A program made the translations under genes and the position numbers. The notes beneath the pieces are model-generated. The model ran no database searches. It was not told where the DNA came from and saw only the letters and a program-made list of their open reading frames with translations. A stretch of 64,000 bases of DNA from assembly GCA_017416185.1 (NCBI GenBank), contig JAFQDF010000013.1:124001-188000 (forward strand), read 5' to 3'. Numbering within the stretch: position 1 is the first letter of the stretch; every line of letters begins with the position of its first letter. Shown here one piece after another: positions 1-64,000 of this stretch. The DNA comes from Clostridia bacterium (GTDB taxonomy: Bacteria; Bacillota; Clostridia; Oscillospirales; CAG-272).

Positions 1-1510
1 TTATTGCCACCGTGCCCACGGGCACACCGCCGAGCACCAGACCGAAGCTGAATACTTCTGCGTTCACAACAAGACTGAGTACCAAATAATAAATACCCAA
101 AAGCTGTAATACCGAGCCTATATCACCAAGCATTTTAAGTGATCTTCTGTTCCGCACTGCCCCCATAACGTGTGCTACGTTTAGCTGTATAAGAGCCAGA
201 GTGAAGCAGAATATCTGCAGATTCTGCGCGGTGGTAAGACCTACACCCTCGGGTGTCCAAGGCAGCTGCCAGAGCTTATCTCCGTATACGTTTGATATCA
301 CGGGTACCGACAGGGACTTGAGCCATTCGGGAAGCACCTCGGGAGAAAGACCGAACCAGGTACAGGTGAGAGTTCCCCAGAGTATTGTTGACAATCCGAA
401 GAGACCCACCAGCAAAAATGCCGCATTGACCTGCTTTTTGCTTATAACGGCCTTCAGTATCGGTACGGCGGCAACCGCACAGATAAATAGTCCGTATCCT
501 CCGTCACCGAAGATTATTCCGAAGAATATGAGTATAAATGCCAGAAACCAGCCTGAAATATCATACTCAAAATAACCCGGTACCGTTCCTAAGAAATCCG
601 TCAGCGGATATATAAGGCTTACAAACTTATTGTTTTTAAGCTTGGTGGGAACGTTATCCTCCTCGGTGGGATCCTCAACAATAAGTCCCCAGGAGTTTTC
701 CCTTGCAGCCTGCTTCAGGGCATCGACCTCGGAGGCTTCTGCATAGCCCTTGAAATAAGCAACCGATACACCCTCAGAGGACAGCTCCTCGTTCTCCATA
801 CCCGTAGCGTAGGTCTCAAACTCGATCTCCTTTTCAAGAGTCCTTACAGCACCCTGTATGCCTTCGATATAGCAACCGTAGGATGAAATTTTCTCATCCG
901 TCGCCGCGATACGTCCCTGCAATTCAGAGATCCTTTTCTTCATTTCCGAAGTAGACAATTCAGGCAATTCTACCCTGTAGCCGGAAAGGGATGCTATAAA
1001 ATCCTCTCCCTTATCCCTATCGTATCCGATGAGTATAAACTTCACCGAGCTTCTTTCCGAAGCTACCTTTACCGTCTTCACATAGTCGGGCAGCGACTTA
1101 TACTCGCCCTTTGGCATTTCGTATAAGGAAAGCTCCACACCCTTTGATACAAGAGCCTTTATACCCTCCGGGTCTATCTCGCCCCAGGAGCTTAGTCTTT
1201 CAAGCTCTGTCTCAAGGGATACCATCTCGGTACGGCAAGCCTTAGCCTCATCGTCGAGAGAAGCGATCTGTGATGCAATTTCAAGAGCCTCGGAAAGTTC
1301 TATCTCTTTTTGCTCTGTTTGCTTGATCTTTCCTACGGTATATACCGCATTTTCAAGCAAGGTTATCTGTTCACCCAGCTCGTTCAGTCTGGGGCCTGAG
1401 CCCTCGGATATTTCTATTTGAACCAGACCCAGTTTACGGAGCTTTTTAAGTGTTTGGGATTTTTTATCTCCCATAGTTATGAGGGAGATCTTTTTCATTG
1501 GCAGGATCAT
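1..1510 (-). CDS. V-type ATPase subunit I (a-type stator), 3' end beyond the window
   Basis: About 503 codons are visible. The start is the ATG at 1508-1510, whose ATGA overlaps the stop of the D-subunit gene, giving an N-terminus beginning MILPMKKISLITMG, typical of subunit I. The N-terminal half is charged and coiled-coil-like (cytoplasmic arm). From about residue 215 it resembles the family's membrane domain, with hydrophobic helices such as the one around IFFGIIFGDGGYG. In the V-ATPase this subunit links the peripheral stalk to the c-ring and forms the ion half-channels. It is last in the visible operon; the proteolipid gene expected next lies outside the window, so ion specificity cannot be judged. 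The gene is cut only by the window edge. Confidence 0.9.
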   Translation of the reverse strand, partial: MILPMKKISLITMGDKKSQTLKKLRKLGLVQIEISEGSGPRLNELGEQITLLENAVYTVGKIKQTEQKEIELSEALEIASQIASLDDEAKACRTEMVSLETELERLSSWGEIDPEGIKALVSKGVELSLYEMPKGEYKSLPDYVKTVKVASERSSVKFILIGYDRDKGEDFIASLSGYRVELPELSTSEMKKRISELQGRIAATDEKISSYGCYIEGIQGAVRTLEKEIEFETYATGMENEELSSEGVSVAYFKGYAEASEVDALKQAARENSWGLIVEDPTEEDNVPTKLKNNKFVSLIYPLTDFLGTVPGYFEYDISGWFLAFILIFFGIIFGDGGYGLFICAVAAVPILKAVISKKQVNAAFLLVGLFGLSTILWGTLTCTWFGLSPEVLPEWLKSLSVPVISNVYGDKLWQLPWTPEGVGLTTAQNLQIFCFTLALIQLNVAHVMGAVRNRRSLKMLGDIGSVLQLLGIYYLVLSLVVNAEVFSFGLVLGGVPVGTVAI

Positions 1511-2139
1511 AACGAATACACCTGCCCTTCATTGCCCTCGCTGTCACGTTGGGCTATCTTGCGCTTGGATATTTTAGAGCGCACGACGGCACTGACCTGC
1601 TGGTCTGCCATATATATTGATATTTTTTTGATATTTGCCTGAGTTTCGGGTATCTTGACCTTCTCAAAGAGATTGACTCTCTGTGAGGTGGCAAGCAGCT
1701 CCTTTTCAAGAAGTCTGACCTGCTCATCCAACACCTGCGCTTCAAGGTCAAGGGATATAGCCTTCTCCAGACGACCCGCGGCAATATCCACCCAAAGGGG
1801 AGTCGTATACAGATCGTAGTCGCCTCTGGTGAAATCCGCACCCTCGAAGGTAGGAATATCAACGCCCGCAATATTCCCCTTTCCTCTGCGGATATTGCTG
1901 ACGCTTACTGCACCTTCGGGAAAGGCTTCCTTCTCGCTGAAAACGGCGATCCAATCCCTGAAGCCCTGCTCAAGCTCTTCTCTTTGTTTTCTCACAGCTC
2001 TTGCTCTTTCCTCGATACCGCGTATCTCGGTCTGGAGCTGCTGCTTTTTCAGTGTCAGAGTAGGCAAATATCTGCGGTACATTTTAAGGGCATCCTTTTG
2101 TACCTTCAACTCGTTTTTAGTAAGCTTGATTTTTGCCAA
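1507..2139 (-). CDS. V-type ATPase subunit D (central rotor stalk)
   Basis: 210 residues, the usual length for subunit D. The N-terminus begins MAKIKLTKNELKVQKDAL, a typical subunit D opening, followed by two long heptad-rich helical stretches at the N- and C-terminal ends, as expected for the antiparallel coiled coil that rotates inside the A3B3 head. It sits 15 bp after subunit B and overlaps subunit I by 4 bp, so the three are probably translationally coupled. Confidence 0.93.
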   Translation of the reverse strand: MAKIKLTKNELKVQKDALKMYRRYLPTLTLKKQQLQTEIRGIEERARAVRKQREELEQGFRDWIAVFSEKEAFPEGAVSVSNIRRGKGNIAGVDIPTFEGADFTRGDYDLYTTPLWVDIAAGRLEKAISLDLEAQVLDEQVRLLEKELLATSQRVNLFEKVKIPETQANIKKISIYMADQQVSAVVRSKISKRKIAQRDSEGNEGQVYSL

Positions 2140-2154
2140 GTCTAATTATCCTCC

Positions 2155-3450
2155 TTAGCTCTCAGGCCAGAATTCATCTGTAAGCTCTGACTTGATTCCC
2201 GTCTCATCCTTTTCAAAGCACTCCGCAAGGATGCTCCAGCCGGTATCAAGAGCCTGTTCAAGGCTCATATTTACAGACAGAGCCATAAGTCTTGCCTCAA
2301 AAAGCTCGCCGTAGCGAAGAAGCTTTTTATCCCATCGGCTCATAGAAAAGCCCATATTCTTCTTCTCAAGAGTTTCCTTGTAGGAAGAATAGAGACGGAT
2401 CATTGCATCCATAAGCGCACGGTGGTCTCGACGGGTCTTGCCGTTTACGTTCTGCTTGAGTCGGGAAAGCGAGCCGAAGGGCTCTATACGTCCTCCCTTG
2501 AGATAATACTGACCCTCTGTGATATAGCCCGTGTTATCGGGAACGGGATGAGTTACGTCATCACCCGGCATAGTAGTCACCGCAAGAACGGTGACAGAGC
2601 CCGAATCAGCAAAGTCTACGGCCTTTTCGTAACGGGCTGCAAGCTGAGAATAGAGGTCACCGGGGTAGCCTCGGTTGGAAGGCACCTGTTCCTGAGTGAT
2701 AGCGATCTCCTTCATAGCATCGGCGTAGTTCGTCATATCGGTGAGAAGCACCAAAACGTCTTTATCCTGAAGAGCAAACTGCTCTGCAACGGCCAGAGCC
2801 ATATCGGGAATCATCATACACTCAACGGTGGGGTCGGAGGCGGTATGGATAAACATTACCGTCTTGCTCAGCGCCCCGCCTTTTGAAAGTTCTTCCTTGA
2901 AATAGAGAAAATCGTCATATTTAAGACCCATACCGCCAAGCACGATAACGTCAGCCTCAGCCTGCATCGCAATACGGGCAAGAAGCTGATTGTAAGGCTC
3001 GCCCGATATGGAGAATATAGGAAGCTTCTGGGAAACCACAAGCGTATTGAACATATCTATCATAGGAATATTGGTACGCAGCATACGGTTAGCCAGAATA
3101 CGCTTTGTAGGATTGACGGAAGGACCGCCGATAGGCTTCATATTCTCGGTAAGGCAAGGACCCTTGTCTCGGGGATCACCTGATCCGTTGAAGATACGGC
3201 CAAGCAGATCCTCACCAAAGGAAACACGCATTTCGTGACCTAAAAACCTTACCTCGTCACCTGTGGAAATACCCTGACCTCCTGCAAAGACCTGCAGAGA
3301 TACGATATCTGAGTCAAGCTTGTTGACCTGGGCAAGGGACTTGCCGAAGCGGGTGTTGATCTGTGCCAGCTCTTTATATTTAACTCCCGTCGCTCTGACG
3401 GTGATAACGTTTCCGACAATAGATTCTATACGGTTATAAACTTTATTCAT
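2155..3450 (-). CDS. V-type ATPase subunit B (non-catalytic)
   Basis: 431 residues. It has the beta-barrel N-terminus and the RecA-like core, and lacks the P-loop found in subunit A, as expected of the regulatory B subunit. Characteristic segments include [11 protein letters not shown], the [13 protein letters not shown] region and [16 protein letters not shown]. At about 431 residues it matches the shorter B subunits of the Chlamydia/spirochaete-type enzyme. It lies 2 bp after subunit A and 15 bp before D. Confidence 0.95.
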
Positions 3451-3452
3451 TC

Positions 3453-5222
3453 TCAGTTACCGTCCTTTAACAAGCTTTCGGCAGAACCGCTCAGTCTGCC
3501 GTTACCCTCACCGTAGAGAGTGTCGATAGCCGCCTCTGCCTTGACAAAGGCATCACTTTCAAAGGCAGTATAATTCCAGTCGATGAATCTCTGACGCATA
3601 CGGTTGAAGAAGCCGCGGGCATCATCCTTACTCTTGATTTCATAATCGCTGCCCAGTATCTTTACGAGCTTATCGGTCACGTATTTCTGTCTGTTAGAGC
3701 CGCAATCCGCATCAATAAGATCAAAGGAGTTCTGCTGCAGATATACCGAATCAAGCATTTCGGATTTCAGATAGGTTATATAGTCCTCAAGGGTAGTACC
3801 CTCCTCACCTATAACCTTCATCATAGAACCTATCTCAACGCCCTTATGAAGAATGTCCTTGCAGTAATCCGACTTTTCGGGGTCGATTACGGTCTTATAT
3901 TTTGACCAGGAGATAAGGGGGTCGATAGCAGGATATTTTCTTGCATCCGAGCGTTCACGGGAAAGACCGTGAAAAGCACCCACGACCTTAAGGGTAGCCT
4001 GTGTAACAGGCTCCTCAAAGTTACCGCCTGCAGGAGAAACGGTACCGCCTATGGTGACCGAGCCTGTACTGCCGTCAGGCAAACGCACGTAACCCGCTCT
4101 TTCATAGAAGGCTGCAATATAGGATTCAAGATAAGCGGGGAAAGCCTCTTCGCCCGGGATCTCCTCAAGTCTGCCCGACATCTCACGTAAAGCCTGAGCC
4201 CAACGGGAGGTGGAGTCGGCAAGCAGAAGAACGTTGAGACCCATCTGACGGTAATACTCGGCAAGAGTTACCGAGGTATATACCGAAGCCTCACGGGAGG
4301 CAACCGGCATAGAGGACGTGTTACAAATGATTATGGTACGCTCCATAAGCGACCTGCCCGTTTTGGGGTCGGTCAGCTCAGGGAATTCCGTTATTGTTTC
4401 AACCACCTCGCCCGCACGTTCACCGCAGGCTGCGATTATAACGATATCAACGTCAGCATATTTTGAAGTGGTATGCTGCAACACTGTCTTACCTGCACCG
4501 AAGGGACCGGGTGTACAGTAGGTACCGCCCTTGGCTACAGGGAAAAAGGAGTCAACGAGACGAACCTTGGTCTCCATAGTTTCCACGGGAGCCAGTCTTT
4601 CGCTGTAGCATCTTACCGCCCTCTTTACAGGCCACTTGAAGGACATAGCCAAGGGTATATCTCTGCCGCGCTCGTCGGTTATGACCGCAACAGTATCCTT
4701 GACCGTATATTCTCCCTTTTCTGCTATAGATTTAAGGGTATAATTACCCTGCAGATTAAAGGGTACAAGTATCTTATGTGTAAAGGGTCCCTCGGGAACC
4801 GTTCCGATATATTCACCTGCACGAAGGACGTCTCCGACCTTTGCTGTGGGAGTAAACTCCCATTTTTTCCCGTGGTCAAGTCCGTCGGCATAGATACCGC
4901 GCTCCAAAAACCAACCTGCACGCTGTGCAAGCTCGGGAAGAGGGTTCTGCAATCCGTCATACACCTGACCGAGAAGACCGGGACCAAGCTCCGCGGAAAG
5001 CATATCACCCGTAAATTCAACCTCGTCTCCGCATTTTATGCCATCGGTCATTTCGTATACCTGTATCTGCGCAATATCGCCTTTTATACGGATGACCTCG
5101 CTTTTTAACTCGGTATCATCCACACGGACAAAGCATATCTCGTTCATAGAAACGTTTCCGTCGAATTTTACCGACAGAAGGTTTCCGTTTATACTTACGA
5201 CCTTTCCTTTATTTTGGGTCAT
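3453..5222 (-). CDS. V-type ATPase catalytic subunit A
   Basis: 589 residues. Walker A GPFGAGKT is at residues 239-246, with catalytic-region segments such as [11 protein letters not shown] and [25 protein letters not shown] further on. The insert between barrel and nucleotide-binding domain that distinguishes A from B is present. It hydrolyses or makes ATP in the A3B3 head on the cytoplasmic face. The start overlaps the stop of the DUF2764 gene by 4 bp (ATGA) and subunit B follows after 2 bp. Confidence 0.97.
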
Positions 5223-5776
5223 TTTGCAACCTCCAGACTATCTGCCATCAAAACAGAGTTATAAATATTTTTGTATGCAGCCTCTCCCGCCTCTGTATCA
5301 AATCCTCTTAAACGGCTTATCAGCTTCAGCTTGATGCCGTAATAAAAAACGTAATCAACAGAGAAGCCGTCCATAGGTCTCTGAGCCTCTAAAAGCTCCA
5401 GACGGTAGCTGCAAAGAAGCTTTTCTGCCTCGAGAGGATCCTTGCTCTGCATTGCCGCCTCCGCCGCCTTTTGATAGTGCAGAGGGATCAGAGTGTTACC
5501 CGTATCAAAGGACTTATTAAGCCTTTGCGCTCTGACCTTGGCAAGAGCAAGGCGGAGTCTGCGCTCACTGTCAAGCCAGTTGTCTATAAAGTCGGAACCG
5601 CAGTTCTCTGATTCTCTTTCGGGAAGCAGAGTTATCCTCTTCATTTCCTCAAGCGTCTTTTTTCCCAACAGCTGATTACACAGCTCGGAAAAACGCTCCT
5701 CGGTAATAGGCAGCGGCATATTATCACTTATCCCGTCCAGAGACGGAAGCTGTGATATAAGATAATATTCAGCCAT
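5219..5776 (-). CDS. V-ATPase-associated DUF2764-family protein
   Basis: 185 residues beginning MAEYYLISQLPSLDGIS. The short N-terminal motif ((Y)YLxxxLPxL), the later charged helical segments and above all the position between E and A match the DUF2764 proteins of the bacterial V-ATPase operons of Chlamydia, Bacteroides and spirochaetes. In those operons this protein stands where subunit C would be, and it is thought to be its functional counterpart. It starts 1 bp from the end of subunit E and overlaps subunit A by 4 bp. The family assignment rests on context and the N-terminal pattern; the role as a C replacement is inference. Confidence 0.72.
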   Translation of the reverse strand: MAEYYLISQLPSLDGISDNMPLPITEERFSELCNQLLGKKTLEEMKRITLLPERESENCGSDFIDNWLDSERRLRLALAKVRAQRLNKSFDTGNTLIPLHYQKAAEAAMQSKDPLEAEKLLCSYRLELLEAQRPMDGFSVDYVFYYGIKLKLISRLRGFDTEAGEAAYKNIYNSVLMADSLEVAK

Positions 5777-5777
5777 A

Positions 5778-6386
5778 CTATTCAGCCTCTTTCAGAAGTG
5801 CGGTCACTCTGGGGCTGAGATAATTTGAAAGCATATCCACCACAGCCTCGCAGGAATAATCATAATAAACGCTGCCGTTATCAACGGCAATACGGAAGCC
5901 CCCGTCAAAGTTATCGTTAGCTCTGAGGGTAACCCCGCTCTTCAGTCTGTCGTTAAGAGCCGCCATCAGATTCTCCTCAAGCTTTTCAAGATCCTTTGTA
6001 TTCATAACAACAGCCAGATCATCCGCATCAGGCTTCTGCGTCCAGGACTCAACGACCTTTACGACAAGCTGTGCAAGCTGCTCCGAAGAATAAACCGATG
6101 AAACAGCCTGTCCTACAATAGCATTCAGCTCCCTGTTTACGCTTTCTCTGAAAGAAATAAGCAGATTGCGTCCCGCCTGTCTGACGGCATCCTCGCCGGT
6201 TCTCACAGTCTTTTCCTTTTCAGCCTCGGCATCGGCCACTATCTTATCCGCCTGCGCTCTTGCATCTGCGATGATCCTGTCTGCCTGCGACCTTGCATCC
6301 TCAAGTATAGCCGCAGCCTCGTTCTCGGCAGCCTCTACGCCGTCTTTTTTGATCTGGTCGATAAGTTCTCGGAGTTGTATTTCCAT
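5778..6386 (-). CDS. V-type ATPase subunit E (peripheral stalk)
   Basis: 202 residues from the ATG at 6384-6386, preceded by AAAAGGAGAT about 4 bp upstream. A longer open frame reaches 6506 but would include the promoter and a leader hairpin, so the internal start is chosen. Residues 1-90 are Ala/Glu/Lys-rich helix with repeated ARSQADRI/ARAQADKI heptads; the C-terminal half is the globular domain. It forms the peripheral stator. It is the first gene of the operon E-DUF2764-A-B-D-I, with 1 bp to the next gene. Confidence 0.88.
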   Translation of the reverse strand: MEIQLRELIDQIKKDGVEAAENEAAAILEDARSQADRIIADARAQADKIVADAEAEKEKTVRTGEDAVRQAGRNLLISFRESVNRELNAIVGQAVSSVYSSEQLAQLVVKVVESWTQKPDADDLAVVMNTKDLEKLEENLMAALNDRLKSGVTLRANDNFDGGFRIAVDNGSVYYDYSCEAVVDMLSNYLSPRVTALLKEAE

Positions 6387-6430
6387 AATTATCTCCTTTT
6401 TTTCATATCCTTTGTTTTTCGGTGAAATAG

Positions 6431-6468
6431 CAAAAAGGAACCAACATCCTCTGCAGTCAGCTGGTTCC
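6431..6468 (-). terminator. Leader hairpin with T-run upstream of the V-ATPase operon (possible attenuator)
   Basis: On the minus strand GGAACCA pairs with TGGTTCC over an 18-base loop and is followed by TTTTTG. It lies between the operon promoter (6493-6521) and the atpE start (6386), so it would interrupt the operon's own leader rather than end another transcript. Confidence 0.55.
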
Positions 6469-6492
6469 ATTAAGTTTAATATTATTTTAGTT

Positions 6493-6521
6493 ATTATAAC
6501 ACACAATGTTTACAAAGTCAA
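6493..6521 (-). promoter_or_regulatory. Promoter of the V-ATPase operon
   Basis: Minus-strand TTGACT (6521-6516), a 17-bp spacer and TATAAT (6498-6493). The predicted leader is about 100 nt and contains the hairpin at 6431-6468. Confidence 0.7.
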
Positions 6522-6567
6522 GAGTTTTTATATGCAAAAAGGTCAGCCGAAGCCAACCGTATCTGTA

Positions 6568-6807
6568 TTATTCAAAAAGCGAATCTATACTGACATTCAA
6601 CGCTTTTGCTATTGCATACAGCTCTCTGTCATTTATCTTTCTTATCTGACCTTCTAATTTAGAATAACTGCTGTCATCTATATTAACACCAAGCACCTGT
6701 ATTCTTGCAACGAAGTCCTTTTGATCTATACCGAGAGATTTTCTGAGTGCTTCTATCTTTTTGCCTACGATATTCTTGTCGCCGTATCCGTTCTTTCTTG
6801 TTTTCAT
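6568..6807 (-). CDS. Small XRE-family helix-turn-helix regulator
   Basis: 79 residues from the ATG at 6805-6807, which has AAGGTGG about 10 bp upstream; an in-frame ATG at 6849 is less likely. The protein has the Cro/C1 pattern: a first helix (KKIEALRKSLGIDQKDFVARI), a recognition helix around SSYSKLEGQIR and a C-terminal ALNVSIDSLFE typical of stand-alone XRE proteins. It is divergent from the gene at 6919 and probably controls the shared intergenic region, which contains paired inverted repeats. Confidence 0.78.
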   Translation of the reverse strand: MKTRKNGYGDKNIVGKKIEALRKSLGIDQKDFVARIQVLGVNIDDSSYSKLEGQIRKINDRELYAIAKALNVSIDSLFE

Positions 6808-6821
6808 CCGATGTACCACCT

Positions 6822-6836
6822 TATGTAAACTACATA
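6822..6836. promoter_or_regulatory. Palindrome TATGTA-AAC-TACATA
   Basis: A perfect 6-bp inverted repeat with a 3-bp spacer, just upstream of the XRE gene start and just downstream of its probable -10 (TATAAT on the minus strand, 6843-6838). The position suits an autoregulatory operator. Confidence 0.45.
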
Positions 6837-6856
6837 AATTATAATTCACATAACAC

Positions 6857-6885
6857 TTGACAAAATTCCAAAACAGAATTATAAT
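6857..6885 (+). promoter_or_regulatory. Promoter of the 6919 gene with an operator in its spacer
   Basis: TTGACA (6857-6862), 17-bp spacer, TATAAT (6880-6885). The spacer contains the first of two 17-bp inverted repeats AATTC-N7-GAATT (6864-6880); the second copy is at 6888-6904, 24 bp further on. Binding there would block both the promoter and the start of transcription. Confidence 0.75.
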
Positions 6886-6918
6886 AAAATTCCATTTCAG
6901 AATTAACGGAGAATTACA

Positions 6919-7332
6919 ATGATTTATAACGTTCTATACAAAAAAACTTACAAGCATATGACATATAAAGATTATCAAGAACTTTTTACCTCTATCACAC
7001 CGGAAGATAAAGAAAATACAAAAAAACTAATAACTAAATATAAAGAATACGACGAAAACCTAATATACGTTAAAATTCCCGAAAAGGATGCTTTGATGAG
7101 ACCTTTCGTTCAGGGTGCGATAAATTTTTCAAACGATCTTAGCGTTGATGTGGAGATCTCACAGAAGGATGATAGAATAACCGTCTGCTTTTCATTTGAG
7201 GACGTGGAGGTGTTTACAGGCTTAAAGGATGTTATAAATCTTTCAGACGAAATTGTTATAAGTCAAAATAAAAACAAACTTGTGTTTGAGTTAGACTTTA
7301 TAACTCATATATCAACATCAAATAACGGCTGA
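6919..7332 (+). CDS. Hypothetical protein, 137 aa
   Basis: No family recognised. The ATG follows CGGAGAATTACA. The protein is AT-rich in codon use, without a signal peptide or membrane segment. The second half alternates short hydrophobic and charged stretches, suggesting a beta-rich fold. It is divergent from the small XRE gene and has its own TTGACA-N17-TATAAT promoter overlapped by paired inverted repeats, so it may be the regulated partner of that XRE protein. A toxin-antitoxin-like pair cannot be excluded, but nothing in the sequence proves it. Confidence 0.6.
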   Translation: MIYNVLYKKTYKHMTYKDYQELFTSITPEDKENTKKLITKYKEYDENLIYVKIPEKDALMRPFVQGAINFSNDLSVDVEISQKDDRITVCFSFEDVEVFTGLKDVINLSDEIVISQNKNKLVFELDFITHISTSNNG

Positions 7333-7350
7333 CCTTTTGCGGTCAGCCGT
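7325..7350. terminator. Bidirectional terminator hairpin
   Basis: ACGGCTGACC and GGTCAGCCGT enclose a 6-base loop. It lies between the convergent 6919 gene and pheT. Confidence 0.75.
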
Positions 7351-7362
7351 TTCGTTATTTAT

Positions 7363-9729
7363 TTATGCCTTAAGATTGATATTCTTTGCTGCAAGCTTTG
7401 CGATGATATCGTCAACTGTGGGCTGGATATCACCTCTTGCAAGGGTCTTATCGTTGGAGGAGAAGTAAAGACGTACACTTATACTCTTTACACTTCCGTC
7501 ATCGTAGGTGTCAACAACGCTTGCACCTGTCAGATAGTCATAGCCTGCGCCCTCCCAGGCAGAAGCGATATCGCTGTATCTTGTTCCCTCTGCAATAACG
7601 AAGGAAAGGTCGATATCCATAGAGGGGTATTTGCTGGGTTCAACGTAGTTAAGCTTGTCCTTTGCGGATTCCGCAAAGTCGTCCATATCTATCTCACCGA
7701 AGACCATAGCACACTTCTTTGCGGTCTTGGCTGCAACGGTGGGATGAGCCGCCGCCATTTCACCTATCTTCTTGCCGTCAAGAAGGATGGCAACGGTGTT
7801 CTTGGGATGCTGCCAGTTGTGAGCGGGAGTGATATTCTCAAACGTGAAGCTCTTGTGCTTGATATCGCTTGCAAGGTGCATAAAGATATCACGGAGCTTG
7901 AAGAAGAGATCCTTTTCGCTCTCTGTCTGTGAGAACAGAAGTATACCGAGAGTTTTTCTCTCGTTTGCTTCGCCGTTTTCGCGCTTGCCCTTGACAACTC
8001 TGCCTATCTCAAAGAGACCGTAGGTGGGAGCATAGCCGCGGTTTTCGTGAGCCATACATACAAGGGTGGGAACCATAGAGTTACGAAGTACGGTATGCTC
8101 TACCGTCATTGCGTTGATAACTCTTACGTTGTCCTCGACCTCCATACCCAGGTTTTCAAACTTCTTGGAGTCGCACCAGATATAGGAGTGAACCTCGTGG
8201 AGCTTAAACTTCTTAACGAGAATATCCTTTGCCTGATTGTCGTTGTTACGTCCGGCAGATTCCTGTACGGGATAAAGCGCCGCATTGGTGGTCTCGATCT
8301 TGAAGTTATCGTAGCCGTAGATACGGGTGATCTCCTCAATAATATCGGCAGGAATGGTAACGTCCTTTGTAGCTCTCCAGCTGGGAACGATAACGGAGAA
8401 GTTATCACCGTCCTGTGTAACGTCAAAGCCGAGAGAGTCAAGGGTCTTTACTATTCTTTCATTTGAAATATCAATACCTGTATAACGGTCAACGTATCTC
8501 TTGTCAAAGTCAAGCTTTATGGTCTCATACTTTGTGGGATACTTATCGGAAAGACGGGATACTACCTTTGCTTCGGGATCCACCGAGAACAACAGCTGTA
8601 AGAATCTCTCGATTGCAACAACGGTGATTTCGGGGTCAAGCATCTTCTCGTATCTTGCACTTGCATCGGTACGAAGACCTAACTTTGTAGAGGTCTTACG
8701 GATAGATACGCCGTTGAAGGTCGCAGACTCAAGAAGCAGAGTCTCGGTATCGTCAAAGATAGAGGAATCAAGACCGCCCATAACACCTGCGATAGCCACA
8801 GGCTTGTCGCCCGATGTGATCATAAGCATAGAGGGGTCGATATTTCTCTCCACCTCGTCAAGGGTGGTGAACTTGAACTCCTCGGGGAAACGCTGAACCT
8901 CGATCTTATCTACTCTGCGCTTGTCAAAGGCGTGCATGGGCTGACCTAACTCAAGCATAATGTAGTTTGTAAGATCGGCTAAGAAATTGATGGCACGGCT
9001 TCCGCAGTAGAAGAGACGAATACGCATCTGCATAGGACTGCGGTTTACCTTGATATTCTCTACCTTAATGGAGGAATATCTGTATGCATTTTCCGTATCC
9101 TTTATATCAATAGAAACCTCTTCAAGGTTATCGTACTGCTTGGTATCGTGAAGAACGTGGGGCTTTAAGGGTCTGTCAGCCAGAGCCGCAAACTCTCTTG
9201 CGATACCGTAATGACCCCAGAGGTCGGGACGGTTGGTAAGTGACTTGTTATCTACCTCAAAGATTACGTCGTCTATAGGATAAAGCTCCTTGATGTCAGT
9301 ACCGAGAGCTACGTCCTCGGTGATATCCATAATTCCGGAGTGGTCGGCAGAGATACCAAGCTCGACCTCGGAGCAGCACATACCGTAGGACATATAGCCG
9401 CCTACCTTACGTGCCTCCATCTTCATTCCGCCTGCCATACCGCCTTCTTTAGCGAAAGCGGTGAGCATTCCCTCTCTTACATTGGGAGCGCCGCAAACAA
9501 CGTCCCAGATCTTATCGCCTGTATCAACCTTGAGAAGATGAAGCTTCTTGGAATCGGGGTGATTTTCTACCGAAACTATCTTAGCCACAACAACGCCTTC
9601 AATGTCAGCACCCTTGTGGATGATGTCCTCAACCTCGGCGGTAGAGAGGGTAAAACGGTGGATAAGCTCTTCGAGGTCAAGACCGTCGAGATCTACGAAA
9701 TCTTTTATCCAATTCATTGAAAGTAACAT
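7363..9729 (-). CDS. pheT: Phenylalanyl-tRNA synthetase beta subunit
   Basis: 788 residues, normal for bacterial PheT. The N-terminus (MLLSMNWIKDFVDL) is followed by the EMAP/tRNA-binding-like domain (HPDSKKLHLLKVDTGD), the B3/B4 editing region and the C-terminal anticodon-binding ferredoxin-like domain. It forms the alpha2beta2 enzyme that charges tRNA-Phe. AAGGAGGT lies 8-9 bp before the ATG at 9729; an ATG four codons later is also possible. It follows pheS by 14 bp and shares the T-box leader upstream of pheS. Confidence 0.97.
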   Translation of the reverse strand: MLLSMNWIKDFVDLDGLDLEELIHRFTLSTAEVEDIIHKGADIEGVVVAKIVSVENHPDSKKLHLLKVDTGDKIWDVVCGAPNVREGMLTAFAKEGGMAGGMKMEARKVGGYMSYGMCCSEVELGISADHSGIMDITEDVALGTDIKELYPIDDVIFEVDNKSLTNRPDLWGHYGIAREFAALADRPLKPHVLHDTKQYDNLEEVSIDIKDTENAYRYSSIKVENIKVNRSPMQMRIRLFYCGSRAINFLADLTNYIMLELGQPMHAFDKRRVDKIEVQRFPEEFKFTTLDEVERNIDPSMLMITSGDKPVAIAGVMGGLDSSIFDDTETLLLESATFNGVSIRKTSTKLGLRTDASARYEKMLDPEITVVAIERFLQLLFSVDPEAKVVSRLSDKYPTKYETIKLDFDKRYVDRYTGIDISNERIVKTLDSLGFDVTQDGDNFSVIVPSWRATKDVTIPADIIEEITRIYGYDNFKIETTNAALYPVQESAGRNNDNQAKDILVKKFKLHEVHSYIWCDSKKFENLGMEVEDNVRVINAMTVEHTVLRNSMVPTLVCMAHENRGYAPTYGLFEIGRVVKGKRENGEANERKTLGILLFSQTESEKDLFFKLRDIFMHLASDIKHKSFTFENITPAHNWQHPKNTVAILLDGKKIGEMAAAHPTVAAKTAKKCAMVFGEIDMDDFAESAKDKLNYVEPSKYPSMDIDLSFVIAEGTRYSDIASAWEGAGYDYLTGASVVDTYDDGSVKSISVRLYFSSNDKTLARGDIQPTVDDIIAKLAAKNINLKA

Positions 9730-9743
9730 ATTTCTCTACCTCC

Positions 9744-10778
9744 TTATATATTCTTAAACTGGTCAAGGACCTTGAGATTACCGCTGTTAAGATCACGGAT
9801 ATCCTTGACGCCGTAGCGCATCATAGCAAGTCTGGTGAGACCCAGACCAAACGCAAAGCCTGTGTATTTATCGGTATCTATACCGCCTGCTTTCAGCACG
9901 TTGGGATGTATCATACCGCAGGGGCAAAGCTCAAGCCAGCCCGAGTTCTTACAGGAGGGACAGCCCTCGCCGCCGCAGATAAGACAGCTTATATCAAGCT
10001 CAAAACCGGGCTCCACGAAGGGGAAAAAGCCGGGACGGAGTCTTACCTTGATATCCTGCTTGAATACCTCGGAGAGCATAGTCTTCATAAAGTAGATAAG
10101 GTTGGAGATAGAGATATTCTCGTCTATCATCATACCCTCCATCTGGAAGAAGGTGTTTTCGTGGCAGGCGTCGGTGTTTTCGTTACGGAAGCAGCGTCCG
10201 GGGAACACTGCACGCAGGGGTGCGCCGTATTTACGCATAATTGCGTTCTGGGCAGCCGATGTATGGGTCTTTAAGAGCTGACCGTTGTCAAGATAATAGG
10301 TATCCTGCATATCTCTTGCGGGATGGTGCTTGGGAATATTGAGAGCCTCAAAGCACTTGTAATCGTCAACTATCTCAAGATAGTCCTCAATGGTAAAGCC
10401 CATAGAAGCAAATACCTCCTCGACCTCACGCTGAACGAGGGTGATGGGGTGATAAGAGCCCTCATCCGAAAAATCGGTGGGCATGGTGATATCGTACTGC
10501 TCGGCAGAATTGATAAGAGCCTCCTCTGCCGCCTTTGCAATAGCAGCGATGGCATCCTTTATCTTGTCCTCTGCTTCCTTTTTGATGACGTTGATCTTCT
10601 GACCGAATTCCTTCTTTTGATCATTAGGTACGTCCTTTAATTCTTTCATAAGGTCTGTTATAAGACCCTTTTTGCCGAGATACTGAACTCTTATAGCCTC
10701 GATAGTCTGGGGATCCTTTGCCGCAGCTATATCAGCGTCAAGCTGTGCGCGTATGTCAGCAATCTTCTGTTCTAACAT
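9744..10778 (-). CDS. pheS: Phenylalanyl-tRNA synthetase alpha subunit
   Basis: 344 residues. The N-terminal coiled coil (residues 1-90) binds tRNA, and the class II catalytic core carries motif 2 (PGRCFRNENTDACHE) and motif 3 (GFAFGLGLTRLAMMRYG). A CxxC...CxxC cluster (ISCLICGGEGCPSCKNSG) is also present. Start ATG with GGAGGAAATT upstream. It is first in pheST, about 320 bp downstream of a T-box terminator, with a repeat array in between. Confidence 0.97.
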   Translation of the reverse strand: MLEQKIADIRAQLDADIAAAKDPQTIEAIRVQYLGKKGLITDLMKELKDVPNDQKKEFGQKINVIKKEAEDKIKDAIAAIAKAAEEALINSAEQYDITMPTDFSDEGSYHPITLVQREVEEVFASMGFTIEDYLEIVDDYKCFEALNIPKHHPARDMQDTYYLDNGQLLKTHTSAAQNAIMRKYGAPLRAVFPGRCFRNENTDACHENTFFQMEGMMIDENISISNLIYFMKTMLSEVFKQDIKVRLRPGFFPFVEPGFELDISCLICGGEGCPSCKNSGWLELCPCGMIHPNVLKAGGIDTDKYTGFAFGLGLTRLAMMRYGVKDIRDLNSGNLKVLDQFKNI

Positions 10779-10832
10779 AATTTCCTCCGTATATATTTTA
10801 AGTTAAATTTATAATCTATTGCTTTGTGCAAA

Positions 10833-11085
10833 ATGAATTGATATCTTCGATATCATGAATTGCCTTCGGCATGAATTGGTTTCACCGTGAATTGAAACCT
10901 ATGGTTTCATTAAGGTAACTTTTCTCCTTTAAAGGAGAAAAGTATTTTAATTAAAATCGTTTTTCGGCACTAAAGCTGAAAAACTTCCTTAATGTACTCA
11001 GCGAGCACAATTCATGAAGCTGACGGCTTCAATTCATGACGGCTTGACCGTCAATTCATGCATCCTGCGGATGCAATTCATCAAA
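10833..11085. repeat. Palindromic hairpin-module array with AATTCAT linkers
   Basis: A series of small hairpins is joined by a fixed linker. On the left the linker reads ATGAATT and separates GATATC-ttc-GATATC and GCC-ttc-GGC modules. On the right it reads AATTCAT and separates GAAGC-tgacg-GCTTC, GACGG-cttga-CCGTC and GCATC-ctgcg-GATGC. The centre holds CATTAAGG ... CCTTAATG enclosing TTTTCTCCTTT-a-AAAGGAGAAAA. The whole is therefore a large inverted repeat. It fills the space between the T-box and pheS and has no coding potential that I can see. Confidence 0.8.
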
Positions 11086-11096
11086 AACAAAAAACG

Positions 11097-11333
11097 CCCA
11101 TGCCAAAGCATGGGACGAAATAATCGCGGTACCACCCAAATTGCAAACAAGCACGCTTGTTTGCCTCTCTTTAGTCCTTAATGCGGACACACATCCCGTC
11201 ATTTCCTACGGGCAACTCGGGTATGCGAAATTCGGTGTCATAACAGTGTCGGGCGAGCTTTCAGCCTGTGGCTCCCCTCTCTTTGCGAATACTATACTCC
11301 TACTGAAAATACCGTCATAGCTTTTACAATATT
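11097..11333 (-). promoter_or_regulatory. T-box leader (Phe) upstream of pheST
   Basis: The conserved T-box core (GGGTGGTACCGCG on the minus strand, 11137-11125) is followed by the intrinsic terminator CCCATGC-tttg-GCATGGG with a T-run (11114-11090). A Stem I-like region lies upstream, and a TTC triplet at 11229-11227, followed by a purine, is a plausible Phe specifier. It senses uncharged tRNA-Phe and controls pheST. The core motif is certain; the specifier position is inferred. Confidence 0.92.
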
Positions 11334-11339
11334 TAATTT

Positions 11340-11368
11340 AGTCTAACACAAATATATGAGTTTGTCAA
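11340..11368 (-). promoter_or_regulatory. Promoter of the pheST T-box transcript
   Basis: Minus-strand TTGACA (11368-11363), 17-bp spacer, TAGACT (11345-11340). Confidence 0.6.
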
Positions 11369-11427
11369 GGTTGATGTCAAATAATATAGAGCAGAGAAAT
11401 TTCGGGCTTTCTCTGCTCAAAATAATA

Positions 11428-12150
11428 TTATTCCACAATTACCGCATCAACGATGTCTCCATCTGAATATATCTTTCCGGAAACTGTCATTTCTGTCTCC
11501 TCGGAAGGAAGAGTAGTTACATCAACAGAGTCTGCAAATGTAATAGTATACCAGACATTGCTATCACCCACACTGTAATTGATCTCATCCATAAGTTCAT
11601 ATAAAGAGGGGTTATAGTGTAAAACAATTTCCTTCTCTGTTGTAGCTGACACAAAGTATGCATTTTCCATAGAGTACATTCTATGTTCAAACTCATATCC
11701 TGCCGCCATAGACGTTTCAGTTGATATGTCGTCGCTGGTTTGACCTACACAAGTTATCTTTAATCCGTCTTCCATAATCGGGTCGATTAATTCTTCGATA
11801 GGCAGATACACCTTTACTTTTACACTTGTTGTTGTACTCAACACAACATGATCCTCATTGATCTCGGATATAAATCCAGAAAGCAACAAGGTTTTACCAC
11901 AATAAAGCTGCTTTGCACGTGCTATATTATCCAGAGTATCATTGTTGATATCCTTGATATCTACAGCTTCTGCAACCTTAAGCATCTCTTCCTTGGTCAT
12001 TAAAACCTCTTCAGGCTCTTCAACCTTTTCAACTGTGTCGCTTTCGGCTGCGGCTGAATCCTTTTGCTCCTCTTTAACCTCGTTATTTCCGCAGGCGAAC
12101 AGAGAAACGCACATTATAACCGCTATCAATAGAGCTAATAATTTTTTCAT
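11428..12150 (-). CDS. Putative lipoprotein, 240 aa, possible OB-fold domain
   Basis: The start is set at the ATG at 12148-12150, five bases after GGAGG. The signal peptide MKKLLALLIAVIMCVSLFAC ends in a lipobox (LFAC), with Cys20 as the likely lipidated residue, followed by an acidic Glu/Ser linker. The middle (about 75-140) reads like an OB-fold tRNA_anti-like domain (GKTLLLSGFISEINEDHVVL), common in extracytoplasmic Clostridial lipoproteins of unknown role. The gene stands alone between the pheST promoter and a divergent XRE gene. The function is unknown. Confidence 0.8.
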   Translation of the reverse strand: MKKLLALLIAVIMCVSLFACGNNEVKEEQKDSAAAESDTVEKVEEPEEVLMTKEEMLKVAEAVDIKDINNDTLDNIARAKQLYCGKTLLLSGFISEINEDHVVLSTTTSVKVKVYLPIEELIDPIMEDGLKITCVGQTSDDISTETSMAAGYEFEHRMYSMENAYFVSATTEKEIVLHYNPSLYELMDEINYSVGDSNVWYTITFADSVDVTTLPSEETEMTVSGKIYSDGDIVDAVIVE

Positions 12151-12252
12151 AAAAACCTCCAAACAAATTATATCTTTATATAAGTATATACTTAATTAAG
12201 TAAATTGTCAAGTGGGTATATATTTATTAGAATATATTTGAGGTGAGTTGAT

Positions 12253-12456
12253 TTGATTCGTATTTGTATAGATAAGACCTTGGAAAAGCTCAACATCAGC
12301 AGATATGAGCTTTCAAAACGGACAGGAATACAATATCAGATTATTGATAATTATTACAAAAACAGAGTTAAAAGATACGATAGCTTTGTGTTGGAACGAA
12401 TTTGTATAGCATTAGACTGTGATATATATGACGTAATAGAAATTGTAAAAGAATAG
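12253..12456 (+). CDS. Small XRE-family HTH protein, 67 aa
   Basis: The start is a TTG at 12253 preceded by AGGTGAGTTGAT. The protein is a bare Cro/C1 domain (LEKLNISRYELSKRTGIQ as helices 1-2, recognition helix near QIIDNYYKNRVKR, final DIYDVIEIVKE). Proteins of this size occur in mobile elements and accessory regions of Clostridia. It is divergent from the lipoprotein gene and is closed by two hairpins (12455-12485 and 12506-12535). Confidence 0.72.
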   Translation: MIRICIDKTLEKLNISRYELSKRTGIQYQIIDNYYKNRVKRYDSFVLERICIALDCDIYDVIEIVKE

Positions 12457-12505
12457 CACCCGATCCGTTCGTATCAGGTGCTGTTTTCATATGCTTTTCA
12501 ATTTG

Positions 12506-12535
12506 TCAACACCCTTTTGAGGGTGTTGATTTTTG
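12506..12535 (+). terminator. Intrinsic terminator
   Basis: TCAACACCC-ttttga-GGGTGTTGA followed by TTTTTGTTT. It closes the small XRE gene. Confidence 0.8.
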
Positions 12536-12555
12536 TTTCCGAATACTATATAATA

Positions 12556-12627
12556 AATTATAGTGAAGCTTTTGCCTCGCAAAAGCCACCATAATTTTGC
12601 ATTTTGAATTTTGCATTTTGCATTCTT
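12556..12627. repeat. Hairpin plus TTTGCA-run repeat, copy 1
   Basis: GCTTTTGC-ctc-GCAAAAGC is flanked by ATTATAGTGAA and CCACCATAAT, then runs into repeated TTTTGCA / TTTTGAA units. The architecture matches the copies at 39760-39829 and 53733-53805 although the hairpin stem differs. Confidence 0.65.
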
Positions 12628-12638
12628 ACGAGGTACTT

Positions 12639-14381
12639 ATGTCAACCATCTATCGAAATGAATACCCCCGCCCCCAATTTGTCCGTAAAGATTGGCTCTG
12701 TCTCAACGGCGAATGGGATTTCAGAATAGACAATTCACGCTCGGGACTTGAGCGCGAATTTTTCAAGGAAGATTCCTTTGAAATGAAGATCAACGTACCC
12801 TTCTGTCCCCAGTCTAAGCTGTCTGGAATAGAGCATACCGATTTTCTCTACGGGGTTTGGTACACAAGAGAATTTGACCTGCCCTGCGGCTGGCTTGACA
12901 ACGGCAACAAGACCTTTATAAATATCGGTGCCTGCGATTATTATACCATGGTATATATTAACGGTGAGAAGGCAGGATTCCACCGTGGCGGTATGGTGTC
13001 CTTTTCTATTGATATAACTGCGTATATTAAGGAAGGCAAAAACAGAGTTACCGTAGCCGCCTTTGACGATGAAAGAAGCGACGATACTCCCAGCGGTAAG
13101 CAGTCAATGGACTTTTTCCCTTCGGGCACTATGTATACCCGTACCACAGGTATATGGCAGACGGTATGGCTGGAGAACACCCCCTCTGCATATATCAAAA
13201 GTATCAAAATGACCCCCAATGCCGCCGATGGTGAAATAAATATTGAGGTAAAGACCGAAAACGCAGAAGAACTGGATCTTTATGTAAAAGCATGCTTCAA
13301 GGGCAAGAGTGTAGCCGAGGCAAAGAAGCATATCGCCTGGGATCATATCAGCTTTACCCTGCCACTTTCAGAAAAGCACCTTTGGGACACCGAAAACCCC
13401 AATCTCTACGATATAGAATTTACCTTAGGCGAGGACAGAGTTACAAGCTATTTCGGACTTCGGGATATAGCACTAAAAAAGGGTGTAACCTATCTCAACG
13501 GCAAGCCCACCTTCCAGCGACTTGTACTTGACCAGGGCTTTTATCCCGAGGGAGTTTACACCGCTCCCACAGATGAAGACCTCTACAGAGATATTGTCAA
13601 CGCCAAGGCTTTAGGCTTTAACGGTGCAAGACTGCATATGAAGGTCTTTGAGGAAAGGTTCCTTTATCATTGTGACCGACTGGGCTATCTTGTCTGGGGC
13701 GAATACCCCAACTGGGGACTTGGCACCGGCAACGGTGCAATATCCTATCAGAATATGGCATCCGAATGGTTCAACGAGGTACTGCGTGACTACAACCACC
13801 CTGCAATAATCGGCTGGTGTCCCATGAACGAAACAGGACACAACGTGGACGTTGAGCTTGTGCGCCATCTCTATGAGATAACCAAGGCTTACGACCCCAC
13901 AAGGCTCTTTATCGGAGTTTCGGGATTCCATCACGTTGAGGGCTGTTACGATATGCTTGACTGTCACGATTACAATCAGGATCCCGTCTCCTTTAAGGAA
14001 AGATACGCACCCTTAAACGAGGGCAAGCCTTGCGACTACATCCACGAGACCCTCTATAAGCAGCCTGTATGGGAGCGTAGCAACAAGCTCTGTTTCCTGT
14101 CCGAGTATGGCGGTGCAAGATGGGTGTTTGATGCCGACAAAACAGGCGAGGGTGACTGGGGCTACGGCAACGCACCGAAAACCGAGGAGGAGTTCTACGA
14201 AAGATATAAACTGCTCACCGATGCATTACTTGATAATAAGGGCATCTCTGCCTTCTGCTACACCCAGCTCTATGATATAGAAACCGAAATGAACGGACTT
14301 TTTACATACGACAGAAAACCTAAATTTGACGTTGAGAGGATATATAAGATAACCTCACGCAAGGCAGCAGTAGAGGAATAA
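12639..14381 (+). CDS. Glycoside hydrolase family 2 protein (beta-galactosidase/glucuronidase-like)
   Basis: 580 residues from the ATG at 12639 (RBS GAGGT); an upstream in-frame ATG at 12597 would translate a repeat and is rejected. An N-terminal jelly-roll (ending near residue 180), an immunoglobulin-like domain and a C-terminal TIM barrel follow in GH2 order. The acid/base is probably Glu398 in CPMNETGHN and the nucleophile Glu489 in LSEYGGARW. There is no signal peptide, so it probably acts on imported oligosaccharides in the cytoplasm. The exact sugar cannot be told from sequence. No transporter or sugar regulator is adjacent. Confidence 0.88.
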   Translation: MSTIYRNEYPRPQFVRKDWLCLNGEWDFRIDNSRSGLEREFFKEDSFEMKINVPFCPQSKLSGIEHTDFLYGVWYTREFDLPCGWLDNGNKTFINIGACDYYTMVYINGEKAGFHRGGMVSFSIDITAYIKEGKNRVTVAAFDDERSDDTPSGKQSMDFFPSGTMYTRTTGIWQTVWLENTPSAYIKSIKMTPNAADGEINIEVKTENAEELDLYVKACFKGKSVAEAKKHIAWDHISFTLPLSEKHLWDTENPNLYDIEFTLGEDRVTSYFGLRDIALKKGVTYLNGKPTFQRLVLDQGFYPEGVYTAPTDEDLYRDIVNAKALGFNGARLHMKVFEERFLYHCDRLGYLVWGEYPNWGLGTGNGAISYQNMASEWFNEVLRDYNHPAIIGWCPMNETGHNVDVELVRHLYEITKAYDPTRLFIGVSGFHHVEGCYDMLDCHDYNQDPVSFKERYAPLNEGKPCDYIHETLYKQPVWERSNKLCFLSEYGGARWVFDADKTGEGDWGYGNAPKTEEEFYERYKLLTDALLDNKGISAFCYTQLYDIETEMNGLFTYDRKPKFDVERIYKITSRKAAVEE

Positions 14382-14405
14382 GCAGACAAAACAAGGAATT
14401 TTACT

Positions 14406-14813
14406 ATGATTGAATTGTTTTTAATACTGTACCTAATATTAATCTTATTGGATATAAATGCAATAGTTGATATGAGAGGATTACTTTTTGACTTTCTGAT
14501 AGTAGGTAAGAACAGAAAGGGAGCGGTAAAAATCTATAAGCAACAAGCATTATCCGACCGAATTACGTTATCCTACATCAAGCCAAGAGTAAAATACTAT
14601 AAGCCACAGTTCAAGTTCAATCATTTCATATATCTTTTTGTGTTGTACAGTATAATTCCTCAATATACAATATCGATCGCGTGCAATATAATATTAAGTG
14701 AAACAAGTATGTATGTTATTATAGGCTTTGCCGCCCTAAAATTACTTATATGTATAATAGCACGGCTTCAGGTTGATTCAAACAGAGTTTCGATATACAG
14801 ACAAAAAAAATAA
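14406..14813 (+). CDS. Small membrane protein, 135 aa
   Basis: Not recognised. It has an N-terminal hydrophobic helix (residues 2-16), a basic middle (KNRKGAVKIYKQQ, KPRVKYYKPQFKF) and two more helices (about 72-90 and 100-120). AAGGAAT lies upstream of the ATG. It starts 24 bp after the GH2 gene and could be cotranscribed, but its AT-rich codon use differs from that gene. Confidence 0.6.
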   Translation: MIELFLILYLILILLDINAIVDMRGLLFDFLIVGKNRKGAVKIYKQQALSDRITLSYIKPRVKYYKPQFKFNHFIYLFVLYSIIPQYTISIACNIILSETSMYVIIGFAALKLLICIIARLQVDSNRVSIYRQKK

Positions 14814-14840
14814 TCCCGAAGGAAAACTCCTTCGGGATTA
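14811..14840. terminator. Bidirectional terminator
   Basis: TAATCCCGAAGGA and TCCTTCGGGATTA enclose a short loop, with A-run before and T-run after. It separates the convergent genes at 14406 and 14844. Confidence 0.85.
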
Positions 14841-14843
14841 TTT

Positions 14844-15254
14844 TTAATACTTCCTTCTCACCACAAAATAGCATATCCAGTATATCGCTATAAGCGAGAA
14901 CACGCCCACGCCTATCCAGCTTGCGATATCCTGAAGGGATAAAAGGGAAAGAACTATCACCGCAAGGCATCCTAATATCACGTAAAAGCTGAACGCCCAG
15001 CTTCTTGCCTTGTGAACGATGGCTATGTTTCTCTCATCATTTTCGACTATCTCACGTCTTTTAAGCTTTTCTTCGCTTGTGATGATATTTTTCTTAATAA
15101 GCGCCAGTCCCACTACGGTCAGGGTAAGACCAAAGGAGGAAACGAACTCATTGTCCGTTTTGGTTATAAATCCCGCAGCTATCATAGCTACGCCCAGTAC
15201 GATATATATGATGTTGGTCCAAAGCCTTATCTTCATTCTTTTCTTAAAATCCAT
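14844..15254 (-). CDS. Four-helix membrane protein, 136 aa, paired with an XRE regulator
   Basis: The start is the ATG at 15252-15254 after GAGGAGGAGAATT; a longer frame to 15290 would overlap the preceding gene. Four hydrophobic helices can be seen (residues about 11-30, 38-52, 86-106, 111-131) around a charged cytoplasmic loop (EEKLKRREIVENDERN). A small XRE regulator followed directly by a membrane protein of this type is a frequent pair in Firmicutes; the biochemical role is unknown. It begins 1 bp after the XRE stop. Confidence 0.75.
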   Translation of the reverse strand: MDFKKRMKIRLWTNIIYIVLGVAMIAAGFITKTDNEFVSSFGLTLTVVGLALIKKNIITSEEKLKRREIVENDERNIAIVHKARSWAFSFYVILGCLAVIVLSLLSLQDIASWIGVGVFSLIAIYWICYFVVRRKY

Positions 15255-15255
15255 C

Positions 15256-15456
15256 TTAATTCTCCTCCTCAAAAATAAATACTTCTTCAATGCTCATACC
15301 AAAATACTTTGAGATCTTATAAGCAAGCTGCAGGGACGCGTTGTACCTGCCGTTTTCAAGAGATATCACCGTCTGCCGCGTTACTCCCACAGCCAATGCC
15401 AACTCATCCTGAGTTATACTTTTCTCTTTTCTTAATTCTTTTATTTTATTGTCCAA
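15256..15456 (-). CDS. Small XRE-family regulator (66 aa)
   Basis: The start is a TTG at 15456-15454 placed 7 bp after CGGAGGTGG; this gives the standard 66-residue XRE protein beginning with the pattern xDNKIKELRKEK. The HTH is ITQDELALAVGVTRQTVISLENGRY, the C-terminus YFGMSIEEVF. Its promoter is bracketed by inverted repeats, so autoregulation is likely, and the membrane protein downstream is the probable target. Confidence 0.85.
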   Translation of the reverse strand: MDNKIKELRKEKSITQDELALAVGVTRQTVISLENGRYNASLQLAYKISKYFGMSIEEVFIFEEEN

Positions 15457-15470
15457 AATACCACCTCCGT

Positions 15471-15490
15471 ATGTAAAGTATACTTTACAT
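15471..15490. promoter_or_regulatory. Perfect 20-bp palindromic operator
   Basis: ATGTAAAGTATACTTTACAT is self-complementary. It sits between the -10 and the RBS of the XRE gene; a related sequence (AAGTAGGCTTTACAT) lies at 15522-15536 over the -35. Confidence 0.8.
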
Positions 15491-15494
15491 TTAT

Positions 15495-15523
15495 AATATA
15501 ACACATTATTTTCAAAATGTCAA
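15495..15523 (-). promoter_or_regulatory. Promoter of the XRE/membrane-protein pair
   Basis: Minus-strand TTGACA (15523-15518), 17-bp spacer, TATATT (15500-15495), between the two operator copies. Confidence 0.8.
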
Positions 15524-15552
15524 GTAGGCTTTACATTTTTGCTTAAAAATAA

Positions 15553-15574
15553 CGACCGTTAGCACGAACGGTCG
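15553..15574. terminator. Terminator hairpin
   Basis: CGACCGTT and AACGGTCG enclose a 6-base loop, with a T-run on the plus side and an A-run (T-run for the minus strand) on the other. It lies just after the stop of the 15587 gene. Confidence 0.75.
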
Positions 15575-15586
15575 CTTTTTTAACAA

Positions 15587-16675
15587 TTATTCCTTTGCGT
15601 ATTCTCTTAACTTCTCGGCGATCTCGTTAAATTTCGGATCGGTTCTGTACTCCGACATCTCATTCGACTCTATCATCCAATCAAGGATCACCTTTGAATG
15701 ATTACCGCCCTTTTCGGGGATCCACCCTCCGTCCGAATAGCCTTTCAGTATAAGCGAGGTGTGTGCAGCTTCAGCATCATAGGTATCTGCGTGTATAGCA
15801 AAATCAGCTCCCTTTTCAAGCCAATACCACAGCCCTTCCGTATCCTTATCCAAAAGACAGCCCGAAACCAAACGACTGCACGCTCCTACACCATATTCAG
15901 CCTCATACTGATAGTCGCCGTCGGGAAAGATAAGCTCTATAATATCTATTTCCAGCTTACGCATTGCTTTTCTTTCTTCATATGAGTATATAAGCTCCCC
16001 GTTGTCATCTTGGTGATCGGCGGCATTGCCTATCATCGACAAAAGGTCAACTATCAGTGAACGCATATAATGATGTCTTTCATAAAAACCTTCATTACCG
16101 TCCCACCTGTATACCATATAATTTTCATAGGTGTAATTATGGTGTGACAGTTTCCGCGCAGTTTCGTTTTCTTTTTCCCTATCCCCGGCATAACCGTATG
16201 CAGAGGCAAGCAGCTGAAGCGTTTTACAACGTATGATATCCTCGGTACATTCCGAAAGTATACGGTTGCACAGATCATATACCTCGCTATAATCTTTTAT
16301 ACCTTTACGGGAATATTCGCCCACTATTGCCGAAGCAAGCTTACGCATCAAATTGTAATTGCCCGGATAATTTTTGTTTGCTTCTCTTAAAATTTCGGTG
16401 TGCTTTTCAAATTCACCTATTTTCAGAACTTCTTTTGCTCTGTAAAGATACTTCTCTATTTCCGCTTCGTTTCTTTCAATATCAATTCCGAGAAGCGTAT
16501 CCGAACTGACCCCGAAAAAATGACAAAGCGAAGGTATTTGCGAAATATCCGGCATAGTCCTTTCGCACTCCCATTGAGAGACCGCACGGGAGGATATTCC
16601 GAGATACTCAGCCAACTGCTCCTGCGTAATATCCTTTTCACGGCGCAAACGCCTTATGTTTGATCCTATAGACAT
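15587..16675 (-). CDS. XRE regulator with C-terminal helical-repeat sensor domain
   Basis: 362 residues. The N-terminal HTH (residues 5-60; ITQEQLAEYLGISSRAVSQWECERTMPDI) is followed by about 300 residues of helical, TPR-like sequence (EVLKIGEFEKHTEILREANKN and similar). Such one-component regulators may bind a peptide or small ligand through the helical part. Start ATG with GGAGGTAG upstream. It is divergent from the related regulator at 16919. Confidence 0.82.
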   Translation of the reverse strand: MSIGSNIRRLRREKDITQEQLAEYLGISSRAVSQWECERTMPDISQIPSLCHFFGVSSDTLLGIDIERNEAEIEKYLYRAKEVLKIGEFEKHTEILREANKNYPGNYNLMRKLASAIVGEYSRKGIKDYSEVYDLCNRILSECTEDIIRCKTLQLLASAYGYAGDREKENETARKLSHHNYTYENYMVYRWDGNEGFYERHHYMRSLIVDLLSMIGNAADHQDDNGELIYSYEERKAMRKLEIDIIELIFPDGDYQYEAEYGVGACSRLVSGCLLDKDTEGLWYWLEKGADFAIHADTYDAEAAHTSLILKGYSDGGWIPEKGGNHSKVILDWMIESNEMSEYRTDPKFNEIAEKLREYAKE

Positions 16676-16697
16676 AAATCTACCTCCGTAGTAAAAT

Positions 16698-16711
16698 CAA
16701 AAGCGCTTTTG
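16698..16711. promoter_or_regulatory. 14-bp palindrome CAAAAGCGCTTTTG in a divergent regulator region
   Basis: A perfect inverted repeat 23 bp upstream of the 15587-16675 gene, in the 243-bp AT-rich gap between two divergent XRE genes. A possible operator. I see nothing else clear in that gap. Confidence 0.4.
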
Positions 16712-16918
16712 TAAGTTAATTATACCTCGCAGGTGAAGATTATTCAATGATGTATTTTAAGACATATTATATAGCAATGCTTTGATTTAATGATTTAATA
16801 ATCAACCATTTGACGATTTTTATAACAACAGGTATATATATAATCTCAAAATAATGCCTTTAATTTATTACCATATTATGATAGAATAAACACAGAAAAA
16901 CAGAAACGAGGTTCTTAT

Positions 16919-17758
16919 ATGAACAACACCTATTCAATATCAAAAAATATAGCGTTATTCAGAAAAAGAAAGGGATACACACAAGAGCAGCTTGGAGAAA
17001 TCCTCGGCGTTACAAACCGCGCGGTATCAAAGTGGGAATCGGGCATTTCCATGCCGGATATTATGTTGCTGCCGAAGATATCACAAGCCCTTGATATAAC
17101 ACTTGAAGAGCTTTACGGTATCAAAACAAAAGAAGAAAAAGTCAGAGCCGACGATTTTCCTGCTTATATTAACAAAAAAATGACCGAACTTTTTCACGAA
17201 CACGCCCAAGGGGATAAATATTTCGACGATCTGTCGAACGATAAAAGTCTGAAACACACATTTGATTCTATAAACAGAGGTTGGGAGATGACCTGTCTTT
17301 CGGATACGAAAGGTGCAGTATACATATCTAAAAATTTTTCCTTTGCCGAGCTTGATTATAAAACACCGGAAAGTGAGAGCATCTTTGAATCAAGGGAAAT
17401 TTCATCAACAATGCAAAAACTGTCCTCGGCAAACGTGAGAAAGCTACTCGGATATATGTATAAAAAAACCTTTGCCGATAACGAAACCGCAAACAAAGAA
17501 TTTTTGCTTGCTGATATAGAAAAGAACTGTGGACTAAACGAAGAAGAAGCCCTTGAAGCTGTTGAAAAGCTCAGAGCCATAGGGGTAATTGAATCCTACG
17601 TGCACGAAAACACCACCGAATACGTATTCTTAAAATCCCGTGCCGTTTTTGCGTTGATCGCATTCAAGGCAGTAAAGCTGATCTCAAAGGATCCTATGTG
17701 GCATATCGTCAGAGATACGTCAATAATAACCGATTATGCTTTTGAAAAGTTATGGTAA
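16919..17758 (+). CDS. XRE regulator with unidentified C-terminal domain, 279 aa
   Basis: The N-terminal HTH (residues 8-65; YTQEQLGEILGVTNRAVSKWESGISMPD) is closely like that of the divergent gene. The remaining 210 residues are mixed alpha/beta, with a winged-helix-like stretch near residues 195-240 (EKNCGLNEEEALEAVEKLRAIGVIE). The target is unknown. Confidence 0.8.
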   Translation: MNNTYSISKNIALFRKRKGYTQEQLGEILGVTNRAVSKWESGISMPDIMLLPKISQALDITLEELYGIKTKEEKVRADDFPAYINKKMTELFHEHAQGDKYFDDLSNDKSLKHTFDSINRGWEMTCLSDTKGAVYISKNFSFAELDYKTPESESIFESREISSTMQKLSSANVRKLLGYMYKKTFADNETANKEFLLADIEKNCGLNEEEALEAVEKLRAIGVIESYVHENTTEYVFLKSRAVFALIAFKAVKLISKDPMWHIVRDTSIITDYAFEKLW

Positions 17759-17771
17759 ACTATTAAGACAA

Positions 17772-17799
17772 CAAGACCTCGGTTGCAACCGAGGTCTTG
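17772..17799. terminator. Bidirectional terminator, 28-bp perfect palindrome
   Basis: CAAGACCTCGGTTG directly abuts its complement. It separates the convergent 16919 gene and mtnN. Confidence 0.8.
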
Positions 17800-17807
17800 T
17801 CCTTTAA

Positions 17808-18485
17808 TTACGCATTGTTTCTGATGTATTCCTTAATTATCATCGCAGAGTTTTCTGCTGCCTTCTTTGCAAAGACCGCATAATCTCCGCCCTCCTCGTC
17901 ACTTATGGCACGAAGCACGGCAAAGTCAACTCCGTTTATGTAACAGATCTGGGCAACCGAGCCTCCCTCCATTTCACAGGCAACGGCATCAAAGGTGTCA
18001 CGGATCCAATTTTTCTTTTCGCGTTCTGCAATAAACTGATCGCCCGAGGCGATAGTTCCCTCTTTATAGTTGAGACCGCTTGATTTAAGGCACTCGATCA
18101 GAGCCTTGTTGATACGCTCACAGGCAGGCAGCTTGACCTTCTTGATACCAGATAACAGTCCGATAGGATCACCGATAGACGTTGTGTCCATATCGTGCTG
18201 ACAAAGATCGCGAGCAACAGCCACGTCAAAAACCTTAAGATCAGCCACAAGAGAGCCTGCAACGCCCACGTTTATAATTTCGGTGGGAGCAAACTTAAGT
18301 ATCATTGTCTGAGTGCAGGCAGCGGCAAATACCTTTCCCACACCGCACACTGCAACAACTACGTCTTTTCCGTAGAGCTTGCCTACGGTATATTCGATAC
18401 CGCTTATTACGGTAACCTCTTTATTTTCCATCTCCGAGATTATACCCTCGGCTTCTATCGTCATAGCACAGATTATTCCTGTCAT
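17808..18485 (-). CDS. mtnN: 5'-methylthioadenosine/S-adenosylhomocysteine nucleosidase
   Basis: 225 residues, the family length. The N-terminus (MTGIICAMTIEAEGI) carries the conserved catalytic Glu at residue 12. The ITNVG-like motif (EIINVGVAGSL), the CEMEGGSVAQICYINGV substrate loop and the RAISDEEGGD motif with the catalytic Asp are all present. It cleaves SAH and MTA; with luxS it detoxifies SAH and produces the AI-2 precursor. It lies downstream of luxS on the same strand but is separated by a 175-bp hairpin array. Confidence 0.95.
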   Translation of the reverse strand: MTGIICAMTIEAEGIISEMENKEVTVISGIEYTVGKLYGKDVVVAVCGVGKVFAAACTQTMILKFAPTEIINVGVAGSLVADLKVFDVAVARDLCQHDMDTTSIGDPIGLLSGIKKVKLPACERINKALIECLKSSGLNYKEGTIASGDQFIAEREKKNWIRDTFDAVACEMEGGSVAQICYINGVDFAVLRAISDEEGGDYAVFAKKAAENSAMIIKEYIRNNA

Positions 18486-18504
18486 TTCTTTTCTCCTTTT
18501 TTAC

Positions 18505-18657
18505 GTTCCCCGAAGGGGAACATATCGCTCCCGATAGGGAATATCGCTTTTACCGTGTAAAAATATCTCGTCCGAAGGGCATATCGCTTTGCCGAAGGCA
18601 AACAAGAAACTGTCTCCTCATCCACCGCAAGCGGTCCCCCTTCCCCGCTGGGGAAGG
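18505..18657. repeat. Hairpin-module array with ATATCG linkers
   Basis: Hairpins GTTCCCC-gaa-GGGGAAC, TCCC-gata-GGGA, TTTTAC-cgt-GTAAAA, TCC-gaa-GGG and TTTGCC-gaa-GGCAAA are joined by (C)ATATCG linkers. The left end is beside the mtnN start. A further CCTTCCCC-gct-GGGGAAGG hairpin at about 18639-18657 lies next to the luxS stop. This is a second repeat family, distinct in linker from the array at 10833. Confidence 0.75.
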
Positions 18658-18660
18658 CTT

Positions 18661-19113
18661 TTACGGATAAATAAAATCATTTTCTTTTGAGTTTAAGACA
18701 TCAAGATATCTCTTTGCCTCGGATTTGGCAAGGTCGATATCAAGATTTTCATAATGTCCGCATTCAATGGCTGACTTGCCGAAAACGTCACCCTTGTGGT
18801 CAACTATCTTTTCAAGCACACCCTTGACGGTATCAAGAACTACAGAGTTATCCGCATTTCTCACCAGCAGATAAAATCCCGTCTGACAGCCCATGGGACC
18901 GTAGTATATGATATCGTCCGAAATTTCCGAATTTCTCACATAGGTAGCAAACATATGCTCAAGAGAATGCATAGTTGCATTGTCAATATAGTCACCGAGA
19001 TTAGGTCTGCGGTGGCGCATATCGTAGGTAGTGATATCCCCATCAACACGGGAAACGTAAATACCGCATTCTAATTTGTTGTGATCTATCTTGAAGCTTT
19101 CTATCTTTTCCAT
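18661..19113 (-). CDS. luxS: S-ribosylhomocysteine lyase
   Basis: 150 residues from the ATG at 19111-19113 (AGGT upstream). A longer frame to 19209 would overlap the transporter gene and is not needed. Metal ligands His49 and His53 (HSLEH) and Cys118 (ECGH) are present, as is the catalytic Cys76 in GPMGCQTGFY. It splits S-ribosylhomocysteine into homocysteine and the AI-2 precursor DPD. It starts 3 bp from the end of the chromate-transporter gene. Confidence 0.96.
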   Translation of the reverse strand: MEKIESFKIDHNKLECGIYVSRVDGDITTYDMRHRRPNLGDYIDNATMHSLEHMFATYVRNSEISDDIIYYGPMGCQTGFYLLVRNADNSVVLDTVKGVLEKIVDHKGDVFGKSAIECGHYENLDIDLAKSEAKRYLDVLNSKENDFIYP

Positions 19114-19115
19114 AT

Positions 19116-19685
19116 TTACCTCACAAAAAGTTGTTGTGCATAGCCTGCAGCTATACCAAGGACTGCCGACAAGCATATCAGCAGGATGGGATGTATCTTC
19201 TTGATACAAAGAATAAGGGTCAGCATAATTCCGAATATAATTACAGATGTTATAAACTCATAATTTACAACAAAGCCCGCGGGGAAAAATACCGCCAGAG
19301 CCATAGAGACCACGGCACTCATAATAAGCGCTATCGCCGCAGGACGAAGTCCCGTCATTGCACCTGCGATATACTTATTGGTCTTGAACTTAAGATAAAA
19401 TTTTGCAACTATGAGTATTATAATAAACGAAGGAAGTACAACGCCGAGAGTAGCACAGGCAGAGCCTAAGATCCCGCCCAATTCCGAGCCTACGTAGGTA
19501 GCAATGTTTATTGCAAAGGGACCGGGAGTAGATTCGGACACGGCGATAAAGTTGATAAGCTCGTTTTCAAGCAGCCACTCTTTACCCAGAACCTCAGACT
19601 GAATAAGAGGGATCATTGCATATCCGCCGCCGAAGGTGAAGAGTCCTATCTTAAAGAAGGTAATAAATAACTCTAAAAATATCAT
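19116..19685 (-). CDS. Chromate transporter family protein, half-size unit 2
   Basis: 189 residues with five to six hydrophobic helices and the ChrA signature FTFGGGYAMIPLIQ near residue 15, plus ESTPGPFAINIATYVG. In Clostridia the transporter is often split into two about 190-residue halves that assemble as a heterodimer. The start overlaps the preceding half by 4 bp. The real substrate may not be chromate. Confidence 0.88.
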   Translation of the reverse strand: MIFLELFITFFKIGLFTFGGGYAMIPLIQSEVLGKEWLLENELINFIAVSESTPGPFAINIATYVGSELGGILGSACATLGVVLPSFIIILIVAKFYLKFKTNKYIAGAMTGLRPAAIALIMSAVVSMALAVFFPAGFVVNYEFITSVIIFGIMLTLILCIKKIHPILLICLSAVLGIAAGYAQQLFVR

Positions 19686-20242
19686 TTCTTACCCTCCTTT
19701 CTTGCAAAAAGAACGGTACCGATACCGATAAGTCCTGCGCAAATTATGATAATGATAACATTTACACCCAGCACCGCCGCTATAAACGCAAGACCTATTA
19801 TAATATAGGATATAAGATTCTTGGGACAACTCTTGTAGAGCTTGATAAGAGCCTTGATGACAAGGGCGATAACGCCTGCACGGATACCTGCAAAGGCATA
19901 CTGTACAGCCTGAATCTCCTGGAATTGTCTTAAAAAGGTGGAGATGATGAGTATTATAATAAACGAAGGCAGCACCACACCGAGTGTCGCCGCAGCCGAA
20001 CCCAACACCCCTGCCTTCTGATAGCCTATAAAGGTTGCGGTGTTTACTGCTATAGGTCCGGGAGTCGACTCGGAGATAGCTAATATCTCAAGAATATCCT
20101 TTTCCTCTATCCAGCCGTGCTTTTCCACGGTTTCCTTCTGTATAAAGGGTATCATAGCCATACCCCCGCCAAAGGTAAAAAGCCCTATCTTGAAGAAGGA
20201 GGAAAATAATTGCCAAAGAAGCTTCAACTTGTTGTTTTTCAT
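19682..20242 (-). CDS. Chromate transporter family protein, half-size unit 1
   Basis: 186 residues, homologous to its neighbour: FTFGGGMAMIPFIQ, ESTPGPIAVNTATFIG, and a paired LGVVLPSFIIILI segment found in both. It heads the transporter-luxS-mtnN run on the minus strand. Confidence 0.88.
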   Translation of the reverse strand: MKNNKLKLLWQLFSSFFKIGLFTFGGGMAMIPFIQKETVEKHGWIEEKDILEILAISESTPGPIAVNTATFIGYQKAGVLGSAAATLGVVLPSFIIILIISTFLRQFQEIQAVQYAFAGIRAGVIALVIKALIKLYKSCPKNLISYIIIGLAFIAAVLGVNVIIIIICAGLIGIGTVLFARKEGKK

Positions 20243-20339
20243 ATCTATTTCCTTTTTATTCGTTTTATTCGATTATTGTATCATATAATTATGAAATAAT
20301 CTATATCACCGACGAAATATTTTATTTACATATTCACTA

Positions 20340-20368
20340 TTGACAAACCCACTTCCTTATGGTATACT
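20340..20368 (+). promoter_or_regulatory. Promoter of ylxM-ffh
   Basis: TTGACA, 17-bp spacer, TATACT. The roughly 115-nt leader begins with two hairpins, CTGTAAAG/CTTTACAG (20369-20391) and GCGGTC-aca-GACCGC (20392-20406). Confidence 0.8.
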
Positions 20369-20490
20369 CTGTAAAGCAATTCACTTTACAGGCGGTCACA
20401 GACCGCAGCGACAAGTGGATCTCGTTCCCCGTAGACCTTTTATGGCTCACACGATGGAATGCGAGTAGAAATCGAACAAGGAGCAAGGTT

Positions 20491-20829
20491 ATGGACTACA
20501 ACAAAAACGTCAACACTTCCCTCCTTATCGACTTTTACGGTGATATGCTGTCCGAAAAGCAGCGCGAGGCGATGGAGCTTTATTATAACGAAGATCTTTC
20601 CCTTGCCGAGGTTGCGGACATCACGGGCTTGACAAGACCCGGCGTTCGTGACAGACTGATGAAGTCCGAGGCGATCCTTCGTAACCTTGAAGAAAAGCTC
20701 GGATTACTCAAACGCTTTGAGGAGATGACAAGTGAGATCGAGCTTATAACAAAAGAGCTTGAAGCCCACAAAAACGGAAAGACCGTTGATTTAGACGATA
20801 TTATAGACAGATTAAAAAAATTATCGTGA
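20491..20829 (+). CDS. ylxM: YlxM/p13-like DNA-binding protein
   Basis: 112 residues from the ATG after AAGGAGCAAGGTT. A sigma-70 region 4-like helix-turn-helix (LSEKQREAMELYYNEDLSLAEVAD then GLTRPGVRDRLMKSE) is followed by a C-terminal coiled coil. In Firmicutes it stands before ffh, as here (9 bp apart), and is thought to modulate the signal recognition particle. Confidence 0.93.
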   Translation: MDYNKNVNTSLLIDFYGDMLSEKQREAMELYYNEDLSLAEVADITGLTRPGVRDRLMKSEAILRNLEEKLGLLKRFEEMTSEIELITKELEAHKNGKTVDLDDIIDRLKKLS

Positions 20830-20838
20830 GGTAAAGAG

Positions 20839-22173
20839 ATGGCCTTATTTGGAAATCTGTCGGATAAGCTGGCAAATGCCTTTAAGAGTTTCAGAAGCAA
20901 GGGCAAGCTTACCGAGGCGGATGTCCGTGCGGGAATGCGAGAGGTTAAGCTTGCACTTCTTGAGGCGGACGTCAACTTTAAAGTAGTTAAAGAATTTATT
21001 AAAAAAGTAACCGAGCGTGCCGTAGGCTCAGACGTACTTGAAAGTCTGGTGCCGGGGCAGATGATAATAAAGATCGTAAACGAAGAGCTGACCGCACTTA
21101 TGGGCGGCACACAGGCAAAGCTGACCATAGCCTCCGCTCCTCCCACCGTCATAATGATGGTCGGTCTTCAGGGCTCGGGTAAGACCACACATTCCGCAAA
21201 GCTTGCGGGAATGTACAAAAAGCAGGGCAAAAAACCTCTCTTGGTAGCCTGTGACGTTTACCGTCCCGCGGCTATCCAGCAATTAAAGGTCGTAGGCTCA
21301 CAGCTTGATATCCCTGTATTTGAGATGGGTGATAAGGCAAACCCCGTTGACATCTCAAAGGCGGCAATAGAATACGCCAAGAAAAACGGTAACGATATGG
21401 TGTTCATAGATACTGCAGGCCGTCTCCACGTAGACGAGGAGATGATGCAGGAATTAAAGAACATCAAGGATACGGTAGATCCCACCGAGATACTTCTGGT
21501 AATAGACGCGATGTTAGGTCAGGATGCGGTAAACGTAGCGGAGAGCTTCAACGATCTGCTTGACGTTACGGGCGTTATCCTTACCAAGCTTGACGGTGAC
21601 ACCCGAGGCGGTGCGGCACTGTCTGTACGCCACGTTACAGGCAAGCCCATCAAGTTCGTGGGTACCGGTGAAAAGCTCGATATGATCGAGCCCTTCTACC
21701 CCGACCGTATGGCATCGAGGATCCTTGGTATGGGCGATATGCTCTCTCTTATCGAAAAGGCGGAGCAGGCTTTTGATGAAAAGAAGGCAGCCGAGCTTGA
21801 AAAGAAGATGAGAGAAAACTCCTTCACACTTGAGGATTATCTCGATCAATTCAGGCAGATAAAGAATATGGGCAGTATGGAGCAGCTTCTCGGTATGATG
21901 CCGGGAATCAAGCCCGGAGCCTTAAAGGACGCCAAGATAGACGAAAAGGCTATCGACCGCGTAGAGGCAATAATCCTCTCTATGACCCCAAAGGAGCGAA
22001 ACCACCCCGACATTATCGACTTCAAGCGCAAAAGAAGAATTGCGGCAGGAAGCGGTAACACCGTCGAGGAGGTAAACAAGCTGCTCAAGCAGTTTGAACA
22101 GACCCGCAAGATGATGAAACAGTTCTCAAGCGGTAAATTCGGCAAAAAGGGTAAATTCAAACTTCCCTTTTAA
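20839..22173 (+). CDS. ffh: Signal recognition particle protein Ffh
   Basis: 444 residues. N domain 1-90; GTPase with G1 GLQGSGKTT at 109-117, DTAGR, TKLDGDTRGGA; Met-rich M domain from about 300 (LLGMMPG, MMKQFSSGKFGKKGK) that binds 4.5S RNA and signal peptides. It targets nascent membrane and secreted proteins. Confidence 0.98.
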   Translation: MALFGNLSDKLANAFKSFRSKGKLTEADVRAGMREVKLALLEADVNFKVVKEFIKKVTERAVGSDVLESLVPGQMIIKIVNEELTALMGGTQAKLTIASAPPTVIMMVGLQGSGKTTHSAKLAGMYKKQGKKPLLVACDVYRPAAIQQLKVVGSQLDIPVFEMGDKANPVDISKAAIEYAKKNGNDMVFIDTAGRLHVDEEMMQELKNIKDTVDPTEILLVIDAMLGQDAVNVAESFNDLLDVTGVILTKLDGDTRGGAALSVRHVTGKPIKFVGTGEKLDMIEPFYPDRMASRILGMGDMLSLIEKAEQAFDEKKAAELEKKMRENSFTLEDYLDQFRQIKNMGSMEQLLGMMPGIKPGALKDAKIDEKAIDRVEAIILSMTPKERNHPDIIDFKRKRRIAAGSGNTVEEVNKLLKQFEQTRKMMKQFSSGKFGKKGKFKLPF

Positions 22174-22217
22174 ATAAATAAAATAAAAAATTAAAACATA
22201 TTTTGGAGGAAATCAAA

Positions 22218-22463
22218 ATGGCAGTTAAAATCAGACTTAAGAGAATGGGCGCAAAGAAGAACCCCTTTTACCGTGTAGTTGTTGCTGACTCTCGTTCTCC
22301 CCGTGACGGCAGATTCATCGAGGAGATCGGTTACTACAACCCCATGACCAACCCTGCAGAGGTTAAGATCGACGCAGAGAAGGCAAACAAGTGGATCGCT
22401 GACGGCGCACAGCCCACCGAGACCGTTAAGGCTCTTCTTAAGAAGGCTGACATCGTAAAGTAA
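22218..22463 (+). CDS. rpsP: 30S ribosomal protein S16
   Basis: 81 residues from the ATG at 22218 (GGAGGAAATCAAA upstream). The sequence opens [19 protein letters not shown] and contains the [20 protein letters not shown] segment typical of S16. It follows ffh in the usual Firmicute order. Confidence 0.98.
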
Positions 22464-22472
22464 GAGGTCATA

Positions 22473-22712
22473 ATGGCAGAGTTGAAAACAATTCTTGCCG
22501 ATATGGTCAAACCCATCGTTGTCTACCCCGACCAGGTGGTTATAACCGAGGAGGTAAAGGGCGACACCGTCACCCTCACCCTTAACGTTGAAGCATCTGA
22601 TATGGGCAAAGTGATCGGCAAGCACGGCAAGATCGCCAGAAGCCTTCGTCTCATAATGAAGGCAGCCGCTACCCAGTGCGGCAAAAAGGTTAACGTAGAA
22701 ATACGCGACTGA
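22473..22712 (+). CDS. khpA: KH-domain RNA-binding protein KhpA
   Basis: 79 residues, one KH domain with the GxxG loop in VIGKHGKIARSLR. It partners with KhpB in other Firmicutes. It follows rpsP by 9 bp. The transcript then ends at a strong terminator, so rimM, trmD and rplS, which usually follow, are not here. Confidence 0.95.
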   Translation: MAELKTILADMVKPIVVYPDQVVITEEVKGDTVTLTLNVEASDMGKVIGKHGKIARSLRLIMKAAATQCGKKVNVEIRD

Positions 22713-22729
22713 AAAAGTCATTACAACGA

Positions 22730-22765
22730 AAGCTCCCCTTTGTATATATCAAAGGGGAGCTTTTT
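22730..22765 (+). terminator. Intrinsic terminator after khpA
   Basis: AAGCTCCCCTTTG and its complement around a 7-base loop, then a T-run. Confidence 0.9.
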
Positions 22766-22813
22766 ATTAAAAACGACGGGGTTCACTTGACAGAAAACAA
22801 TTTATATCCTATT

Positions 22814-23059
22814 TTAATCTTCGTCCTCATCAATTTCTTCTACCACAATTTGGTATCGGCGATCTTCATCCACCGTAACATCGAAAAGCAAGAACATTGT
22901 TTTACAGGCTAAGTCCCATGCCACATCATCCATATCATAAATCCCTTCGCCTACAAGCTCATCTACGAACGCGCCAACCTCTTTCTTCTTAATATATTTG
23001 TTCTTTTTCTGGGAATCAAAAAACAACTTATTTTCAAAATAAATATAGAACTTATACAT
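22814..23059 (-). CDS. Hypothetical small acidic-tailed protein, 81 aa
   Basis: No family recognised. The start is the ATG at 23059, 8 bp after GGGAGA; an ATG two codons upstream is too close. It begins with a short hydrophobic/aromatic strand (MYKFYIYFENKLFF), then a Lys-rich stretch, and ends in an acidic tail (EEIDEDED). It has a strong promoter of its own and lies between khpA and the phage island; whether it belongs to the island is unclear. Confidence 0.6.
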   Translation of the reverse strand: MYKFYIYFENKLFFDSQKKNKYIKKKEVGAFVDELVGEGIYDMDDVAWDLACKTMFLLFDVTVDEDRRYQIVVEEIDEDED

Positions 23060-23119
23060 ACACATATTCTCCCTTCGGTATACTGTTGATTCTTTCCGGT
23101 ATGACACAGATTCGACCTA

Positions 23120-23148
23120 ATTATACACATACTAACAACTATTGTCAA
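23120..23148 (-). promoter_or_regulatory. Promoter of the 81-aa gene
   Basis: Minus-strand TTGACA (23148-23143), 17-bp spacer, TATAAT (23125-23120): full consensus. Confidence 0.8.
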
Positions 23149-23250
23149 TAGGTAACACAAAATACCAACCGTCAATCCACTCCTTACTCTTTCCGGTAAT
23201 CTGATTATATATAATTCTCGTAGCTTCCTTATATATATCCCGTCAGACAT

Positions 23251-23282
23251 AAAAAAGTCACAGTATATGCTGTGACTTTTTT
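23251..23282. terminator. Terminator at the downstream end of the phage island
   Basis: AAAAAAGTCACAG-tatatg-CTGTGACTTTTTT, 14 bp after the last phage gene stop. Confidence 0.85.
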
Positions 23283-23295
23283 ATTTAAAAATATT

Positions 23296-24006
23296 TTATC
23301 CGTACAAAAGCTTCTTCAAAGCAATATCATAATCAAGCTCCTTATGATAGTTGTCATAATCAAGCTTGGCTAAGGCAAGCTCCAAGTCTCTGTCGCTGTA
23401 ATAATCGCTGTTTTCAAGCTTGGCAACCGAGAGTATGTAATCGGTCAAAGCCTTATACACGTCAAAATCATAATCGTTATCATACTCATATACCTTGCGG
23501 TAATAATCCATTGCGTCCTTATTATCCTGAACGGTATCACGATAGCTTTTATACTCCTTTGTATCAAGAGCGTCAAGCATATCTGCTTTTTCCCGCAGGC
23601 TTTTTTCAGTGTCGGTATATCGGTCATACGCCCTGCCCTCAAGCTTGGGTACGATCTCATTAAGCTTATCAAGATAGCCCTGATACGCCTGAGAGCCTGC
23701 GGTAACTCCGTAGGAGGAGCCGTAACCTCCCGTTTTCGATGCAGCCTGAGCCACCGTATCCCTCATAGCCGCCTCACCCTGCTTTTTATACATATCCGCA
23801 TACTGACTGTAAAGCTTGTCGGTATTGATATTATATTCAAAGGGCTCACGCTCAAGATATTCTCTGAGCAGCTTATCACGCTCTTTGGAATACTCACTTT
23901 TCGTTTTCAGTGGCATCATCACATCGGTATGAGAGCCCCTCTGCACAGGCTTCAAAAGTCCGTACAGCTTGTCAGCGGTTATGTTTGAAAGTCCTTTGAT
24001 CGCCAT
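23296..24006 (-). CDS. Phage island protein, possible internal/ejection-type protein, 236 aa
   Basis: Not recognised by family. The ATG follows AAAAGGAGGAAAAA. It is helical and Tyr/Asp/Lys-rich, with a central Gly/Ser/Ala-rich segment (SKTGGYGSSYGVTAGSQAY, about residues 90-110) and C-terminal repeats around DYDxxL. This composition resembles small internal or ejection proteins at the end of podovirus-like head modules; that role is inference from position (last gene of the module). Confidence 0.62.
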   Translation of the reverse strand: MAIKGLSNITADKLYGLLKPVQRGSHTDVMMPLKTKSEYSKERDKLLREYLEREPFEYNINTDKLYSQYADMYKKQGEAAMRDTVAQAASKTGGYGSSYGVTAGSQAYQGYLDKLNEIVPKLEGRAYDRYTDTEKSLREKADMLDALDTKEYKSYRDTVQDNKDAMDYYRKVYEYDNDYDFDVYKALTDYILSVAKLENSDYYSDRDLELALAKLDYDNYHKELDYDIALKKLLYG

Positions 24007-24160
24007 TTTTTCCTCCTTTTCTGTTATAGGAATCGGTCATATTCTCCTCATCCAGATTTTCAAGTATATAATTAAGTCTGTCTGTAAGGTAATTGAGATA
24101 CTCACATATCTCCGCACCCGAGGCATCCTTTTTTATACGTTTAATATTACTGTCAGCCAT
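23972..24160 (-). CDS. Small phage island protein, 62 aa
   Basis: Overlaps the upstream 648-aa gene by 8 bp and the downstream gene by 35 bp. The N-terminal half is a short amphipathic helix (NYLTDRLNYILENLDEENM); the C-terminal end is basic. Such overlaps are common in phage late operons. No function can be assigned. Confidence 0.6.
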   Translation of the reverse strand: MADSNIKRIKKDASGAEICEYLNYLTDRLNYILENLDEENMTDSYNRKGGKNGDQRTFKHNR

Positions 24161-26099
24161 TTTCCCTTACCTCCTCTGTTTCCTTGGTCAGCGCATACAG
24201 GGTCATAGCACCGCTGCCCTCCATCCTTAATCTGAAATAATCGCATCTTCTTGGGAAGACGGTTATTCTGTTACTGCCTCTGATATGGGGTCCGAAGCGG
24301 CCTATCTCTGTAAAATCCTCACCGTCATAGGATATATACAGTCTGCTGTCCTCATCGCAGCTTGTATCAAGGGAAAGCTTGCGGAGATACTTTTTGTCGG
24401 TGGAATAGGATATATCTCCCGTTTCCCAGCTCCAGTCGCGGGTAAGCTCCCGTGCTCCGATAAGCTCATATTTGTAGGGTATGCCTTTATCAAGGGTAAT
24501 GAGACTCGCGATCCTCCCGTCAAAGGATACTGCAAGTGTAGCGTCGGGGTAGCTTACACAGCCGATTATCCTGTCGGTTTCGGCTCTGTGCCAGATATGG
24601 CGTTTAATGTCATAGATATACTGTACAGGCTTATCCTCCACTAATCCGGATACGTACAGTATTTCCCCCTCACCGAAGAGAACAGCCGAGCGAATACCCC
24701 TTATGTCATCTCCCAAATCGTGGGATATACACACAGCGGAGGCACCGTTGTAGGCATATACACCGTCGCTTGATATGTAATAGAGAACGTCTCCGGTAAC
24801 ACAAAGACCGTCGGGACTGTGAGCGGGAACTCCCCTTACTGAATAGCTGTTAAGGGTAAAGGCGGCAGGTCTTGAGCCACTTATCACTATCATCTCACTC
24901 TCCTTGAAAAACACAGGCGAGCCAAGATAATTACAGCAGGCGGTAAAGTCCCCGGGTGAGCCCACACTCACCGCATAGCTGTCTCCGGACAGTCCCTCAA
25001 AAACACTGAAATTCCGCGCATTACCCAGCTCGCTTGCATATATCTCACGGTTACTGTTGGAGCAACCCCACACACGGTTAGCTCCCGTACAGATAAGATC
25101 AAGAGGGGGCATACAAGCAGATACGCTTCCCTCGATAAGGGGCTGCAGATTCCCCGGATTATCTATTTTTATATCACTGTAGCCTATATCGTTTGTGGGA
25201 TAGCTCATTGCGGCAAGTATCTTGTCCATATCGTCAAAAACAGGTATTTCCTCGGTGATATAACGGCCCTCCTCATCTCTTTTCTCTATACGGACAAATC
25301 TGTCAAGAGCTTCAAAATGCCTTACCGACCAGTTCCAGTATTTCAGATCCTTTAAGCGTACATAGTCTCCCTCTCTGAAATATCGGTAGCCGTCACCCAC
25401 CTCAAGCCTGAGTCTGACAGAGGTAACGCTCTGCCATATATTCTTTTTAGGATCGGTATCCTTGTGTATAAGTCGGTAATATTCAAGATATTTTGCAAAT
25501 ATCGCTCCTTCCTCGGCATCGTTGGGGAACTCTGTGTCTTCCGATCCCGTGTAAAAGCTTGAAGGCTCGATCATATCACCGTATATAACCGAAAGAGCTG
25601 CTGTTCTCTGATTATAGTCCGGGTTTATACGTGCGGGCTCTATCTCAAGGGTTCTTCCCATAGGGGCAAGCCCTGCCATAGGAGAAGGATTCATCGGATC
25701 AAATTCAAAGGCCTTGTCCTTTTTTATCAAAAGGGTCTTTGAATTGAAGTTTACGATATTTTCCTTTGAGATATCCTCATAAAAATCAAAGTTAAGAAGC
25801 CATTGGTCCCCCTTATACAAAGAATGCAGTGTAGGGGCATCCTCTCTCATAGGGGCTATATGAAAGATATCTCTGTTCAGAAAAAATCTTGGTATTCCCA
25901 CCGTGGGACGCAGATAGCTGTCAAGCTCATAACGTACAGGCATTGCCGAAAGGGTGGGATATGCCCGTGCGCTGAGATTACAGGTATCAGAAAGCTCCCC
26001 TTCATCCACTGTCTTACCGCGGTTAATACCCTTAAAGCAATCGACCCTTTTTCTTTTTATGCTTCTTTTGTTTATCTCGGGAAGATACATCAACGCCAC
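24153..26099 (-). CDS. Large phage structural protein, probable tail/stabilisation beta-propeller type
   Basis: 648 residues with no signal peptide, strongly beta-rich. From about 320 to 560 there are recurring short strands with GDxxYYISSDGVYAY, GEGEILYVSGLV and similar patterns, suggesting a propeller-like fold such as P22 gp10-type portal-plug proteins. It follows the head-tail adaptor candidate with 10-bp overlap. The structural role is well supported by position; the exact fold is inference. Confidence 0.62.
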   Translation of the reverse strand: MALMYLPEINKRSIKRKRVDCFKGINRGKTVDEGELSDTCNLSARAYPTLSAMPVRYELDSYLRPTVGIPRFFLNRDIFHIAPMREDAPTLHSLYKGDQWLLNFDFYEDISKENIVNFNSKTLLIKKDKAFEFDPMNPSPMAGLAPMGRTLEIEPARINPDYNQRTAALSVIYGDMIEPSSFYTGSEDTEFPNDAEEGAIFAKYLEYYRLIHKDTDPKKNIWQSVTSVRLRLEVGDGYRYFREGDYVRLKDLKYWNWSVRHFEALDRFVRIEKRDEEGRYITEEIPVFDDMDKILAAMSYPTNDIGYSDIKIDNPGNLQPLIEGSVSACMPPLDLICTGANRVWGCSNSNREIYASELGNARNFSVFEGLSGDSYAVSVGSPGDFTACCNYLGSPVFFKESEMIVISGSRPAAFTLNSYSVRGVPAHSPDGLCVTGDVLYYISSDGVYAYNGASAVCISHDLGDDIRGIRSAVLFGEGEILYVSGLVEDKPVQYIYDIKRHIWHRAETDRIIGCVSYPDATLAVSFDGRIASLITLDKGIPYKYELIGARELTRDWSWETGDISYSTDKKYLRKLSLDTSCDEDSRLYISYDGEDFTEIGRFGPHIRGSNRITVFPRRCDYFRLRMEGSGAMTLYALTKETEEVRENG

Positions 26100-26452
26100 C
26101 TAACCCTTCCCTTTTGCTTCGGCATATGGCTTCTTGTATAATACCGTGAAAATTCGCTCATCAGGTTATTATAGAGTATCATATTGTTGGTATAGCCGGA
26201 TATTTCCGCATTTGCCAAGTCAATCTGGGCAAGAAGATAGAAGCTGTAGAGATCAGAATACATATCCGGAACAAAAAGCAAGTCCTCCTCGGTAGTACGG
26301 TGAATGAACTCACCTCCGTCGCAATGAGAAGAGATTATATTATTATAAATATCCTGCTCCAATATATCCAGTCTGTGTATATATTCATCAGAGGATACCG
26401 AATAACCGGGTCTAAGCTTTTCCACCCTTTTTATAACGTCTGATATAGTCAT
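26090..26452 (-). CDS. Probable head-tail adaptor (phage connector), 120 aa
   Basis: Begins MTISDVIKRVEKLRPGYSVS and is largely helical, with a mid-section (FVPDMYSDLYSFYLLAQIDLAN) like the gp6-type connector proteins that bind below the portal. It lies between capsid and tail-type genes, where connectors are encoded. Confidence 0.65.
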   Translation of the reverse strand: MTISDVIKRVEKLRPGYSVSSDEYIHRLDILEQDIYNNIISSHCDGGEFIHRTTEEDLLFVPDMYSDLYSFYLLAQIDLANAEISGYTNNMILYNNLMSEFSRYYTRSHMPKQKGRVRWR

Positions 26453-26494
26453 ATTTCTCCTTTCATTAAAAGGGGAGGCACGCCTCCCCTCTGA

Positions 26495-26704
26495 TTAACG
26501 TATAGTTTCCATATAGCTTACCGCTCTATCCTCCGCAAGCTCTGAGTTGCGAAGCACGTCGTAGGCGCACAGAGGGATGGTAACCTCACATCCGCGCTTT
26601 ATACGCCAGGAACGTTCACCTACAGATACGTACACCGCATCACTGCTTCCGCTTATACGGGGAAGTCTGACGGTAACACTTCTTTCCTTTGCGCTCTTTC
26701 TCAT
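26495..26704 (-). CDS. Small phage protein next to the capsid gene, 69 aa
   Basis: A compact protein with an N-terminal basic tail and about five short strands (VTVRLPRISG, VYVSVGERSW, CEVTIPLCAYDVL). It follows the capsid gene by 9 bp. It could be a head decoration or joining protein; the family is not recognised. Confidence 0.6.
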   Translation of the reverse strand: MRKSAKERSVTVRLPRISGSSDAVYVSVGERSWRIKRGCEVTIPLCAYDVLRNSELAEDRAVSYMETIR

Positions 26705-26713
26705 AACGGCTCC

Positions 26714-27922
26714 TTAGTTTGCAACGTCGGTGCCGCTGTAGGAGGAGCCGCACTCAAAGCGTACAAGTCTTTCATCATAGAGGATGGCCGCAGCGTGAGC
26801 AGCCTTCCAGCCCACTGTAGAACGCTGATTAAGAGGATCGGCAGTACCTGCAGAGCCCTTACTCTTAACGATCATCTCCATAGCTCCGCCGGAAAGCTCT
26901 ACTCTGCCGTAAGCATCACGGCCGAAGAAGATACAGCCGTATACCGCACAGCCCTCCTTACCGCCCTCGCCGGGATAGATGGTGGTACCCGCCTCAACAA
27001 TGATCGCCTCGTCAAGAGTGATCTTGTTGGAGCCGGAGATACCCTCGATCTTATACTTCTCACCGTTGATGAGAATGTACCTGCCTACAAGGCTTTCATC
27101 AGCGGAGCCTACATCAACGTTATTGAGCTTACTTGAATTTGCCGTCTTTACTGTAAGGGTTCTCTGTTCACCTGCGAGGTTCTCACCGCAGAATATGGGA
27201 GCCTCGTTGGACTCGATAAAACGAACACCGTGGAGCTCACCTATCTCACCATTGAAAATCTCGGTAACCGATGCATACTTGTGTGCCTCGATCCAGCCAT
27301 CGGATTCACGAAGATCCTCGGATACGGAAGGATGGATGATACAGATATACTTACCGTTTATCTTTGGGGTCTTATTCTTCTTAAGCTTGGTCACAACCTT
27401 ATTCACCGCACTTGCAGTAAGCTTGGCATCAGAATCAAGTTCGTATCTAAATGAATATCCCTCGGGGAAGGATACGTTCTTACCCTTACAGAGCTCGTTA
27501 CGGGTAAGGGTATCAAGGGTAAGACCGGCCTGAGCACCGTGTTCCTCCGTACAGGAGAGGATAACATCGTCAACAGCGGTCATATCCAACATATCGGAAA
27601 CGGTGGTATAATCACCGTACTGCTCCACTTCAGCCTCCACGGTCTTCATGGTAAGAGTGTTACCGTCGGGAGTCACACCCTCCTCCAGAGGAGCGGTAGC
27701 CTTACCGAAGGTGTCAAACTTACGCCACTGGACCTTCTTGCCGTTACCCTCGGGAAGGGTCTGAACCTTACCGAACTGGTTAAAGAACAGCTCCTCCTTG
27801 GCGTTTTCAAGAAGCTCGGTATTATAATACTGCTGCATACCCTCTGTAAGGGTAGCAGTCTCGGTGGTCTGTGTATTGGCATCCGCAAATGCCTGAATAT
27901 CAAATTCTCTTGTGTTAATCAT
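26714..27922 (-). CDS. N4-gp56-family major capsid protein
   Basis: 402 residues; start ATG after GGAGGTAAAT. The segment from residue 28 on (EGMQQYYNTELLENAKEELF, then KKVQWRKFDTFGKATAPLEEG and QYGDYTTVSDMLDMTAVDD) is the signature of the N4-gp56 capsid family with HK97 fold. The N-terminus contains FDIQAF-ADAN around residues 7-16, which resembles the site cut by the cysteine protease Prp in ribosomal protein L27, and a Prp gene lies in the same operon. An insert near residues 235-310 may be a surface domain. Confidence 0.9.
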   Translation of the reverse strand: MINTREFDIQAFADANTQTTETATLTEGMQQYYNTELLENAKEELFFNQFGKVQTLPEGNGKKVQWRKFDTFGKATAPLEEGVTPDGNTLTMKTVEAEVEQYGDYTTVSDMLDMTAVDDVILSCTEEHGAQAGLTLDTLTRNELCKGKNVSFPEGYSFRYELDSDAKLTASAVNKVVTKLKKNKTPKINGKYICIIHPSVSEDLRESDGWIEAHKYASVTEIFNGEIGELHGVRFIESNEAPIFCGENLAGEQRTLTVKTANSSKLNNVDVGSADESLVGRYILINGEKYKIEGISGSNKITLDEAIIVEAGTTIYPGEGGKEGCAVYGCIFFGRDAYGRVELSGGAMEMIVKSKGSAGTADPLNQRSTVGWKAAHAAAILYDERLVRFECGSSYSGTDVAN

Positions 27923-28019
27923 ATTTACCTCCTATAATTGGTTTATATATAAACTTAATTCATATCGGGAGCTCCAAAAAGCTTGAATTCAGTAGCTCAC
28001 GATACAGTGGGTCTTGTCG

Positions 28020-28754
28020 CTACCAGAGAATCTTTTCTCCCCGGCGGACTCTCTTTTTTATTTCAGAACGCTGGGCTCTGGTCAGATTTTTGGGGTCCTG
28101 TGTTATCATTACGGTGGAACCACCGCTGACTGCATTTTCGGCAGGACGGCTTACCCTTGATGCCATTGATACAGCCAGACGCTCCTCGGCTGTAGCGGCT
28201 GCATACTGCATAGCCTCGGTAACAATGCGGTCGTGATATTTCATCTCATATGCACGGCGGGGATCCCCCTCTGCCGCCGCCATAAGCTTTACAAATACAG
28301 GGTCACGAAGCTCGGACAGGATATCAAACCCGGGATAAAGCTCTTTTGTCTGTTCCACTCTTGCAGCAAGCTCTTTTACACCCTCGACAACATGAGGAGG
28401 GAAGCCGGAAGTGCCCTCTGCCGCATTTTCCTTCTGTGAGAAAGCCTCACCTGCTTCAGCTTCGGCTGCACTCTTCTTTCCCTCAAGCTCTTCAATTATC
28501 TCAGAGGGCTCGTTTGCTTCTATGCCCATCCTCTGTGCCAAACCGTTAAGCGCATCGGTGATCTCTGTCAGTCTGCGCTTGTCCTCTGCGTGATTTTTGA
28601 GCCTTTGCTTTACAATAGACTCAACCTTTTCCTTGTATTCGTCACGGTAATCTCCCTCAATAAGCTCATCAAAGCTTATCTTTTCTGTCTTCTCCCCGGC
28701 GTCGGGAGTTTGTACGCTCTGTACCTCGCCCGTTATATTTTCAGCTTCCAACAT
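28020..28754 (-). CDS. Phage scaffolding protein
   Basis: 244 residues, highly charged and helical (EYKEKVESIVKQRLKNHAED, IIEELEGKKSAAEAEAGEAF), with a basic C-terminus (RSEIKKRVRRGEKILW) as in scaffolds that bind the capsid floor. It stands between protease and capsid genes, the usual place. RBS AAAGGAAAA. Confidence 0.8.
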   Translation of the reverse strand: MLEAENITGEVQSVQTPDAGEKTEKISFDELIEGDYRDEYKEKVESIVKQRLKNHAEDKRRLTEITDALNGLAQRMGIEANEPSEIIEELEGKKSAAEAEAGEAFSQKENAAEGTSGFPPHVVEGVKELAARVEQTKELYPGFDILSELRDPVFVKLMAAAEGDPRRAYEMKYHDRIVTEAMQYAAATAEERLAVSMASRVSRPAENAVSGGSTVMITQDPKNLTRAQRSEIKKRVRRGEKILW

Positions 28755-28832
28755 ATATGTTTTCCTTTCTTTTTCTGTAGAGCATCTCCACGGGGCTTAT
28801 GAGACACTTTTTACTACGATGTCTGTATTATA

Positions 28833-29108
28833 TCACACACAAACATCCGTTCGGTAGGGTACCACCCTGAGGTTTTTTGGAAATTTTTCAGAAATCATGA
28901 AAAGTCCCTGTAAAACAGCATCGTATAACCGTCTGTCATCCTTTACTCTTACAGTCTCCCCGGATATTTCACATCTACAGGCGTTTATGAGGGTATAGAC
29001 CAGTGTAGATACTCCTGCACAGACAATATCCTGACCGTAAGGGGCGTAATCTGCGTGACCCATAAGGGTAAGACTAAGGTTATCGCTGTCATAAAATGCC
29101 TCTATCAC
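28833..29108 (-). CDS. Prp-type cysteine protease in the phage head operon
   Basis: 91 residues. GHADY with His18 and CAGVSTLV with Cys30 form the catalytic pair of the Prp (YsxB) family, which removes the N-terminal extension of ribosomal protein L27 in Firmicutes and also processes phage 80-alpha head proteins. Here the gene overlaps the portal gene by 4 bp, so it is most likely the phage's own prohead protease. Confidence 0.88.
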   Translation of the reverse strand: MIEAFYDSDNLSLTLMGHADYAPYGQDIVCAGVSTLVYTLINACRCEISGETVRVKDDRRLYDAVLQGLFMISEKFPKNLRVVPYRTDVCV

Positions 29109-30781
29109 GGCATCACACTTTCTGCGGCAGTCGGCATAGACAGACTTACCTTACCGCCTGTAGGAGGATCAGATACAGCTATACTGCCCGCCCTTTCGGA
29201 TATACGCTGCATCACAGATTCCTTTCTTGAAAAATCCATCATTTCAAGACACCCAAGAGCTGCATCCGCCCTTGCGGGCTCAAAAAATCCGAGATTGTAG
29301 AACTGAAGCGCCAGCTCGTTCTGAGACATCTTGGAATAGGGATTGGCACGCTGAGCGGAAACATCTATATCAAAGACAGGAGTACGCATACCCATATCAA
29401 TACCGAAGTAATCTCCCTGAGTGCGGGGACACAGACCCTTGTTTGAATATGAGGTAAAGGATATCCTGCCCATATCACCGATAATACGAAATTGTCTGGG
29501 AATGGTGTAGAACTGACGGATAAGCTCGATGCATTGAAGTATCATCTGCTTATATGCCATGTACGAGCCACGGTTAGAATCTCTTGACATCTTTCCCCCT
29601 GCCTCCTGCATTGCGGCAATGGCAGATGCAGCCGTAACCCCGGAGGAGGTACCGCCGTTGGTGGCATCACGGTTACCCGAGGTCTCCTTCAACTCGTCTA
29701 TTTTGTTATTGAGTATGGAAACATATATGGGATTAACGGGATTAACGTCTATCTGGAGTATAGAATCTCTGCCGAGATTTCCGTTGGTATGTACAAAATC
29801 CTTTGTCCAGTCGGCAAATTCCTCCTCGTTTACAGCACCGTCACCGCGTATAAAGTATCTGGGCTTTGCGGCAAGCATTGCATTGTTGATAATAGAATGA
29901 TTAAGAAGGTCTATCTGGGTCTGGGCATCCTTGCCTATATCGATATATCCGTAGCCGCAGGGAGTACCCTCTATAGAGAAAAGGTTGTCAAACACAAAGG
30001 GGTAAAGCCCGTGCTCATACCAACCGTAAGGGTAGCTTGCAGGGTCGTTTTCGGTAGAAAAAAGCAGGGTATTGCCTGTAAATTTACAGAAATGAAGCAG
30101 ACCTCCCTTGCGGTAATACCAATCCACCACCATAGCCTTGTCGGTAGTATCAACGTTATCGTCATAGCGGTATTTGGTAATATCGATATCCGTAGAGCCT
30201 ATCTCTTCATCGCTCAGTCCGTACTCGTTTTTCAACTCCTCGCGATCACGCAATGTAACGTAGAAAAGGTTCTTTGAGTCCTGAATATCGTTTATACCGC
30301 TCTCCCAGAAAAGGGACAGCACGTCCACCTTGCGGATACTGATATCCCCCAGTCCCTGATTCTTTGTCTGATCCCAGAATATTCCGTATACTCCGGTACC
30401 CTGCTTGAGCTTGTACCACTGAAGCTCGGAATATACCCTTTCAAACTCATTCTGCTCAAGAACCACCGGAATAATGGAGGACAGCTTTTTTGCTTCCTCA
30501 ACATCGTCCTCGCTTCTGGGGAGAAGATTGGGCTCGGGAAAGGCATCCATAGCATCCGCATGCTTGGATACGACAACGTTCCAAAGCCAGGCTGAGGCGG
30601 GCTTATATTCGTTTTTATCAGAACGTAGCTGCTCCCAATGTCTCAGCTTCCACCAGTCCTCATTGGCAACAAGCTTTTTTTCAAGATTGGCCTTATCGCT
30701 CTTATACCGCATAAGAGTCTGTCTGGCTCTTATGATTTCGTCCTTGCCGATGGGAACAAGGACCTCCTTTTTATTTTTCAT
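29105..30781 (-). CDS. Phage portal protein
   Basis: 558 residues with helical clip/wing pattern and the region DIGKDAQTQIDLLNHSIINNAML followed by a long helix near the C-terminal half. The segment ATNGGTSSGVTAASAIAAMQEAGGK (about 375-400) is typical of podovirus-like portals. AAGGAGAG precedes the ATG, and both ends overlap neighbours by 4 bp. Confidence 0.85.
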   Translation of the reverse strand: MKNKKEVLVPIGKDEIIRARQTLMRYKSDKANLEKKLVANEDWWKLRHWEQLRSDKNEYKPASAWLWNVVVSKHADAMDAFPEPNLLPRSEDDVEEAKKLSSIIPVVLEQNEFERVYSELQWYKLKQGTGVYGIFWDQTKNQGLGDISIRKVDVLSLFWESGINDIQDSKNLFYVTLRDREELKNEYGLSDEEIGSTDIDITKYRYDDNVDTTDKAMVVDWYYRKGGLLHFCKFTGNTLLFSTENDPASYPYGWYEHGLYPFVFDNLFSIEGTPCGYGYIDIGKDAQTQIDLLNHSIINNAMLAAKPRYFIRGDGAVNEEEFADWTKDFVHTNGNLGRDSILQIDVNPVNPIYVSILNNKIDELKETSGNRDATNGGTSSGVTAASAIAAMQEAGGKMSRDSNRGSYMAYKQMILQCIELIRQFYTIPRQFRIIGDMGRISFTSYSNKGLCPRTQGDYFGIDMGMRTPVFDIDVSAQRANPYSKMSQNELALQFYNLGFFEPARADAALGCLEMMDFSRKESVMQRISERAGSIAVSDPPTGGKVSLSMPTAAESVMP

Positions 30782-32166
30782 ATATCTACTCTCCTTATAT
30801 TTGAATATTTGATTTTAGGATTCATATTCAGGGGATCATCGGCAGGAAGGGATACGGTTTCGGACAGCTTAGGAGTAATAGGCCTGGTCATGCAGAAATA
30901 TCTTGCCTCATCTGCCACGTGATCCTCGAGAGATGTATCAAGATCCTCGGGATCATTCTGACTGAAGGTAAGCTGCGGTATGGTACGGATAAATGCCTTA
31001 CAATTATCAAAAACATACATCATAGGGTATCCGTTCTCGTCAAAGCTCAGTCTGTAATGCAGCTGCATCCAGCCGGGGATACGCTTGTTGTCTCCCGGGG
31101 TGAACCATATTCCCATTTTCGCTCCCGCATCGGCGATACTGTCTCCGCGGGAGGTATCCCATATAGAGGGGTCGGCAACACCCTGAATGCTTCTGCCCTT
31201 AAGCTGGGGATGCTCTCTTTCTATCCTTGCCATCTCGGAAAACTGTCTTTCAGGAGTCCAGCGAACACCCTCGTTGGGATTAGCGGTACAGCCGTACAGC
31301 TCGAGGATACGGTATATAACACCGTCATAGTCCACCGCCCACCAGCCCACTGAAAAGGGCTTGTTATACCCGAAGTCATAGGAACGGTAAATGCTCCATC
31401 CCCTTGGAATATCAAAGGAAGGTATAACGTGGGTAAAGCGTCTGTCGGAATATCCTTCAGGATTGTCAATGAAGTCCTCAAAAAACTGCCCCTCAAAGAT
31501 ATTCCAGTTACCGTACCGCCAGGCGTCCCTTAATTTCGGCGGCAAGGATTCAAGCTGTCGTATATATTCGGGGTCTGCCTCCATAAGAGCAGTATTATCG
31601 GTAACAAGGGACTGAATAAAGGCATAATCGGCGGGGTTCTCTCCCTCGTTATATCTGCGGTCTATAAACAACCTTTTGATATAGGAATGTCCCTTTCCTC
31701 CGGGGTTACAGGTATAGTAGACCCTCTTGGGATAATCATTCACCGCACGCACACAGGCAACAATAGCTCGCATCTGATATTCCGAGAGCTGCGTTGCCTC
31801 GTCGAGAAATATCACATCATATTCCACACCCTGAAGCCTGTCAAGGTCCTTATCCGAGGCACAGTAGGAGAAGCTTACCGTAGATCCGTTAGGAAAGCTC
31901 ATTATCTTTTCTTTATCACTGTATCTGACTATTCCGAAAAGCTCGCGGCGCAGGATATTTATATGGTTGTTATACAGCTCTGGATAGGTACGTCGGACTA
32001 TAAGTATTCGTATACCGGGATACCTCATACACATAAGCTTTGCTTTTGCCCTCACAGCCCAGCTCTTTCCACCGCCACGGGCACCGCCGAAGGCTATATG
32101 ACGGTTATGCTGTTTCATAAACAAAAGCTGCTTTTCGTTGGGAGTTCCTATTATCATCTCTCTCAT
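30778..32166 (-). CDS. Phage terminase large subunit
   Basis: 462 residues. ATPase Walker A GGARGGGKS at 27-35 and Walker B VIFLDEA at 118-124; the nuclease domain follows, with acidic residues in RSYDFGYNKPF and VADPSIW. The DNA-packaging motor and headful/cos nuclease. It overlaps the small upstream gene and the portal gene by 4 bp each. Confidence 0.93.
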   Translation of the reverse strand: MREMIIGTPNEKQLLFMKQHNRHIAFGGARGGGKSWAVRAKAKLMCMRYPGIRILIVRRTYPELYNNHINILRRELFGIVRYSDKEKIMSFPNGSTVSFSYCASDKDLDRLQGVEYDVIFLDEATQLSEYQMRAIVACVRAVNDYPKRVYYTCNPGGKGHSYIKRLFIDRRYNEGENPADYAFIQSLVTDNTALMEADPEYIRQLESLPPKLRDAWRYGNWNIFEGQFFEDFIDNPEGYSDRRFTHVIPSFDIPRGWSIYRSYDFGYNKPFSVGWWAVDYDGVIYRILELYGCTANPNEGVRWTPERQFSEMARIEREHPQLKGRSIQGVADPSIWDTSRGDSIADAGAKMGIWFTPGDNKRIPGWMQLHYRLSFDENGYPMMYVFDNCKAFIRTIPQLTFSQNDPEDLDTSLEDHVADEARYFCMTRPITPKLSETVSLPADDPLNMNPKIKYSNIRRVDI

Positions 32167-32477
32167 TCGGCAAGCTCCTTTATCTCTTCGGACAGAACCA
32201 CCGTGATCCCCTCGTCCTCAGCCTCCCCGTCATTTTCCCGCAGCTCCTTTATGACTGCTGCAATGACCTTTAATGAGGAAGTATCCACTCTGCCTTTCAC
32301 TATACTTATCTCCTGCGTCTCAACCACCCTCTCACTCACAGGTTTTTTACCCTCGTCATCATATTCCACGTTTTTTTCCTTGATATGAGTGGTAGCAGTA
32401 TAGCTGTCAAGCTCGTCTATTGCTCTGTCTATTTTCTCTATCAGCTTAAGTGTCAAAGCCTCGATCTTTTCCTCCAT
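32163..32477 (-). CDS. Terminase small subunit candidate, 104 aa
   Basis: The start is the ATG at 32475-32477 after GGAGGTGATCG; an upstream start would lack an RBS. It is a helical, acidic protein with a long first helix (EKIEALTLKLIEKIDRAIDEL), a variable middle and a C-terminal VDTSSLKVIAAVIKELREN segment. The last pattern recurs in short proteins before terminase genes in Clostridial prophages. DNA binding is not visible, so the TerS role rests on position. Confidence 0.62.
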   Translation of the reverse strand: MEEKIEALTLKLIEKIDRAIDELDSYTATTHIKEKNVEYDDEGKKPVSERVVETQEISIVKGRVDTSSLKVIAAVIKELRENDGEAEDEGITVVLSEEIKELAE

Positions 32478-32597
32478 TCGATCACCTCCGTATATATCAT
32501 AACAGAACATATGTACGGATTTAAAGGGTACCACCCCCGGAAATTTTCAATTTTCCTGACTTTTTTCAGCTGAATTTGTCAAAGCGCACTTTCAAAC

Positions 32598-32626
32598 TTG
32601 ACATTGCATTTTTATTATGTTATAAT
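32598..32626 (+). promoter_or_regulatory. Consensus promoter upstream of the tRNA-Pro region
   Basis: TTGACA, 17-bp spacer, TATAAT. The predicted transcript starts near 32633 and would run through about 360 nt of tRNA-like fragments before the intact tRNA-Pro. Confidence 0.85.
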
Positions 32627-32640
32627 ATTACCCGCTAACA

Positions 32641-32669
32641 TCGAGACGGGGAGACCCCGTGGGCAAACT
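32641..32669 (+). repeat. tRNA-Pro-like fragment unit A
   Basis: TCGAG followed by the hairpin ACGGGG-aga-CCCCGT and GGGCAAACT. The layout parallels unit B. Confidence 0.5.
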
Positions 32670-32723
32670 GCGTAGTTTAGCGTAGACGTTTATTCGTCAC
32701 ATTATATAAAGTATTTCTTATTT

Positions 32724-32760
32724 TCGAGGTGTAGCGGCGGGGAGCCCCCGCAGGCAAACT
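32724..32760 (+). repeat. tRNA-Pro 5'-fragment unit B
   Basis: TCGAGGTGTAGCG matches the tRNA-Pro 5' end, then GCGGGG-agc-CCCCGC and AGGCAAACT. Confidence 0.65.
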
Positions 32761-32815
32761 ATTTTGTTTATTGAAACTTGAAGTTTGTTGTCCTACCTTT
32801 AATTCAATAAAATAT

Positions 32816-32964
32816 CGAGGTGTAGCGCAGTTGGGGACGATCCCGAGCGCCGACAGTGTCGGATTCAGCGAGGGTGAGGAGTGGCAGCAACACAGCGATT
32901 GCAGAGCAAACAACGGCTTGCGATAGCAGAGCTGATGTTGCAACAGGGAGCGCGCCAGTTTCGG
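32816..32964 (+). pseudogene. Interrupted tRNA-Pro copy (unit C)
   Basis: Positions 32816-32834 equal the first 19 bases of the intact tRNA, and 32949-32964 (AGCGCGCCAGTTTCGG) equal its D-stem/anticodon part. Between them is a 114-bp insert located exactly in the D-loop. The 3' half is missing. Confidence 0.75.
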
Positions 32965-32993
32965 CGGCTACCACAAAACAAATAACAAAAAAT

Positions 32994-33069
32994 CGAGGTG
33001 TAGCGCAGTTGGTAGCGCGCCAGTTTCGGGTACTGGAGGCCTGGAGTTCGAATCTCCACACTTCGACCA
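32994..33069 (+). tRNA. tRNA-Pro(CGG)
   Basis: 76 nt with encoded CCA (33067-33069). Acceptor CGAGGTG pairs with CACTTCG (one G-U). D arm GCGC-AGTTGGTA-GCGC; anticodon stem CCAGT/ACTGG with loop TTCGGGT, anticodon CGG at 33027-33029; T arm TGGAG-TTCGAAT-CTCCA. A terminator follows at once. Confidence 0.95.
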
Positions 33070-33070
33070 A

Positions 33071-33100
33071 AAAATCCTGAGCTACAGCTCAGGATTTTTT
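33071..33100 (+). terminator. Terminator after tRNA-Pro
   Basis: AATCCTGAGC-taca-GCTCAGGATT followed by TTTT. Confidence 0.9.
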
Positions 33101-33108
33101 ATTTTATG

Positions 33109-33137
33109 TTGACTACACAGAAAAAAAGTGATAAAAT
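33109..33137 (+). promoter_or_regulatory. Promoter of glnA
   Basis: TTGACT, 17-bp spacer, TAAAAT, about 35 bp before the ATG. No clear GlnR-type palindrome seen. Confidence 0.65.
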
Positions 33138-33170
33138 AATTATAACTTTATTAATATCAGGAGAACGATT

Positions 33171-34595
33171 ATGGCAAAGAGCATTCAGGACATACTCAAT
33201 ATTATCAAAGAAAAAGACATCAAGATGGTAGACTTCAAGATGGTTGACATCAACGGTCAGTACCGTCACGTTACTATCCCCGCAGAGAATTTCTCCGAGG
33301 ACACCATGAAATCGGGTATTGGCTTTGACGCATCCAACTACGGATACGCCGTTGTTGAAAAGAGCGATATGGTATTTATCCCCGACCCCGACACCGCAGT
33401 TATCGACCCCTTCTGCTCTATCCCCACCCTGTCGATGACAGGTAATGCGATGGTTATTGCTTCCCCCGAAAACAAGCCTCTGGCTCAGTATCCCCGTAAC
33501 ATCATCCGTGCTGCCGTTGACTATATGAAGAAGTCGGGTGTTGCAGATGAAATGAAGATCCTTCCCGAGTTTGAGTTCTACCTCTTTGACGACGTTGCCT
33601 GGGAGGTAAGCGGCAGACAGATCGCAGCTTCGGTTGACGCAGTTCAGTCCTACTGGAACAGCGCAGTTGAGGGTAAGGGCGTCGTAGTTCCCAAGCAGAA
33701 GAACTATCATATTGCAAAGCCCTTTGATATCTCCTACGAGTGCCGCTCCGAGATGTGTATGCTTATGAAGGATATGGGCATTGAGATAAACTACCATCAT
33801 CCCGAGGTTGCAGCCTCCGGTCAGTTTGAGATAGAGCCTCAGCTGGGCGAGGTAGTTCATATGGCAGATGCCACGATGATGATAAAATATATCATCCACA
33901 ACACCGCTCTCAAATACGGCAAGTCCGCAACCTTTATGCCCAAGCCCATCTACGGCGAAGCAGGCAGCGGTATGCACGTTCATATGATCCTCTTTAAGGA
34001 CGGACAGCCCGTATTCTCTGATGATAACGGTTACTCTAACTTAAGCGAAACTGCTCACTACTTTATGGGCGGTCTTCTCAAGCATATCGGTTCTCTCTGC
34101 GCTCTGACCAACCCCAGCACCAACTCCTTCAAGAGATTGGTTCCCGGCTTCGAGGCTCCCGTAACAGTTGGTTACGCTACCTCCAACAGAAGTGCAGTTA
34201 TCCGTATTCCCGCTTATGCAAAGTCTCCCGACAAGCGCCGCTTTGAGCTCCGCAACCCCGATGCTACCTGTAACCCCTATTTCTGTTATGCGGCTATCCT
34301 TATGGCAGGTCTTGACGGTGTTAAGAACAAGATAGATCCTCACGCAAACGGCTGGGGTCCGTATGATATGAACCTCTATCACTTAAGTGACGAGGAAAAG
34401 GCTAAGCTCAGCCATCTTCCCACCTCTCTTGACGAGGCTCTCAACTGCCTTGAGGCTGACCACGATTACCTCACAGAGGGCGGTGTATTCCCTGAAGAAT
34501 TACTCAAGAATTTCATCGCTGCAAAGAGAGCAGAATGTGCAGAGCTTGCCAAGATCCCTAATCCCGCTGAGTTCGATAAATATTACAACCTGTAA
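33171..34595 (+). CDS. glnA: Glutamine synthetase type I
   Basis: 474 residues. Beta-grasp N-domain (MVDFKMVDINGQYRHVTIP), then the catalytic domain with PEFEFYLF metal-binding Glu residues, GSGMHVHM, NSFKRLVPGFEAPV and the RNPDATCNPYFCYAA region. The loop corresponding to the adenylylation site reads DMNLYHLSDEE and keeps a Tyr; no adenylyltransferase gene is nearby. Makes glutamine from glutamate and ammonia. The stop TAA overlaps the start of the next gene (TAATG). Confidence 0.96.
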   Translation: MAKSIQDILNIIKEKDIKMVDFKMVDINGQYRHVTIPAENFSEDTMKSGIGFDASNYGYAVVEKSDMVFIPDPDTAVIDPFCSIPTLSMTGNAMVIASPENKPLAQYPRNIIRAAVDYMKKSGVADEMKILPEFEFYLFDDVAWEVSGRQIAASVDAVQSYWNSAVEGKGVVVPKQKNYHIAKPFDISYECRSEMCMLMKDMGIEINYHHPEVAASGQFEIEPQLGEVVHMADATMMIKYIIHNTALKYGKSATFMPKPIYGEAGSGMHVHMILFKDGQPVFSDDNGYSNLSETAHYFMGGLLKHIGSLCALTNPSTNSFKRLVPGFEAPVTVGYATSNRSAVIRIPAYAKSPDKRRFELRNPDATCNPYFCYAAILMAGLDGVKNKIDPHANGWGPYDMNLYHLSDEEKAKLSHLPTSLDEALNCLEADHDYLTEGGVFPEELLKNFIAAKRAECAELAKIPNPAEFDKYYNL

Positions 34596-35296
34596 TGAAT
34601 ATAAGATTTCTGGGCACCGGTTTCGGTGCCCCTTATAAAAACAGGCATCAACAAAGCATACTCATAGAGGTAGGAGATTATTCCTACCTCTTTGATGCAG
34701 GTGCGCCCGTTTGTGACATTCTTTCCTTTGCGGAGTATGATATGTCCCGCATTAAGACCGTCTTTATAAGCCACCTCCACGGCGACCATATGAACGGACT
34801 TAACGATATGATAAATTTAGCAGAGTTTTTTAACATCAGGTGTGACGTTTACCTCTCTGAAGAAAGAGGGATCAAGGCTTTTCGCGATTACACCTATATG
34901 CAGTTGGGACGTGACAGCGACCGTGTTGATTTCAAGCTTATAAGCGAAGGGCTTTTTTATGACGACGGTATAATAAAAGTCACCGCTTATCAGAACGGCC
35001 ATATGAAGGGTCTTCCCTCCTACAGCTTTCTTATAGAAGCCGAGGGTAAGCGTATCTATATCACAAACGATCTTTCGCCCGAGCTTTGCGACCTTCCCGA
35101 TATTTCGCCCGATATGCTGATTATCGAAGCTGCTCACTTTGAAGCAGAAACCGTAATTTCAAAGTGCAATCAGTTAAAGGTTGATAAGGTGGCATTCGTA
35201 CACGTTATGCCCCCCGAAAAGTATGACGACTTAAAAAAATGCAATACCAATTTTATTCCCTTATATCCCAATGACGGAGAGGAATATGTAATATGA
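34595..35296 (+). CDS. Metallo-beta-lactamase-fold hydrolase 1
   Basis: 233 residues; HLHGDH metal motif near residue 60, with later His and Asp ligands (NGHMKG, ITNDLS). An RNase Z/PhnP-like single-domain MBL protein. The start overlaps the glnA stop by one base, so translation is probably coupled. The substrate is unknown. Confidence 0.85.
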   Translation: MNIRFLGTGFGAPYKNRHQQSILIEVGDYSYLFDAGAPVCDILSFAEYDMSRIKTVFISHLHGDHMNGLNDMINLAEFFNIRCDVYLSEERGIKAFRDYTYMQLGRDSDRVDFKLISEGLFYDDGIIKVTAYQNGHMKGLPSYSFLIEAEGKRIYITNDLSPELCDLPDISPDMLIIEAAHFEAETVISKCNQLKVDKVAFVHVMPPEKYDDLKKCNTNFIPLYPNDGEEYVI

Positions 35297-35964
35297 AAAT
35301 TAAATTTTTGGGCACCGGAGCTGCCGACTGGGCTCCCGACCGCCGTGACCACGGAGACGAATACAGAGGCAACGCCTCTGCACTTATAAACGACAGTATT
35401 CTCATTGATCCCGGTCCTACCGTTCCTGCGGCTCTTGAAAAATTCGGTATCAGGCCCGAGAGCATAAAGTACATACTTAACACCCATCGGCACAAGGATC
35501 ATTACAACAAGGATACCCTTAATTTTCTTATGGAAAAAGGGGCTGAATTTTTAGAGTTCAGAGGTAAGGAGCTTGTTGACGGCTTGGAGATAACTGCTGT
35601 TCAGGGTCACCACCGAGTTCCCACAAACCATTTTCTCTTTGACGACGGAAAGCATAAGATATATTATGCTCTCGATTCTGCCTGGCTTCTCTATGACGAG
35701 GTCAAGCTGCTTATAGATTCTGCCCCCGTTGACCTTATCGTGCTTGACTGTACGGTAGGACATCAGGAAGGAGATTACCGTATTTTTGAGCATAACAACA
35801 TCAATATGGTCATTGAGATGAAAAAAACTCTGTCAGAGCATATCAACAGATTTATCATAAGCCATATGTCCTGTGGACTTCATAACGACCACGACGTTAT
35901 ATGCCGTGACCTTGAGCCATATGGTATTGAGGTTGCATATGACGGTCTTGAAATAAATTTATAA
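35293..35964 (+). CDS. Metallo-beta-lactamase-fold hydrolase 2 (PhnP-like)
   Basis: 223 residues; opens MKIKFLGTGAADWAP, motif HRHKDH near residue 65, QGHHRVPTNHF, LDCTVGH and ISHMSCGLHNDH supply further ligands. Overlaps the previous gene by ATGA. It may act on a cyclic phosphodiester or similar nucleotide, as PhnP does, but this is inference. The run glnA-MBL-MBL ends at a terminator. Confidence 0.85.
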   Translation: MKIKFLGTGAADWAPDRRDHGDEYRGNASALINDSILIDPGPTVPAALEKFGIRPESIKYILNTHRHKDHYNKDTLNFLMEKGAEFLEFRGKELVDGLEITAVQGHHRVPTNHFLFDDGKHKIYYALDSAWLLYDEVKLLIDSAPVDLIVLDCTVGHQEGDYRIFEHNNINMVIEMKKTLSEHINRFIISHMSCGLHNDHDVICRDLEPYGIEVAYDGLEINL

Positions 35965-35967
35965 CAC

Positions 35968-35994
35968 AAAAGGTGTCCGGAAGGACACCTTTAT
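35968..35994. terminator. Terminator between convergent genes
   Basis: AAAGGTGTCC-ggaa-GGACACCTTT followed by a T-rich stretch. Confidence 0.8.
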
Positions 35995-36003
35995 TGTTTT
36001 TAT

Positions 36004-38046
36004 CTACCCGAAAAGATACCTGAAATAATCTGTATCAAGAACCCCTCGGCAGTACTGAAGCTTGTTTCTTACAACAGCCGAAACAGCCGCTACATAACCA
36101 TCGGGAAGCTCAATACTGTCATCTGCGGGAGTAAAAGTACCCGAAAGATATGTACCGTACTCAGTCTTCCAGTTATATCCCAGGTCAAATACAAGTGCAG
36201 ATGCCTCGGAAAACACGTCTCTGCCGGGCATAAGACGGCTGTCAAATTCGGTGCCGAAGAGATTTGAAAGTGTGGGCAGGATATCAAGGGATGATGTGGG
36301 TGTATCTATCACTATCGGATCATCATCCTCAAGCATACCGCACCACAGGATCAGTCTGTTATGATCACGCTCAAATGCATCATCTACATTGTAACCGAAA
36401 AGCTCGGAAAGATAGGGCATATTGCCGAGAGCCGCATCATCGTCAAGTCCATAAGGAAAATGGTCAGCAGAGATACATATAACGGTATCGTCCTCGATGC
36501 CTGCCGCTTCCAGCTGTTCAAGCAGATACGCCATAGAATTTTCCAGCTCTATCTGTGCAGCGAGATATCCCATGACCGGTTCGGAATATGGCAGATCCTC
36601 AACCTTTTCCCAATTTTTTCTTGACATTGAATTGCTGTTATAGGTATATCCGGAATGTCCGCTGACGCTCATATAGTATACGTTAAAGGGCTGATGCTCC
36701 ATATACAGGGGCAGCGTACCCTGTATCATCTCCAGATCACTTTGAGGCCACTGCGAAGTGACGTATTCCTCTATACCGTTACCGTAACCCATAAAGCCTT
36801 CCGAATATCCTAAATTGATATGGGTCCTGTGACGGTCATAATATGTATAATCGTTATTATGGAAGGCCATTCCGAAATATCCCAGACGGTTTAGCTGGTT
36901 ACCCATTGTGAAATAGTTAAGGTGATCAGCTGTGTTTTTAAAGGACATACCGCCTCTCATGGGAAGCATTCCGAATATATTCTGATATTCACCCCCTGTT
37001 GTACCCGCTCCATTCTGCTGATAGAAATCGGTAAACTGAATGCCCTTTGTAGCCATACGGTACAGGGTAGGAGTAAGCTCGGGGTCTATTGCCTCGGCTG
37101 TAAATGCCTCTGCAGTTATAAATATGAGGTTCTTCCCTTCAAACATGCCGGTGTACTGATTCTTCATCGTGGGAGTCAAACTTGAAACATAAGCGTTAAG
37201 CTCGGCTATGGTACCGCTTGCCAGCTTGGATGCGAAGTCTATATTCATAACGTTGGGAGTATACACGATCTCCTCCACGGGAGCCTCGGTTTCATCAGAT
37301 TCTCCAACCTCTGAGGTATCGTCAGACTCGGTTACAGCCTGGGTAACGGGGGCAACGATAGGCATCTCCACCACAGGCTCAAACTCCTCGCTTGTACCGA
37401 AGAGCGCTTCTCTTATATCAAGACGAACACCCGTTACAAGACCGAAGTTGCTCACCGCTGCCTGATATGAATACTCCTTGCCGTAAATAAGGTCGCATCT
37501 TGTGGAGCATTTAATACCGACAAAGCAGCCTAAAAACAAAACTATACCCGCCACAAGTGCAATGATACGCTTTTTGGCATCAGACACGGTCTGAGGGAAG
37601 GATTTCTTTAAAAATACCAGGTAAAGTATTCCGGGAAGCAGATACAAAAATACGGTAATCAGACCTATGGGACTGAACAGCATCCTCCATATCTCATGGG
37701 AATATCCGCCAACCGCATCCGCAGCACCGCCGAATACTGTATTAAGGTCATAAAATATCTTAAACTGGCGGTAAACAAAGTATTCTATCAGATAGCATAT
37801 CGGCAGTAAAAACAAAAGAACAGACGTAACTATGCCGTTTACCTTATCCTTTTTGAAGGCAGTGGAGATAAGATATCCCACACAACCGTACGCCAAGGAG
37901 AACAGAACCATATAGGGGGTTCCTACAAGCGTAAGATCCTTTACCGTAACAAGACGGAAAAGTATCTCATAAAAAACTATGCACAGAGGAAAAAGAAATA
38001 TTGTTTTCCAGGGTGCCTTTCCGATATTTTTCTTTCGCTTTCTCAT
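36004..38046 (-). CDS. LtaS-family membrane phosphotransferase (sulfatase fold), 680 aa
   Basis: Five N-terminal membrane helices (to about residue 190), then an acidic Thr/Glu/Val-rich linker (EAPVEEIVYTP) and an extracellular alkaline-phosphatase-superfamily domain. The catalytic Glu in ITAEAF, Thr in GAGTTGGEYQ and the metal pair in ISADHFPYG correspond to LtaS. It polymerises or transfers glycerol-phosphate, or modifies a related envelope polymer. It is one of two such genes in the window; the other is at 41395. Confidence 0.88.
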   Translation of the reverse strand: MRKRKKNIGKAPWKTIFLFPLCIVFYEILFRLVTVKDLTLVGTPYMVLFSLAYGCVGYLISTAFKKDKVNGIVTSVLLFLLPICYLIEYFVYRQFKIFYDLNTVFGGAADAVGGYSHEIWRMLFSPIGLITVFLYLLPGILYLVFLKKSFPQTVSDAKKRIIALVAGIVLFLGCFVGIKCSTRCDLIYGKEYSYQAAVSNFGLVTGVRLDIREALFGTSEEFEPVVEMPIVAPVTQAVTESDDTSEVGESDETEAPVEEIVYTPNVMNIDFASKLASGTIAELNAYVSSLTPTMKNQYTGMFEGKNLIFITAEAFTAEAIDPELTPTLYRMATKGIQFTDFYQQNGAGTTGGEYQNIFGMLPMRGGMSFKNTADHLNYFTMGNQLNRLGYFGMAFHNNDYTYYDRHRTHINLGYSEGFMGYGNGIEEYVTSQWPQSDLEMIQGTLPLYMEHQPFNVYYMSVSGHSGYTYNSNSMSRKNWEKVEDLPYSEPVMGYLAAQIELENSMAYLLEQLEAAGIEDDTVICISADHFPYGLDDDAALGNMPYLSELFGYNVDDAFERDHNRLILWCGMLEDDDPIVIDTPTSSLDILPTLSNLFGTEFDSRLMPGRDVFSEASALVFDLGYNWKTEYGTYLSGTFTPADDSIELPDGYVAAVSAVVRNKLQYCRGVLDTDYFRYLFG

Positions 38047-38119
38047 TATTTACCACCTTTGTAACATAATAATTTATTATACAACGGTTTTTTTCTTTTT
38101 TCAACATATTTTTTAAAAA

Positions 38120-38147
38120 AATAAGGGTGATTTTAATCACCCTTATT
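38120..38147. terminator. Terminator after the mini-island
   Basis: AATAAGGGTGAT and ATCACCCTTATT around a short loop, 6 bp downstream of the cysteine-rich gene. Confidence 0.75.
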
Positions 38148-38152
38148 CACCT

Positions 38153-38374
38153 TTAATCGTATTTGCTCATTAAAGCCTTGCACAACACGCAAGCCCCATA
38201 GTCCTTGCGGCAATAACGGTTTTGGTGTCTGGCCTTTAGCAGGGTGTTTCCGAAAACCGTTGAGGTACTGGTGCCCTCTGTGATTCCCTCGCATATAAGC
38301 CGGGTAGTCGCCTCCTTGAGATAAAATGGGCAGATCGCGTAGATATCCTCGGTATACTTAATCATTTTTATCAC
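38153..38374 (-). CDS. Cysteine-rich small protein, 73 aa
   Basis: Six cysteines, among them CPFY, ICEG and CRKDYGACVLC, suggesting a metal or Fe-S site. The start is the ATG at 38374 after GGTGATAAAA, or three codons later. It overlaps the SSB-like gene by 17 bp. Proteins with this ICPFY...ICEG pattern occur in Clostridial mobile elements; the function is unknown. Confidence 0.62.
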   Translation of the reverse strand: MIKMIKYTEDIYAICPFYLKEATTRLICEGITEGTSTSTVFGNTLLKARHQNRYCRKDYGACVLCKALMSKYD

Positions 38375-38660
38375 CTATACTGAATACACGATTCGCCCTT
38401 ATCTCGACTCTGCCACGGGCAGCATCACCGATATGATGGAGCGTTCCCTCCACCATAATACGCCGTTGGGGTATGATATCCTTATATACCTTTTCGGCAA
38501 GCTCGCCCCATACTGTCACGTCAATATACTCCCTTGACTTGACACCCTCATTTACCAAAATAAAATTAATTACCTCTGTCCCTGTTGTGGTCAGCTTTAA
38601 TTCAGGTTTCTGCTTAGGATACCCTGTTATAATAACCTTATTAAAATCTCTGTCAATCAC
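38358..38660 (-). CDS. SSB-like single-stranded DNA-binding protein, 100 aa
   Basis: A single OB fold: FNKVIITGYPKQKPELKLT, VINFILVNEG, YIDVTVWGELAEKVYKDI, RIMVEGTLHHI. It lacks the acidic C-terminal tail of housekeeping SSB and is shorter, as in phage or plasmid SSBs. It lies 3 bp from the small Cys-rich gene upstream. Confidence 0.75.
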   Translation of the reverse strand: MIDRDFNKVIITGYPKQKPELKLTTTGTEVINFILVNEGVKSREYIDVTVWGELAEKVYKDIIPQRRIMVEGTLHHIGDAARGRVEIRANRVFSIGDKND

Positions 38661-38663
38661 TTA

Positions 38664-38747
38664 TTAATCCTCACTTTCTTCATTTTCATCGTTACAGAAC
38701 CCACAGGCATCACACTCATAGGGTCCCCTTCTGCACATATAAGCCAA
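38664..38747 (-). CDS. Candidate 27-residue zinc-ribbon-like peptide
   Basis: AAAGGAGAAAGC precedes a TTG at 38747-38745 giving a peptide with the motif MCRRGPYECDACGFC near its start and an acidic tail (ENEESED). Four cysteines in C-x6-C-x2-C-x2-C could bind a metal. It is the first gene behind the minus-strand promoter of the switch region. Confidence 0.45.
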   Translation of the reverse strand: MAYMCRRGPYECDACGFCNDENEESED

Positions 38748-38848
38748 GCTTTCTCCTTTCTGTCCCATAATTCGGACATATATTGTATTAAACTGAAAAT
38801 GTAGTGGAAAATGACCAAAAATTATTTCAAGAAATCTTAAAGTTTCAC

Positions 38849-38877
38849 TTGACAATATTTCGGAAATCTGATACAAT
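38849..38877 (+). promoter_or_regulatory. Promoter toward the XRE-ImmA genes, operator in spacer
   Basis: TTGACA, 17-bp spacer with TTTCGGAAA (38858-38866), TACAAT. It faces the minus-strand promoter at 38939-38967. Confidence 0.75.
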
Positions 38878-38990
38878 AATTTCGGAAACATTAAAATCTT
38901 AGCCCCGTTTAGTTAAGATTTCTTAAACTCTGTTGTTTATTATATATCGGTTTTCCGAAATTGTCAACAAGTTTATATAAGTTTTCTTAA
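38858..38990. promoter_or_regulatory. Two operator families in the switch region
   Basis: Family 1: TTTCGGAAA at 38858-38866 and 38880-38888, and TTTCCGAAA at 38952-38960. Family 2: AAGAAATCTTAA just outside at 38829-38840, TTAAGATTTCTTAA at 38913-38926 and TAAGTTTTCTTAA at 38978-38990. Confidence 0.65.
38939..38967 (-). promoter_or_regulatory. Promoter toward the SSB-like operon, operator in spacer
   Basis: Minus-strand TTGACA (38967-38962), 17-bp spacer with TTTCGGAAA, TATAAT (38944-38939). Confidence 0.75.
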
Positions 38991-39022
38991 ATAATTTTCG
39001 GTTTTGTAGGAGTGTCCAAAAA

Positions 39023-39355
39023 ATGTATGAGATTTTTGTTGAATTATTACAAAAGAATAATGTAACAGCATATCAGGTATGTAAAGCGACGGGAATCGCC
39101 CCTGCTACGATCAGCGATTGGAAGAATAACAAATCCACCCCCAAAAATGACAAACTAAAGAAGATAGCGGACTATTTTGGCGTTTCCCTTGATTATCTTA
39201 CCACAGGTAAGCAGGTGGACAGGGCTCGTGTCACCGATGAGGACGTTAAACTTGCCCTTTTCGGTGGAGACGGTGACGTCACAGATGCTATGTGGGAGGA
39301 GGCAATGTTTGCCATAGAGCTGATAAAAAAACGACACGAAAAAAGGAGTAATTAA
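39023..39355 (+). CDS. XRE-family repressor paired with ImmA/IrrE
   Basis: 110 residues; start ATG after GTAGGAGTGTCCAAAAA. HTH: NVTAYQVCKATGIAPATISDWKNNKSTP (residues 13-40), then IADYFGVSLDYLTTG. Such proteins repress mobile-element promoters and are removed by the metallopeptidase encoded next. The downstream gene starts directly after the stop. Confidence 0.88.
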   Translation: MYEIFVELLQKNNVTAYQVCKATGIAPATISDWKNNKSTPKNDKLKKIADYFGVSLDYLTTGKQVDRARVTDEDVKLALFGGDGDVTDAMWEEAMFAIELIKKRHEKRSN

Positions 39356-39760
39356 ATGAAAACAAGCACGCAGTGTGCAGCTTTTTGTGATGAAAACAAT
39401 ATTGCCCTCGACTACTGCAGATTGCCCCTTAACGGGTCGCTCTCCTTCGAGGACAGAGATAATAAATATATAATTATGGACGAGGGAGATATGACCGAAG
39501 CACAGCGCAAGGTGCATCTTGCCCACGAGATAGGTCACTGTATGACGGGAGCGTTCTACCATCCCTACTCTCCCCTTGAGACCAGAAGCCGCTGTGAGTA
39601 TAAGGCAAATATGTGGATGATAGAAATGCTTATACCAAAAAAAGACCTCCTGCAAGCCTTTGAAAACGGCATCACTGAGGTCTGGGAGCTGGCAGAGCAT
39701 TTTGACGTCCCCGAAGATACGGTCCGCTTTGCCTGCTACGAATATTTTGATAAAAGATAA
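39356..39760 (+). CDS. ImmA/IrrE-family zinc metallopeptidase
   Basis: 134 residues; HEIGHCMTG (HExxH) near residue 60, and a third ligand probably in SRCEYKANMWMIEML. ImmA-type enzymes cleave the cognate XRE repressor, derepressing the element. It ends in a strong terminator. Confidence 0.88.
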   Translation: MKTSTQCAAFCDENNIALDYCRLPLNGSLSFEDRDNKYIIMDEGDMTEAQRKVHLAHEIGHCMTGAFYHPYSPLETRSRCEYKANMWMIEMLIPKKDLLQAFENGITEVWELAEHFDVPEDTVRFACYEYFDKR

Positions 39761-39829
39761 AAGTCGGTTCGAAAAACGAACCGACTTTTTACATTAACTT
39801 TGCACTTTGCATTTTGCACTTTGCACTTT
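39760..39829. repeat. Terminator hairpin plus TTTGCA-run repeat, copy 2
   Basis: AAAGTCGGTTCG-aaaaa-CGAACCGACTTTTT acts as terminator; it is followed by CATTAACTTTGCACTTTGCA and further TTTGCA units up to the SDR stop. The run is nearly identical to the one at 53733-53765. Confidence 0.7.
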
Positions 39830-40632
39830 TAAGGTCTGAGTCCCATACCGCCCTCAAGAGTAAGTGTCTCACCGGACATATACTTAAAGTCGGGGGATGC
39901 AAGCTGAACGCAAACTCTGCCTATCTCAAGCTCTGAGTTGCCGTAATGACCCATAGGAGGCATATGAACATTAGCCTTGAACGCCTCGGGGTTATACTCT
40001 GCCCACTTTTCAAGCTGGCTTGTCCAGGCAAGAGGACAAACAACGTTTACGTTGATACCGTCCTTACCCCACTCGGTTGCCGCAACACGGGTAAGTCCGC
40101 GGATACCCTCCTTTGCAGCCGCATATGCAGACTGACCGTAGTTGCCGAAAAGACCGGCACCGGATGCAAAATTGATAACAGAGCCCTTAGTCTCCTTGAG
40201 ATAAGGATAGCACGCCTTCATATAATAGAAAGCAGAATAAAGTCCGGAATACATTGCCAAATCAAACTGCTCTGTGGTATGATCGGCAAGAGTTACACCT
40301 GAAGCCGAAGCCTGTGCATTATTTATAAGCACGTCTATACGGCCGAAGGCACCTATAGCTGCATCAACAACGTTCTTAACGGTTGCTTCATTATCGTTAG
40401 CCCGGCTGATATCCGCCTGACATACAAGAACCTTTATTCCGTACAGTCTTTCAAGCTCTTCCTTAGCTTCGACAAGCTTGGGCACGTTTCTGCCTGTAAG
40501 AACAAGGTTTGCACCCTCCTTAGCGTATGCGATAGCAATACCGTAGCCGATAGAGCCGGCGGAGCCGTCCTTTAATGCAGGAGCCTTACCGCCACCTGTG
40601 ATTATCGCTGTCTTTCCTTCCAAAAATCCCAT
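39829..40632 (-). CDS. Short-chain dehydrogenase/reductase
   Basis: 267 residues from the ATG at 40630-40632 (GAGGTG upstream). Rossmann fold with ITGGGKAPALKDGSAGSIGYGIA at the N-terminus (an extended coenzyme loop), NNAQ, catalytic Ser in NFASGAG and YAAAK for Tyr/Lys. The substrate is unknown. No pathway partner adjacent. Confidence 0.88.
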   Translation of the reverse strand: MGFLEGKTAIITGGGKAPALKDGSAGSIGYGIAIAYAKEGANLVLTGRNVPKLVEAKEELERLYGIKVLVCQADISRANDNEATVKNVVDAAIGAFGRIDVLINNAQASASGVTLADHTTEQFDLAMYSGLYSAFYYMKACYPYLKETKGSVINFASGAGLFGNYGQSAYAAAKEGIRGLTRVAATEWGKDGINVNVVCPLAWTSQLEKWAEYNPEAFKANVHMPPMGHYGNSELEIGRVCVQLASPDFKYMSGETLTLEGGMGLRP

Positions 40633-41029
40633 AATATTACACCTCATTATGCTCATTGATTAAATTACCTTATTTTAGCACAATTATTGTAAATATGCAA
40701 CAGTTTTGATCCCGGAAATTTTATTTTTGGCAGCTTTTAACATGTGTTTATGGAAAATCAACATTTTCAACAATATAAGTTTACAGTTGTGTGTTGATAT
40801 TCCGATTGACAATTAAATATATTTAATGTAAAATTAATGGAGAAGTTATCGTTTTAAAAAATACAATCTCACATAGAGAAAATTAGATTATCGCTGTTTG
40901 ATTGGTTATTATGTTTTTTCACAATATAAAAACAACCGGATACGTGATAAACGAAACCGTTATTTCAACGGTAAACACATATAACATATCTACCGAAATA
41001 ACATTAACAAAGTAAGGTGGTTGATTAAG
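40633..41029. other. Intergenic leader region of the 53-aa peptide gene
   Basis: AT-rich and non-coding. It holds the promoter at 40806-40834, a leader of about 190 nt and a small hairpin ACCGTT-atttc-AACGGT at 40956-40972. Nothing else recognised. Confidence 0.6.
40806..40834 (+). promoter_or_regulatory. Promoter of the 53-aa peptide gene
   Basis: TTGACA, 17-bp spacer, TAAAAT. Confidence 0.65.
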
Positions 41030-41191
41030 ATGAAAAAAGTATATATTAATCCCGAACTTGAATTAATTGACCTTTCAGCCAAGGAATTACTTATGAACGG
41101 AGACTCTCCCGAACCAATACTTGATGATCCATTCAACTTGGGTATAGGCGGTTGGGATACCGACGTGTCCCTTCCCGAAGGCTGGATGTAA
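41030..41191 (+). CDS. 53-residue peptide of unknown function
   Basis: ATG follows AAGGTGGTTGATTAAG. The peptide opens MKKVYINPELELIDLSAKEL and continues with an acidic, Pro/Gly/Trp-containing second half (DSPEPILDDPF, GIGGWDTDV, LPEGWM). Short proteins with an MKKxYxxPELExxxL opening recur in Clostridia and Bacteroides genomes and have no assigned role; a leader-like N-terminus followed by a variable core would also suit a ribosomally made peptide precursor, but no modification or export gene is adjacent. It is closed by the terminator at 41354. The 160 bp after the stop hold nothing recognised. Confidence 0.68.
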   Translation: MKKVYINPELELIDLSAKELLMNGDSPEPILDDPFNLGIGGWDTDVSLPEGWM

Positions 41192-41353
41192 GCAGCAAGT
41201 TTCTATAGTAATACTACGCACTTTAGCGTAATGGTGCCAATCATACGGAATGCAGCTTTCAAAAATTGTACGAAAATGTGTTGTATCCGGAATCGTATGT
41301 AGTTAACTGTAGGCCCATAATTGTTACATAAAAATGAGGTTAATTTATTTAAT

Positions 41354-41388
41354 AAAAAACACAGATCACATGATGATCTGTGTTTTTT
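41354..41388. terminator. Bidirectional terminator
   Basis: AAAAAACACAGATCA and TGATCTGTGTTTTTT enclose a 5-base loop. It separates the peptide gene and the convergent LtaS-like gene. Confidence 0.9.
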
Positions 41389-41394
41389 GTTATT

Positions 41395-43233
41395 CTATTT
41401 ACCTTCAAAATAATTAAACTTTATCGAATCCCAACAGGCATCAAGTCTTTCTTCTATCTCTTCACTGCGTTTCCTTGAAAACTCGTTGGGCTTGTCCTTC
41501 TTGATATTGAAGTAAGTCTCACCGTCATACCAGGACATATCCCGGAAAATAACGTATCCTCCCTCAGAAGAGAAGGCATCGTTTCCCAGATAGTATCGTC
41601 CATCGCAATCAAGGTCAAAGAGATTGACCAGAGTAGGAAGTATATCGTATGTAGATATAACTTTGTCAACCTTCTGTGGTTCGATTCCCTTTGTATACAT
41701 AAAACAGGGAACGTTACCCATAAGATTTGTGTCATCCGTGCCCTTACATTCCTCGAGAAGCCCCTCAGTGGTAACGTAATGGTCATAGTGGTCGGTATAG
41801 AAGAAAAGCACCGTATTCTCAAGTCTTCCCTCTGCCTCAAGACTTTCGTACAGGTTTTTGACAAAGAGATCTGTTTCGTATGCGTGACAAAGCGCCCACA
41901 CGTACTCGTCCTCTTGCTTATCTTTAAACTTTGACCTGATATATTCCTCATGCTTTATTACAGGCTTACCCTCAGCGGTATATGGACCATGACCTGTATA
42001 TGTTATAATAAAAGAAAGGTAGGGACTATCCGGCGTAATCATTTCGTAAGCCTCGATAATAGTGGAATCCATATCACCATCCGAAAGTGCCATATCACCG
42101 CTGGAGTTATACTTTTCATAGCCCCAAGCCTCGTGAATCTCACCTCTGTTATACATATCACGGTTACTTCGGTGATAGCTGTTAGCACTGTATCCCGCCT
42201 CACGGAAGAGCTTTGGTAAAGAATCCGGATATGACGTCTCGGTGAAATAAGCCATCTTTGAGGAATTCATAGGAGTTATCATACCTGTATTCACTGCATT
42301 CTCCGAAGAGAAGGTAGCCGCCCACAGATACTTTGGAGCATAAAATCCTGTAAAATCTACAGACTCCTCTCTCAATGCCGAGAGAGTGGGCATCGCCACG
42401 TCATTAACCATCCAGCTGTCAATTGATTCAAGCTGAATAAGTATAAGATCCTTGCCCTTGAACACACCCGTCATTTCATTGTCCGGATCGATAACTCTTG
42501 AGGAATAAAACTCGTTCAGCTCGTTGATCCGGGATCGGTTTGTCATGCGGTCCACCGTATCTTTCAGACCTGTACTGATATAGGCATCACGAAAGGTATA
42601 GTGATAGAGCCCGCACATATGCATACAGAGCCTGTAATCCGAAAAATCGTCATAATAATCCGCATGACTCTTTGCACTGTTCCAGACTATTCCGCCAAAA
42701 TCATTTTTAAAGGTCTCGTTAACTGTAATAACCGTACCGCTTACACCAAGGGCAACGGCTACAAATCCACAGATAAGCGGGGTTCGATTGTGTTTATTGT
42801 ACCTTGGAATAAGTATGGCTGCACCTATACTTGAAACAAGACAAATACACAGCACAACTATAAGTGAAGACTTCACATCAAAATACGACCACTCAAAATA
42901 ACCTGCACCGTCATCGGCAAACATCACCGAAGAAAATGACATATACTGTCCGAAAAAGCTGTCCATGACTGCATGTACCAAGGCAAGCACCGAAAAGATC
43001 AGCGTTATGCCTATAGTATATATCATGCGGATAACACGAGGCATAGCAACGGATATCCCCACTAACAGAAGACACCAGAAAAATGAAGCCCAAAAGGCGG
43101 CTGATGAAGGCAGAAGTCCTGCGTTGTTCTCTTCGTATATAATACGGAAGGAAACGTCAATTGACAGAAGAGAAGCAAAAAACAGTATATCCGCAAATAT
43201 CTCCCGCAAAAGCACCCTGACGTTTTTCTTCAT
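41395..43233 (-). CDS. LtaS-family membrane phosphotransferase (sulfatase fold), 612 aa
   Basis: Five N-terminal helices (to about residue 190), then the extracellular domain: Glu in LIQLESIDSW, the Thr/Ser region in WAATFSSENAVNTG and metal ligands in FYTDHYDHY. Same superfamily as the 680-aa protein but clearly diverged, so the two probably have different donors or acceptors. Terminator downstream at 41354. Confidence 0.87.
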   Translation of the reverse strand: MKKNVRVLLREIFADILFFASLLSIDVSFRIIYEENNAGLLPSSAAFWASFFWCLLLVGISVAMPRVIRMIYTIGITLIFSVLALVHAVMDSFFGQYMSFSSVMFADDGAGYFEWSYFDVKSSLIVVLCICLVSSIGAAILIPRYNKHNRTPLICGFVAVALGVSGTVITVNETFKNDFGGIVWNSAKSHADYYDDFSDYRLCMHMCGLYHYTFRDAYISTGLKDTVDRMTNRSRINELNEFYSSRVIDPDNEMTGVFKGKDLILIQLESIDSWMVNDVAMPTLSALREESVDFTGFYAPKYLWAATFSSENAVNTGMITPMNSSKMAYFTETSYPDSLPKLFREAGYSANSYHRSNRDMYNRGEIHEAWGYEKYNSSGDMALSDGDMDSTIIEAYEMITPDSPYLSFIITYTGHGPYTAEGKPVIKHEEYIRSKFKDKQEDEYVWALCHAYETDLFVKNLYESLEAEGRLENTVLFFYTDHYDHYVTTEGLLEECKGTDDTNLMGNVPCFMYTKGIEPQKVDKVISTYDILPTLVNLFDLDCDGRYYLGNDAFSSEGGYVIFRDMSWYDGETYFNIKKDKPNEFSRKRSEEIEERLDACWDSIKFNYFEGK

Positions 43234-43276
43234 ATTTTCCCCCCTTGTTTCGGTATGTTAATACATTATACACCAT

Positions 43277-44425
43277 TTAAATCAATTTTGCAAGATAAGG
43301 CTCAACACCAAGTCTCTGACAGACCCTGTCATACTCCTTACGCTTCTGTGCCTTCCTTTCCTCGGACATCTTGTCATTCAGAATTCCTTTGATAAGCACG
43401 TTCTTCGGTGTTTCCTCGGGGTCTATAAGCTCAAGAGCAGTAACGTCATATCCCTTACTTTCAAGCATAAGGCAGCGAAGAGAATCTGTTGCCGCATCAC
43501 AAAGCTTCTGCATTAGTATGGAGTGAGAGAGCATAAAATCACAGTCAGAGCCTGTGGACTTAAGCTGATGCATCATCTCGTGGTGACAGCAGGGAGTGGA
43601 CATAATAACACGGCTTCCCGACTTTACCGCCTTAGCCAGCACGATATCTGTTGCGATATCACAGGCGTGGAGCGAAACCGTCAGATCCGGAGCTTGTTCA
43701 GGCTCGAAATCATTTATGTCTCCTGCAATAAAATGAAGTCCGGTATACCCTAATTTTGCGGCTACGGAATTACAATACTCTATAACGTCCTCTTTTAAGT
43801 CCACACAGTCCATACGGACAGAAATTCCCTCGATAACGGTGAAATAATAATACACCGCAAAGCTGAGATAGCTTTTACCGCAGCAGAGATCAAGTATATA
43901 AAGCTCTCGGTCACGGGGAAATTTATACGCCTCGGAGAGAAGCTCAAGAAAGCGGTTTATCTGTCTGAATTTAGAACGCTTTTTGTCAAAAACTCTGCCG
44001 TCACGATCCTTGACACCCAGCTCAAAAAGAAAATCAACAGGCTCGGTGGAGGAGATGATATGCTGCTTCTTTCGGTCGTGCCCCTGTACCGCTACCTTCT
44101 CTCCCTTGTCCTTTATACGGTCAAGGACCGTTATCTTACCCTTGCCCGAGACCTTTATCTGCGCCTCGCCTGCGGTCGTAATAACATTTACCTGCTTATA
44201 CTCGTAACCTATCATCAGTACAAGAGCTTCCGGTGCATCGGAGGCCTTTATATTACGGTGAGTAGCCTTGCCGTCGGCTGTAAAAGTCTCCATCTGGAGA
44301 TATAGCTCATCCTTTATCTTTATAAGAACGGCAACACTCTTTAATATTTTTTTGTCTGTGGGCTTACTTAAAACTATCTTTTTCAGTATTCCCTTTTCGA
44401 TAACAGATTTAAAAAGCTCTAACAT
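43277..44425 (-). CDS. SAM-dependent methyltransferase, 382 aa
   Basis: Residues 1-150 form an N-terminal domain of unclear fold; from about 165 there is a class I Rossmann methyltransferase with LDLCCGKSYLSFA (motif I), CVDLKEDVIEYC (motif II), SLHACDIATD and STPCCHHEMMHQ. The last two motifs resemble METTL25/GSTCD-type methyltransferases. The substrate is unknown. It is divergent from rsgA. Confidence 0.8.
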   Translation of the reverse strand: MLELFKSVIEKGILKKIVLSKPTDKKILKSVAVLIKIKDELYLQMETFTADGKATHRNIKASDAPEALVLMIGYEYKQVNVITTAGEAQIKVSGKGKITVLDRIKDKGEKVAVQGHDRKKQHIISSTEPVDFLFELGVKDRDGRVFDKKRSKFRQINRFLELLSEAYKFPRDRELYILDLCCGKSYLSFAVYYYFTVIEGISVRMDCVDLKEDVIEYCNSVAAKLGYTGLHFIAGDINDFEPEQAPDLTVSLHACDIATDIVLAKAVKSGSRVIMSTPCCHHEMMHQLKSTGSDCDFMLSHSILMQKLCDAATDSLRCLMLESKGYDVTALELIDPEETPKNVLIKGILNDKMSEERKAQKRKEYDRVCQRLGVEPYLAKLI

Positions 44426-44440
44426 CTTTTTTTCCTTTAC

Positions 44441-44469
44441 TTGACAAAGTTTTTGATTAGAAATATAAT
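44441..44469 (+). promoter_or_regulatory. Promoter of rsgA
   Basis: TTGACA, 17-bp spacer, TATAAT: full consensus, about 30 bp before the ATG. Confidence 0.85.
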
Positions 44470-44499
44470 ATAATTATCTTATATGAAATCAGGAGCGGT

Positions 44500-45396
44500 A
44501 TGGAAGGCATAATTATAAAAGGTCTGGGCGGTCTCTATGATGTTCTTTGCGGCGACGAAATAATTCAGTGCCGTGCAAGAGGAGTTTTCCGCCACGAAAA
44601 CATAACTCCCTACGTGGGTGACAGAGCCGTTATAGAGGATGACTGTATCGTCGATATTATCGACCGACGCAACACACTTATCCGTCCCCCTATGGCAAAC
44701 CTCGACATCCTGTTTATCGTAGCGGCGGCAAAGAAGCCTATGCCTGTGACGGCTACCCTTGACAAAATGATATCTATTGCCGACCACAAGGGTATAGAGC
44801 CTGTAGTCATTATAACAAAAAATGACCTTGACCCCGAAAGAGCAAATGAATTGAAGGAGATATATTCCTCCATCGGCGTGGACGTTTTCGTCACCGATCC
44901 CGACTCTGACAAGGCAGAGCTGCTTGAATTCTTCAAGGAAAAATGCCGCGGCAGGATATCCGCCTTTTCCGGTGCTTCGGGTGTAGGTAAGTCTACACTT
45001 CTCAATGCGCTTTTCCCCGCCCTCGGGCTTGCAACGGGAGACGTGAGCCGTAAGATACAGCGCGGCAGGCATACCACACGTCACGTTGAGCTTTATCCCT
45101 TAAAGGATCTTTTCGACGATGAGGGCTACGACGGTTTTATCGCCGACACCCCCGGATTTTCTATGCTTGATCCCACGATATACGATGATTACACCGTGGA
45201 TGAGCTACCCTATACCTTCCGTGAATTCAGACCCTATCTTGGCCAGTGCAAGTATACAAAATGTACTCATACAAAAGAGGAAGGCTGTGCCGTGCTCGAG
45301 GCAATAAGCGAAGGTAAGATACCTCACAGCCGCCACGAAAGCTTCCTTGAGCTTCACGGCATCCTTAAAAACATCCACGCTTGGGACAAGCGGTGA
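44500..45396 (+). CDS. rsgA: Ribosome small-subunit GTPase RsgA
   Basis: 298 residues. N-terminal OB fold, then a circularly permuted GTPase: G4 TKND at 106-109 comes before G1 GASGVGKST at 158-166 and G3 DTPG at 216-219. The C-terminal zinc site is Cys250, Cys255, His257, Cys263. It assists late 30S maturation. In Firmicutes it is usually in the stp-prkC cluster, here just across a convergent junction. Confidence 0.96.
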   Translation: MEGIIIKGLGGLYDVLCGDEIIQCRARGVFRHENITPYVGDRAVIEDDCIVDIIDRRNTLIRPPMANLDILFIVAAAKKPMPVTATLDKMISIADHKGIEPVVIITKNDLDPERANELKEIYSSIGVDVFVTDPDSDKAELLEFFKEKCRGRISAFSGASGVGKSTLLNALFPALGLATGDVSRKIQRGRHTTRHVELYPLKDLFDDEGYDGFIADTPGFSMLDPTIYDDYTVDELPYTFREFRPYLGQCKYTKCTHTKEEGCAVLEAISEGKIPHSRHESFLELHGILKNIHAWDKR

Positions 45397-45486
45397 GTCA
45401 CCGCGGCCAAGCTGCGCTCTGAGATCTAAAGACCGGCCTCTGCCCTATCACACTGAATTTCGATATGATTTAATCACCAACTGTCT

Positions 45487-45522
45487 CTTCCGTCATATTC
45501 TGTTATTAGAGAACGACGGAAG
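45487..45522 (+). promoter_or_regulatory. Hairpin that includes the RBS of the 52-aa gene
   Basis: CTTCCGTC pairs with GACGGAAG, which continues as GGATTTTTGTT and the ATG. The stem overlaps the Shine-Dalgarno (GGAAGGGA) and the T-run would also allow termination. Confidence 0.5.
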
Positions 45523-45533
45523 GGATTTTTGTT

Positions 45534-45692
45534 ATGCGTGCAGTAAGATGTATTTGCCGTTCAGCCGGATATATCGCCCTCGCTTTCGGTGCGGGCATCC
45601 TGCTGACCTACTTTTTACCCTGCTCTGTGCTGGTGGTCATAGAATCTCTTATAATAATCAGCGCAGGTGCAGTTTATTTCACAAATATATAA
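45534..45692 (+). CDS. Small membrane protein, 52 aa, before the spoVM candidate
   Basis: ATG at 45534 after GGAAGGGA. One or two hydrophobic helices (AGYIALAFGAGILLTYFLPC and LVVIESLIIISAGAVYF). No family recognised. The stop overlaps the RBS of the next gene (TAAGGAG), so the two are probably cotranslated. Confidence 0.62.
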   Translation: MRAVRCICRSAGYIALAFGAGILLTYFLPCSVLVVIESLIIISAGAVYFTNI

Positions 45693-45702
45693 GGAGCTTA
45701 GT

Positions 45703-45777
45703 ATGAAAATAGTAGTTGTAAAGTCACCGCGTATTCTTGCACCAATACTTGCAAGAATTTTCAAAATACATAAATAA
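45703..45777 (+). CDS. spoVM: SpoVM candidate, 24 aa
   Basis: AAGGAGCTTAGT precedes the ATG. The 24-residue product opens MKIVVVKSPRILAPILARIF and ends KIHK. It has the size, the basic amphipathic helix and the K-x-P-x-x-L pattern of SpoVM, the 26-residue peptide that marks the forespore membrane by its curvature and anchors SpoIVA. In Bacillus, spoVM is near rsgA, prkC and thiN, as here. Identification is by pattern and context. Confidence 0.68.
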   Translation: MKIVVVKSPRILAPILARIFKIHK

Positions 45778-45782
45778 TTTTA

Positions 45783-45810
45783 GAAAACAGTTGCCGAGGC
45801 AACTGTTTTC
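45783..45810. terminator. Terminator GAAAACAGTTGCC-ga-GGCAACTGTTTTC
   Basis: Lies between the convergent spoVM candidate and prkC. The same stem recurs at 52881-52908 with a different 2-base loop. Confidence 0.85.
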
Positions 45811-45822
45811 TAAATTTTAACC

Positions 45823-47538
45823 TTAATTTTGATTCGGCGCTTCACCTGACTGCTGGTTTTCCTGACCGGAGCTTATCACCAGACCTATCTCGGTCTTTTC
45901 GGGTACTTTTTCGTTTGCCTCACGGCTCTGGGAAATAACCGTTCCTTTGGGCAAGGAGGACTGCTCATAGGTTACCTCGCCAAGTGTAAGGTTATACTCG
46001 GAAAGCCTTGCCTTTGCCTGTTCCTCGGTAAGACCCACAAAGCCGGGAACCTGAATATACTTAACGTCGGTACCCTTACTGATATACAGGGTAACGGTCT
46101 CACCTGCATTGACCTTGTCACCTGCCATAGGCATAGTACGGATAACATAGCTTACAGGGATGTTTTCGTTCTCCTCAAAAACTTCCGTGTATTTAAGACC
46201 CATATCGCTGAGCTTTATCTCAACCTCACGATAATCCTTAACGGTAAGGTCAGGAAGTATCTTGGCGTCCTTGCCTCGGCTGAGGGTAAGAGTAATGTCG
46301 CAGTACTGCTGACCGGGAATTATCTTACGCTGAGCTCCCGCCTCGGGAGATTGAGCAAGAACAGTACGCACGGGAATATCGGGCTGGCTGTCGTCATAGC
46401 TGAAGGTCAGCTTAAAGCCCTGAGCCACAAGCTCCTTGTTTATATCCTCTGTTATGACCTGACCCATAAGATCCGGCACTACTACCGTCTGTGTGTCGGT
46501 GATCTCCTGAGAAGTATTGAACATCTTGATCACGTGCAGTACCGACACACTTGCCACCAGAAGAAGTGCCAGGGTAACGCCGAGAATAACCGGAAACATA
46601 GGTCTTGATATCTTACCCACCGGCTTCTTTACGGGTTTGTCCTTTTCAACGTCCTCAATGGCTATCTTGCCGTCACGGCTCTTAGTCTTGAAAACATAGG
46701 TGGGATTATTCTTTATCTGCAAAAGGTGACGGAGCATCTGAGCCGCATTCTGAAAACGACGATCGGGCTGCTTTTCCATTGCCAGCATAATAATCTGCTC
46801 CAGGCCCATAGGGATGTTGGACATTATCTCACGGGGAGGCTTAGCCTTGGCATTGACCTGCATAAGGGCAACAGAAACCGGGCTCTCCGCATTGAAGGGA
46901 AGTTTTCCTGTAACCATCTCATACATAAGCACACCCAGAGAATAAAGATCACTACGCTGATCTATAGGCTTACCGCTTGCCTGCTCGGGGCTGATATAGA
47001 ACACCGTGCCGATAGCCTTATCTGTCATAGTAACAGTCTCGGCATTGGGGAGCTTGGCAATACCAAAGTCAGTGACCTTAATTCTGCCGTTTTTGAGAAG
47101 CATAATGTTCTGAGGTTTGATGTCACGGTGTATTATCCCCTTGAAGTGTGCATGTTCAAGAGCACGCAGTATCTGCTCGGTATAGCTCAGTGTCTCGGAA
47201 AGGGAAAGAACACCCTTCTGAGTCATATAGCTCTTTAAGGTAATACCGTCCACACGTTCCATAACGATATACTTAAGATTGTCCTTAACCGACACGTCAT
47301 ATATGCTCACAATGTTGGGATGTGCAAGCATAGATACCGCCTTTGATTCGTTTATAAAACGCTTCACAGACTGAGAATCGTTTGCGATCTCGTCCTTGAG
47401 CATCTTAAGGGCAACTATGCGGTTAAGCTTGGTGTCAAATGCTTCGAACACCACTGCCATACCGCCTACACCCAGTATCTTGGTTATCTTATATCTTCCG
47501 TCAAATACCTGACCTACATATTTTTCAAATGCGTTCAT
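45823..47538 (-). CDS. prkC: Ser/Thr protein kinase with PASTA domains (PrkC)
   Basis: 571 residues from the ATG at 47536-47538 (GAGGAAAT upstream). Kinase domain about 10-270 with GVGGMAVVFEA loop, HRDIKPQNIM and DFGIAK; membrane helix PVILGVTLALLLVASVSVL near 330; then three PASTA repeats, each about 65-70 residues, that bind peptidoglycan fragments. Signals cell-wall state and spore germination. The phosphatase gene precedes it by 10 bp. Confidence 0.96.
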   Translation of the reverse strand: MNAFEKYVGQVFDGRYKITKILGVGGMAVVFEAFDTKLNRIVALKMLKDEIANDSQSVKRFINESKAVSMLAHPNIVSIYDVSVKDNLKYIVMERVDGITLKSYMTQKGVLSLSETLSYTEQILRALEHAHFKGIIHRDIKPQNIMLLKNGRIKVTDFGIAKLPNAETVTMTDKAIGTVFYISPEQASGKPIDQRSDLYSLGVLMYEMVTGKLPFNAESPVSVALMQVNAKAKPPREIMSNIPMGLEQIIMLAMEKQPDRRFQNAAQMLRHLLQIKNNPTYVFKTKSRDGKIAIEDVEKDKPVKKPVGKISRPMFPVILGVTLALLLVASVSVLHVIKMFNTSQEITDTQTVVVPDLMGQVITEDINKELVAQGFKLTFSYDDSQPDIPVRTVLAQSPEAGAQRKIIPGQQYCDITLTLSRGKDAKILPDLTVKDYREVEIKLSDMGLKYTEVFEENENIPVSYVIRTMPMAGDKVNAGETVTLYISKGTDVKYIQVPGFVGLTEEQAKARLSEYNLTLGEVTYEQSSLPKGTVISQSREANEKVPEKTEIGLVISSGQENQQSGEAPNQN

Positions 47539-47548
47539 TATTATTTCC

Positions 47549-48340
47549 TCATACGTTCTTGATAAGAATAATGGTGATATTATCGCCTCCGCCGTTGGCG
47601 TTGGCACAGTCGACGAGCAATTCTGTTTTAAAGGTCAGCTCTGCGTCATAATCGTCGTCGTCATATTCCTTATAGCTCTTTCGTACTATGTTTATAAACT
47701 CTTTTTCGGATATAAAGTTGTAAAGTCCGTCAGAGCAAAGCATATAATAGGATTCCTCAGAAGGCATCTCTACAGTCATAACGTCCGCGTCTACCGTAGG
47801 CTCGGTTCCCACAGCACGGGTAAGAATATTACGTCTGGGATTGGTTGCTGCCTCCTCCTTGGTCAGCTGCCCCATATCCACCAACATCTGCACGTAGGAA
47901 TGATCGTGAGTGAGCTGAGTCAGCTCCTTGCCCTGAAGAAGATACATACGGCTGTCTCCTACGTTGGCGATATGGATCTCATTGTTCACCGCAAGGGCGG
48001 CAACGATAGTAGTACCCATATTGGTAAGCTCGGAATTCTCTCTCGCCCTCATATAAACCGCCTTGTTCGCGGCAGATACGCCGTCGCTGAGCAGGAGAGG
48101 AAAGTTTACCGTCGCAGAATCACACAGCCCATCAGAGTCGATAAAGGGCTCAAGGGACTGCTCTATAAAGTCCGCAAAGGTACGCGTAGCGAGACTGGAT
48201 GCAATATTTCCGCCGTTAGTACCGCCCATTCCGTCACACAGGACAAAAAGGGTTACATTGTCGCACATACGCATAGTCAGAAAATTATCCTGATTTGTCT
48301 GTCTCTGCTTGCCTATATCTGTTTTTCCGTGAAAATACAC
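47549..48340 (-). CDS. stp: PP2C-type Ser/Thr phosphatase (Stp/PrpC)
   Basis: 263 residues from a GTG at 48340-48338 five bases after GGAGGTG; the first residues VYFHGKTDIGKQRQTNQD match the family start. Metal ligands are in NQDNF, DGMGG and GDSRMYLL, with a C-terminal DNITIILI. It reverses PrkC phosphorylation. Follows rlmN by 13 bp. Confidence 0.94.
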   Translation of the reverse strand: MYFHGKTDIGKQRQTNQDNFLTMRMCDNVTLFVLCDGMGGTNGGNIASSLATRTFADFIEQSLEPFIDSDGLCDSATVNFPLLLSDGVSAANKAVYMRARENSELTNMGTTIVAALAVNNEIHIANVGDSRMYLLQGKELTQLTHDHSYVQMLVDMGQLTKEEAATNPRRNILTRAVGTEPTVDADVMTVEMPSEESYYMLCSDGLYNFISEKEFINIVRKSYKEYDDDDYDAELTFKTELLVDCANANGGGDNITIILIKNV

Positions 48341-48353
48341 TGTCTCACCTCCG

Positions 48354-49394
48354 TTAACCGTTTTTTGTATTATTATGCCTGAGCTGTCCGCAGGAGGCAT
48401 CTATATCTGAGCCTAACTTACGGCGCCTTGTGGCATTAACGCCCGATCTTTCAAGGACATCTATGAATCTTTTTATGCTCGACTCGTCTCCCGCCGTAAA
48501 GCCACTCTCGGTAACGTTGTTTACCGGGATAATGTTCACATGAAAAGGAGACTTATCAAAATATCTCAGCAACAGTCCTGCAAGATGCTTTGCATGAGCA
48601 GGGCTATCATTTTTACCGTGTATCAGAGTATACTCAAAGGAGATACGCCTACCCGTCTTGTCAAAATAAGCACGACAGGCGCTCAGCAGCTCGTCTATAC
48701 CCCATTTTTTGTTTATGGGCATTATCTCGCTGCGCTCACTGTCTGAGGTTGCGTGGAGCGAGATAGAAAGAGTTATGGGATAGCTCTCCTCGGCAAGGCG
48801 ATATATTTTGTCCACCAAACCACAGGTGGAAAGAGAAATATGTCTGTAACCTATATTAAGCCCGCCCTTGGCACCAACAAGATCAAGAAATCGTATAACG
48901 TTGTCATAGTTGTCAAGAGGCTCGCCTATACCCATCATAACCACGTTGTCGATACGCTCACCGATATCCTTCTGTGCTACGATTATCTGGGAAAGCATTT
49001 CACCCGCCGAGAGGTCTCTGGCTTTTCCGCCGAGGGTAGAAGCACAGAACTTGCAACCCATACGGCAACCTGCCTGACTGGATATACAGATAGAATTACC
49101 GTGCTTGTAGCGCATAACGACGCTCTCAATAAGCTGTCCGTCATACATAGAAAACAGATACTTGACCGTACCGTCAAGACCCGAGACCTGCTTTTGTACT
49201 ATAGAAGGATAAACCAACGTGGTACTTTCCTCCAGAAGGGCTCTTGTTTTCTTTGAGATATCACTCATTTCATCAAAGCCAGCGCCACGATGAAGCCAGG
49301 CAAATATTTGCTTTGCCTTATACGCCTTCTCACCAAAACCGAGAAGCAATTCCTCAAGCTCAGAGGGCATCATACAGAGAATTTCTTTCTTCAT
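48354..49394 (-). CDS. rlmN: 23S rRNA (adenine-2503-C2)-methyltransferase RlmN
   Basis: 346 residues from the ATG at 49392-49394. Radical-SAM cluster CRMGCKFC (Cx3Cx2C) and the C-terminal catalytic Cys in DASCGQLRHN are present, as is the GEPLDNYDNV segment. The start is placed by homology to other RlmN N-termini; it lies only 8 bp from a -10 box, so the mRNA may be leaderless. Confidence 0.95.
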   Translation of the reverse strand: MKKEILCMMPSELEELLLGFGEKAYKAKQIFAWLHRGAGFDEMSDISKKTRALLEESTTLVYPSIVQKQVSGLDGTVKYLFSMYDGQLIESVVMRYKHGNSICISSQAGCRMGCKFCASTLGGKARDLSAGEMLSQIIVAQKDIGERIDNVVMMGIGEPLDNYDNVIRFLDLVGAKGGLNIGYRHISLSTCGLVDKIYRLAEESYPITLSISLHATSDSERSEIMPINKKWGIDELLSACRAYFDKTGRRISFEYTLIHGKNDSPAHAKHLAGLLLRYFDKSPFHVNIIPVNNVTESGFTAGDESSIKRFIDVLERSGVNATRRRKLGSDIDASCGQLRHNNTKNG

Positions 49395-49402
49395 AATACA
49401 GT

Positions 49403-49431
49403 AGTATAACACAATAATATGAAAAATGCAA
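49403..49431 (-). promoter_or_regulatory. Promoter of rlmN, abutting the start codon
   Basis: Minus-strand TTGCAT (49431-49426), 17-bp spacer, TATACT (49408-49403). Expected +1 about 49396, 0-2 nt from the ATG. Confidence 0.65.
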
Positions 49432-49482
49432 CTTTTAATATAATTATTATGATATTTTTTAAAAAATTGAATCAAAAACCTG

Positions 49483-49511
49483 TTTACATCCGATAATATT
49501 TGTGTTATAAT
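49483..49511 (+). promoter_or_regulatory. Promoter of the 85-aa membrane protein
   Basis: TTTACA, 17-bp spacer, TATAAT. Confidence 0.75.
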
Positions 49512-49544
49512 ACAGAAAAGAATTACAGAAAGGATGTTGTATAT

Positions 49545-49802
49545 ATGGAAAATAAGAACAGTAACTCCCTTATCAAATTTATCGTGATTCTCGGTTCTCT
49601 TGCGGCTATCTTTCTCGCTGCAGCCTTGATCTACAGAAAATACAACAAAAAGCGTCTTGCTAAGGATTCTGATCCTTTCAACTTTGACGATGACTTTTTC
49701 TTTGATGACTGCGAAGGCTGTTATGACGATGACAGTTTATTCGGTGAAGCAGCTGAGGACTCTTCTGAGAACTCCGACATTGGTGAAGATCTTGCATTTT
49801 AA
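49545..49802 (+). CDS. Small single-pass membrane protein with acidic tail, 85 aa
   Basis: ATG at 49545 (AAAGGATG upstream). One helix (IKFIVILGSLAAIFLAAALIY), a short basic stop-transfer (RKYNKKRLAK), then a very acidic C-terminus with DDDFFFDDCEGCYDDD. No family recognised. Divergent from rlmN. Confidence 0.7.
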   Translation: MENKNSNSLIKFIVILGSLAAIFLAAALIYRKYNKKRLAKDSDPFNFDDDFFFDDCEGCYDDDSLFGEAAEDSSENSDIGEDLAF

Positions 49803-49805
49803 TTA

Positions 49806-49832
49806 AAATCCGAGCACCTGCTCGGATTTTTT
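49806..49832 (+). terminator. Intrinsic terminator
   Basis: AAATCCGAGCA-cc-TGCTCGGATTT and T-run. Confidence 0.9.
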
Positions 49833-49972
49833 GCAAACAAGTGTTTGCATCCATAATAGGGCGAGGTTCAGCTTTATCTGTTGATCATCACACGAGGGTG
49901 AAGCCTTCAAAGAAATAACAGTAAGTATGCGTTTGCCCCCTTTTAAAACACAACAACCGACCGGAGAATCAT

Positions 49973-50584
49973 ATGTCAAAGTTTATAGTATTTGAGGGCA
50001 TAGACGGAAGCGGAAAGACAACACAGATACAGCTCCTTCATAAAGCCCTTACAGAAAGAAATATCCCCGTACATATAACAAAAGAGCCTACAGACGATCC
50101 TATGGGCAAACAGCTGCGTAAATACCTCGGAGGTAAGGAAAAGACCGATCTTCGAGCCATAGCAGCACTCTTTGCCGCGGACAGACTTCATCATATCACC
50201 GCCGAAAACGGAATACTTGACAATCTGGCAAAGGGCAGAACCGTCCTCTGTGACAGATACTATCTGTCCTCCTATGCCTATCAGTCGGTAGACTGTGACC
50301 TCGACTGGATAATGGCGCTTAACCGCGAGGCCGCAAGTATTGCAAGACCCGATCTTCACATCTTTCTTGATGTTCCCCCAGAACAGTCAATGCAAAGAGT
50401 AGAAAACCGAGGCGAAACCGAAGAGATATTTGAAAAGTTAGACCGACAGCAGCAGATAAGAAAAAACTTCTTTGACCTCTTTGAAATGCTTAAGGATAAG
50501 GAAAACATACTTATAGTTGACGGCACAAGAACGCCGGAGACTATAGCCGAGGAAATATTCAACAAAGTAAAAGAAATATTATAA
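49973..50584 (+). CDS. tmk: Thymidylate kinase
   Basis: 203 residues. P-loop FEGIDGSGKTTQ, DR-x motif in CDRYYLSSYAYQ, and a basic lid region (ENRGETEEIFEKLDRQQQIRKN). Makes dTDP from dTMP. The 140 bp between the preceding terminator and the ATG (CCGGAGAATCAT upstream) contain no promoter I can name. Confidence 0.96.
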   Translation: MSKFIVFEGIDGSGKTTQIQLLHKALTERNIPVHITKEPTDDPMGKQLRKYLGGKEKTDLRAIAALFAADRLHHITAENGILDNLAKGRTVLCDRYYLSSYAYQSVDCDLDWIMALNREAASIARPDLHIFLDVPPEQSMQRVENRGETEEIFEKLDRQQQIRKNFFDLFEMLKDKENILIVDGTRTPETIAEEIFNKVKEIL

Positions 50585-50611
50585 AAGGACTTGCCACGCA
50601 AGTCCTTTTAT
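50581..50611. terminator. Bidirectional terminator
   Basis: ATAAAAGGACTTG-ccacg-CAAGTCCTTTTAT, overlapping the tmk stop and the end of the HAD gene. Confidence 0.85.
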
Positions 50612-51258
50612 CTTACCATTCCGCGGAAATCGTCAAAGTCTTTTATATAAACGTCCGAAAGCTTTTTTATCTCTTCTTCGTCGGGAAACGACATTTCATC
50701 CTTTACACCAATGACCTTGTATCCCGCCGCCTTTGCGGTACGGATACAATTCACAGAGTCCTCGAAAATATATGTAGTTTCTCTGTCCGTTCCTAAGATA
50801 TCAAAGGCGCGGTCGTATATCATCGGATCTGATTTTGAAGTCTTAAGATCGTAGCAAGAGAGTATCACAGAAAAATAATGGTCTATATTAAGTCTTTTCA
50901 GTACAGACTCCGCCCATTCACGGGGGCTGGCAGTAGCGATACACATTCTTACCCCCTTACAGCGAAGGGCAAAGAGAAAGGGCTTCACATCGTGCTTTAT
51001 GGGTATGGTGTTAGCATAAGCATCTGCCGCAGTATCTGTCATATCCTTGACTATCTCTTCGGGGGTCTTGTCGATATTATAATGATTATATATATACTCA
51101 GAGGACTCCTCAAATGACATATCCTTGGCATTATTTTTGAGGTAGTAGTCGGGTTCAAGATCGTATTTTGCCAGATACACTCCCACAAAGTTATGCCACA
51201 TAGGCATAGAATCTATAAGAGTTCCGTCAAGATCAAATATTGCTCCTGTTATTATCAT
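50608..51258 (-). CDS. HAD-family phosphatase (beta-phosphoglucomutase-like)
   Basis: 216 residues from the ATG at 51256-51258. FDLDGTLIDSMP with two catalytic Asp, an alpha-helical cap, CIATASPREWAESVL, KSDPMIY and FEDSVNCIRTAKAAG. Could act on a sugar phosphate or nucleotide. It overlaps the thiN gene by 26 bp. Confidence 0.9.
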   Translation of the reverse strand: MIITGAIFDLDGTLIDSMPMWHNFVGVYLAKYDLEPDYYLKNNAKDMSFEESSEYIYNHYNIDKTPEEIVKDMTDTAADAYANTIPIKHDVKPFLFALRCKGVRMCIATASPREWAESVLKRLNIDHYFSVILSCYDLKTSKSDPMIYDRAFDILGTDRETTYIFEDSVNCIRTAKAAGYKVIGVKDEMSFPDEEEIKKLSDVYIKDFDDFRGMVR

Positions 51259-51892
51259 AAACGCTTCCCTCTCCTTCCTTAAAATCCTCGTACCAAAGCA
51301 TATATAAAGCCCCCTTGTCCACACGCACAAGGGCTTTTTCGCCTATAAATTCGTTACTGACCGCAAGAGCCCTGTCAGAAAAAAGCTCCGCGTTGTCAAG
51401 GGTATATTTCAAGCCTTTGAGATATACTCCCGATACCGCACCGTCGGCGGGAAAAAGCGAAAGATATCCGCTTTCCTTACCGCTGAATTCAAAAGAACCG
51501 TTTTCGACAACAGATATTATCTTGCCCTCTCCTATAAGATACGCTTCTGCACCCATACGTGAGAGCCCTAAAAGTGTCTGCATATTGGCAAGGGTATGGT
51601 CAAGTCTGCCGCCGATACCGCCGAAAATAAGAAATTTTCTGTACCCCTTTTCATACCCGTACTCAACGGCAAGACGTGTGTCTGTATCATCCTTTTCGCA
51701 GGGGTGGACGGTTACGTTTTTGTGATCAGGTGTGTAACCGAGAGAATCAAAATCCCCCATTACACAGTCCACTTTTATTCCTTTTTTTATAAGAGCCTCG
51801 TAGCCGCCGTCAGCAGCTATAACGAGATCATCTGCCTGGGGTCTTATATCCTCGCGGAATCCACAGGCACCTATAATATAACATTTAGCCAT
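51233..51892 (-). CDS. thiN: Thiamine pyrophosphokinase
   Basis: 219 residues from the ATG at 51890-51892. CDVMGDFDSLG-like motif (CVMGDFDSLG), DDTDTRLAVEYG and GGIGGRLDHTLAN are those of the family. Transfers pyrophosphate from ATP to thiamine. Overlaps the asparaginase gene by 8 bp. Confidence 0.95.
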   Translation of the reverse strand: MAKCYIIGACGFREDIRPQADDLVIAADGGYEALIKKGIKVDCVMGDFDSLGYTPDHKNVTVHPCEKDDTDTRLAVEYGYEKGYRKFLIFGGIGGRLDHTLANMQTLLGLSRMGAEAYLIGEGKIISVVENGSFEFSGKESGYLSLFPADGAVSGVYLKGLKYTLDNAELFSDRALAVSNEFIGEKALVRVDKGALYMLWYEDFKEGEGSVYDNNRSNI

Positions 51893-52862
51893 AAATATCA
51901 AATCCTACGGGTGTATAGAATATTTTCTTGTATTCATTTTTGTCAAAGTTACCCAGCATCCACATAAGCTTGGTATAAAGCGCGGCGTTTGCCATATCAT
52001 GGGCTTCGAGATACTCAAACTTATCCCCGATATATCTGCCAACCTCATAAACACCTGTATTGCTTCCCTCATATGCCACCTGAGTGGTCATAACTATAAG
52101 ACAGCTCTGCCGCTCAAGAGCAGAAGCCATACGGTCAGCTATTTCCTTGGGGAGTCCTCCCATACCGTAGCACTCCACCACAAGACAGTCGTAATCACGA
52201 ACAAGGGTATCTATGATATCAAGGGGCATACCCGGTGTGGGCTTAAGCACGAAGATGCCGGCATCCATTTTATCGTAGAAGCATACCTCACCCTTTGTCT
52301 GTTTTATATAATAAATAACCTGATCACCCTTGATATATCCGAGATATGGAAAGTTCACGCTGGCAAAGGCGTCAAAGGAATAAGTTTTTTCCTTTACGGC
52401 GCGTGTACCTGCAATTATCTTGCCGTCAAAAACGATATTCACACCTGCGCTGTCAGGATGCAACGCACAGAGCAGACTATCGTGAAGATTTCTTTTGGCA
52501 TCGGTGATATCAAATGAAATAGGCTTCTGGCTGCCTGTAAGGATAATAGGCTTGGGGCTGCACTGTATAAGATAGCTCAGCGCCGCCGCGGAATAAGCCA
52601 TAGTGTCCGTTCCGTGACATATTACAAATGCATCGTAAAGATCATAATTATCCTCTATAGCCTTTGCCATACCCAACCAATGCTCAGGGGTCATCTCGGA
52701 GCTGTCTATAGAATAAAGGCTCAAAGCATAGGGCTCACAAAGCTCTGTTATCTCGGGCAGAGCTGCAATGAGATCATCAGTATTCAGACTGGGTGCTAAA
52801 CCCATAGCAGTTCCCGCGGAGCTTATCGTTCCGCCGGTACCTATAAATAAGATTTTTTTCAT
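51885..52862 (-). CDS. ansA: L-asparaginase, type I
   Basis: 325 residues. FIGTGGTISSAG with the first catalytic Thr, and CHGTDTMAYSAAAL with the second Thr/Asp/Lys set. No signal peptide, so the enzyme is cytoplasmic. Hydrolyses asparagine to aspartate and ammonia. Start at 52860-52862. Confidence 0.94.
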   Translation of the reverse strand: MKKILFIGTGGTISSAGTAMGLAPSLNTDDLIAALPEITELCEPYALSLYSIDSSEMTPEHWLGMAKAIEDNYDLYDAFVICHGTDTMAYSAAALSYLIQCSPKPIILTGSQKPISFDITDAKRNLHDSLLCALHPDSAGVNIVFDGKIIAGTRAVKEKTYSFDAFASVNFPYLGYIKGDQVIYYIKQTKGEVCFYDKMDAGIFVLKPTPGMPLDIIDTLVRDYDCLVVECYGMGGLPKEIADRMASALERQSCLIVMTTQVAYEGSNTGVYEVGRYIGDKFEYLEAHDMANAALYTKLMWMLGNFDKNEYKKIFYTPVGFDIYG

Positions 52863-52880
52863 ATTCTTTGATTAAAGGTG

Positions 52881-52908
52881 GAAAACAGTTGCCAGGGCAA
52901 CTGTTTTC
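52881..52908. terminator. Hairpin GAAAACAGTTGCC-ag-GGCAACTGTTTTC
   Basis: Same stem as 45783-45810; between yebC and ansA on the minus strand. A pyrimidine-only tract follows (52909-52950). Confidence 0.8.
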
Positions 52909-52953
52909 TTCCTTTTCTTTTCTCTTTTCTCTCTTATCTCTTCTCTGAGAAGC

Positions 52954-53676
52954 TTACTCTTCCCAGTTATGATAGATCTCGGAAATATCGTCGTCCTCTT
53001 CGAGATGCTCGATAAGAAGGTTCATCTTCTTGATGTCCTCCTCGTCGGTGAGGGTAACGTAGTTAGAGGGGATCTTGTCCTTCTCGGCAGAAGCTATAAC
53101 GTAGCCCTTTGCCTCAAGGTCTTCCTTTACTGCCATAAGGTCAGCGGGAACGGTGTAGATCTCAAATACCTCTTCGTCAGCTACAAAGTCCTCTGCACCT
53201 GCCTCAAGAGAGTCCTCCATCAGCTTGTCTTCATCGGCGCCGCTTTCTCTCTCGATAATGATAACGCCCTTATCCTCAAACATAAAGGACACGCAGCCGC
53301 TCTGACCAAGGTTTCCGCCGTACTTGTCAAAGAAGTGTCTTACGTTACCGCCTGTACGGTTACGGTTGTCGGTGGTAGCCTCAACGATAACCGCAACACC
53401 GCTGGGACCGTAGCCCTCGTATACTACCTCCTCGTAGTCAACGGCATCGGCGCCGCTACTCTTCTTGATGATACGGTCGATGTTGTCGTTAGGCACGTTT
53501 AAGGACTTAGCCTTTGCGATAAGCTCCTTGAGCTTGGAATTGGAAACAGGGTCGGGACCGCCTGCCTTAACTGCAACTGCGATCTCCTTGCCTACCTTGG
53601 TAAATATTTTCGCCTTGGCAGCGTCACTCTTTTCTTTCTTGTGCTTAATGTTACTCCATTTGGAATGTCCGGACAT
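52954..53676 (-). CDS. YebC/PmpR-family protein
   Basis: 240 residues beginning MSGHSKWSNIKHKKEKSDAAK, with VEATTDNRNRTGGNVRH and the YNWEE-like end. The family is described as a transcription regulator and more recently as a translation factor relieving proline stalls. RBS AAGGAGAACTATA. Confidence 0.94.
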   Translation of the reverse strand: MSGHSKWSNIKHKKEKSDAAKAKIFTKVGKEIAVAVKAGGPDPVSNSKLKELIAKAKSLNVPNDNIDRIIKKSSGADAVDYEEVVYEGYGPSGVAVIVEATTDNRNRTGGNVRHFFDKYGGNLGQSGCVSFMFEDKGVIIIERESGADEDKLMEDSLEAGAEDFVADEEVFEIYTVPADLMAVKEDLEAKGYVIASAEKDKIPSNYVTLTDEEDIKKMNLLIEHLEEDDDISEIYHNWEE

Positions 53677-53732
53677 ATTATAGTTCTCCTTAATTTTTAT
53701 TTATCTCATTAAATTTTATTTTATAAAACTCA

Positions 53733-53805
53733 AGTGCAAAGTGCAAAATGCAAAGTGCAAAGTTATGGAGGATTTCCGACCCGAAAGGTCAGAAATCTTC
53801 ATTAA
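53733..53805. repeat. Hairpin plus TTTGCA-run repeat, copy 3
   Basis: TGCAAAGTGCAAAATGCAAA run at 53733-53765, then TTATGGAGG, the stem GATTTCcGACC-cgaaa-GGTCaGAAATC (53770-53796) and CTTCATTAAAATTAT. In reverse complement it has the same order as copy 1: ATTAxAxTGAAG, hairpin, CCxCCATAA, TTTGCA run. It lies between argS and yebC. Confidence 0.7.
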
Positions 53806-53807
53806 AA

Positions 53808-55529
53808 TTATATTTTTTCTGTTTTCTTCATACAGATGAGACCGAATGCGGAACCGAGTACGGTATGAACTGCATTGGTAAGTGCTACGCGGCGTTCTCT
53901 TACCTTCTCGTCCTCACAGGACAGGATCTGGCACTCGTGATAGAAACGGTTGAACGCCGTTGCCACATCAAGGATGTATCGGGTTATCATCATAGGCTCG
54001 CTTGAGTCAAGAGCAGACTCAACAGATTCGGGGAATCTTGAAAGTGTCTTTGTAAGCTGATATTCCTCCTCGGTTATATCGGTGTAATCGCAGGGCTCTG
54101 CAACACTTCCTGCCTTACTGAGAATAGAAGCACAGCGTGCATAGGTGTACTGACAGTAAGGACCGGTGTTACCGTCGAACTTAAGAACGTCATCAAGCTT
54201 GAAGTTGATATCCTTGATACGGTTGTTGGAGAGATAGTGGAATACTATCGCGCCCACACCTACCGCCTCGGCAACAGCTTCCTTATCGGGAAGCTCAGGG
54301 TTCTTTTCGTTCATAATGCCGAGAACCTTGTCGGTAGCCTGAGCAAACAGGTCCTTTAAAAGCACGACGTTACCCGTACGGGTAGCAAGCTTTGCACCGT
54401 CTATACTTACGGTACCGTAGGGAACGTGGATAAGTCTGTCCGCCCAGTCGTAGCCCATCATCTCAACCACCTTGAACCACTGGGCAAAGTGGAGACTCTG
54501 ACCGGCAGACGTTACGTAGATACACTTGTCAAAGTCATACGTCTCCTTACGGTAGAGAGCTGCCGCGATATCACGGGTAGCGTAGATGGTAGAGCCGTCA
54601 CGCTTAAGTATAAGACAGGGAGGCATATTATATTCGGACAGGTCAACTATCGTTGCGCCGTCGTCGACCTTTGTAATAGCCGCATCCTTTAATTTTTCAA
54701 TTACGGGAGCGCACTTGTCATAGTAAAAGCTCTCTCCTGCATAGCTGTCAAACTCGATACCTAACTGTGCATAGGTCTTTTTATATTCTTCAATGGAAAT
54801 TTCGATGAACCATTTCCAGAGCTTAAGGTTTTCTTCATCGCCGTTTTCGAGAGCAGTAAACTCTGCTCTTGCCTGATCCTCAAGGGTCTCATCCTTTTCG
54901 GCTTCCTCGTGGAACTTGACGTATATGGCAACGAGGGCATCTATACCGCCTGCCTCTATCTCTTCTTTATTACCCCACTTGCGGTAAGCAACGATAAGCT
55001 TGCCGAACTGTGTTCCCCAGTCGCCTAAGTGGTTGACGCCAACGCACTTATATCCTGCAAACTCGTGAAGCATCTTAAGGGAATGACCGATAACGGTGGT
55101 TCCCAAGTGTCCTATATGGAAGGGCTTAGCTACGTTTGGGGAGGAGTAGTCGAGAACAACAGTCTTTCCCTCACCTACCGTAAGTCTTCCGTAAGCCTCA
55201 CCCTTAGAGTTGACTTCTGCCACTATATCGCGGGCGAAGGACTCTCTTTCTATAAATATATTCAGATAACCGCCTGCTACCTGCACCTCGGCTACCCCTT
55301 CGGCACCTTCAAGAGATGCTGAAAGCTCGTTTGCTATCATAGGGGGAGCTTTACGAAGAGTCTTTGCAAACTTAAAGCAAGGCAGAGCCAAGTCGCCCAG
55401 CTTATCGTCCGGAGGATACTCAAACATATCGGCTATTTCTGCAACGCTCAGTCCTGCCTCGGGATTGATGGAATCAATACCCTTTTTAAGACAAGCCGCC
55501 AAGCTGAGCCTCATATCGATAATACTCAT
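53808..55529 (-). CDS. argS: Arginyl-tRNA synthetase
   Basis: 573 residues from the ATG at 55527-55529 (GGAGAA 6-7 bp upstream); an ATG two codons earlier is too close to the RBS. HIGH motif in FHIGHLGTTVIGHS, the KMSKS-equivalent in IDGAKLATRTGN, and a C-terminal DALR anticodon domain (QYTYARCASILSKAG). Normal length. Confidence 0.96.
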   Translation of the reverse strand: MSIIDMRLSLAACLKKGIDSINPEAGLSVAEIADMFEYPPDDKLGDLALPCFKFAKTLRKAPPMIANELSASLEGAEGVAEVQVAGGYLNIFIERESFARDIVAEVNSKGEAYGRLTVGEGKTVVLDYSSPNVAKPFHIGHLGTTVIGHSLKMLHEFAGYKCVGVNHLGDWGTQFGKLIVAYRKWGNKEEIEAGGIDALVAIYVKFHEEAEKDETLEDQARAEFTALENGDEENLKLWKWFIEISIEEYKKTYAQLGIEFDSYAGESFYYDKCAPVIEKLKDAAITKVDDGATIVDLSEYNMPPCLILKRDGSTIYATRDIAAALYRKETYDFDKCIYVTSAGQSLHFAQWFKVVEMMGYDWADRLIHVPYGTVSIDGAKLATRTGNVVLLKDLFAQATDKVLGIMNEKNPELPDKEAVAEAVGVGAIVFHYLSNNRIKDINFKLDDVLKFDGNTGPYCQYTYARCASILSKAGSVAEPCDYTDITEEEYQLTKTLSRFPESVESALDSSEPMMITRYILDVATAFNRFYHECQILSCEDEKVRERRVALTNAVHTVLGSAFGLICMKKTEKI

Positions 55530-55610
55530 TATCATTTCTCCTATTTAAACATAATCATACAGATAACATTGTATCACAAATTTTATTTATAATCAATAGG
55601 AGAAAACAAA

Positions 55611-55636
55611 AAAAGACGGTCTGAAGACCGTCTTTT
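55611..55636 (-). terminator. Terminator after potCD
   Basis: AAAGACGGTC and its complement around a short loop, with T-run on the minus strand. Confidence 0.8.
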
Positions 55637-55638
55637 TG

Positions 55639-57657
55639 TCAAATCTCATTTTTACGCTTATTTTTCTGCACACGACGAATATTGATATATAACGCAACGC
55701 CTATACATACCACCAGAAAAACGGGGGTAAGCCAAGGTATAGAGCCTGTATTGCTCATAATGTCGGTCCAGAGGGAGTCGATGGTTTTGGTTGCCGTTTT
55801 CGGAAGCGCATTGAAAGCCTCCGCACGGGAAAGCTCCTCGTCGGTGGGATAGAATACCGGATTGTTCCTTATCTCATCGGGCAGAAGCTCAAGAGCTGCG
55901 GTATGAGGTGTGGAATAACAGATATATTCTATATTCTTAAGCGCAACCTCAGTTTCGCACATAAAGTTGATGAACATCTCAGCAGCTTCCTTGTGGGTAG
56001 CTCCCGTAGGGATACACATAGCATCAATAAAGTAGTTAAAGCCCTCGCGGGGGACTGCAAAACCGAGGTCGGGGTTGTCCTCCATCATTGTCACCGCGTC
56101 ACCTGCATAGTAGGGCGCAAGCGCCGCCTCGCCGCCGCCCATCTTGTCAAAGATCTCGTCCATTACGTAGGACTGAACAAGGGGCTTCTGCTCACGCAGA
56201 GTTTCCGCCGCTGTCTCCAACTCCTTATCGTCAGCGGAATTTACCGAAAAGCCGTTCTTGAACTGGGCTATAGCAAAGGCGTCTCGGGAATTGTTGAACA
56301 TAAGAATATTCTTGGCGTACTTTTCATTCCATAGGATATCCCAGGTATTCACGTCATCCTCGGGATCGACTAAAGTCTTGTTATAGATTATACCAACATA
56401 GCCCCAGGTATAGGGTACGGTATACTCGTTCTCGGGGTCAAAGGCAGAGCCTAAAAACTTTTCATCTATCCAGCTTATATTCGGAATATTGTCAAAATTC
56501 AGCTTCTGTACCATTCCCTCGTTTATAAGGCGGCCTGCCATATAGTCGGAGGGGATGATAACGTCATAGGTAAATCCACCGCTTTTAAGCTTGGCATAAA
56601 GCTCCTCATTGGAAGCAAAAGTGGTATAGTTTACGTTGATACCCGTAAGCTTTTCAAACTCGGCTATAGTATCAAAGTCGCCATCTTCTCCCTCGTCTAC
56701 CGAGATGTATTCGCCCCAGTTGTAGACGTTTATCTCTACACCCTGATCGCGGAACTTGTTCCAGTCAACAGAGTCGGAATAAGGGCTGTCTGCGGATATA
56801 CCGAACGCGAGACAGGGGATAAGACAGAGAACTGTCATAGCAAGGGCTGCCGCCTTTTTGCCCTTTGCCTTTTTCTTTGGCTTCTTGGGGGAGTTTTTCT
56901 TTACATCGGCAACATTTACGATGATAAGAATGATAAGCACCACTACAAAAATAAGGGTCGAAAGAGCATTTACCTTCGGGCTGACCTTACGGCGGGTCAT
57001 AGAATAAATGGTAATGGAAAGGGTCTGCGCCTTTGAGCCGTGGGTAAAGTAGCTGATTACAAAGTCGTCCACCGAGTAGGTTATACTCATAAGGAAGCCC
57101 GTTACTATACCCGGCATTATCTCGGGTACGGTAACCTTCCAGAATGCCTGCCAACGGTCACATCCGAGGTCCAGAGCCGCCTCTACCAGATGCTTGTCCA
57201 TCTGCCTCAGCTTCGGCAGCACATTAAGTATAACGTACGGCACACAGAAGGAAACGTGAGCCAGTATCAGGGTCAGGTATCCGAAGCTCAGCTTCATTGA
57301 TACAAAGAGAAGCATAAGGGATACACCCGTTACTATCTCGGGGTTCATAATGGGCAGATAAGAAATGTTAAGAATGGCAGAACGCCAGTTCTTCTTCATA
57401 TTGAAGATTCCTATAGCCGCAGCAGTACCGAGAATAGTGGAAATAACGGATGCGATAAGCGCTACCACAAGGGTGGTAACAAGGGATTTTAAAATGGTCT
57501 CGTCCATCAACAGCTTTCTATACCAGTCAAAGGTAAATCCGCCCCATACAGAACGGCTTTTTGAAGCGTTGAAGGAGTTTACTATAAGCACCGCGATAGG
57601 TGCGTACAGAAACAGGAAAACAAGGGCAATGTATATTCTTCTTCCTAAGTTCTTCAT
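55639..57657 (-). CDS. potCD: Polyamine ABC transporter, permease fused to binding protein (PotC-PotD)
   Basis: 672 residues. Residues 1-265 are a PotC-like permease (six helices; EAA loop EAALDLGCDRWQAFWKVTVPEIMPGI). A very basic linker (KKNSPKKPKKKAKGKK) and another helix lead into a PotD-like periplasmic-type binding domain (VYNWGEYISVDEG, YDVIIPSDYMAG, IPTGATHKEAAEMFINF). A final helix (WLTPVFLVVCIGVALYI) anchors the C-terminus. Fusion of permease and receptor is known in Firmicutes polyamine systems. Stop 55639; 75 bp after potB. Confidence 0.92.
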   Translation of the reverse strand: MKNLGRRIYIALVFLFLYAPIAVLIVNSFNASKSRSVWGGFTFDWYRKLLMDETILKSLVTTLVVALIASVISTILGTAAAIGIFNMKKNWRSAILNISYLPIMNPEIVTGVSLMLLFVSMKLSFGYLTLILAHVSFCVPYVILNVLPKLRQMDKHLVEAALDLGCDRWQAFWKVTVPEIMPGIVTGFLMSITYSVDDFVISYFTHGSKAQTLSITIYSMTRRKVSPKVNALSTLIFVVVLIILIIVNVADVKKNSPKKPKKKAKGKKAAALAMTVLCLIPCLAFGISADSPYSDSVDWNKFRDQGVEINVYNWGEYISVDEGEDGDFDTIAEFEKLTGINVNYTTFASNEELYAKLKSGGFTYDVIIPSDYMAGRLINEGMVQKLNFDNIPNISWIDEKFLGSAFDPENEYTVPYTWGYVGIIYNKTLVDPEDDVNTWDILWNEKYAKNILMFNNSRDAFAIAQFKNGFSVNSADDKELETAAETLREQKPLVQSYVMDEIFDKMGGGEAALAPYYAGDAVTMMEDNPDLGFAVPREGFNYFIDAMCIPTGATHKEAAEMFINFMCETEVALKNIEYICYSTPHTAALELLPDEIRNNPVFYPTDEELSRAEAFNALPKTATKTIDSLWTDIMSNTGSIPWLTPVFLVVCIGVALYINIRRVQKNKRKNEI

Positions 57658-57690
57658 TTACAGGATAACCTCCAATCCGTGTGATTTGTT

Positions 57691-57732
57691 CGCACGCAGT
57701 TGTGTGCGCTTATGCCTGCGGGTGCGACCCGC
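57691..57732. repeat. Two small hairpins between potB and potCD
   Basis: CGCAC-gcagttgt-GTGCG (57691-57708) and GCGGGT-gcg-ACCCGC (57718-57732), the second one abutting the potB stop. They may set relative expression of the two genes. Confidence 0.5.
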
Positions 57733-58644
57733 TCATATCATCTTGCCCTCCATTTCTTCATCGCCGTTGTCCAGCTGGTTTGTGATGGACATACAGAGGA
57801 TGATGAATACCATAAGCACAAGGGATATAGCTGCACCCAGATTGGGGTTGTATGCGTTGCCAAGGAACTGAAGGTCAATCAAGTCACCGATAAGCATATT
57901 GGTGCCGCCGCCCAGCATACGTGAAATGATAAACGTGGATACCGCAGGCACGAAAACCATAGTGATACCCGATGCGATACCCGGCATACTGAGAGGAATA
58001 ACGACCTTTGTGAAAACACGGATAGAGCCTGCGCCAAGATCCTGCGCCGCCTCGATGGTGGTGTTCTCTATCTTAAGCATTACCGAATAGAGGGGCAGTA
58101 TCATAAAAGGCAGGTAGTTATATATCATACCTAAAACCACGGCACCCTGCGTATTTATCATATTGAAGGGTCCTATATTAAACAGACCGAGAAAACGGTT
58201 TATCCAGCCGTTCTTTTCCAACAAAGTCATCCAGGCGTAGGTGCGAAGCAGGAAGTTCATCCACATAGGAAGCATAATAAGCATCTGGATGACCCTCTGC
58301 CATTCTTTTCTGAATCTGGACATAAAATATGCCATAGGATAACCGATAATAAGACAGATGGCCGTTGCTATAAGCGCAAGCCAGGCGGATTTTAAAAGAA
58401 CGGGAAGGTATTCGCTGACCTCAAAGAGGTGGTTTAAGGTGAATACCGTTTTATTGACCACCGCGTCCTCGCCCTCTGTCTCGATAAGAAGCGTTGCCTC
58501 TTCATCGGTAAGACGGTTACCCTCAAGGTCAAAGGGAGCTTCGGTGGTGAAGGCAAATACACCGATAAGTATAAGGGGAACGATAACGAACACTACCATC
58601 CAAAGAAGGTAGGGACCCGCCGCCCATTTAGCGTTTTTGTTCAT
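57733..58644 (-). CDS. potB: Polyamine ABC transporter permease PotB
   Basis: 303 residues; six helices with a large extracellular loop at residues 25-75 and the EAA loop EAAQDLGAGSIRVFTKVVIPLSMPGI. GAGGAGG precedes the ATG. Begins right after potA and pairs with PotC. Confidence 0.94.
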   Translation of the reverse strand: MNKNAKWAAGPYLLWMVVFVIVPLILIGVFAFTTEAPFDLEGNRLTDEEATLLIETEGEDAVVNKTVFTLNHLFEVSEYLPVLLKSAWLALIATAICLIIGYPMAYFMSRFRKEWQRVIQMLIMLPMWMNFLLRTYAWMTLLEKNGWINRFLGLFNIGPFNMINTQGAVVLGMIYNYLPFMILPLYSVMLKIENTTIEAAQDLGAGSIRVFTKVVIPLSMPGIASGITMVFVPAVSTFIISRMLGGGTNMLIGDLIDLQFLGNAYNPNLGAAISLVLMVFIILCMSITNQLDNGDEEMEGKMI

Positions 58645-58646
58645 CC

Positions 58647-59747
58647 TTATGCCTCCTCACTGCGACCTACGGTGTAGCGGGTAATCTTAGGCATCTCGCT
58701 CTTTTTCATAATATGGATATCTTCGGGAGTAAAGGACAGACCCACTACCTCACCGACGTTTGCTGACTTGGTGGAATGAACTATCCAGTAATCCGAATAG
58801 GCATTTACTACTATCTCGTAATGAACACCCTTAAAGGTCACGGTCTCAACAACACCGTTAAGCACTTCATCCGAGGCAGGAACTATAGTGATATCCTCGG
58901 GACGGATAACCACATCAACGGGCTCCATCTCCTCAAAACCGCCGTCAACACAGTCAAAGTTATTGCCCGCAAACTCAACGAGATAATCACGGTGCATAAT
59001 GCCGGGGAGAATGTTACTCTCACCGATGAAGTTAGCAACGAAAGCATTAACAGGCTCGTTATAGATATCCTGAGGTGTGCCTATCTGCTGTATCTCACCC
59101 TTGTTCATAACGACCACGGTATCGCTCATTGTAAGAGCCTCCTCCTGATCGTGGGTAACGTATACGAAGGTGATGGACATACGCTGCTGTATCTTCTTGA
59201 GCTCTATCTGCATCTCCTTGCGAAGCTTTAAGTCAAGAGCGCCTAAAGGCTCGTCAAGAAGCAGTATCTTAGGGTTGTTTACAAGGGCGCGTGCAATAGC
59301 TATACGCTGCTGCTGACCGCCAGACATCTGATCTATGGTTCTCTTTTCAAAGCCGGCCAGATCCACGATCTCCAGCATCTCCGCAACTCTCTGCTTGATC
59401 TCCTTTTCGGGCACCTTTGAAATACGAAGCCCGAAAGCAACGTTATCATAAACGTTTAAATGAGGGAAAAGGGCGTACTTCTGGAACACGGTGTTTACCT
59501 GTCTTTTGTAAGGCGGCACGTCGTTGATACGCTTGCCGTTGAAAAGCAGGTCTCCCTTGTCGGGCGTGGCAAAACCGCCGATAATACGAAGGGTAGTGGT
59601 CTTACCGCAGCCCGAAGGCCCCAAGAGGGTAACGAACTCGTTGTCGTGAATGTCAAGCGATATGTTGTTCAAAACAGGGGTATCGCTGTCACGGAAGGTC
59701 ATTGAAACGTTTTTTAATTCAATGATTTTGTTTTTGGAATTACTCAT
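58647..59747 (-). CDS. potA: Polyamine ABC transporter ATPase PotA
   Basis: 366 residues from the ATG at 59745-59747 (AAGGAGAT upstream). Walker [10 protein letters not shown], signature MSGGQQQR, Walker [13 protein letters not shown]-terminal TOBE domain. Energises polyamine uptake. First gene of potA-potB-potCD. Confidence 0.95.
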
Positions 59748-59990
59748 TTGCTTTTTGATCTCCTTAAAATAAATAATTGGTTGTGTATTATTTATTTTCG
59801 TTTCCTTTGCATACAAAAAAGCATCTACACGAAAAAAACACCCCGAAAGAGGCGGGAACCTCACCAGAGTGACAAACAAATCATGCAGTAAGAGCCGTAA
59901 AGCCCTCAAAAATATATGCAAAATCCGTTTCTGTAAAATACAAGATAATAATATCAAAAACTGTATATAAATGCAATAGTTTTTGTAAAA
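59748..59990 (-). promoter_or_regulatory. potA leader with a hairpin and T-run
   Basis: On the minus strand GGTGAGG and CCCG-cctcttt-CGGG lie before a run of seven T (59838-59832), so a terminator-like structure precedes potA. No coding sequence here. Whether it acts as an attenuator is not shown. Confidence 0.45.
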
Positions 59991-60539
59991 TTATTTCATA
60001 ATTGTTGATGTAAACAGAAATACCGACAAAGCAAAAACGCTTATATTTCCGTTAAGCACAAGGAGAATATATATTCCCGCAAGCCAAAGAAGAAAAAGAA
60101 ATACGTAGGATATTATCCCGGCTATTTTCTCTGCCCTGTCGGGGTCCACAAAGCAAAGCAATATCGCCTCAAGGGCATTTCCGCCGTCAAGACCTTTTAC
60201 AGGCATTAAATTTATCAGGGCATACAGAAAATTTGTACAGGCAAAAAAGCCGTGTCCGCAAAGTAGCAAAAACACGGCAATATTTACTGCAATTCCTGCA
60301 AGGGACAGTAGTATCTCTCTTGGATAGGAAATGTATTTCTGTTCTCTTTTTATATCTATTCCCACAGGCAGAAGAACAACCGATTCCACACCGATACCAA
60401 AAAGCACCATAACAAGGAGATGGCCCGCCTCATGGAGGAGAACAGCCAAAAATATCAGCCCGAGATATACGGTCGGCTCGATGAATATAAGACCTGCAAG
60501 GCAAATTACCGTTATTGAGGGAATTTTAATCTTCAACAA
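59991..60539 (-). CDS. Site-2 protease family protein (SpoIVFB-like)
   Basis: 182 residues, mostly membrane helices. LLHEAGHLLVM (HExxH) near residue 36 and NLMPVKGLDGGNAL near 115 form the active site of M50 proteases. The size and N-terminal HExxH placement fit SpoIVFB, which activates pro-sigma-K in the mother cell. No SpoIVFA of normal length is adjacent. Confidence 0.8.
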   Translation of the reverse strand: MLKIKIPSITVICLAGLIFIEPTVYLGLIFLAVLLHEAGHLLVMVLFGIGVESVVLLPVGIDIKREQKYISYPREILLSLAGIAVNIAVFLLLCGHGFFACTNFLYALINLMPVKGLDGGNALEAILLCFVDPDRAEKIAGIISYVFLFLLWLAGIYILLVLNGNISVFALSVFLFTSTIMK

Positions 60540-60696
60540 AGCTACTCCAAATCAAATGAAATTTTTGTTGTATTACTGCAACAAAAATCTTCTGAATTCA
60601 GCACCCCGACTTTATGGCTATCGCCATTCCGCTGGATAATCACACCAACCGTATCAAAGATAGGGGGGTCATGGATCTGCACTCTGCATTCTGTAT

Positions 60697-60903
60697 TCAG
60701 TATAATTCTTCGGTTTCCTCTGCCGGAGTCTCCCCCGAGATCTCCGCCATAGCTGCTACATCTTCCATAGTTTCAGAGGGGTTATAAATGACCTTGACCG
60801 CTACCATCGTTGCTACCAGGCAGGTCATAAAAATTATGGTCTTAAGGGATGCCGGATTATTCTTCTGCCTGTTCATGGGCTTGTTTGTGTAAGTAATTTT
60901 CAT
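60697..60903 (-). CDS. Small membrane protein, 68 aa (possible SpoIVFA remnant)
   Basis: A basic N-terminus (MKITYTNKPMNRQKNN), one helix (KTIIFMTCLVATMVAVKVI) and an acidic end (ETPAEETEELY). It precedes the SpoIVFB-like gene, where spoIVFA normally lies, and has that topology but lacks the rest. About 135 bp after the stop another frame is open in phase-shift, so decay is possible. RBS GAAGGTGAAGG. Confidence 0.5.
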   Translation of the reverse strand: MKITYTNKPMNRQKNNPASLKTIIFMTCLVATMVAVKVIYNPSETMEDVAAMAEISGETPAEETEELY

Positions 60904-60954
60904 ATGCCTTCACCTTCCTCGGTACATTATATTCGGTAAAGGCGAGGAGTATGA

Positions 60955-60985
60955 AAAAAGGAGGGTGATCTTCACTCTCCTTTTT
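60955..60985. terminator. Terminator after the zinc-ribbon protein
   Basis: AAAAAGGAGGGTGA-tc-TTCACTCTCCTTTTT, overlapped by the start of the intergenic gap. Confidence 0.85.
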
Positions 60986-60990
60986 GATTA

Positions 60991-61791
60991 TTATGCGATA
61001 TCCTGCATTGCAGACAGGTCAAGAACCTTCCAGCCGCCTCCGGTCTTTACAACCAGAAGGGTCATAGAGGTTTCATTGGTATCCTTGTCTCCGTCTTCCT
61101 TGACGGTGATCTCAATATCAAGCTCTACGGTATATGCCTTCTTGATCTTCTTGGTTTTTACGTAGTCATCTATATCAAGACCCATACTGTCAAAGGCACT
61201 TTCGTAATACTCAAGCTTATCTTCGATGTCATCCTCGTCAAGCTTGTCGGTATCATCGATCTCAACCTTGAACTTCATACTGTCATACTCATCCTTGACT
61301 TCTTTCTTCATCTTCTTGAAGAGTGCAGGCATTATATCAGAGGACTTCTTTATCTTTACGTCCATCTCGTCCTCTAACTCATCAAAGAAGTCATCTTCAT
61401 CGACATCTTCATCGTCACAGTATTCCTTAACGTAGTCCTTCATTACCTTGTCATAATTGACAGCGGAGTTCTTGTTGACACCCTTATAGTTAAAGCTGAG
61501 CATACTCTCAGCGTACTTCTTTGCCACTTTCTCGTAGCCTTTACCGCCGCAAGCGGAGAGGATAATGATAAGAACCACAATAACTGCGACAGCAGCAAGC
61601 ACCACCTTGAGATTGGAACGTACAAAAGACACAATCTTATCTACAGGACTCTGCTGCTTGGGCGCAGGATCGGGTGCAGAATTGGGGTTAGGATTGGGAT
61701 TAGGATTGGCAGAGTTATCAAAGTTAGCTCCGCAATTTCCGCAAAAAGCGGATCCGTCAGGGAGCTGTGCTCCGCAGCTGGGACAAAACAT
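60991..61791 (-). CDS. Zinc-ribbon membrane protein, 266 aa
   Basis: CPSCGAQ...CGNCGA zinc ribbon at residues 3-20; an NPNPNPN repeat; a membrane helix at about 63-82 (VVLAAVAVIVVLIIILS) followed by an acidic extracellular part rich in DEDD. A common Clostridial architecture (zinc ribbon, helix, sensor-like domain); the role is unknown. Confidence 0.85.
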   Translation of the reverse strand: MFCPSCGAQLPDGSAFCGNCGANFDNSANPNPNPNPNSAPDPAPKQQSPVDKIVSFVRSNLKVVLAAVAVIVVLIIILSACGGKGYEKVAKKYAESMLSFNYKGVNKNSAVNYDKVMKDYVKEYCDDEDVDEDDFFDELEDEMDVKIKKSSDIMPALFKKMKKEVKDEYDSMKFKVEIDDTDKLDEDDIEDKLEYYESAFDSMGLDIDDYVKTKKIKKAYTVELDIEITVKEDGDKDTNETSMTLLVVKTGGGWKVLDLSAMQDIA

Positions 61792-61900
61792 TGTGTGTTC
61801 CTCCTGAAAATGTTAATTTTTCTTTACGAAAATATTATAACAGGTGAAAACGGCTTTGTCAATATAATTACTGCTTTATTTGTTAATCTTTATGTATAGC

Positions 61901-61929
61901 TTGACAAATAAGATAATATTTCATATAAT
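61901..61929 (+). promoter_or_regulatory. Promoter of the aspartokinase gene
   Basis: TTGACA, 17-bp spacer, TATAAT: full consensus. The leader is about 45 nt, too short for a lysine riboswitch. Confidence 0.85.
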
Positions 61930-61981
61930 AACTATAATTTGATTATTATATATTATATTTTGTAAGAGGAGAAATTCCGAA

Positions 61982-63292
61982 ATGTTAAAGGTAGTAAAGT
62001 TCGGCGGCAGTTCCCTTGCCGACGCAAAGCAATTCAAAAAGGTTGCAGATATCGTACTGGCAGAAAACTGCCGGCACTACGTTGTCCCCTCCGCTCCCGG
62101 AAAGAGATTTTCCGAGGATGACAAGGTCACGGATCTCTTGTATGCCTGCTATGAGAAGGCGTCCAAGGGTGAAAGCATAGATGACGTATTCACCCGTATA
62201 ACCGACCGTTACGACGGTATTATAAAGGACCTGGGTCTTGAGGACTTCAGTCTTGAAGAGGATTATTACTTTATCCGTCACTCGGTGCTCCATAAGGCAG
62301 GCAGAGACTTTGTTGCCAGCCGTGGTGAGTACCTCAACGGTAAGATACTTGCAAAGTATCTCAATTTTGATTTTATAGATGCGGCAGAAGTTATCTTCTT
62401 CAAGGATGACGGCACCTTTGACGCAGAGAGAACAAACGACGCCATGTCCCAGAGACTGGCAAAGCACGAGTATGCCGTTATCCCCGGCTTCTATGGTGCA
62501 ATGCCCAATGACACCATAAAGACCTTCTCAAGAGGAGGCTCAGATATCACAGGCTCTATCGTTGCCCGTGCAGCTCAGGCAGATATCTATGAGAACTGGA
62601 CCGATGTTTCCGGTTTCCTTATGGCAGACCCCAGGATCATCGAAAATCCTCAGGTTATCGATACCATCACCTACCGTGAGCTCCGTGAGCTTTCCTATAT
62701 GGGTGCTACCGTACTTCATGAGGATGCAATATTCCCTGTACGTATTGCAGGTATTCCCATAAATATCAAGAACACCAATAACCCCGAGGACAGAGGAACA
62801 ATGATCGTTCCCGTAGCCGAGGATACCAGTAAGGTCATTACAGGTATCGCAGGCAAGAAGGGCTTTAGTGTTATTACCGTTGAGAAGGATATGATGAACT
62901 CCGAGCTCGGATTTGGCAGAAGAGTTCTTGAGGTTCTTGAGAACGAGGGCATCTCCTTTGAGCATCTCCCCTCGGGCATTGATACTATGAGTGTTATCGT
63001 TAACACCGCTTCTCTTGAGGATAAGCGTACCCGCATCATTCCCCAGATCTGCAAGGCAACAGACCCCGACACCATCGCTATCCACGACGACCTTGCTCTT
63101 ATCGCGGTGGTTGGTAGAGGAATGGTTGCCTCCAAGGGTGTTGCTGCAAAGCTGCTTACCTCTATAGCAAAGGCGGATATCAATGTGCGTATGATAGATC
63201 AAGGCTCCTGTGAGCTTAATATCATAATCGCAGTTGATGCAGAGGATTTTGAAAAGGCCCTGCGCGCGATATACGCTGAATTTGTTGCCTGA
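61982..63292 (+). CDS. lysC: Aspartate kinase
   Basis: 436 residues. VKFGGSSLA opening, PGFYGAMPNDTIKTFSRGGSD (kinase core), LSYMGATVLHEDAI, then two ACT domains at the C-terminal end (VITVEKDMMN, LIAVVGRGMV). First step of the aspartate-family amino-acid pathway. Stop overlaps the start of the next gene (TGATGG). Confidence 0.95.
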   Translation: MLKVVKFGGSSLADAKQFKKVADIVLAENCRHYVVPSAPGKRFSEDDKVTDLLYACYEKASKGESIDDVFTRITDRYDGIIKDLGLEDFSLEEDYYFIRHSVLHKAGRDFVASRGEYLNGKILAKYLNFDFIDAAEVIFFKDDGTFDAERTNDAMSQRLAKHEYAVIPGFYGAMPNDTIKTFSRGGSDITGSIVARAAQADIYENWTDVSGFLMADPRIIENPQVIDTITYRELRELSYMGATVLHEDAIFPVRIAGIPINIKNTNNPEDRGTMIVPVAEDTSKVITGIAGKKGFSVITVEKDMMNSELGFGRRVLEVLENEGISFEHLPSGIDTMSVIVNTASLEDKRTRIIPQICKATDPDTIAIHDDLALIAVVGRGMVASKGVAAKLLTSIAKADINVRMIDQGSCELNIIIAVDAEDFEKALRAIYAEFVA

Positions 63293-64000
63293 TGGACATC
63301 TGGAAATATCTGAGTGCTTCGGATAAACCAAAAGTAATATATGGTATGGGAAACGGAGCGGATAAGATCCTCTCCGTTTTCGCAGATTACGGTATAGAAT
63401 GCTCGGGGGTCTTTGCTTCAGATGATTTCTACCGACCGGGAAAAAGCTTTCACGGTATGCCTGTGGAAAGATATTCGGATCTCTGTCGAAAATACAGAGA
63501 TTTTATTGTCCTTGTCTCCTTTGCCACATCCCTTCCTGAGGTAAGGAAAAACATCCTTGCCATTGCCTCTGAGCGCGAGCTTTACGCACCCTGTGTTCCT
63601 GTATACGGCGACACGCTTTTTACCGATGAGTATTACAAGGAGCACAGCTCCGAGATCGCATCGGCAAGACAGCTTCTCTGTGATGAACGCTCAAGTGAGA
63701 TATTTGATAATATAATCTCATACCGACTCTCAGGCAGGCTTGAATTTCTTTTCAAGGCTGAGGATGATCCGGACGAGGTGTGGAAGGAAATATTGAGGCC
63801 CGGGGATTATCGTATCATTGCAGACTGCGGAGCTTATACAGGAGATACCGCCTCACAGTTTATTGAAAAATGCCCCAACCTTAAAAGGATCCTTGCTCTC
63901 GAGCCGGATCCGCGGAATTTCAGACGGCTCCGTACACTTGAAGATGACCGCGTAATACCGATAAACAAGGGAGCTTGGGATAAGGCAGAGCAAGTAGAAT
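63292..64000 (+). CDS. FkbM-family methyltransferase, 3' end beyond the window
   Basis: 236 codons visible, open to the end of the window; ATG at 63292-63294 overlaps the lysC stop. Residues 1-120 form an N-terminal domain with a nucleotide-binding-like strand (KVIYGMGNGADKIL). From about 175 the SAM-binding motif ADCGAYTGDTASQF and LALEPDPRNFRRL are those of FkbM-type methyltransferases, which modify sugars or lipids. Confidence 0.82.
   Translation, partial: MDIWKYLSASDKPKVIYGMGNGADKILSVFADYGIECSGVFASDDFYRPGKSFHGMPVERYSDLCRKYRDFIVLVSFATSLPEVRKNILAIASERELYAPCVPVYGDTLFTDEYYKEHSSEIASARQLLCDERSSEIFDNIISYRLSGRLEFLFKAEDDPDEVWKEILRPGDYRIIADCGAYTGDTASQFIEKCPNLKRILALEPDPRNFRRLRTLEDDRVIPINKGAWDKAEQVE

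Follow-up and report, generated by a model that had tools for sequence, protein, structure and literature searches.

Overall, after comparing six related genomes, we consider it likely that a compact virus-derived island is the operon for heads and DNA packaging of a gene transfer agent (GTA) of the podovirus type, derived from a short-tailed temperate phage that would have entered the ancestor of the genus, and inherited vertically ever since. The island spans positions 23296-32477 (9.2 kb, minus strand) of the window, the 64,000-nt stretch of DNA analyzed here, which belongs to the genome, designated G000, of an uncultured bacterium of the ruminant gut. Six species have long retained these genes of a short-tailed virus for its shell and for DNA packaging, and this retention, together with fibre and lysis genes supplied in trans behind the same promoter box, makes it probable that they produce virus-like particles carrying the bacterium's own DNA between cells. 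The genus was sampled by six genomes (G000 to G005), one per species, all of which appear to be metagenome assemblies and three of which derive from goat or water-buffalo caecum.

All 11 ORFs of the island are open and form a compact short-tailed capsid and packaging module, which confirms the eleven intact minus-strand genes reported by the first-pass annotation. The operon opens with a 104-aa TerS (32163-32477), which lacks the N-terminal HTH according to an HTH profile comparison with prophage relatives and gave no match in PHROG and NCBIfam searches; its start at 32477 is supported by a conserved box just upstream (32496-32532). It is followed by TerL (462 aa, 30778-32166; PF03237, PF04466, phrog_979), a P22-like portal (558 aa, 29105-30781; PF16510, phrog_156), a Prp-type cysteine protease, presumably the prohead/scaffold protease (91 aa, 28833-29108; PF04327), a scaffold-like protein (244 aa, 28020-28754; phrog_13908) and a major capsid protein (MCP) of the N4-gp56 family (402 aa, 26714-27922; TIGR04387, phrog_1357). 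The MCP scored 250 bits against TIGR04387 (cut-off 60), and these matches back the identities first proposed for the five genes from TerL to the MCP. MCP residues of about 245-320 (window 26900-27200) form a variable insert between two conserved parts and are absent from many family relatives. Downstream of a 69-aa conserved protein (26495-26704; phrog_15239) lie a 120-aa protein (26090-26452; phrog_12105) and a 648-aa protein (24153-26099; phrog_511), previously described as a connector and a tail-type protein. The AlphaFold model of the former (pLDDT 90) matched the Sf6 gp7/P22 gp4 adaptors in Foldseek with a probability of 0.98 but an E value of only 0.07, suggesting that it is likely a head-tail adaptor of this type, whereas the model of the latter matched the T7 gp12/P22 gp10 nozzles with E values down to 1e-16, and its predicted fold identifies it as a tail nozzle of this type. 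The last two genes encode a 62-aa conserved protein (23972-24160), which is kept in related islands, and a 236-aa candidate ejection or internal protein (23296-24006), for which family searches gave no match; in related prophages, its homologue is encoded after the nozzle. The palindrome AAAAAAGTCACAG...CTGTGACTTTTTT (23252-23286, minus strand) looks like an intrinsic terminator that closes the operon, although it is not listed by a consensus terminator scan; a general scan for terminators and promoters gave background levels only. ORF, domain and PHROG searches found no integrase, recombinase, repressor, replication or lysis gene inside or directly beside the island, as had been noted before.

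The housekeeping character of both flanks was also upheld, with ffh-rpsP-khpA on one side of the G000 island and tRNA-Pro and glnA on the other. The ylxM-ffh-rpsP-khpA flank (20359-22712, plus strand) is a conserved anchor that adjoins the island in the same orientation in all five genomes whose contigs are long enough. The TerS-side flank, in contrast, varies between species: tRNA-Pro(cgg) (32994-33069, plus strand) and glnA are found in G000, the efp region in G003 and G004, a metallophosphoesterase in G002 and G005, and, in G001, a gene group that occurs about 20 kb further along in the G000 window. Because this flank differs between species, tRNA-Pro is not a shared attachment site, and we rejected it as a candidate. 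Just upstream of tRNA-Pro, fragments of the tRNA-Pro gene are repeated (32814-32836 and 32950-32966, within window 32725-33069) and look like a rearrangement or insertion scar at the tRNA. Between khpA and the island lies a 97-aa ORF (window 22814-23107), of which the island loci in the other genomes of the genus contain no relative. Near the TerS side of the G002 island (L092 122-6179) is a type III CRISPR-Cas-looking locus with Csm-like ORFs and a Cas2-like ORF, recognized by sequence inspection only.

The island module is present in all six genus genomes with identical gene order, and the khpA locus of G049, from the nearest sampled (sister) genus, has no island. Across the six species, 66 of 66 island ORFs are open, the sole shortened one being the G003 scaffold, which has lost about 70 residues in frame. 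Pairwise dN/dS values were mostly 0.05-0.4, with synonymous distances near 1; TerL and portal gave 0.05-0.17 and the capsid up to 0.23, and values of up to about 0.48 occurred in small or fast genes such as Prp in distant pairs, where synonymous sites are near saturation. In a tree of TerL and portal, the six islands grouped together to the exclusion of phages and prophages (support 97/94), with full prophages from the same genus as their nearest outgroups. Moreover, the island genes and ffh-rpsP-khpA-ylxM gave an identical five-taxon topology, ((G000,G004),(G001,(G002,G005))). The shared locus and gene order, open frames, low dN/dS and congruent trees therefore establish that the island is vertically inherited and under selection, and not a prophage in decay or the outcome of recurrent insertion. 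Among the origins considered by the first-pass annotation, a domesticated remnant under selection is thus supported, and the frameshifts or relaxed selection that it had named as counter-evidence were not found in the island genes.

The first-pass annotation had also proposed comparing the locus in related genomes, where a full prophage at this site, with an integrase and lysis genes nearby, would have been counter-evidence. Full prophages carrying the module do exist within the genus, but they occupy different loci and occur in addition to the island, so that related phage and island coexist in the genus. One of them, at about 28 kb to 64 kb of contig G002:C45, is the same element as a 38 kb IMG/VR contig and encodes a repressor, replication-type genes, a fibre, an endolysin and a 187-aa TerS. 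The island contrasts with this prophage and does not form the contiguous genome, with integrase, repressor, replication and lysis genes, by which an active prophage is recognized. A search of the G000 genome found no second homologous TerL. The module genes are also shared with gut Oscillospirales podoviruses, and the capsid is homologous to that of Pagevirus-type podoviruses (Bacillus phages Page, Pony and Palmer; about 26% for Page). However, the phage contigs are bigger (many 38-46 kb), and the island proteins are shortened, with portals of 556-581 aa and scaffolds of 177-257 aa, compared with a median of 666 aa for phage portals and with 312 aa for phage scaffolds.

TerS is shortened as well, from 187-189 aa with an HTH in the prophage relatives to 104 aa without one in G000. 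A profile of the phage TerS N-terminal HTH scored 62-65 bits in two genus prophages, 57 in the G005 island and 42 in the G002 island, but below zero in G000, G001, G003 and G004 when three forward frames were searched over 0.9 kb around and upstream of TerS. Judged by these profile scores, the DNA-binding domain of TerS has been lost in four of the six species, and its distribution on the host tree points to two losses after domestication. The TerS of RcGTA likewise has no DNA-binding HTH domain (PMC6854486), and the putative TerS proteins of known GTAs have no detectable DNA-binding domain (PMC11841831).

Upstream of TerS, all six species carry GGTACYCT, followed after about 20-24 nt by TGTTATkAT, a box that we write as GGTACCCTACCG...TGnTATAAT. 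The search pattern GGTACYCT-N16-26-TGnTATnAT found 30 sites in the six genus genomes against 0 for a reversed-pattern control, and 3 off-consensus sites in 57 genomes of other genera against 2 for the control. Six sites precede TerS, three the scaffold gene (G000, G003 and G004), nine replication initiators and one the fibre/lysis operon of G000; the 11 others have no clear phage-type gene downstream, and at least two of these are off-consensus and lie inside coding sequence. In the window, box 1 (GGTACCCTTTAAATCC...TGTTATGAT, 32496-32532, minus strand) lies about 20 nt 5′ of the TerS ATG, and box 2 (GGTACCCTACCGAACGG...TGATATAAT, 28827-28863, minus strand) lies before the scaffold gene. The nine boxed initiators are Lin1244_N or DnaD-like helicase loaders, assigned by phrog_2562 or phrog_8489 matches for those tested and by sequence similarity for the rest. 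Isolated boxed phage-type replication initiators were seen at L195/L215, L179, L189, L182, L176, L181, L201 and L186, and two box copies beside a dnaC-like gene (L187, L202) have no ORF left. Another copy (L200, G000:C24:67377) precedes, by about 280 nt, two small ORFs that by their sequence look like a barnase-type RNase and barstar. A prophage of G003 has GGGTGATTACCCTACCG, a variant of the box, upstream of its TerS and of its fibre; an ancient late promoter of a phage is therefore the probable source of the box, with spacing that has changed in the domesticated set. A T-box riboswitch was considered for GGTGGTACC and dropped on inspection, because it matched only in part and phage-type genes share the box as a promoter element.

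Although the island itself has no fibre or lysis genes, these functions are not absent but encoded in trans. A boxed operon II (G000:C10:84974-89063), which shares the contig of the G000 island and lies about 58 kb away from it, carries genes for a tail fibre (phrog_5240), a 93-aa protein, a holin-like protein of 58 aa and an endolysin (Amidase_2). The holin-like protein is so called from its size and hydrophobicity, as no function is known for its PHROG. The four-gene cassette is present in all six genomes, apart from the capsid operon and with a GGTACYCT box upstream in each. The lack of lysis and replication functions implied by the first-pass annotation is confined to the locus, and the genome as a whole has such genes. 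From the shared box we infer that operons I and II are co-regulated. Across species, the holin-like protein has 57-65 aa, the endolysin is Amidase-type in G000, G003 and G004 and M23-type in the other genomes, and the fibre is hypervariable outside its N-terminus, with only the first ~150-210 aa aligning between species. In the holin tree, the operon II proteins of the G000/G003/G004 clade group with the G003 prophage; therefore, operon II has been exchanged with phages, and strictly vertical descent of this operon is not supported. A metallophosphoesterase lies beside operon II in G000, G003 and G004 and beside TerS in G002 and G005 (L213 4985-6373, L246 5514-6740, L092 7949-9175 and L095 70-1296), a placement that hints that the two operons were once neighbours.

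We envisage that a factor encoded elsewhere in the genome activates the box in a subset of cells. Capsids would then assemble with scaffold, portal and Prp, and TerL, working with a TerS that has no DNA-binding domain, would package host DNA into them without specificity. The short tail would be completed by adaptor, nozzle and ejection protein, fibres would be supplied from operon II, and the holin and endolysin would lyse the producer and release the particles. In the most speculative step, the boxed phage-type replication initiators may raise the DNA supply before packaging. Non-specific packaging is less clear in G002 and G005 because their TerS keeps the HTH. As expected of a GTA, the cluster is fixed in its lineage, congruent with vertical descent, under selection and free of integration and excision genes, and lysis genes, which in GTAs are often unlinked, are available in operon II, boxed in six of six genomes. 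The suggestion of a GTA-like particle made by the first-pass annotation thus gains support from the loss of the TerS domain in four species and from the fibre/lysis operon in trans under the same box.

The most serious alternative, though an unlikely one, is that the genus makes a PBSX-like killer particle, which would contain DNA and bind and kill relatives but deliver no usable DNA, with competition as the source of selection. The hypervariability of the operon II fibre outside its N-terminus would be expected of a targeting part, and the same alternative has been raised for FpGTA of Faecalibacterium (PMC12946183). However, killing needs less than the whole packaging and short-tail injection chain, and TerS, TerL, portal, adaptor, nozzle and ejection-like protein have all been kept under purifying selection. 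An anti-phage role, in which the packaging proteins poison the assembly of related phages, has very little to commend it: related phages do infect the genus, and a dominant-negative effect is conceivable, but no defence-family (PADLOC) match reached a meaningful score, the full virion set is kept, and the co-selected fibre and lysis operon would be unneeded.

Other explanations concern the origin of the island. Repeated independent insertion of similar phages at a khpA or tRNA-Pro hotspot would fit the full prophages of the same lineage in the genus and the tRNA-Pro that adjoins the island in G000, yet it is highly improbable, as the island tree equals the host tree, the islands form one clade that excludes the prophages, the constant side is that of khpA while the tRNA side varies, and no integrase is present. 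We give hardly any credence to a decaying remnant caught before its loss, which the missing integration, replication and lysis genes at the locus and the shortened G003 scaffold might suggest, when all frames are open in six species at synonymous distances near 1 and promoter boxes are retained at both operons. The capsid-forming satellite entertained by the first-pass annotation, a helper-dependent element (cfPICI-like) that borrows prophage functions, fared no better and appears extremely unlikely. Structural genes without mobility genes, and a related G003 prophage that uses the similar box GGGTGATTACCCTACCG, count in its favour, but G000 has no related helper because it has no other homologous TerL. 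Moreover, adaptor, nozzle, fibre, holin-like and endolysin genes are the bacterium's own, integrase and satellite replication or regulator genes are missing, and descent is vertical.

A second capsid and packaging island was found beside mazF in another genus of the family (L129 and L157 in G038, L171 in G140). It encodes a tail protein of the DUF859 type and a 115-aa TerS without this HTH, and the promoter before its TerS, GTTGGGTGACTAYGGGGG, is conserved between the two genomes. In the tree, its TerL is placed in a phage clade other than that of the first island, which points to an apparently independent domestication; a promoter-pattern search of G038 and G140 found no unlinked copy or partner operon. 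TerL matches of about 38-44% identity occur in many genomes of the order, among them at least 30 of family f20 and at least 21 of family f17, mostly one per genome, and three f20 loci examined (L282, L284 and L285) are compact podovirus-type islands without obvious mobility genes. GTA-like loci may possibly be widespread in the order. We also entertain, as a doubtful but conceivable extension of the GTA reading, a regulon scattered across several loci and defined by the box, in which activation of the Lin1244_N and DnaD-like initiators would coincide with that of the capsid, fibre and lysis genes, leading to amplification of host DNA before it is packaged; TerS would have lost its domain in parallel after domestication, and a similar domestication, of another phage, would have taken place in the second genus.

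GTA-like packaging has been reported in several Ruminococcaceae, Oscillospiraceae and Christensenellaceae (PMC12946183), and the general idea is therefore no longer new. What our data add is the shared box, the stepwise loss of the TerS domain and a demonstration of vertical descent, none of which we found in the available portion of that report, and also a second, apparently independent island in another genus. The podovirus-type GTA candidate is thereby extended to another genus, with vertical inheritance demonstrated. The candidate box ties the split operons together and can be used for finding missing parts and the regulator. Additionally, the graded series of TerS proteins with and without the HTH can be set against sister prophages that still infect the genus. 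Together, these features open a way to test how a phage turns into a GTA and how common such DNA exchange is in ruminant and human guts.

Capsid-forming PICIs, too, are small chromosomal islands with genes for capsid and packaging, but our island has neither an integrase nor a satellite replication module, has no helper in G000 and descends vertically. BaGTA of Bartonella is linked to a phage-derived replication start by which host DNA is amplified. The phage-type replication initiators of our genus resemble it in carrying the GTA-type box, but they are unlinked and their role is putative. PBSX of Bacillus subtilis is domesticated and packages host DNA, as we infer for the island, but its genes occupy one large locus and its tail is long and contractile, whereas the island is short-tailed and its loci are split. 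RcGTA has a siphovirus-type tail, in contrast to the podovirus-type nozzle and N4-gp56 capsid of the island. Nevertheless, RcGTA and its relatives in Alphaproteobacteria share with the island a vertically conserved head-tail cluster and, in four of our six species, a TerS without an HTH (PMC6854486).

The closest likeness is to FpGTA, with which podovirus-type GTAs in gut Gram-positives were first reported (PMC12946183, Nat Commun Jan 2026), where PBSX is given as the other Gram-positive GTA-like system. FpGTA consists of a 10.5 kb operon I and a separate 5.5 kb fibre/lysis operon, and its particles have ~40 nm capsids that package ~8.5 kb of random host DNA (PMC12946183). Like the island in G000, its operon I encodes a TerS without a DNA-binding domain, TerL, portal, scaffold and capsid, and, like operon II of G000, its second operon holds fibre, holin and endolysin and is unlinked. 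Both systems are podovirus-like and belong to Gram-positive gut anaerobes, and FpGTA operon I is ubiquitous in its genus. However, the genera differ, and particles are known for FpGTA whereas those of the island are predicted. The shared box, the boxed replication initiators and the HTH-retaining intermediate are features of the island's genus that are not described for FpGTA in the accessible text of PMC12946183. We class the island as one that would work like an FpGTA-type GTA, likened to it by gene plan from the description of FpGTA.
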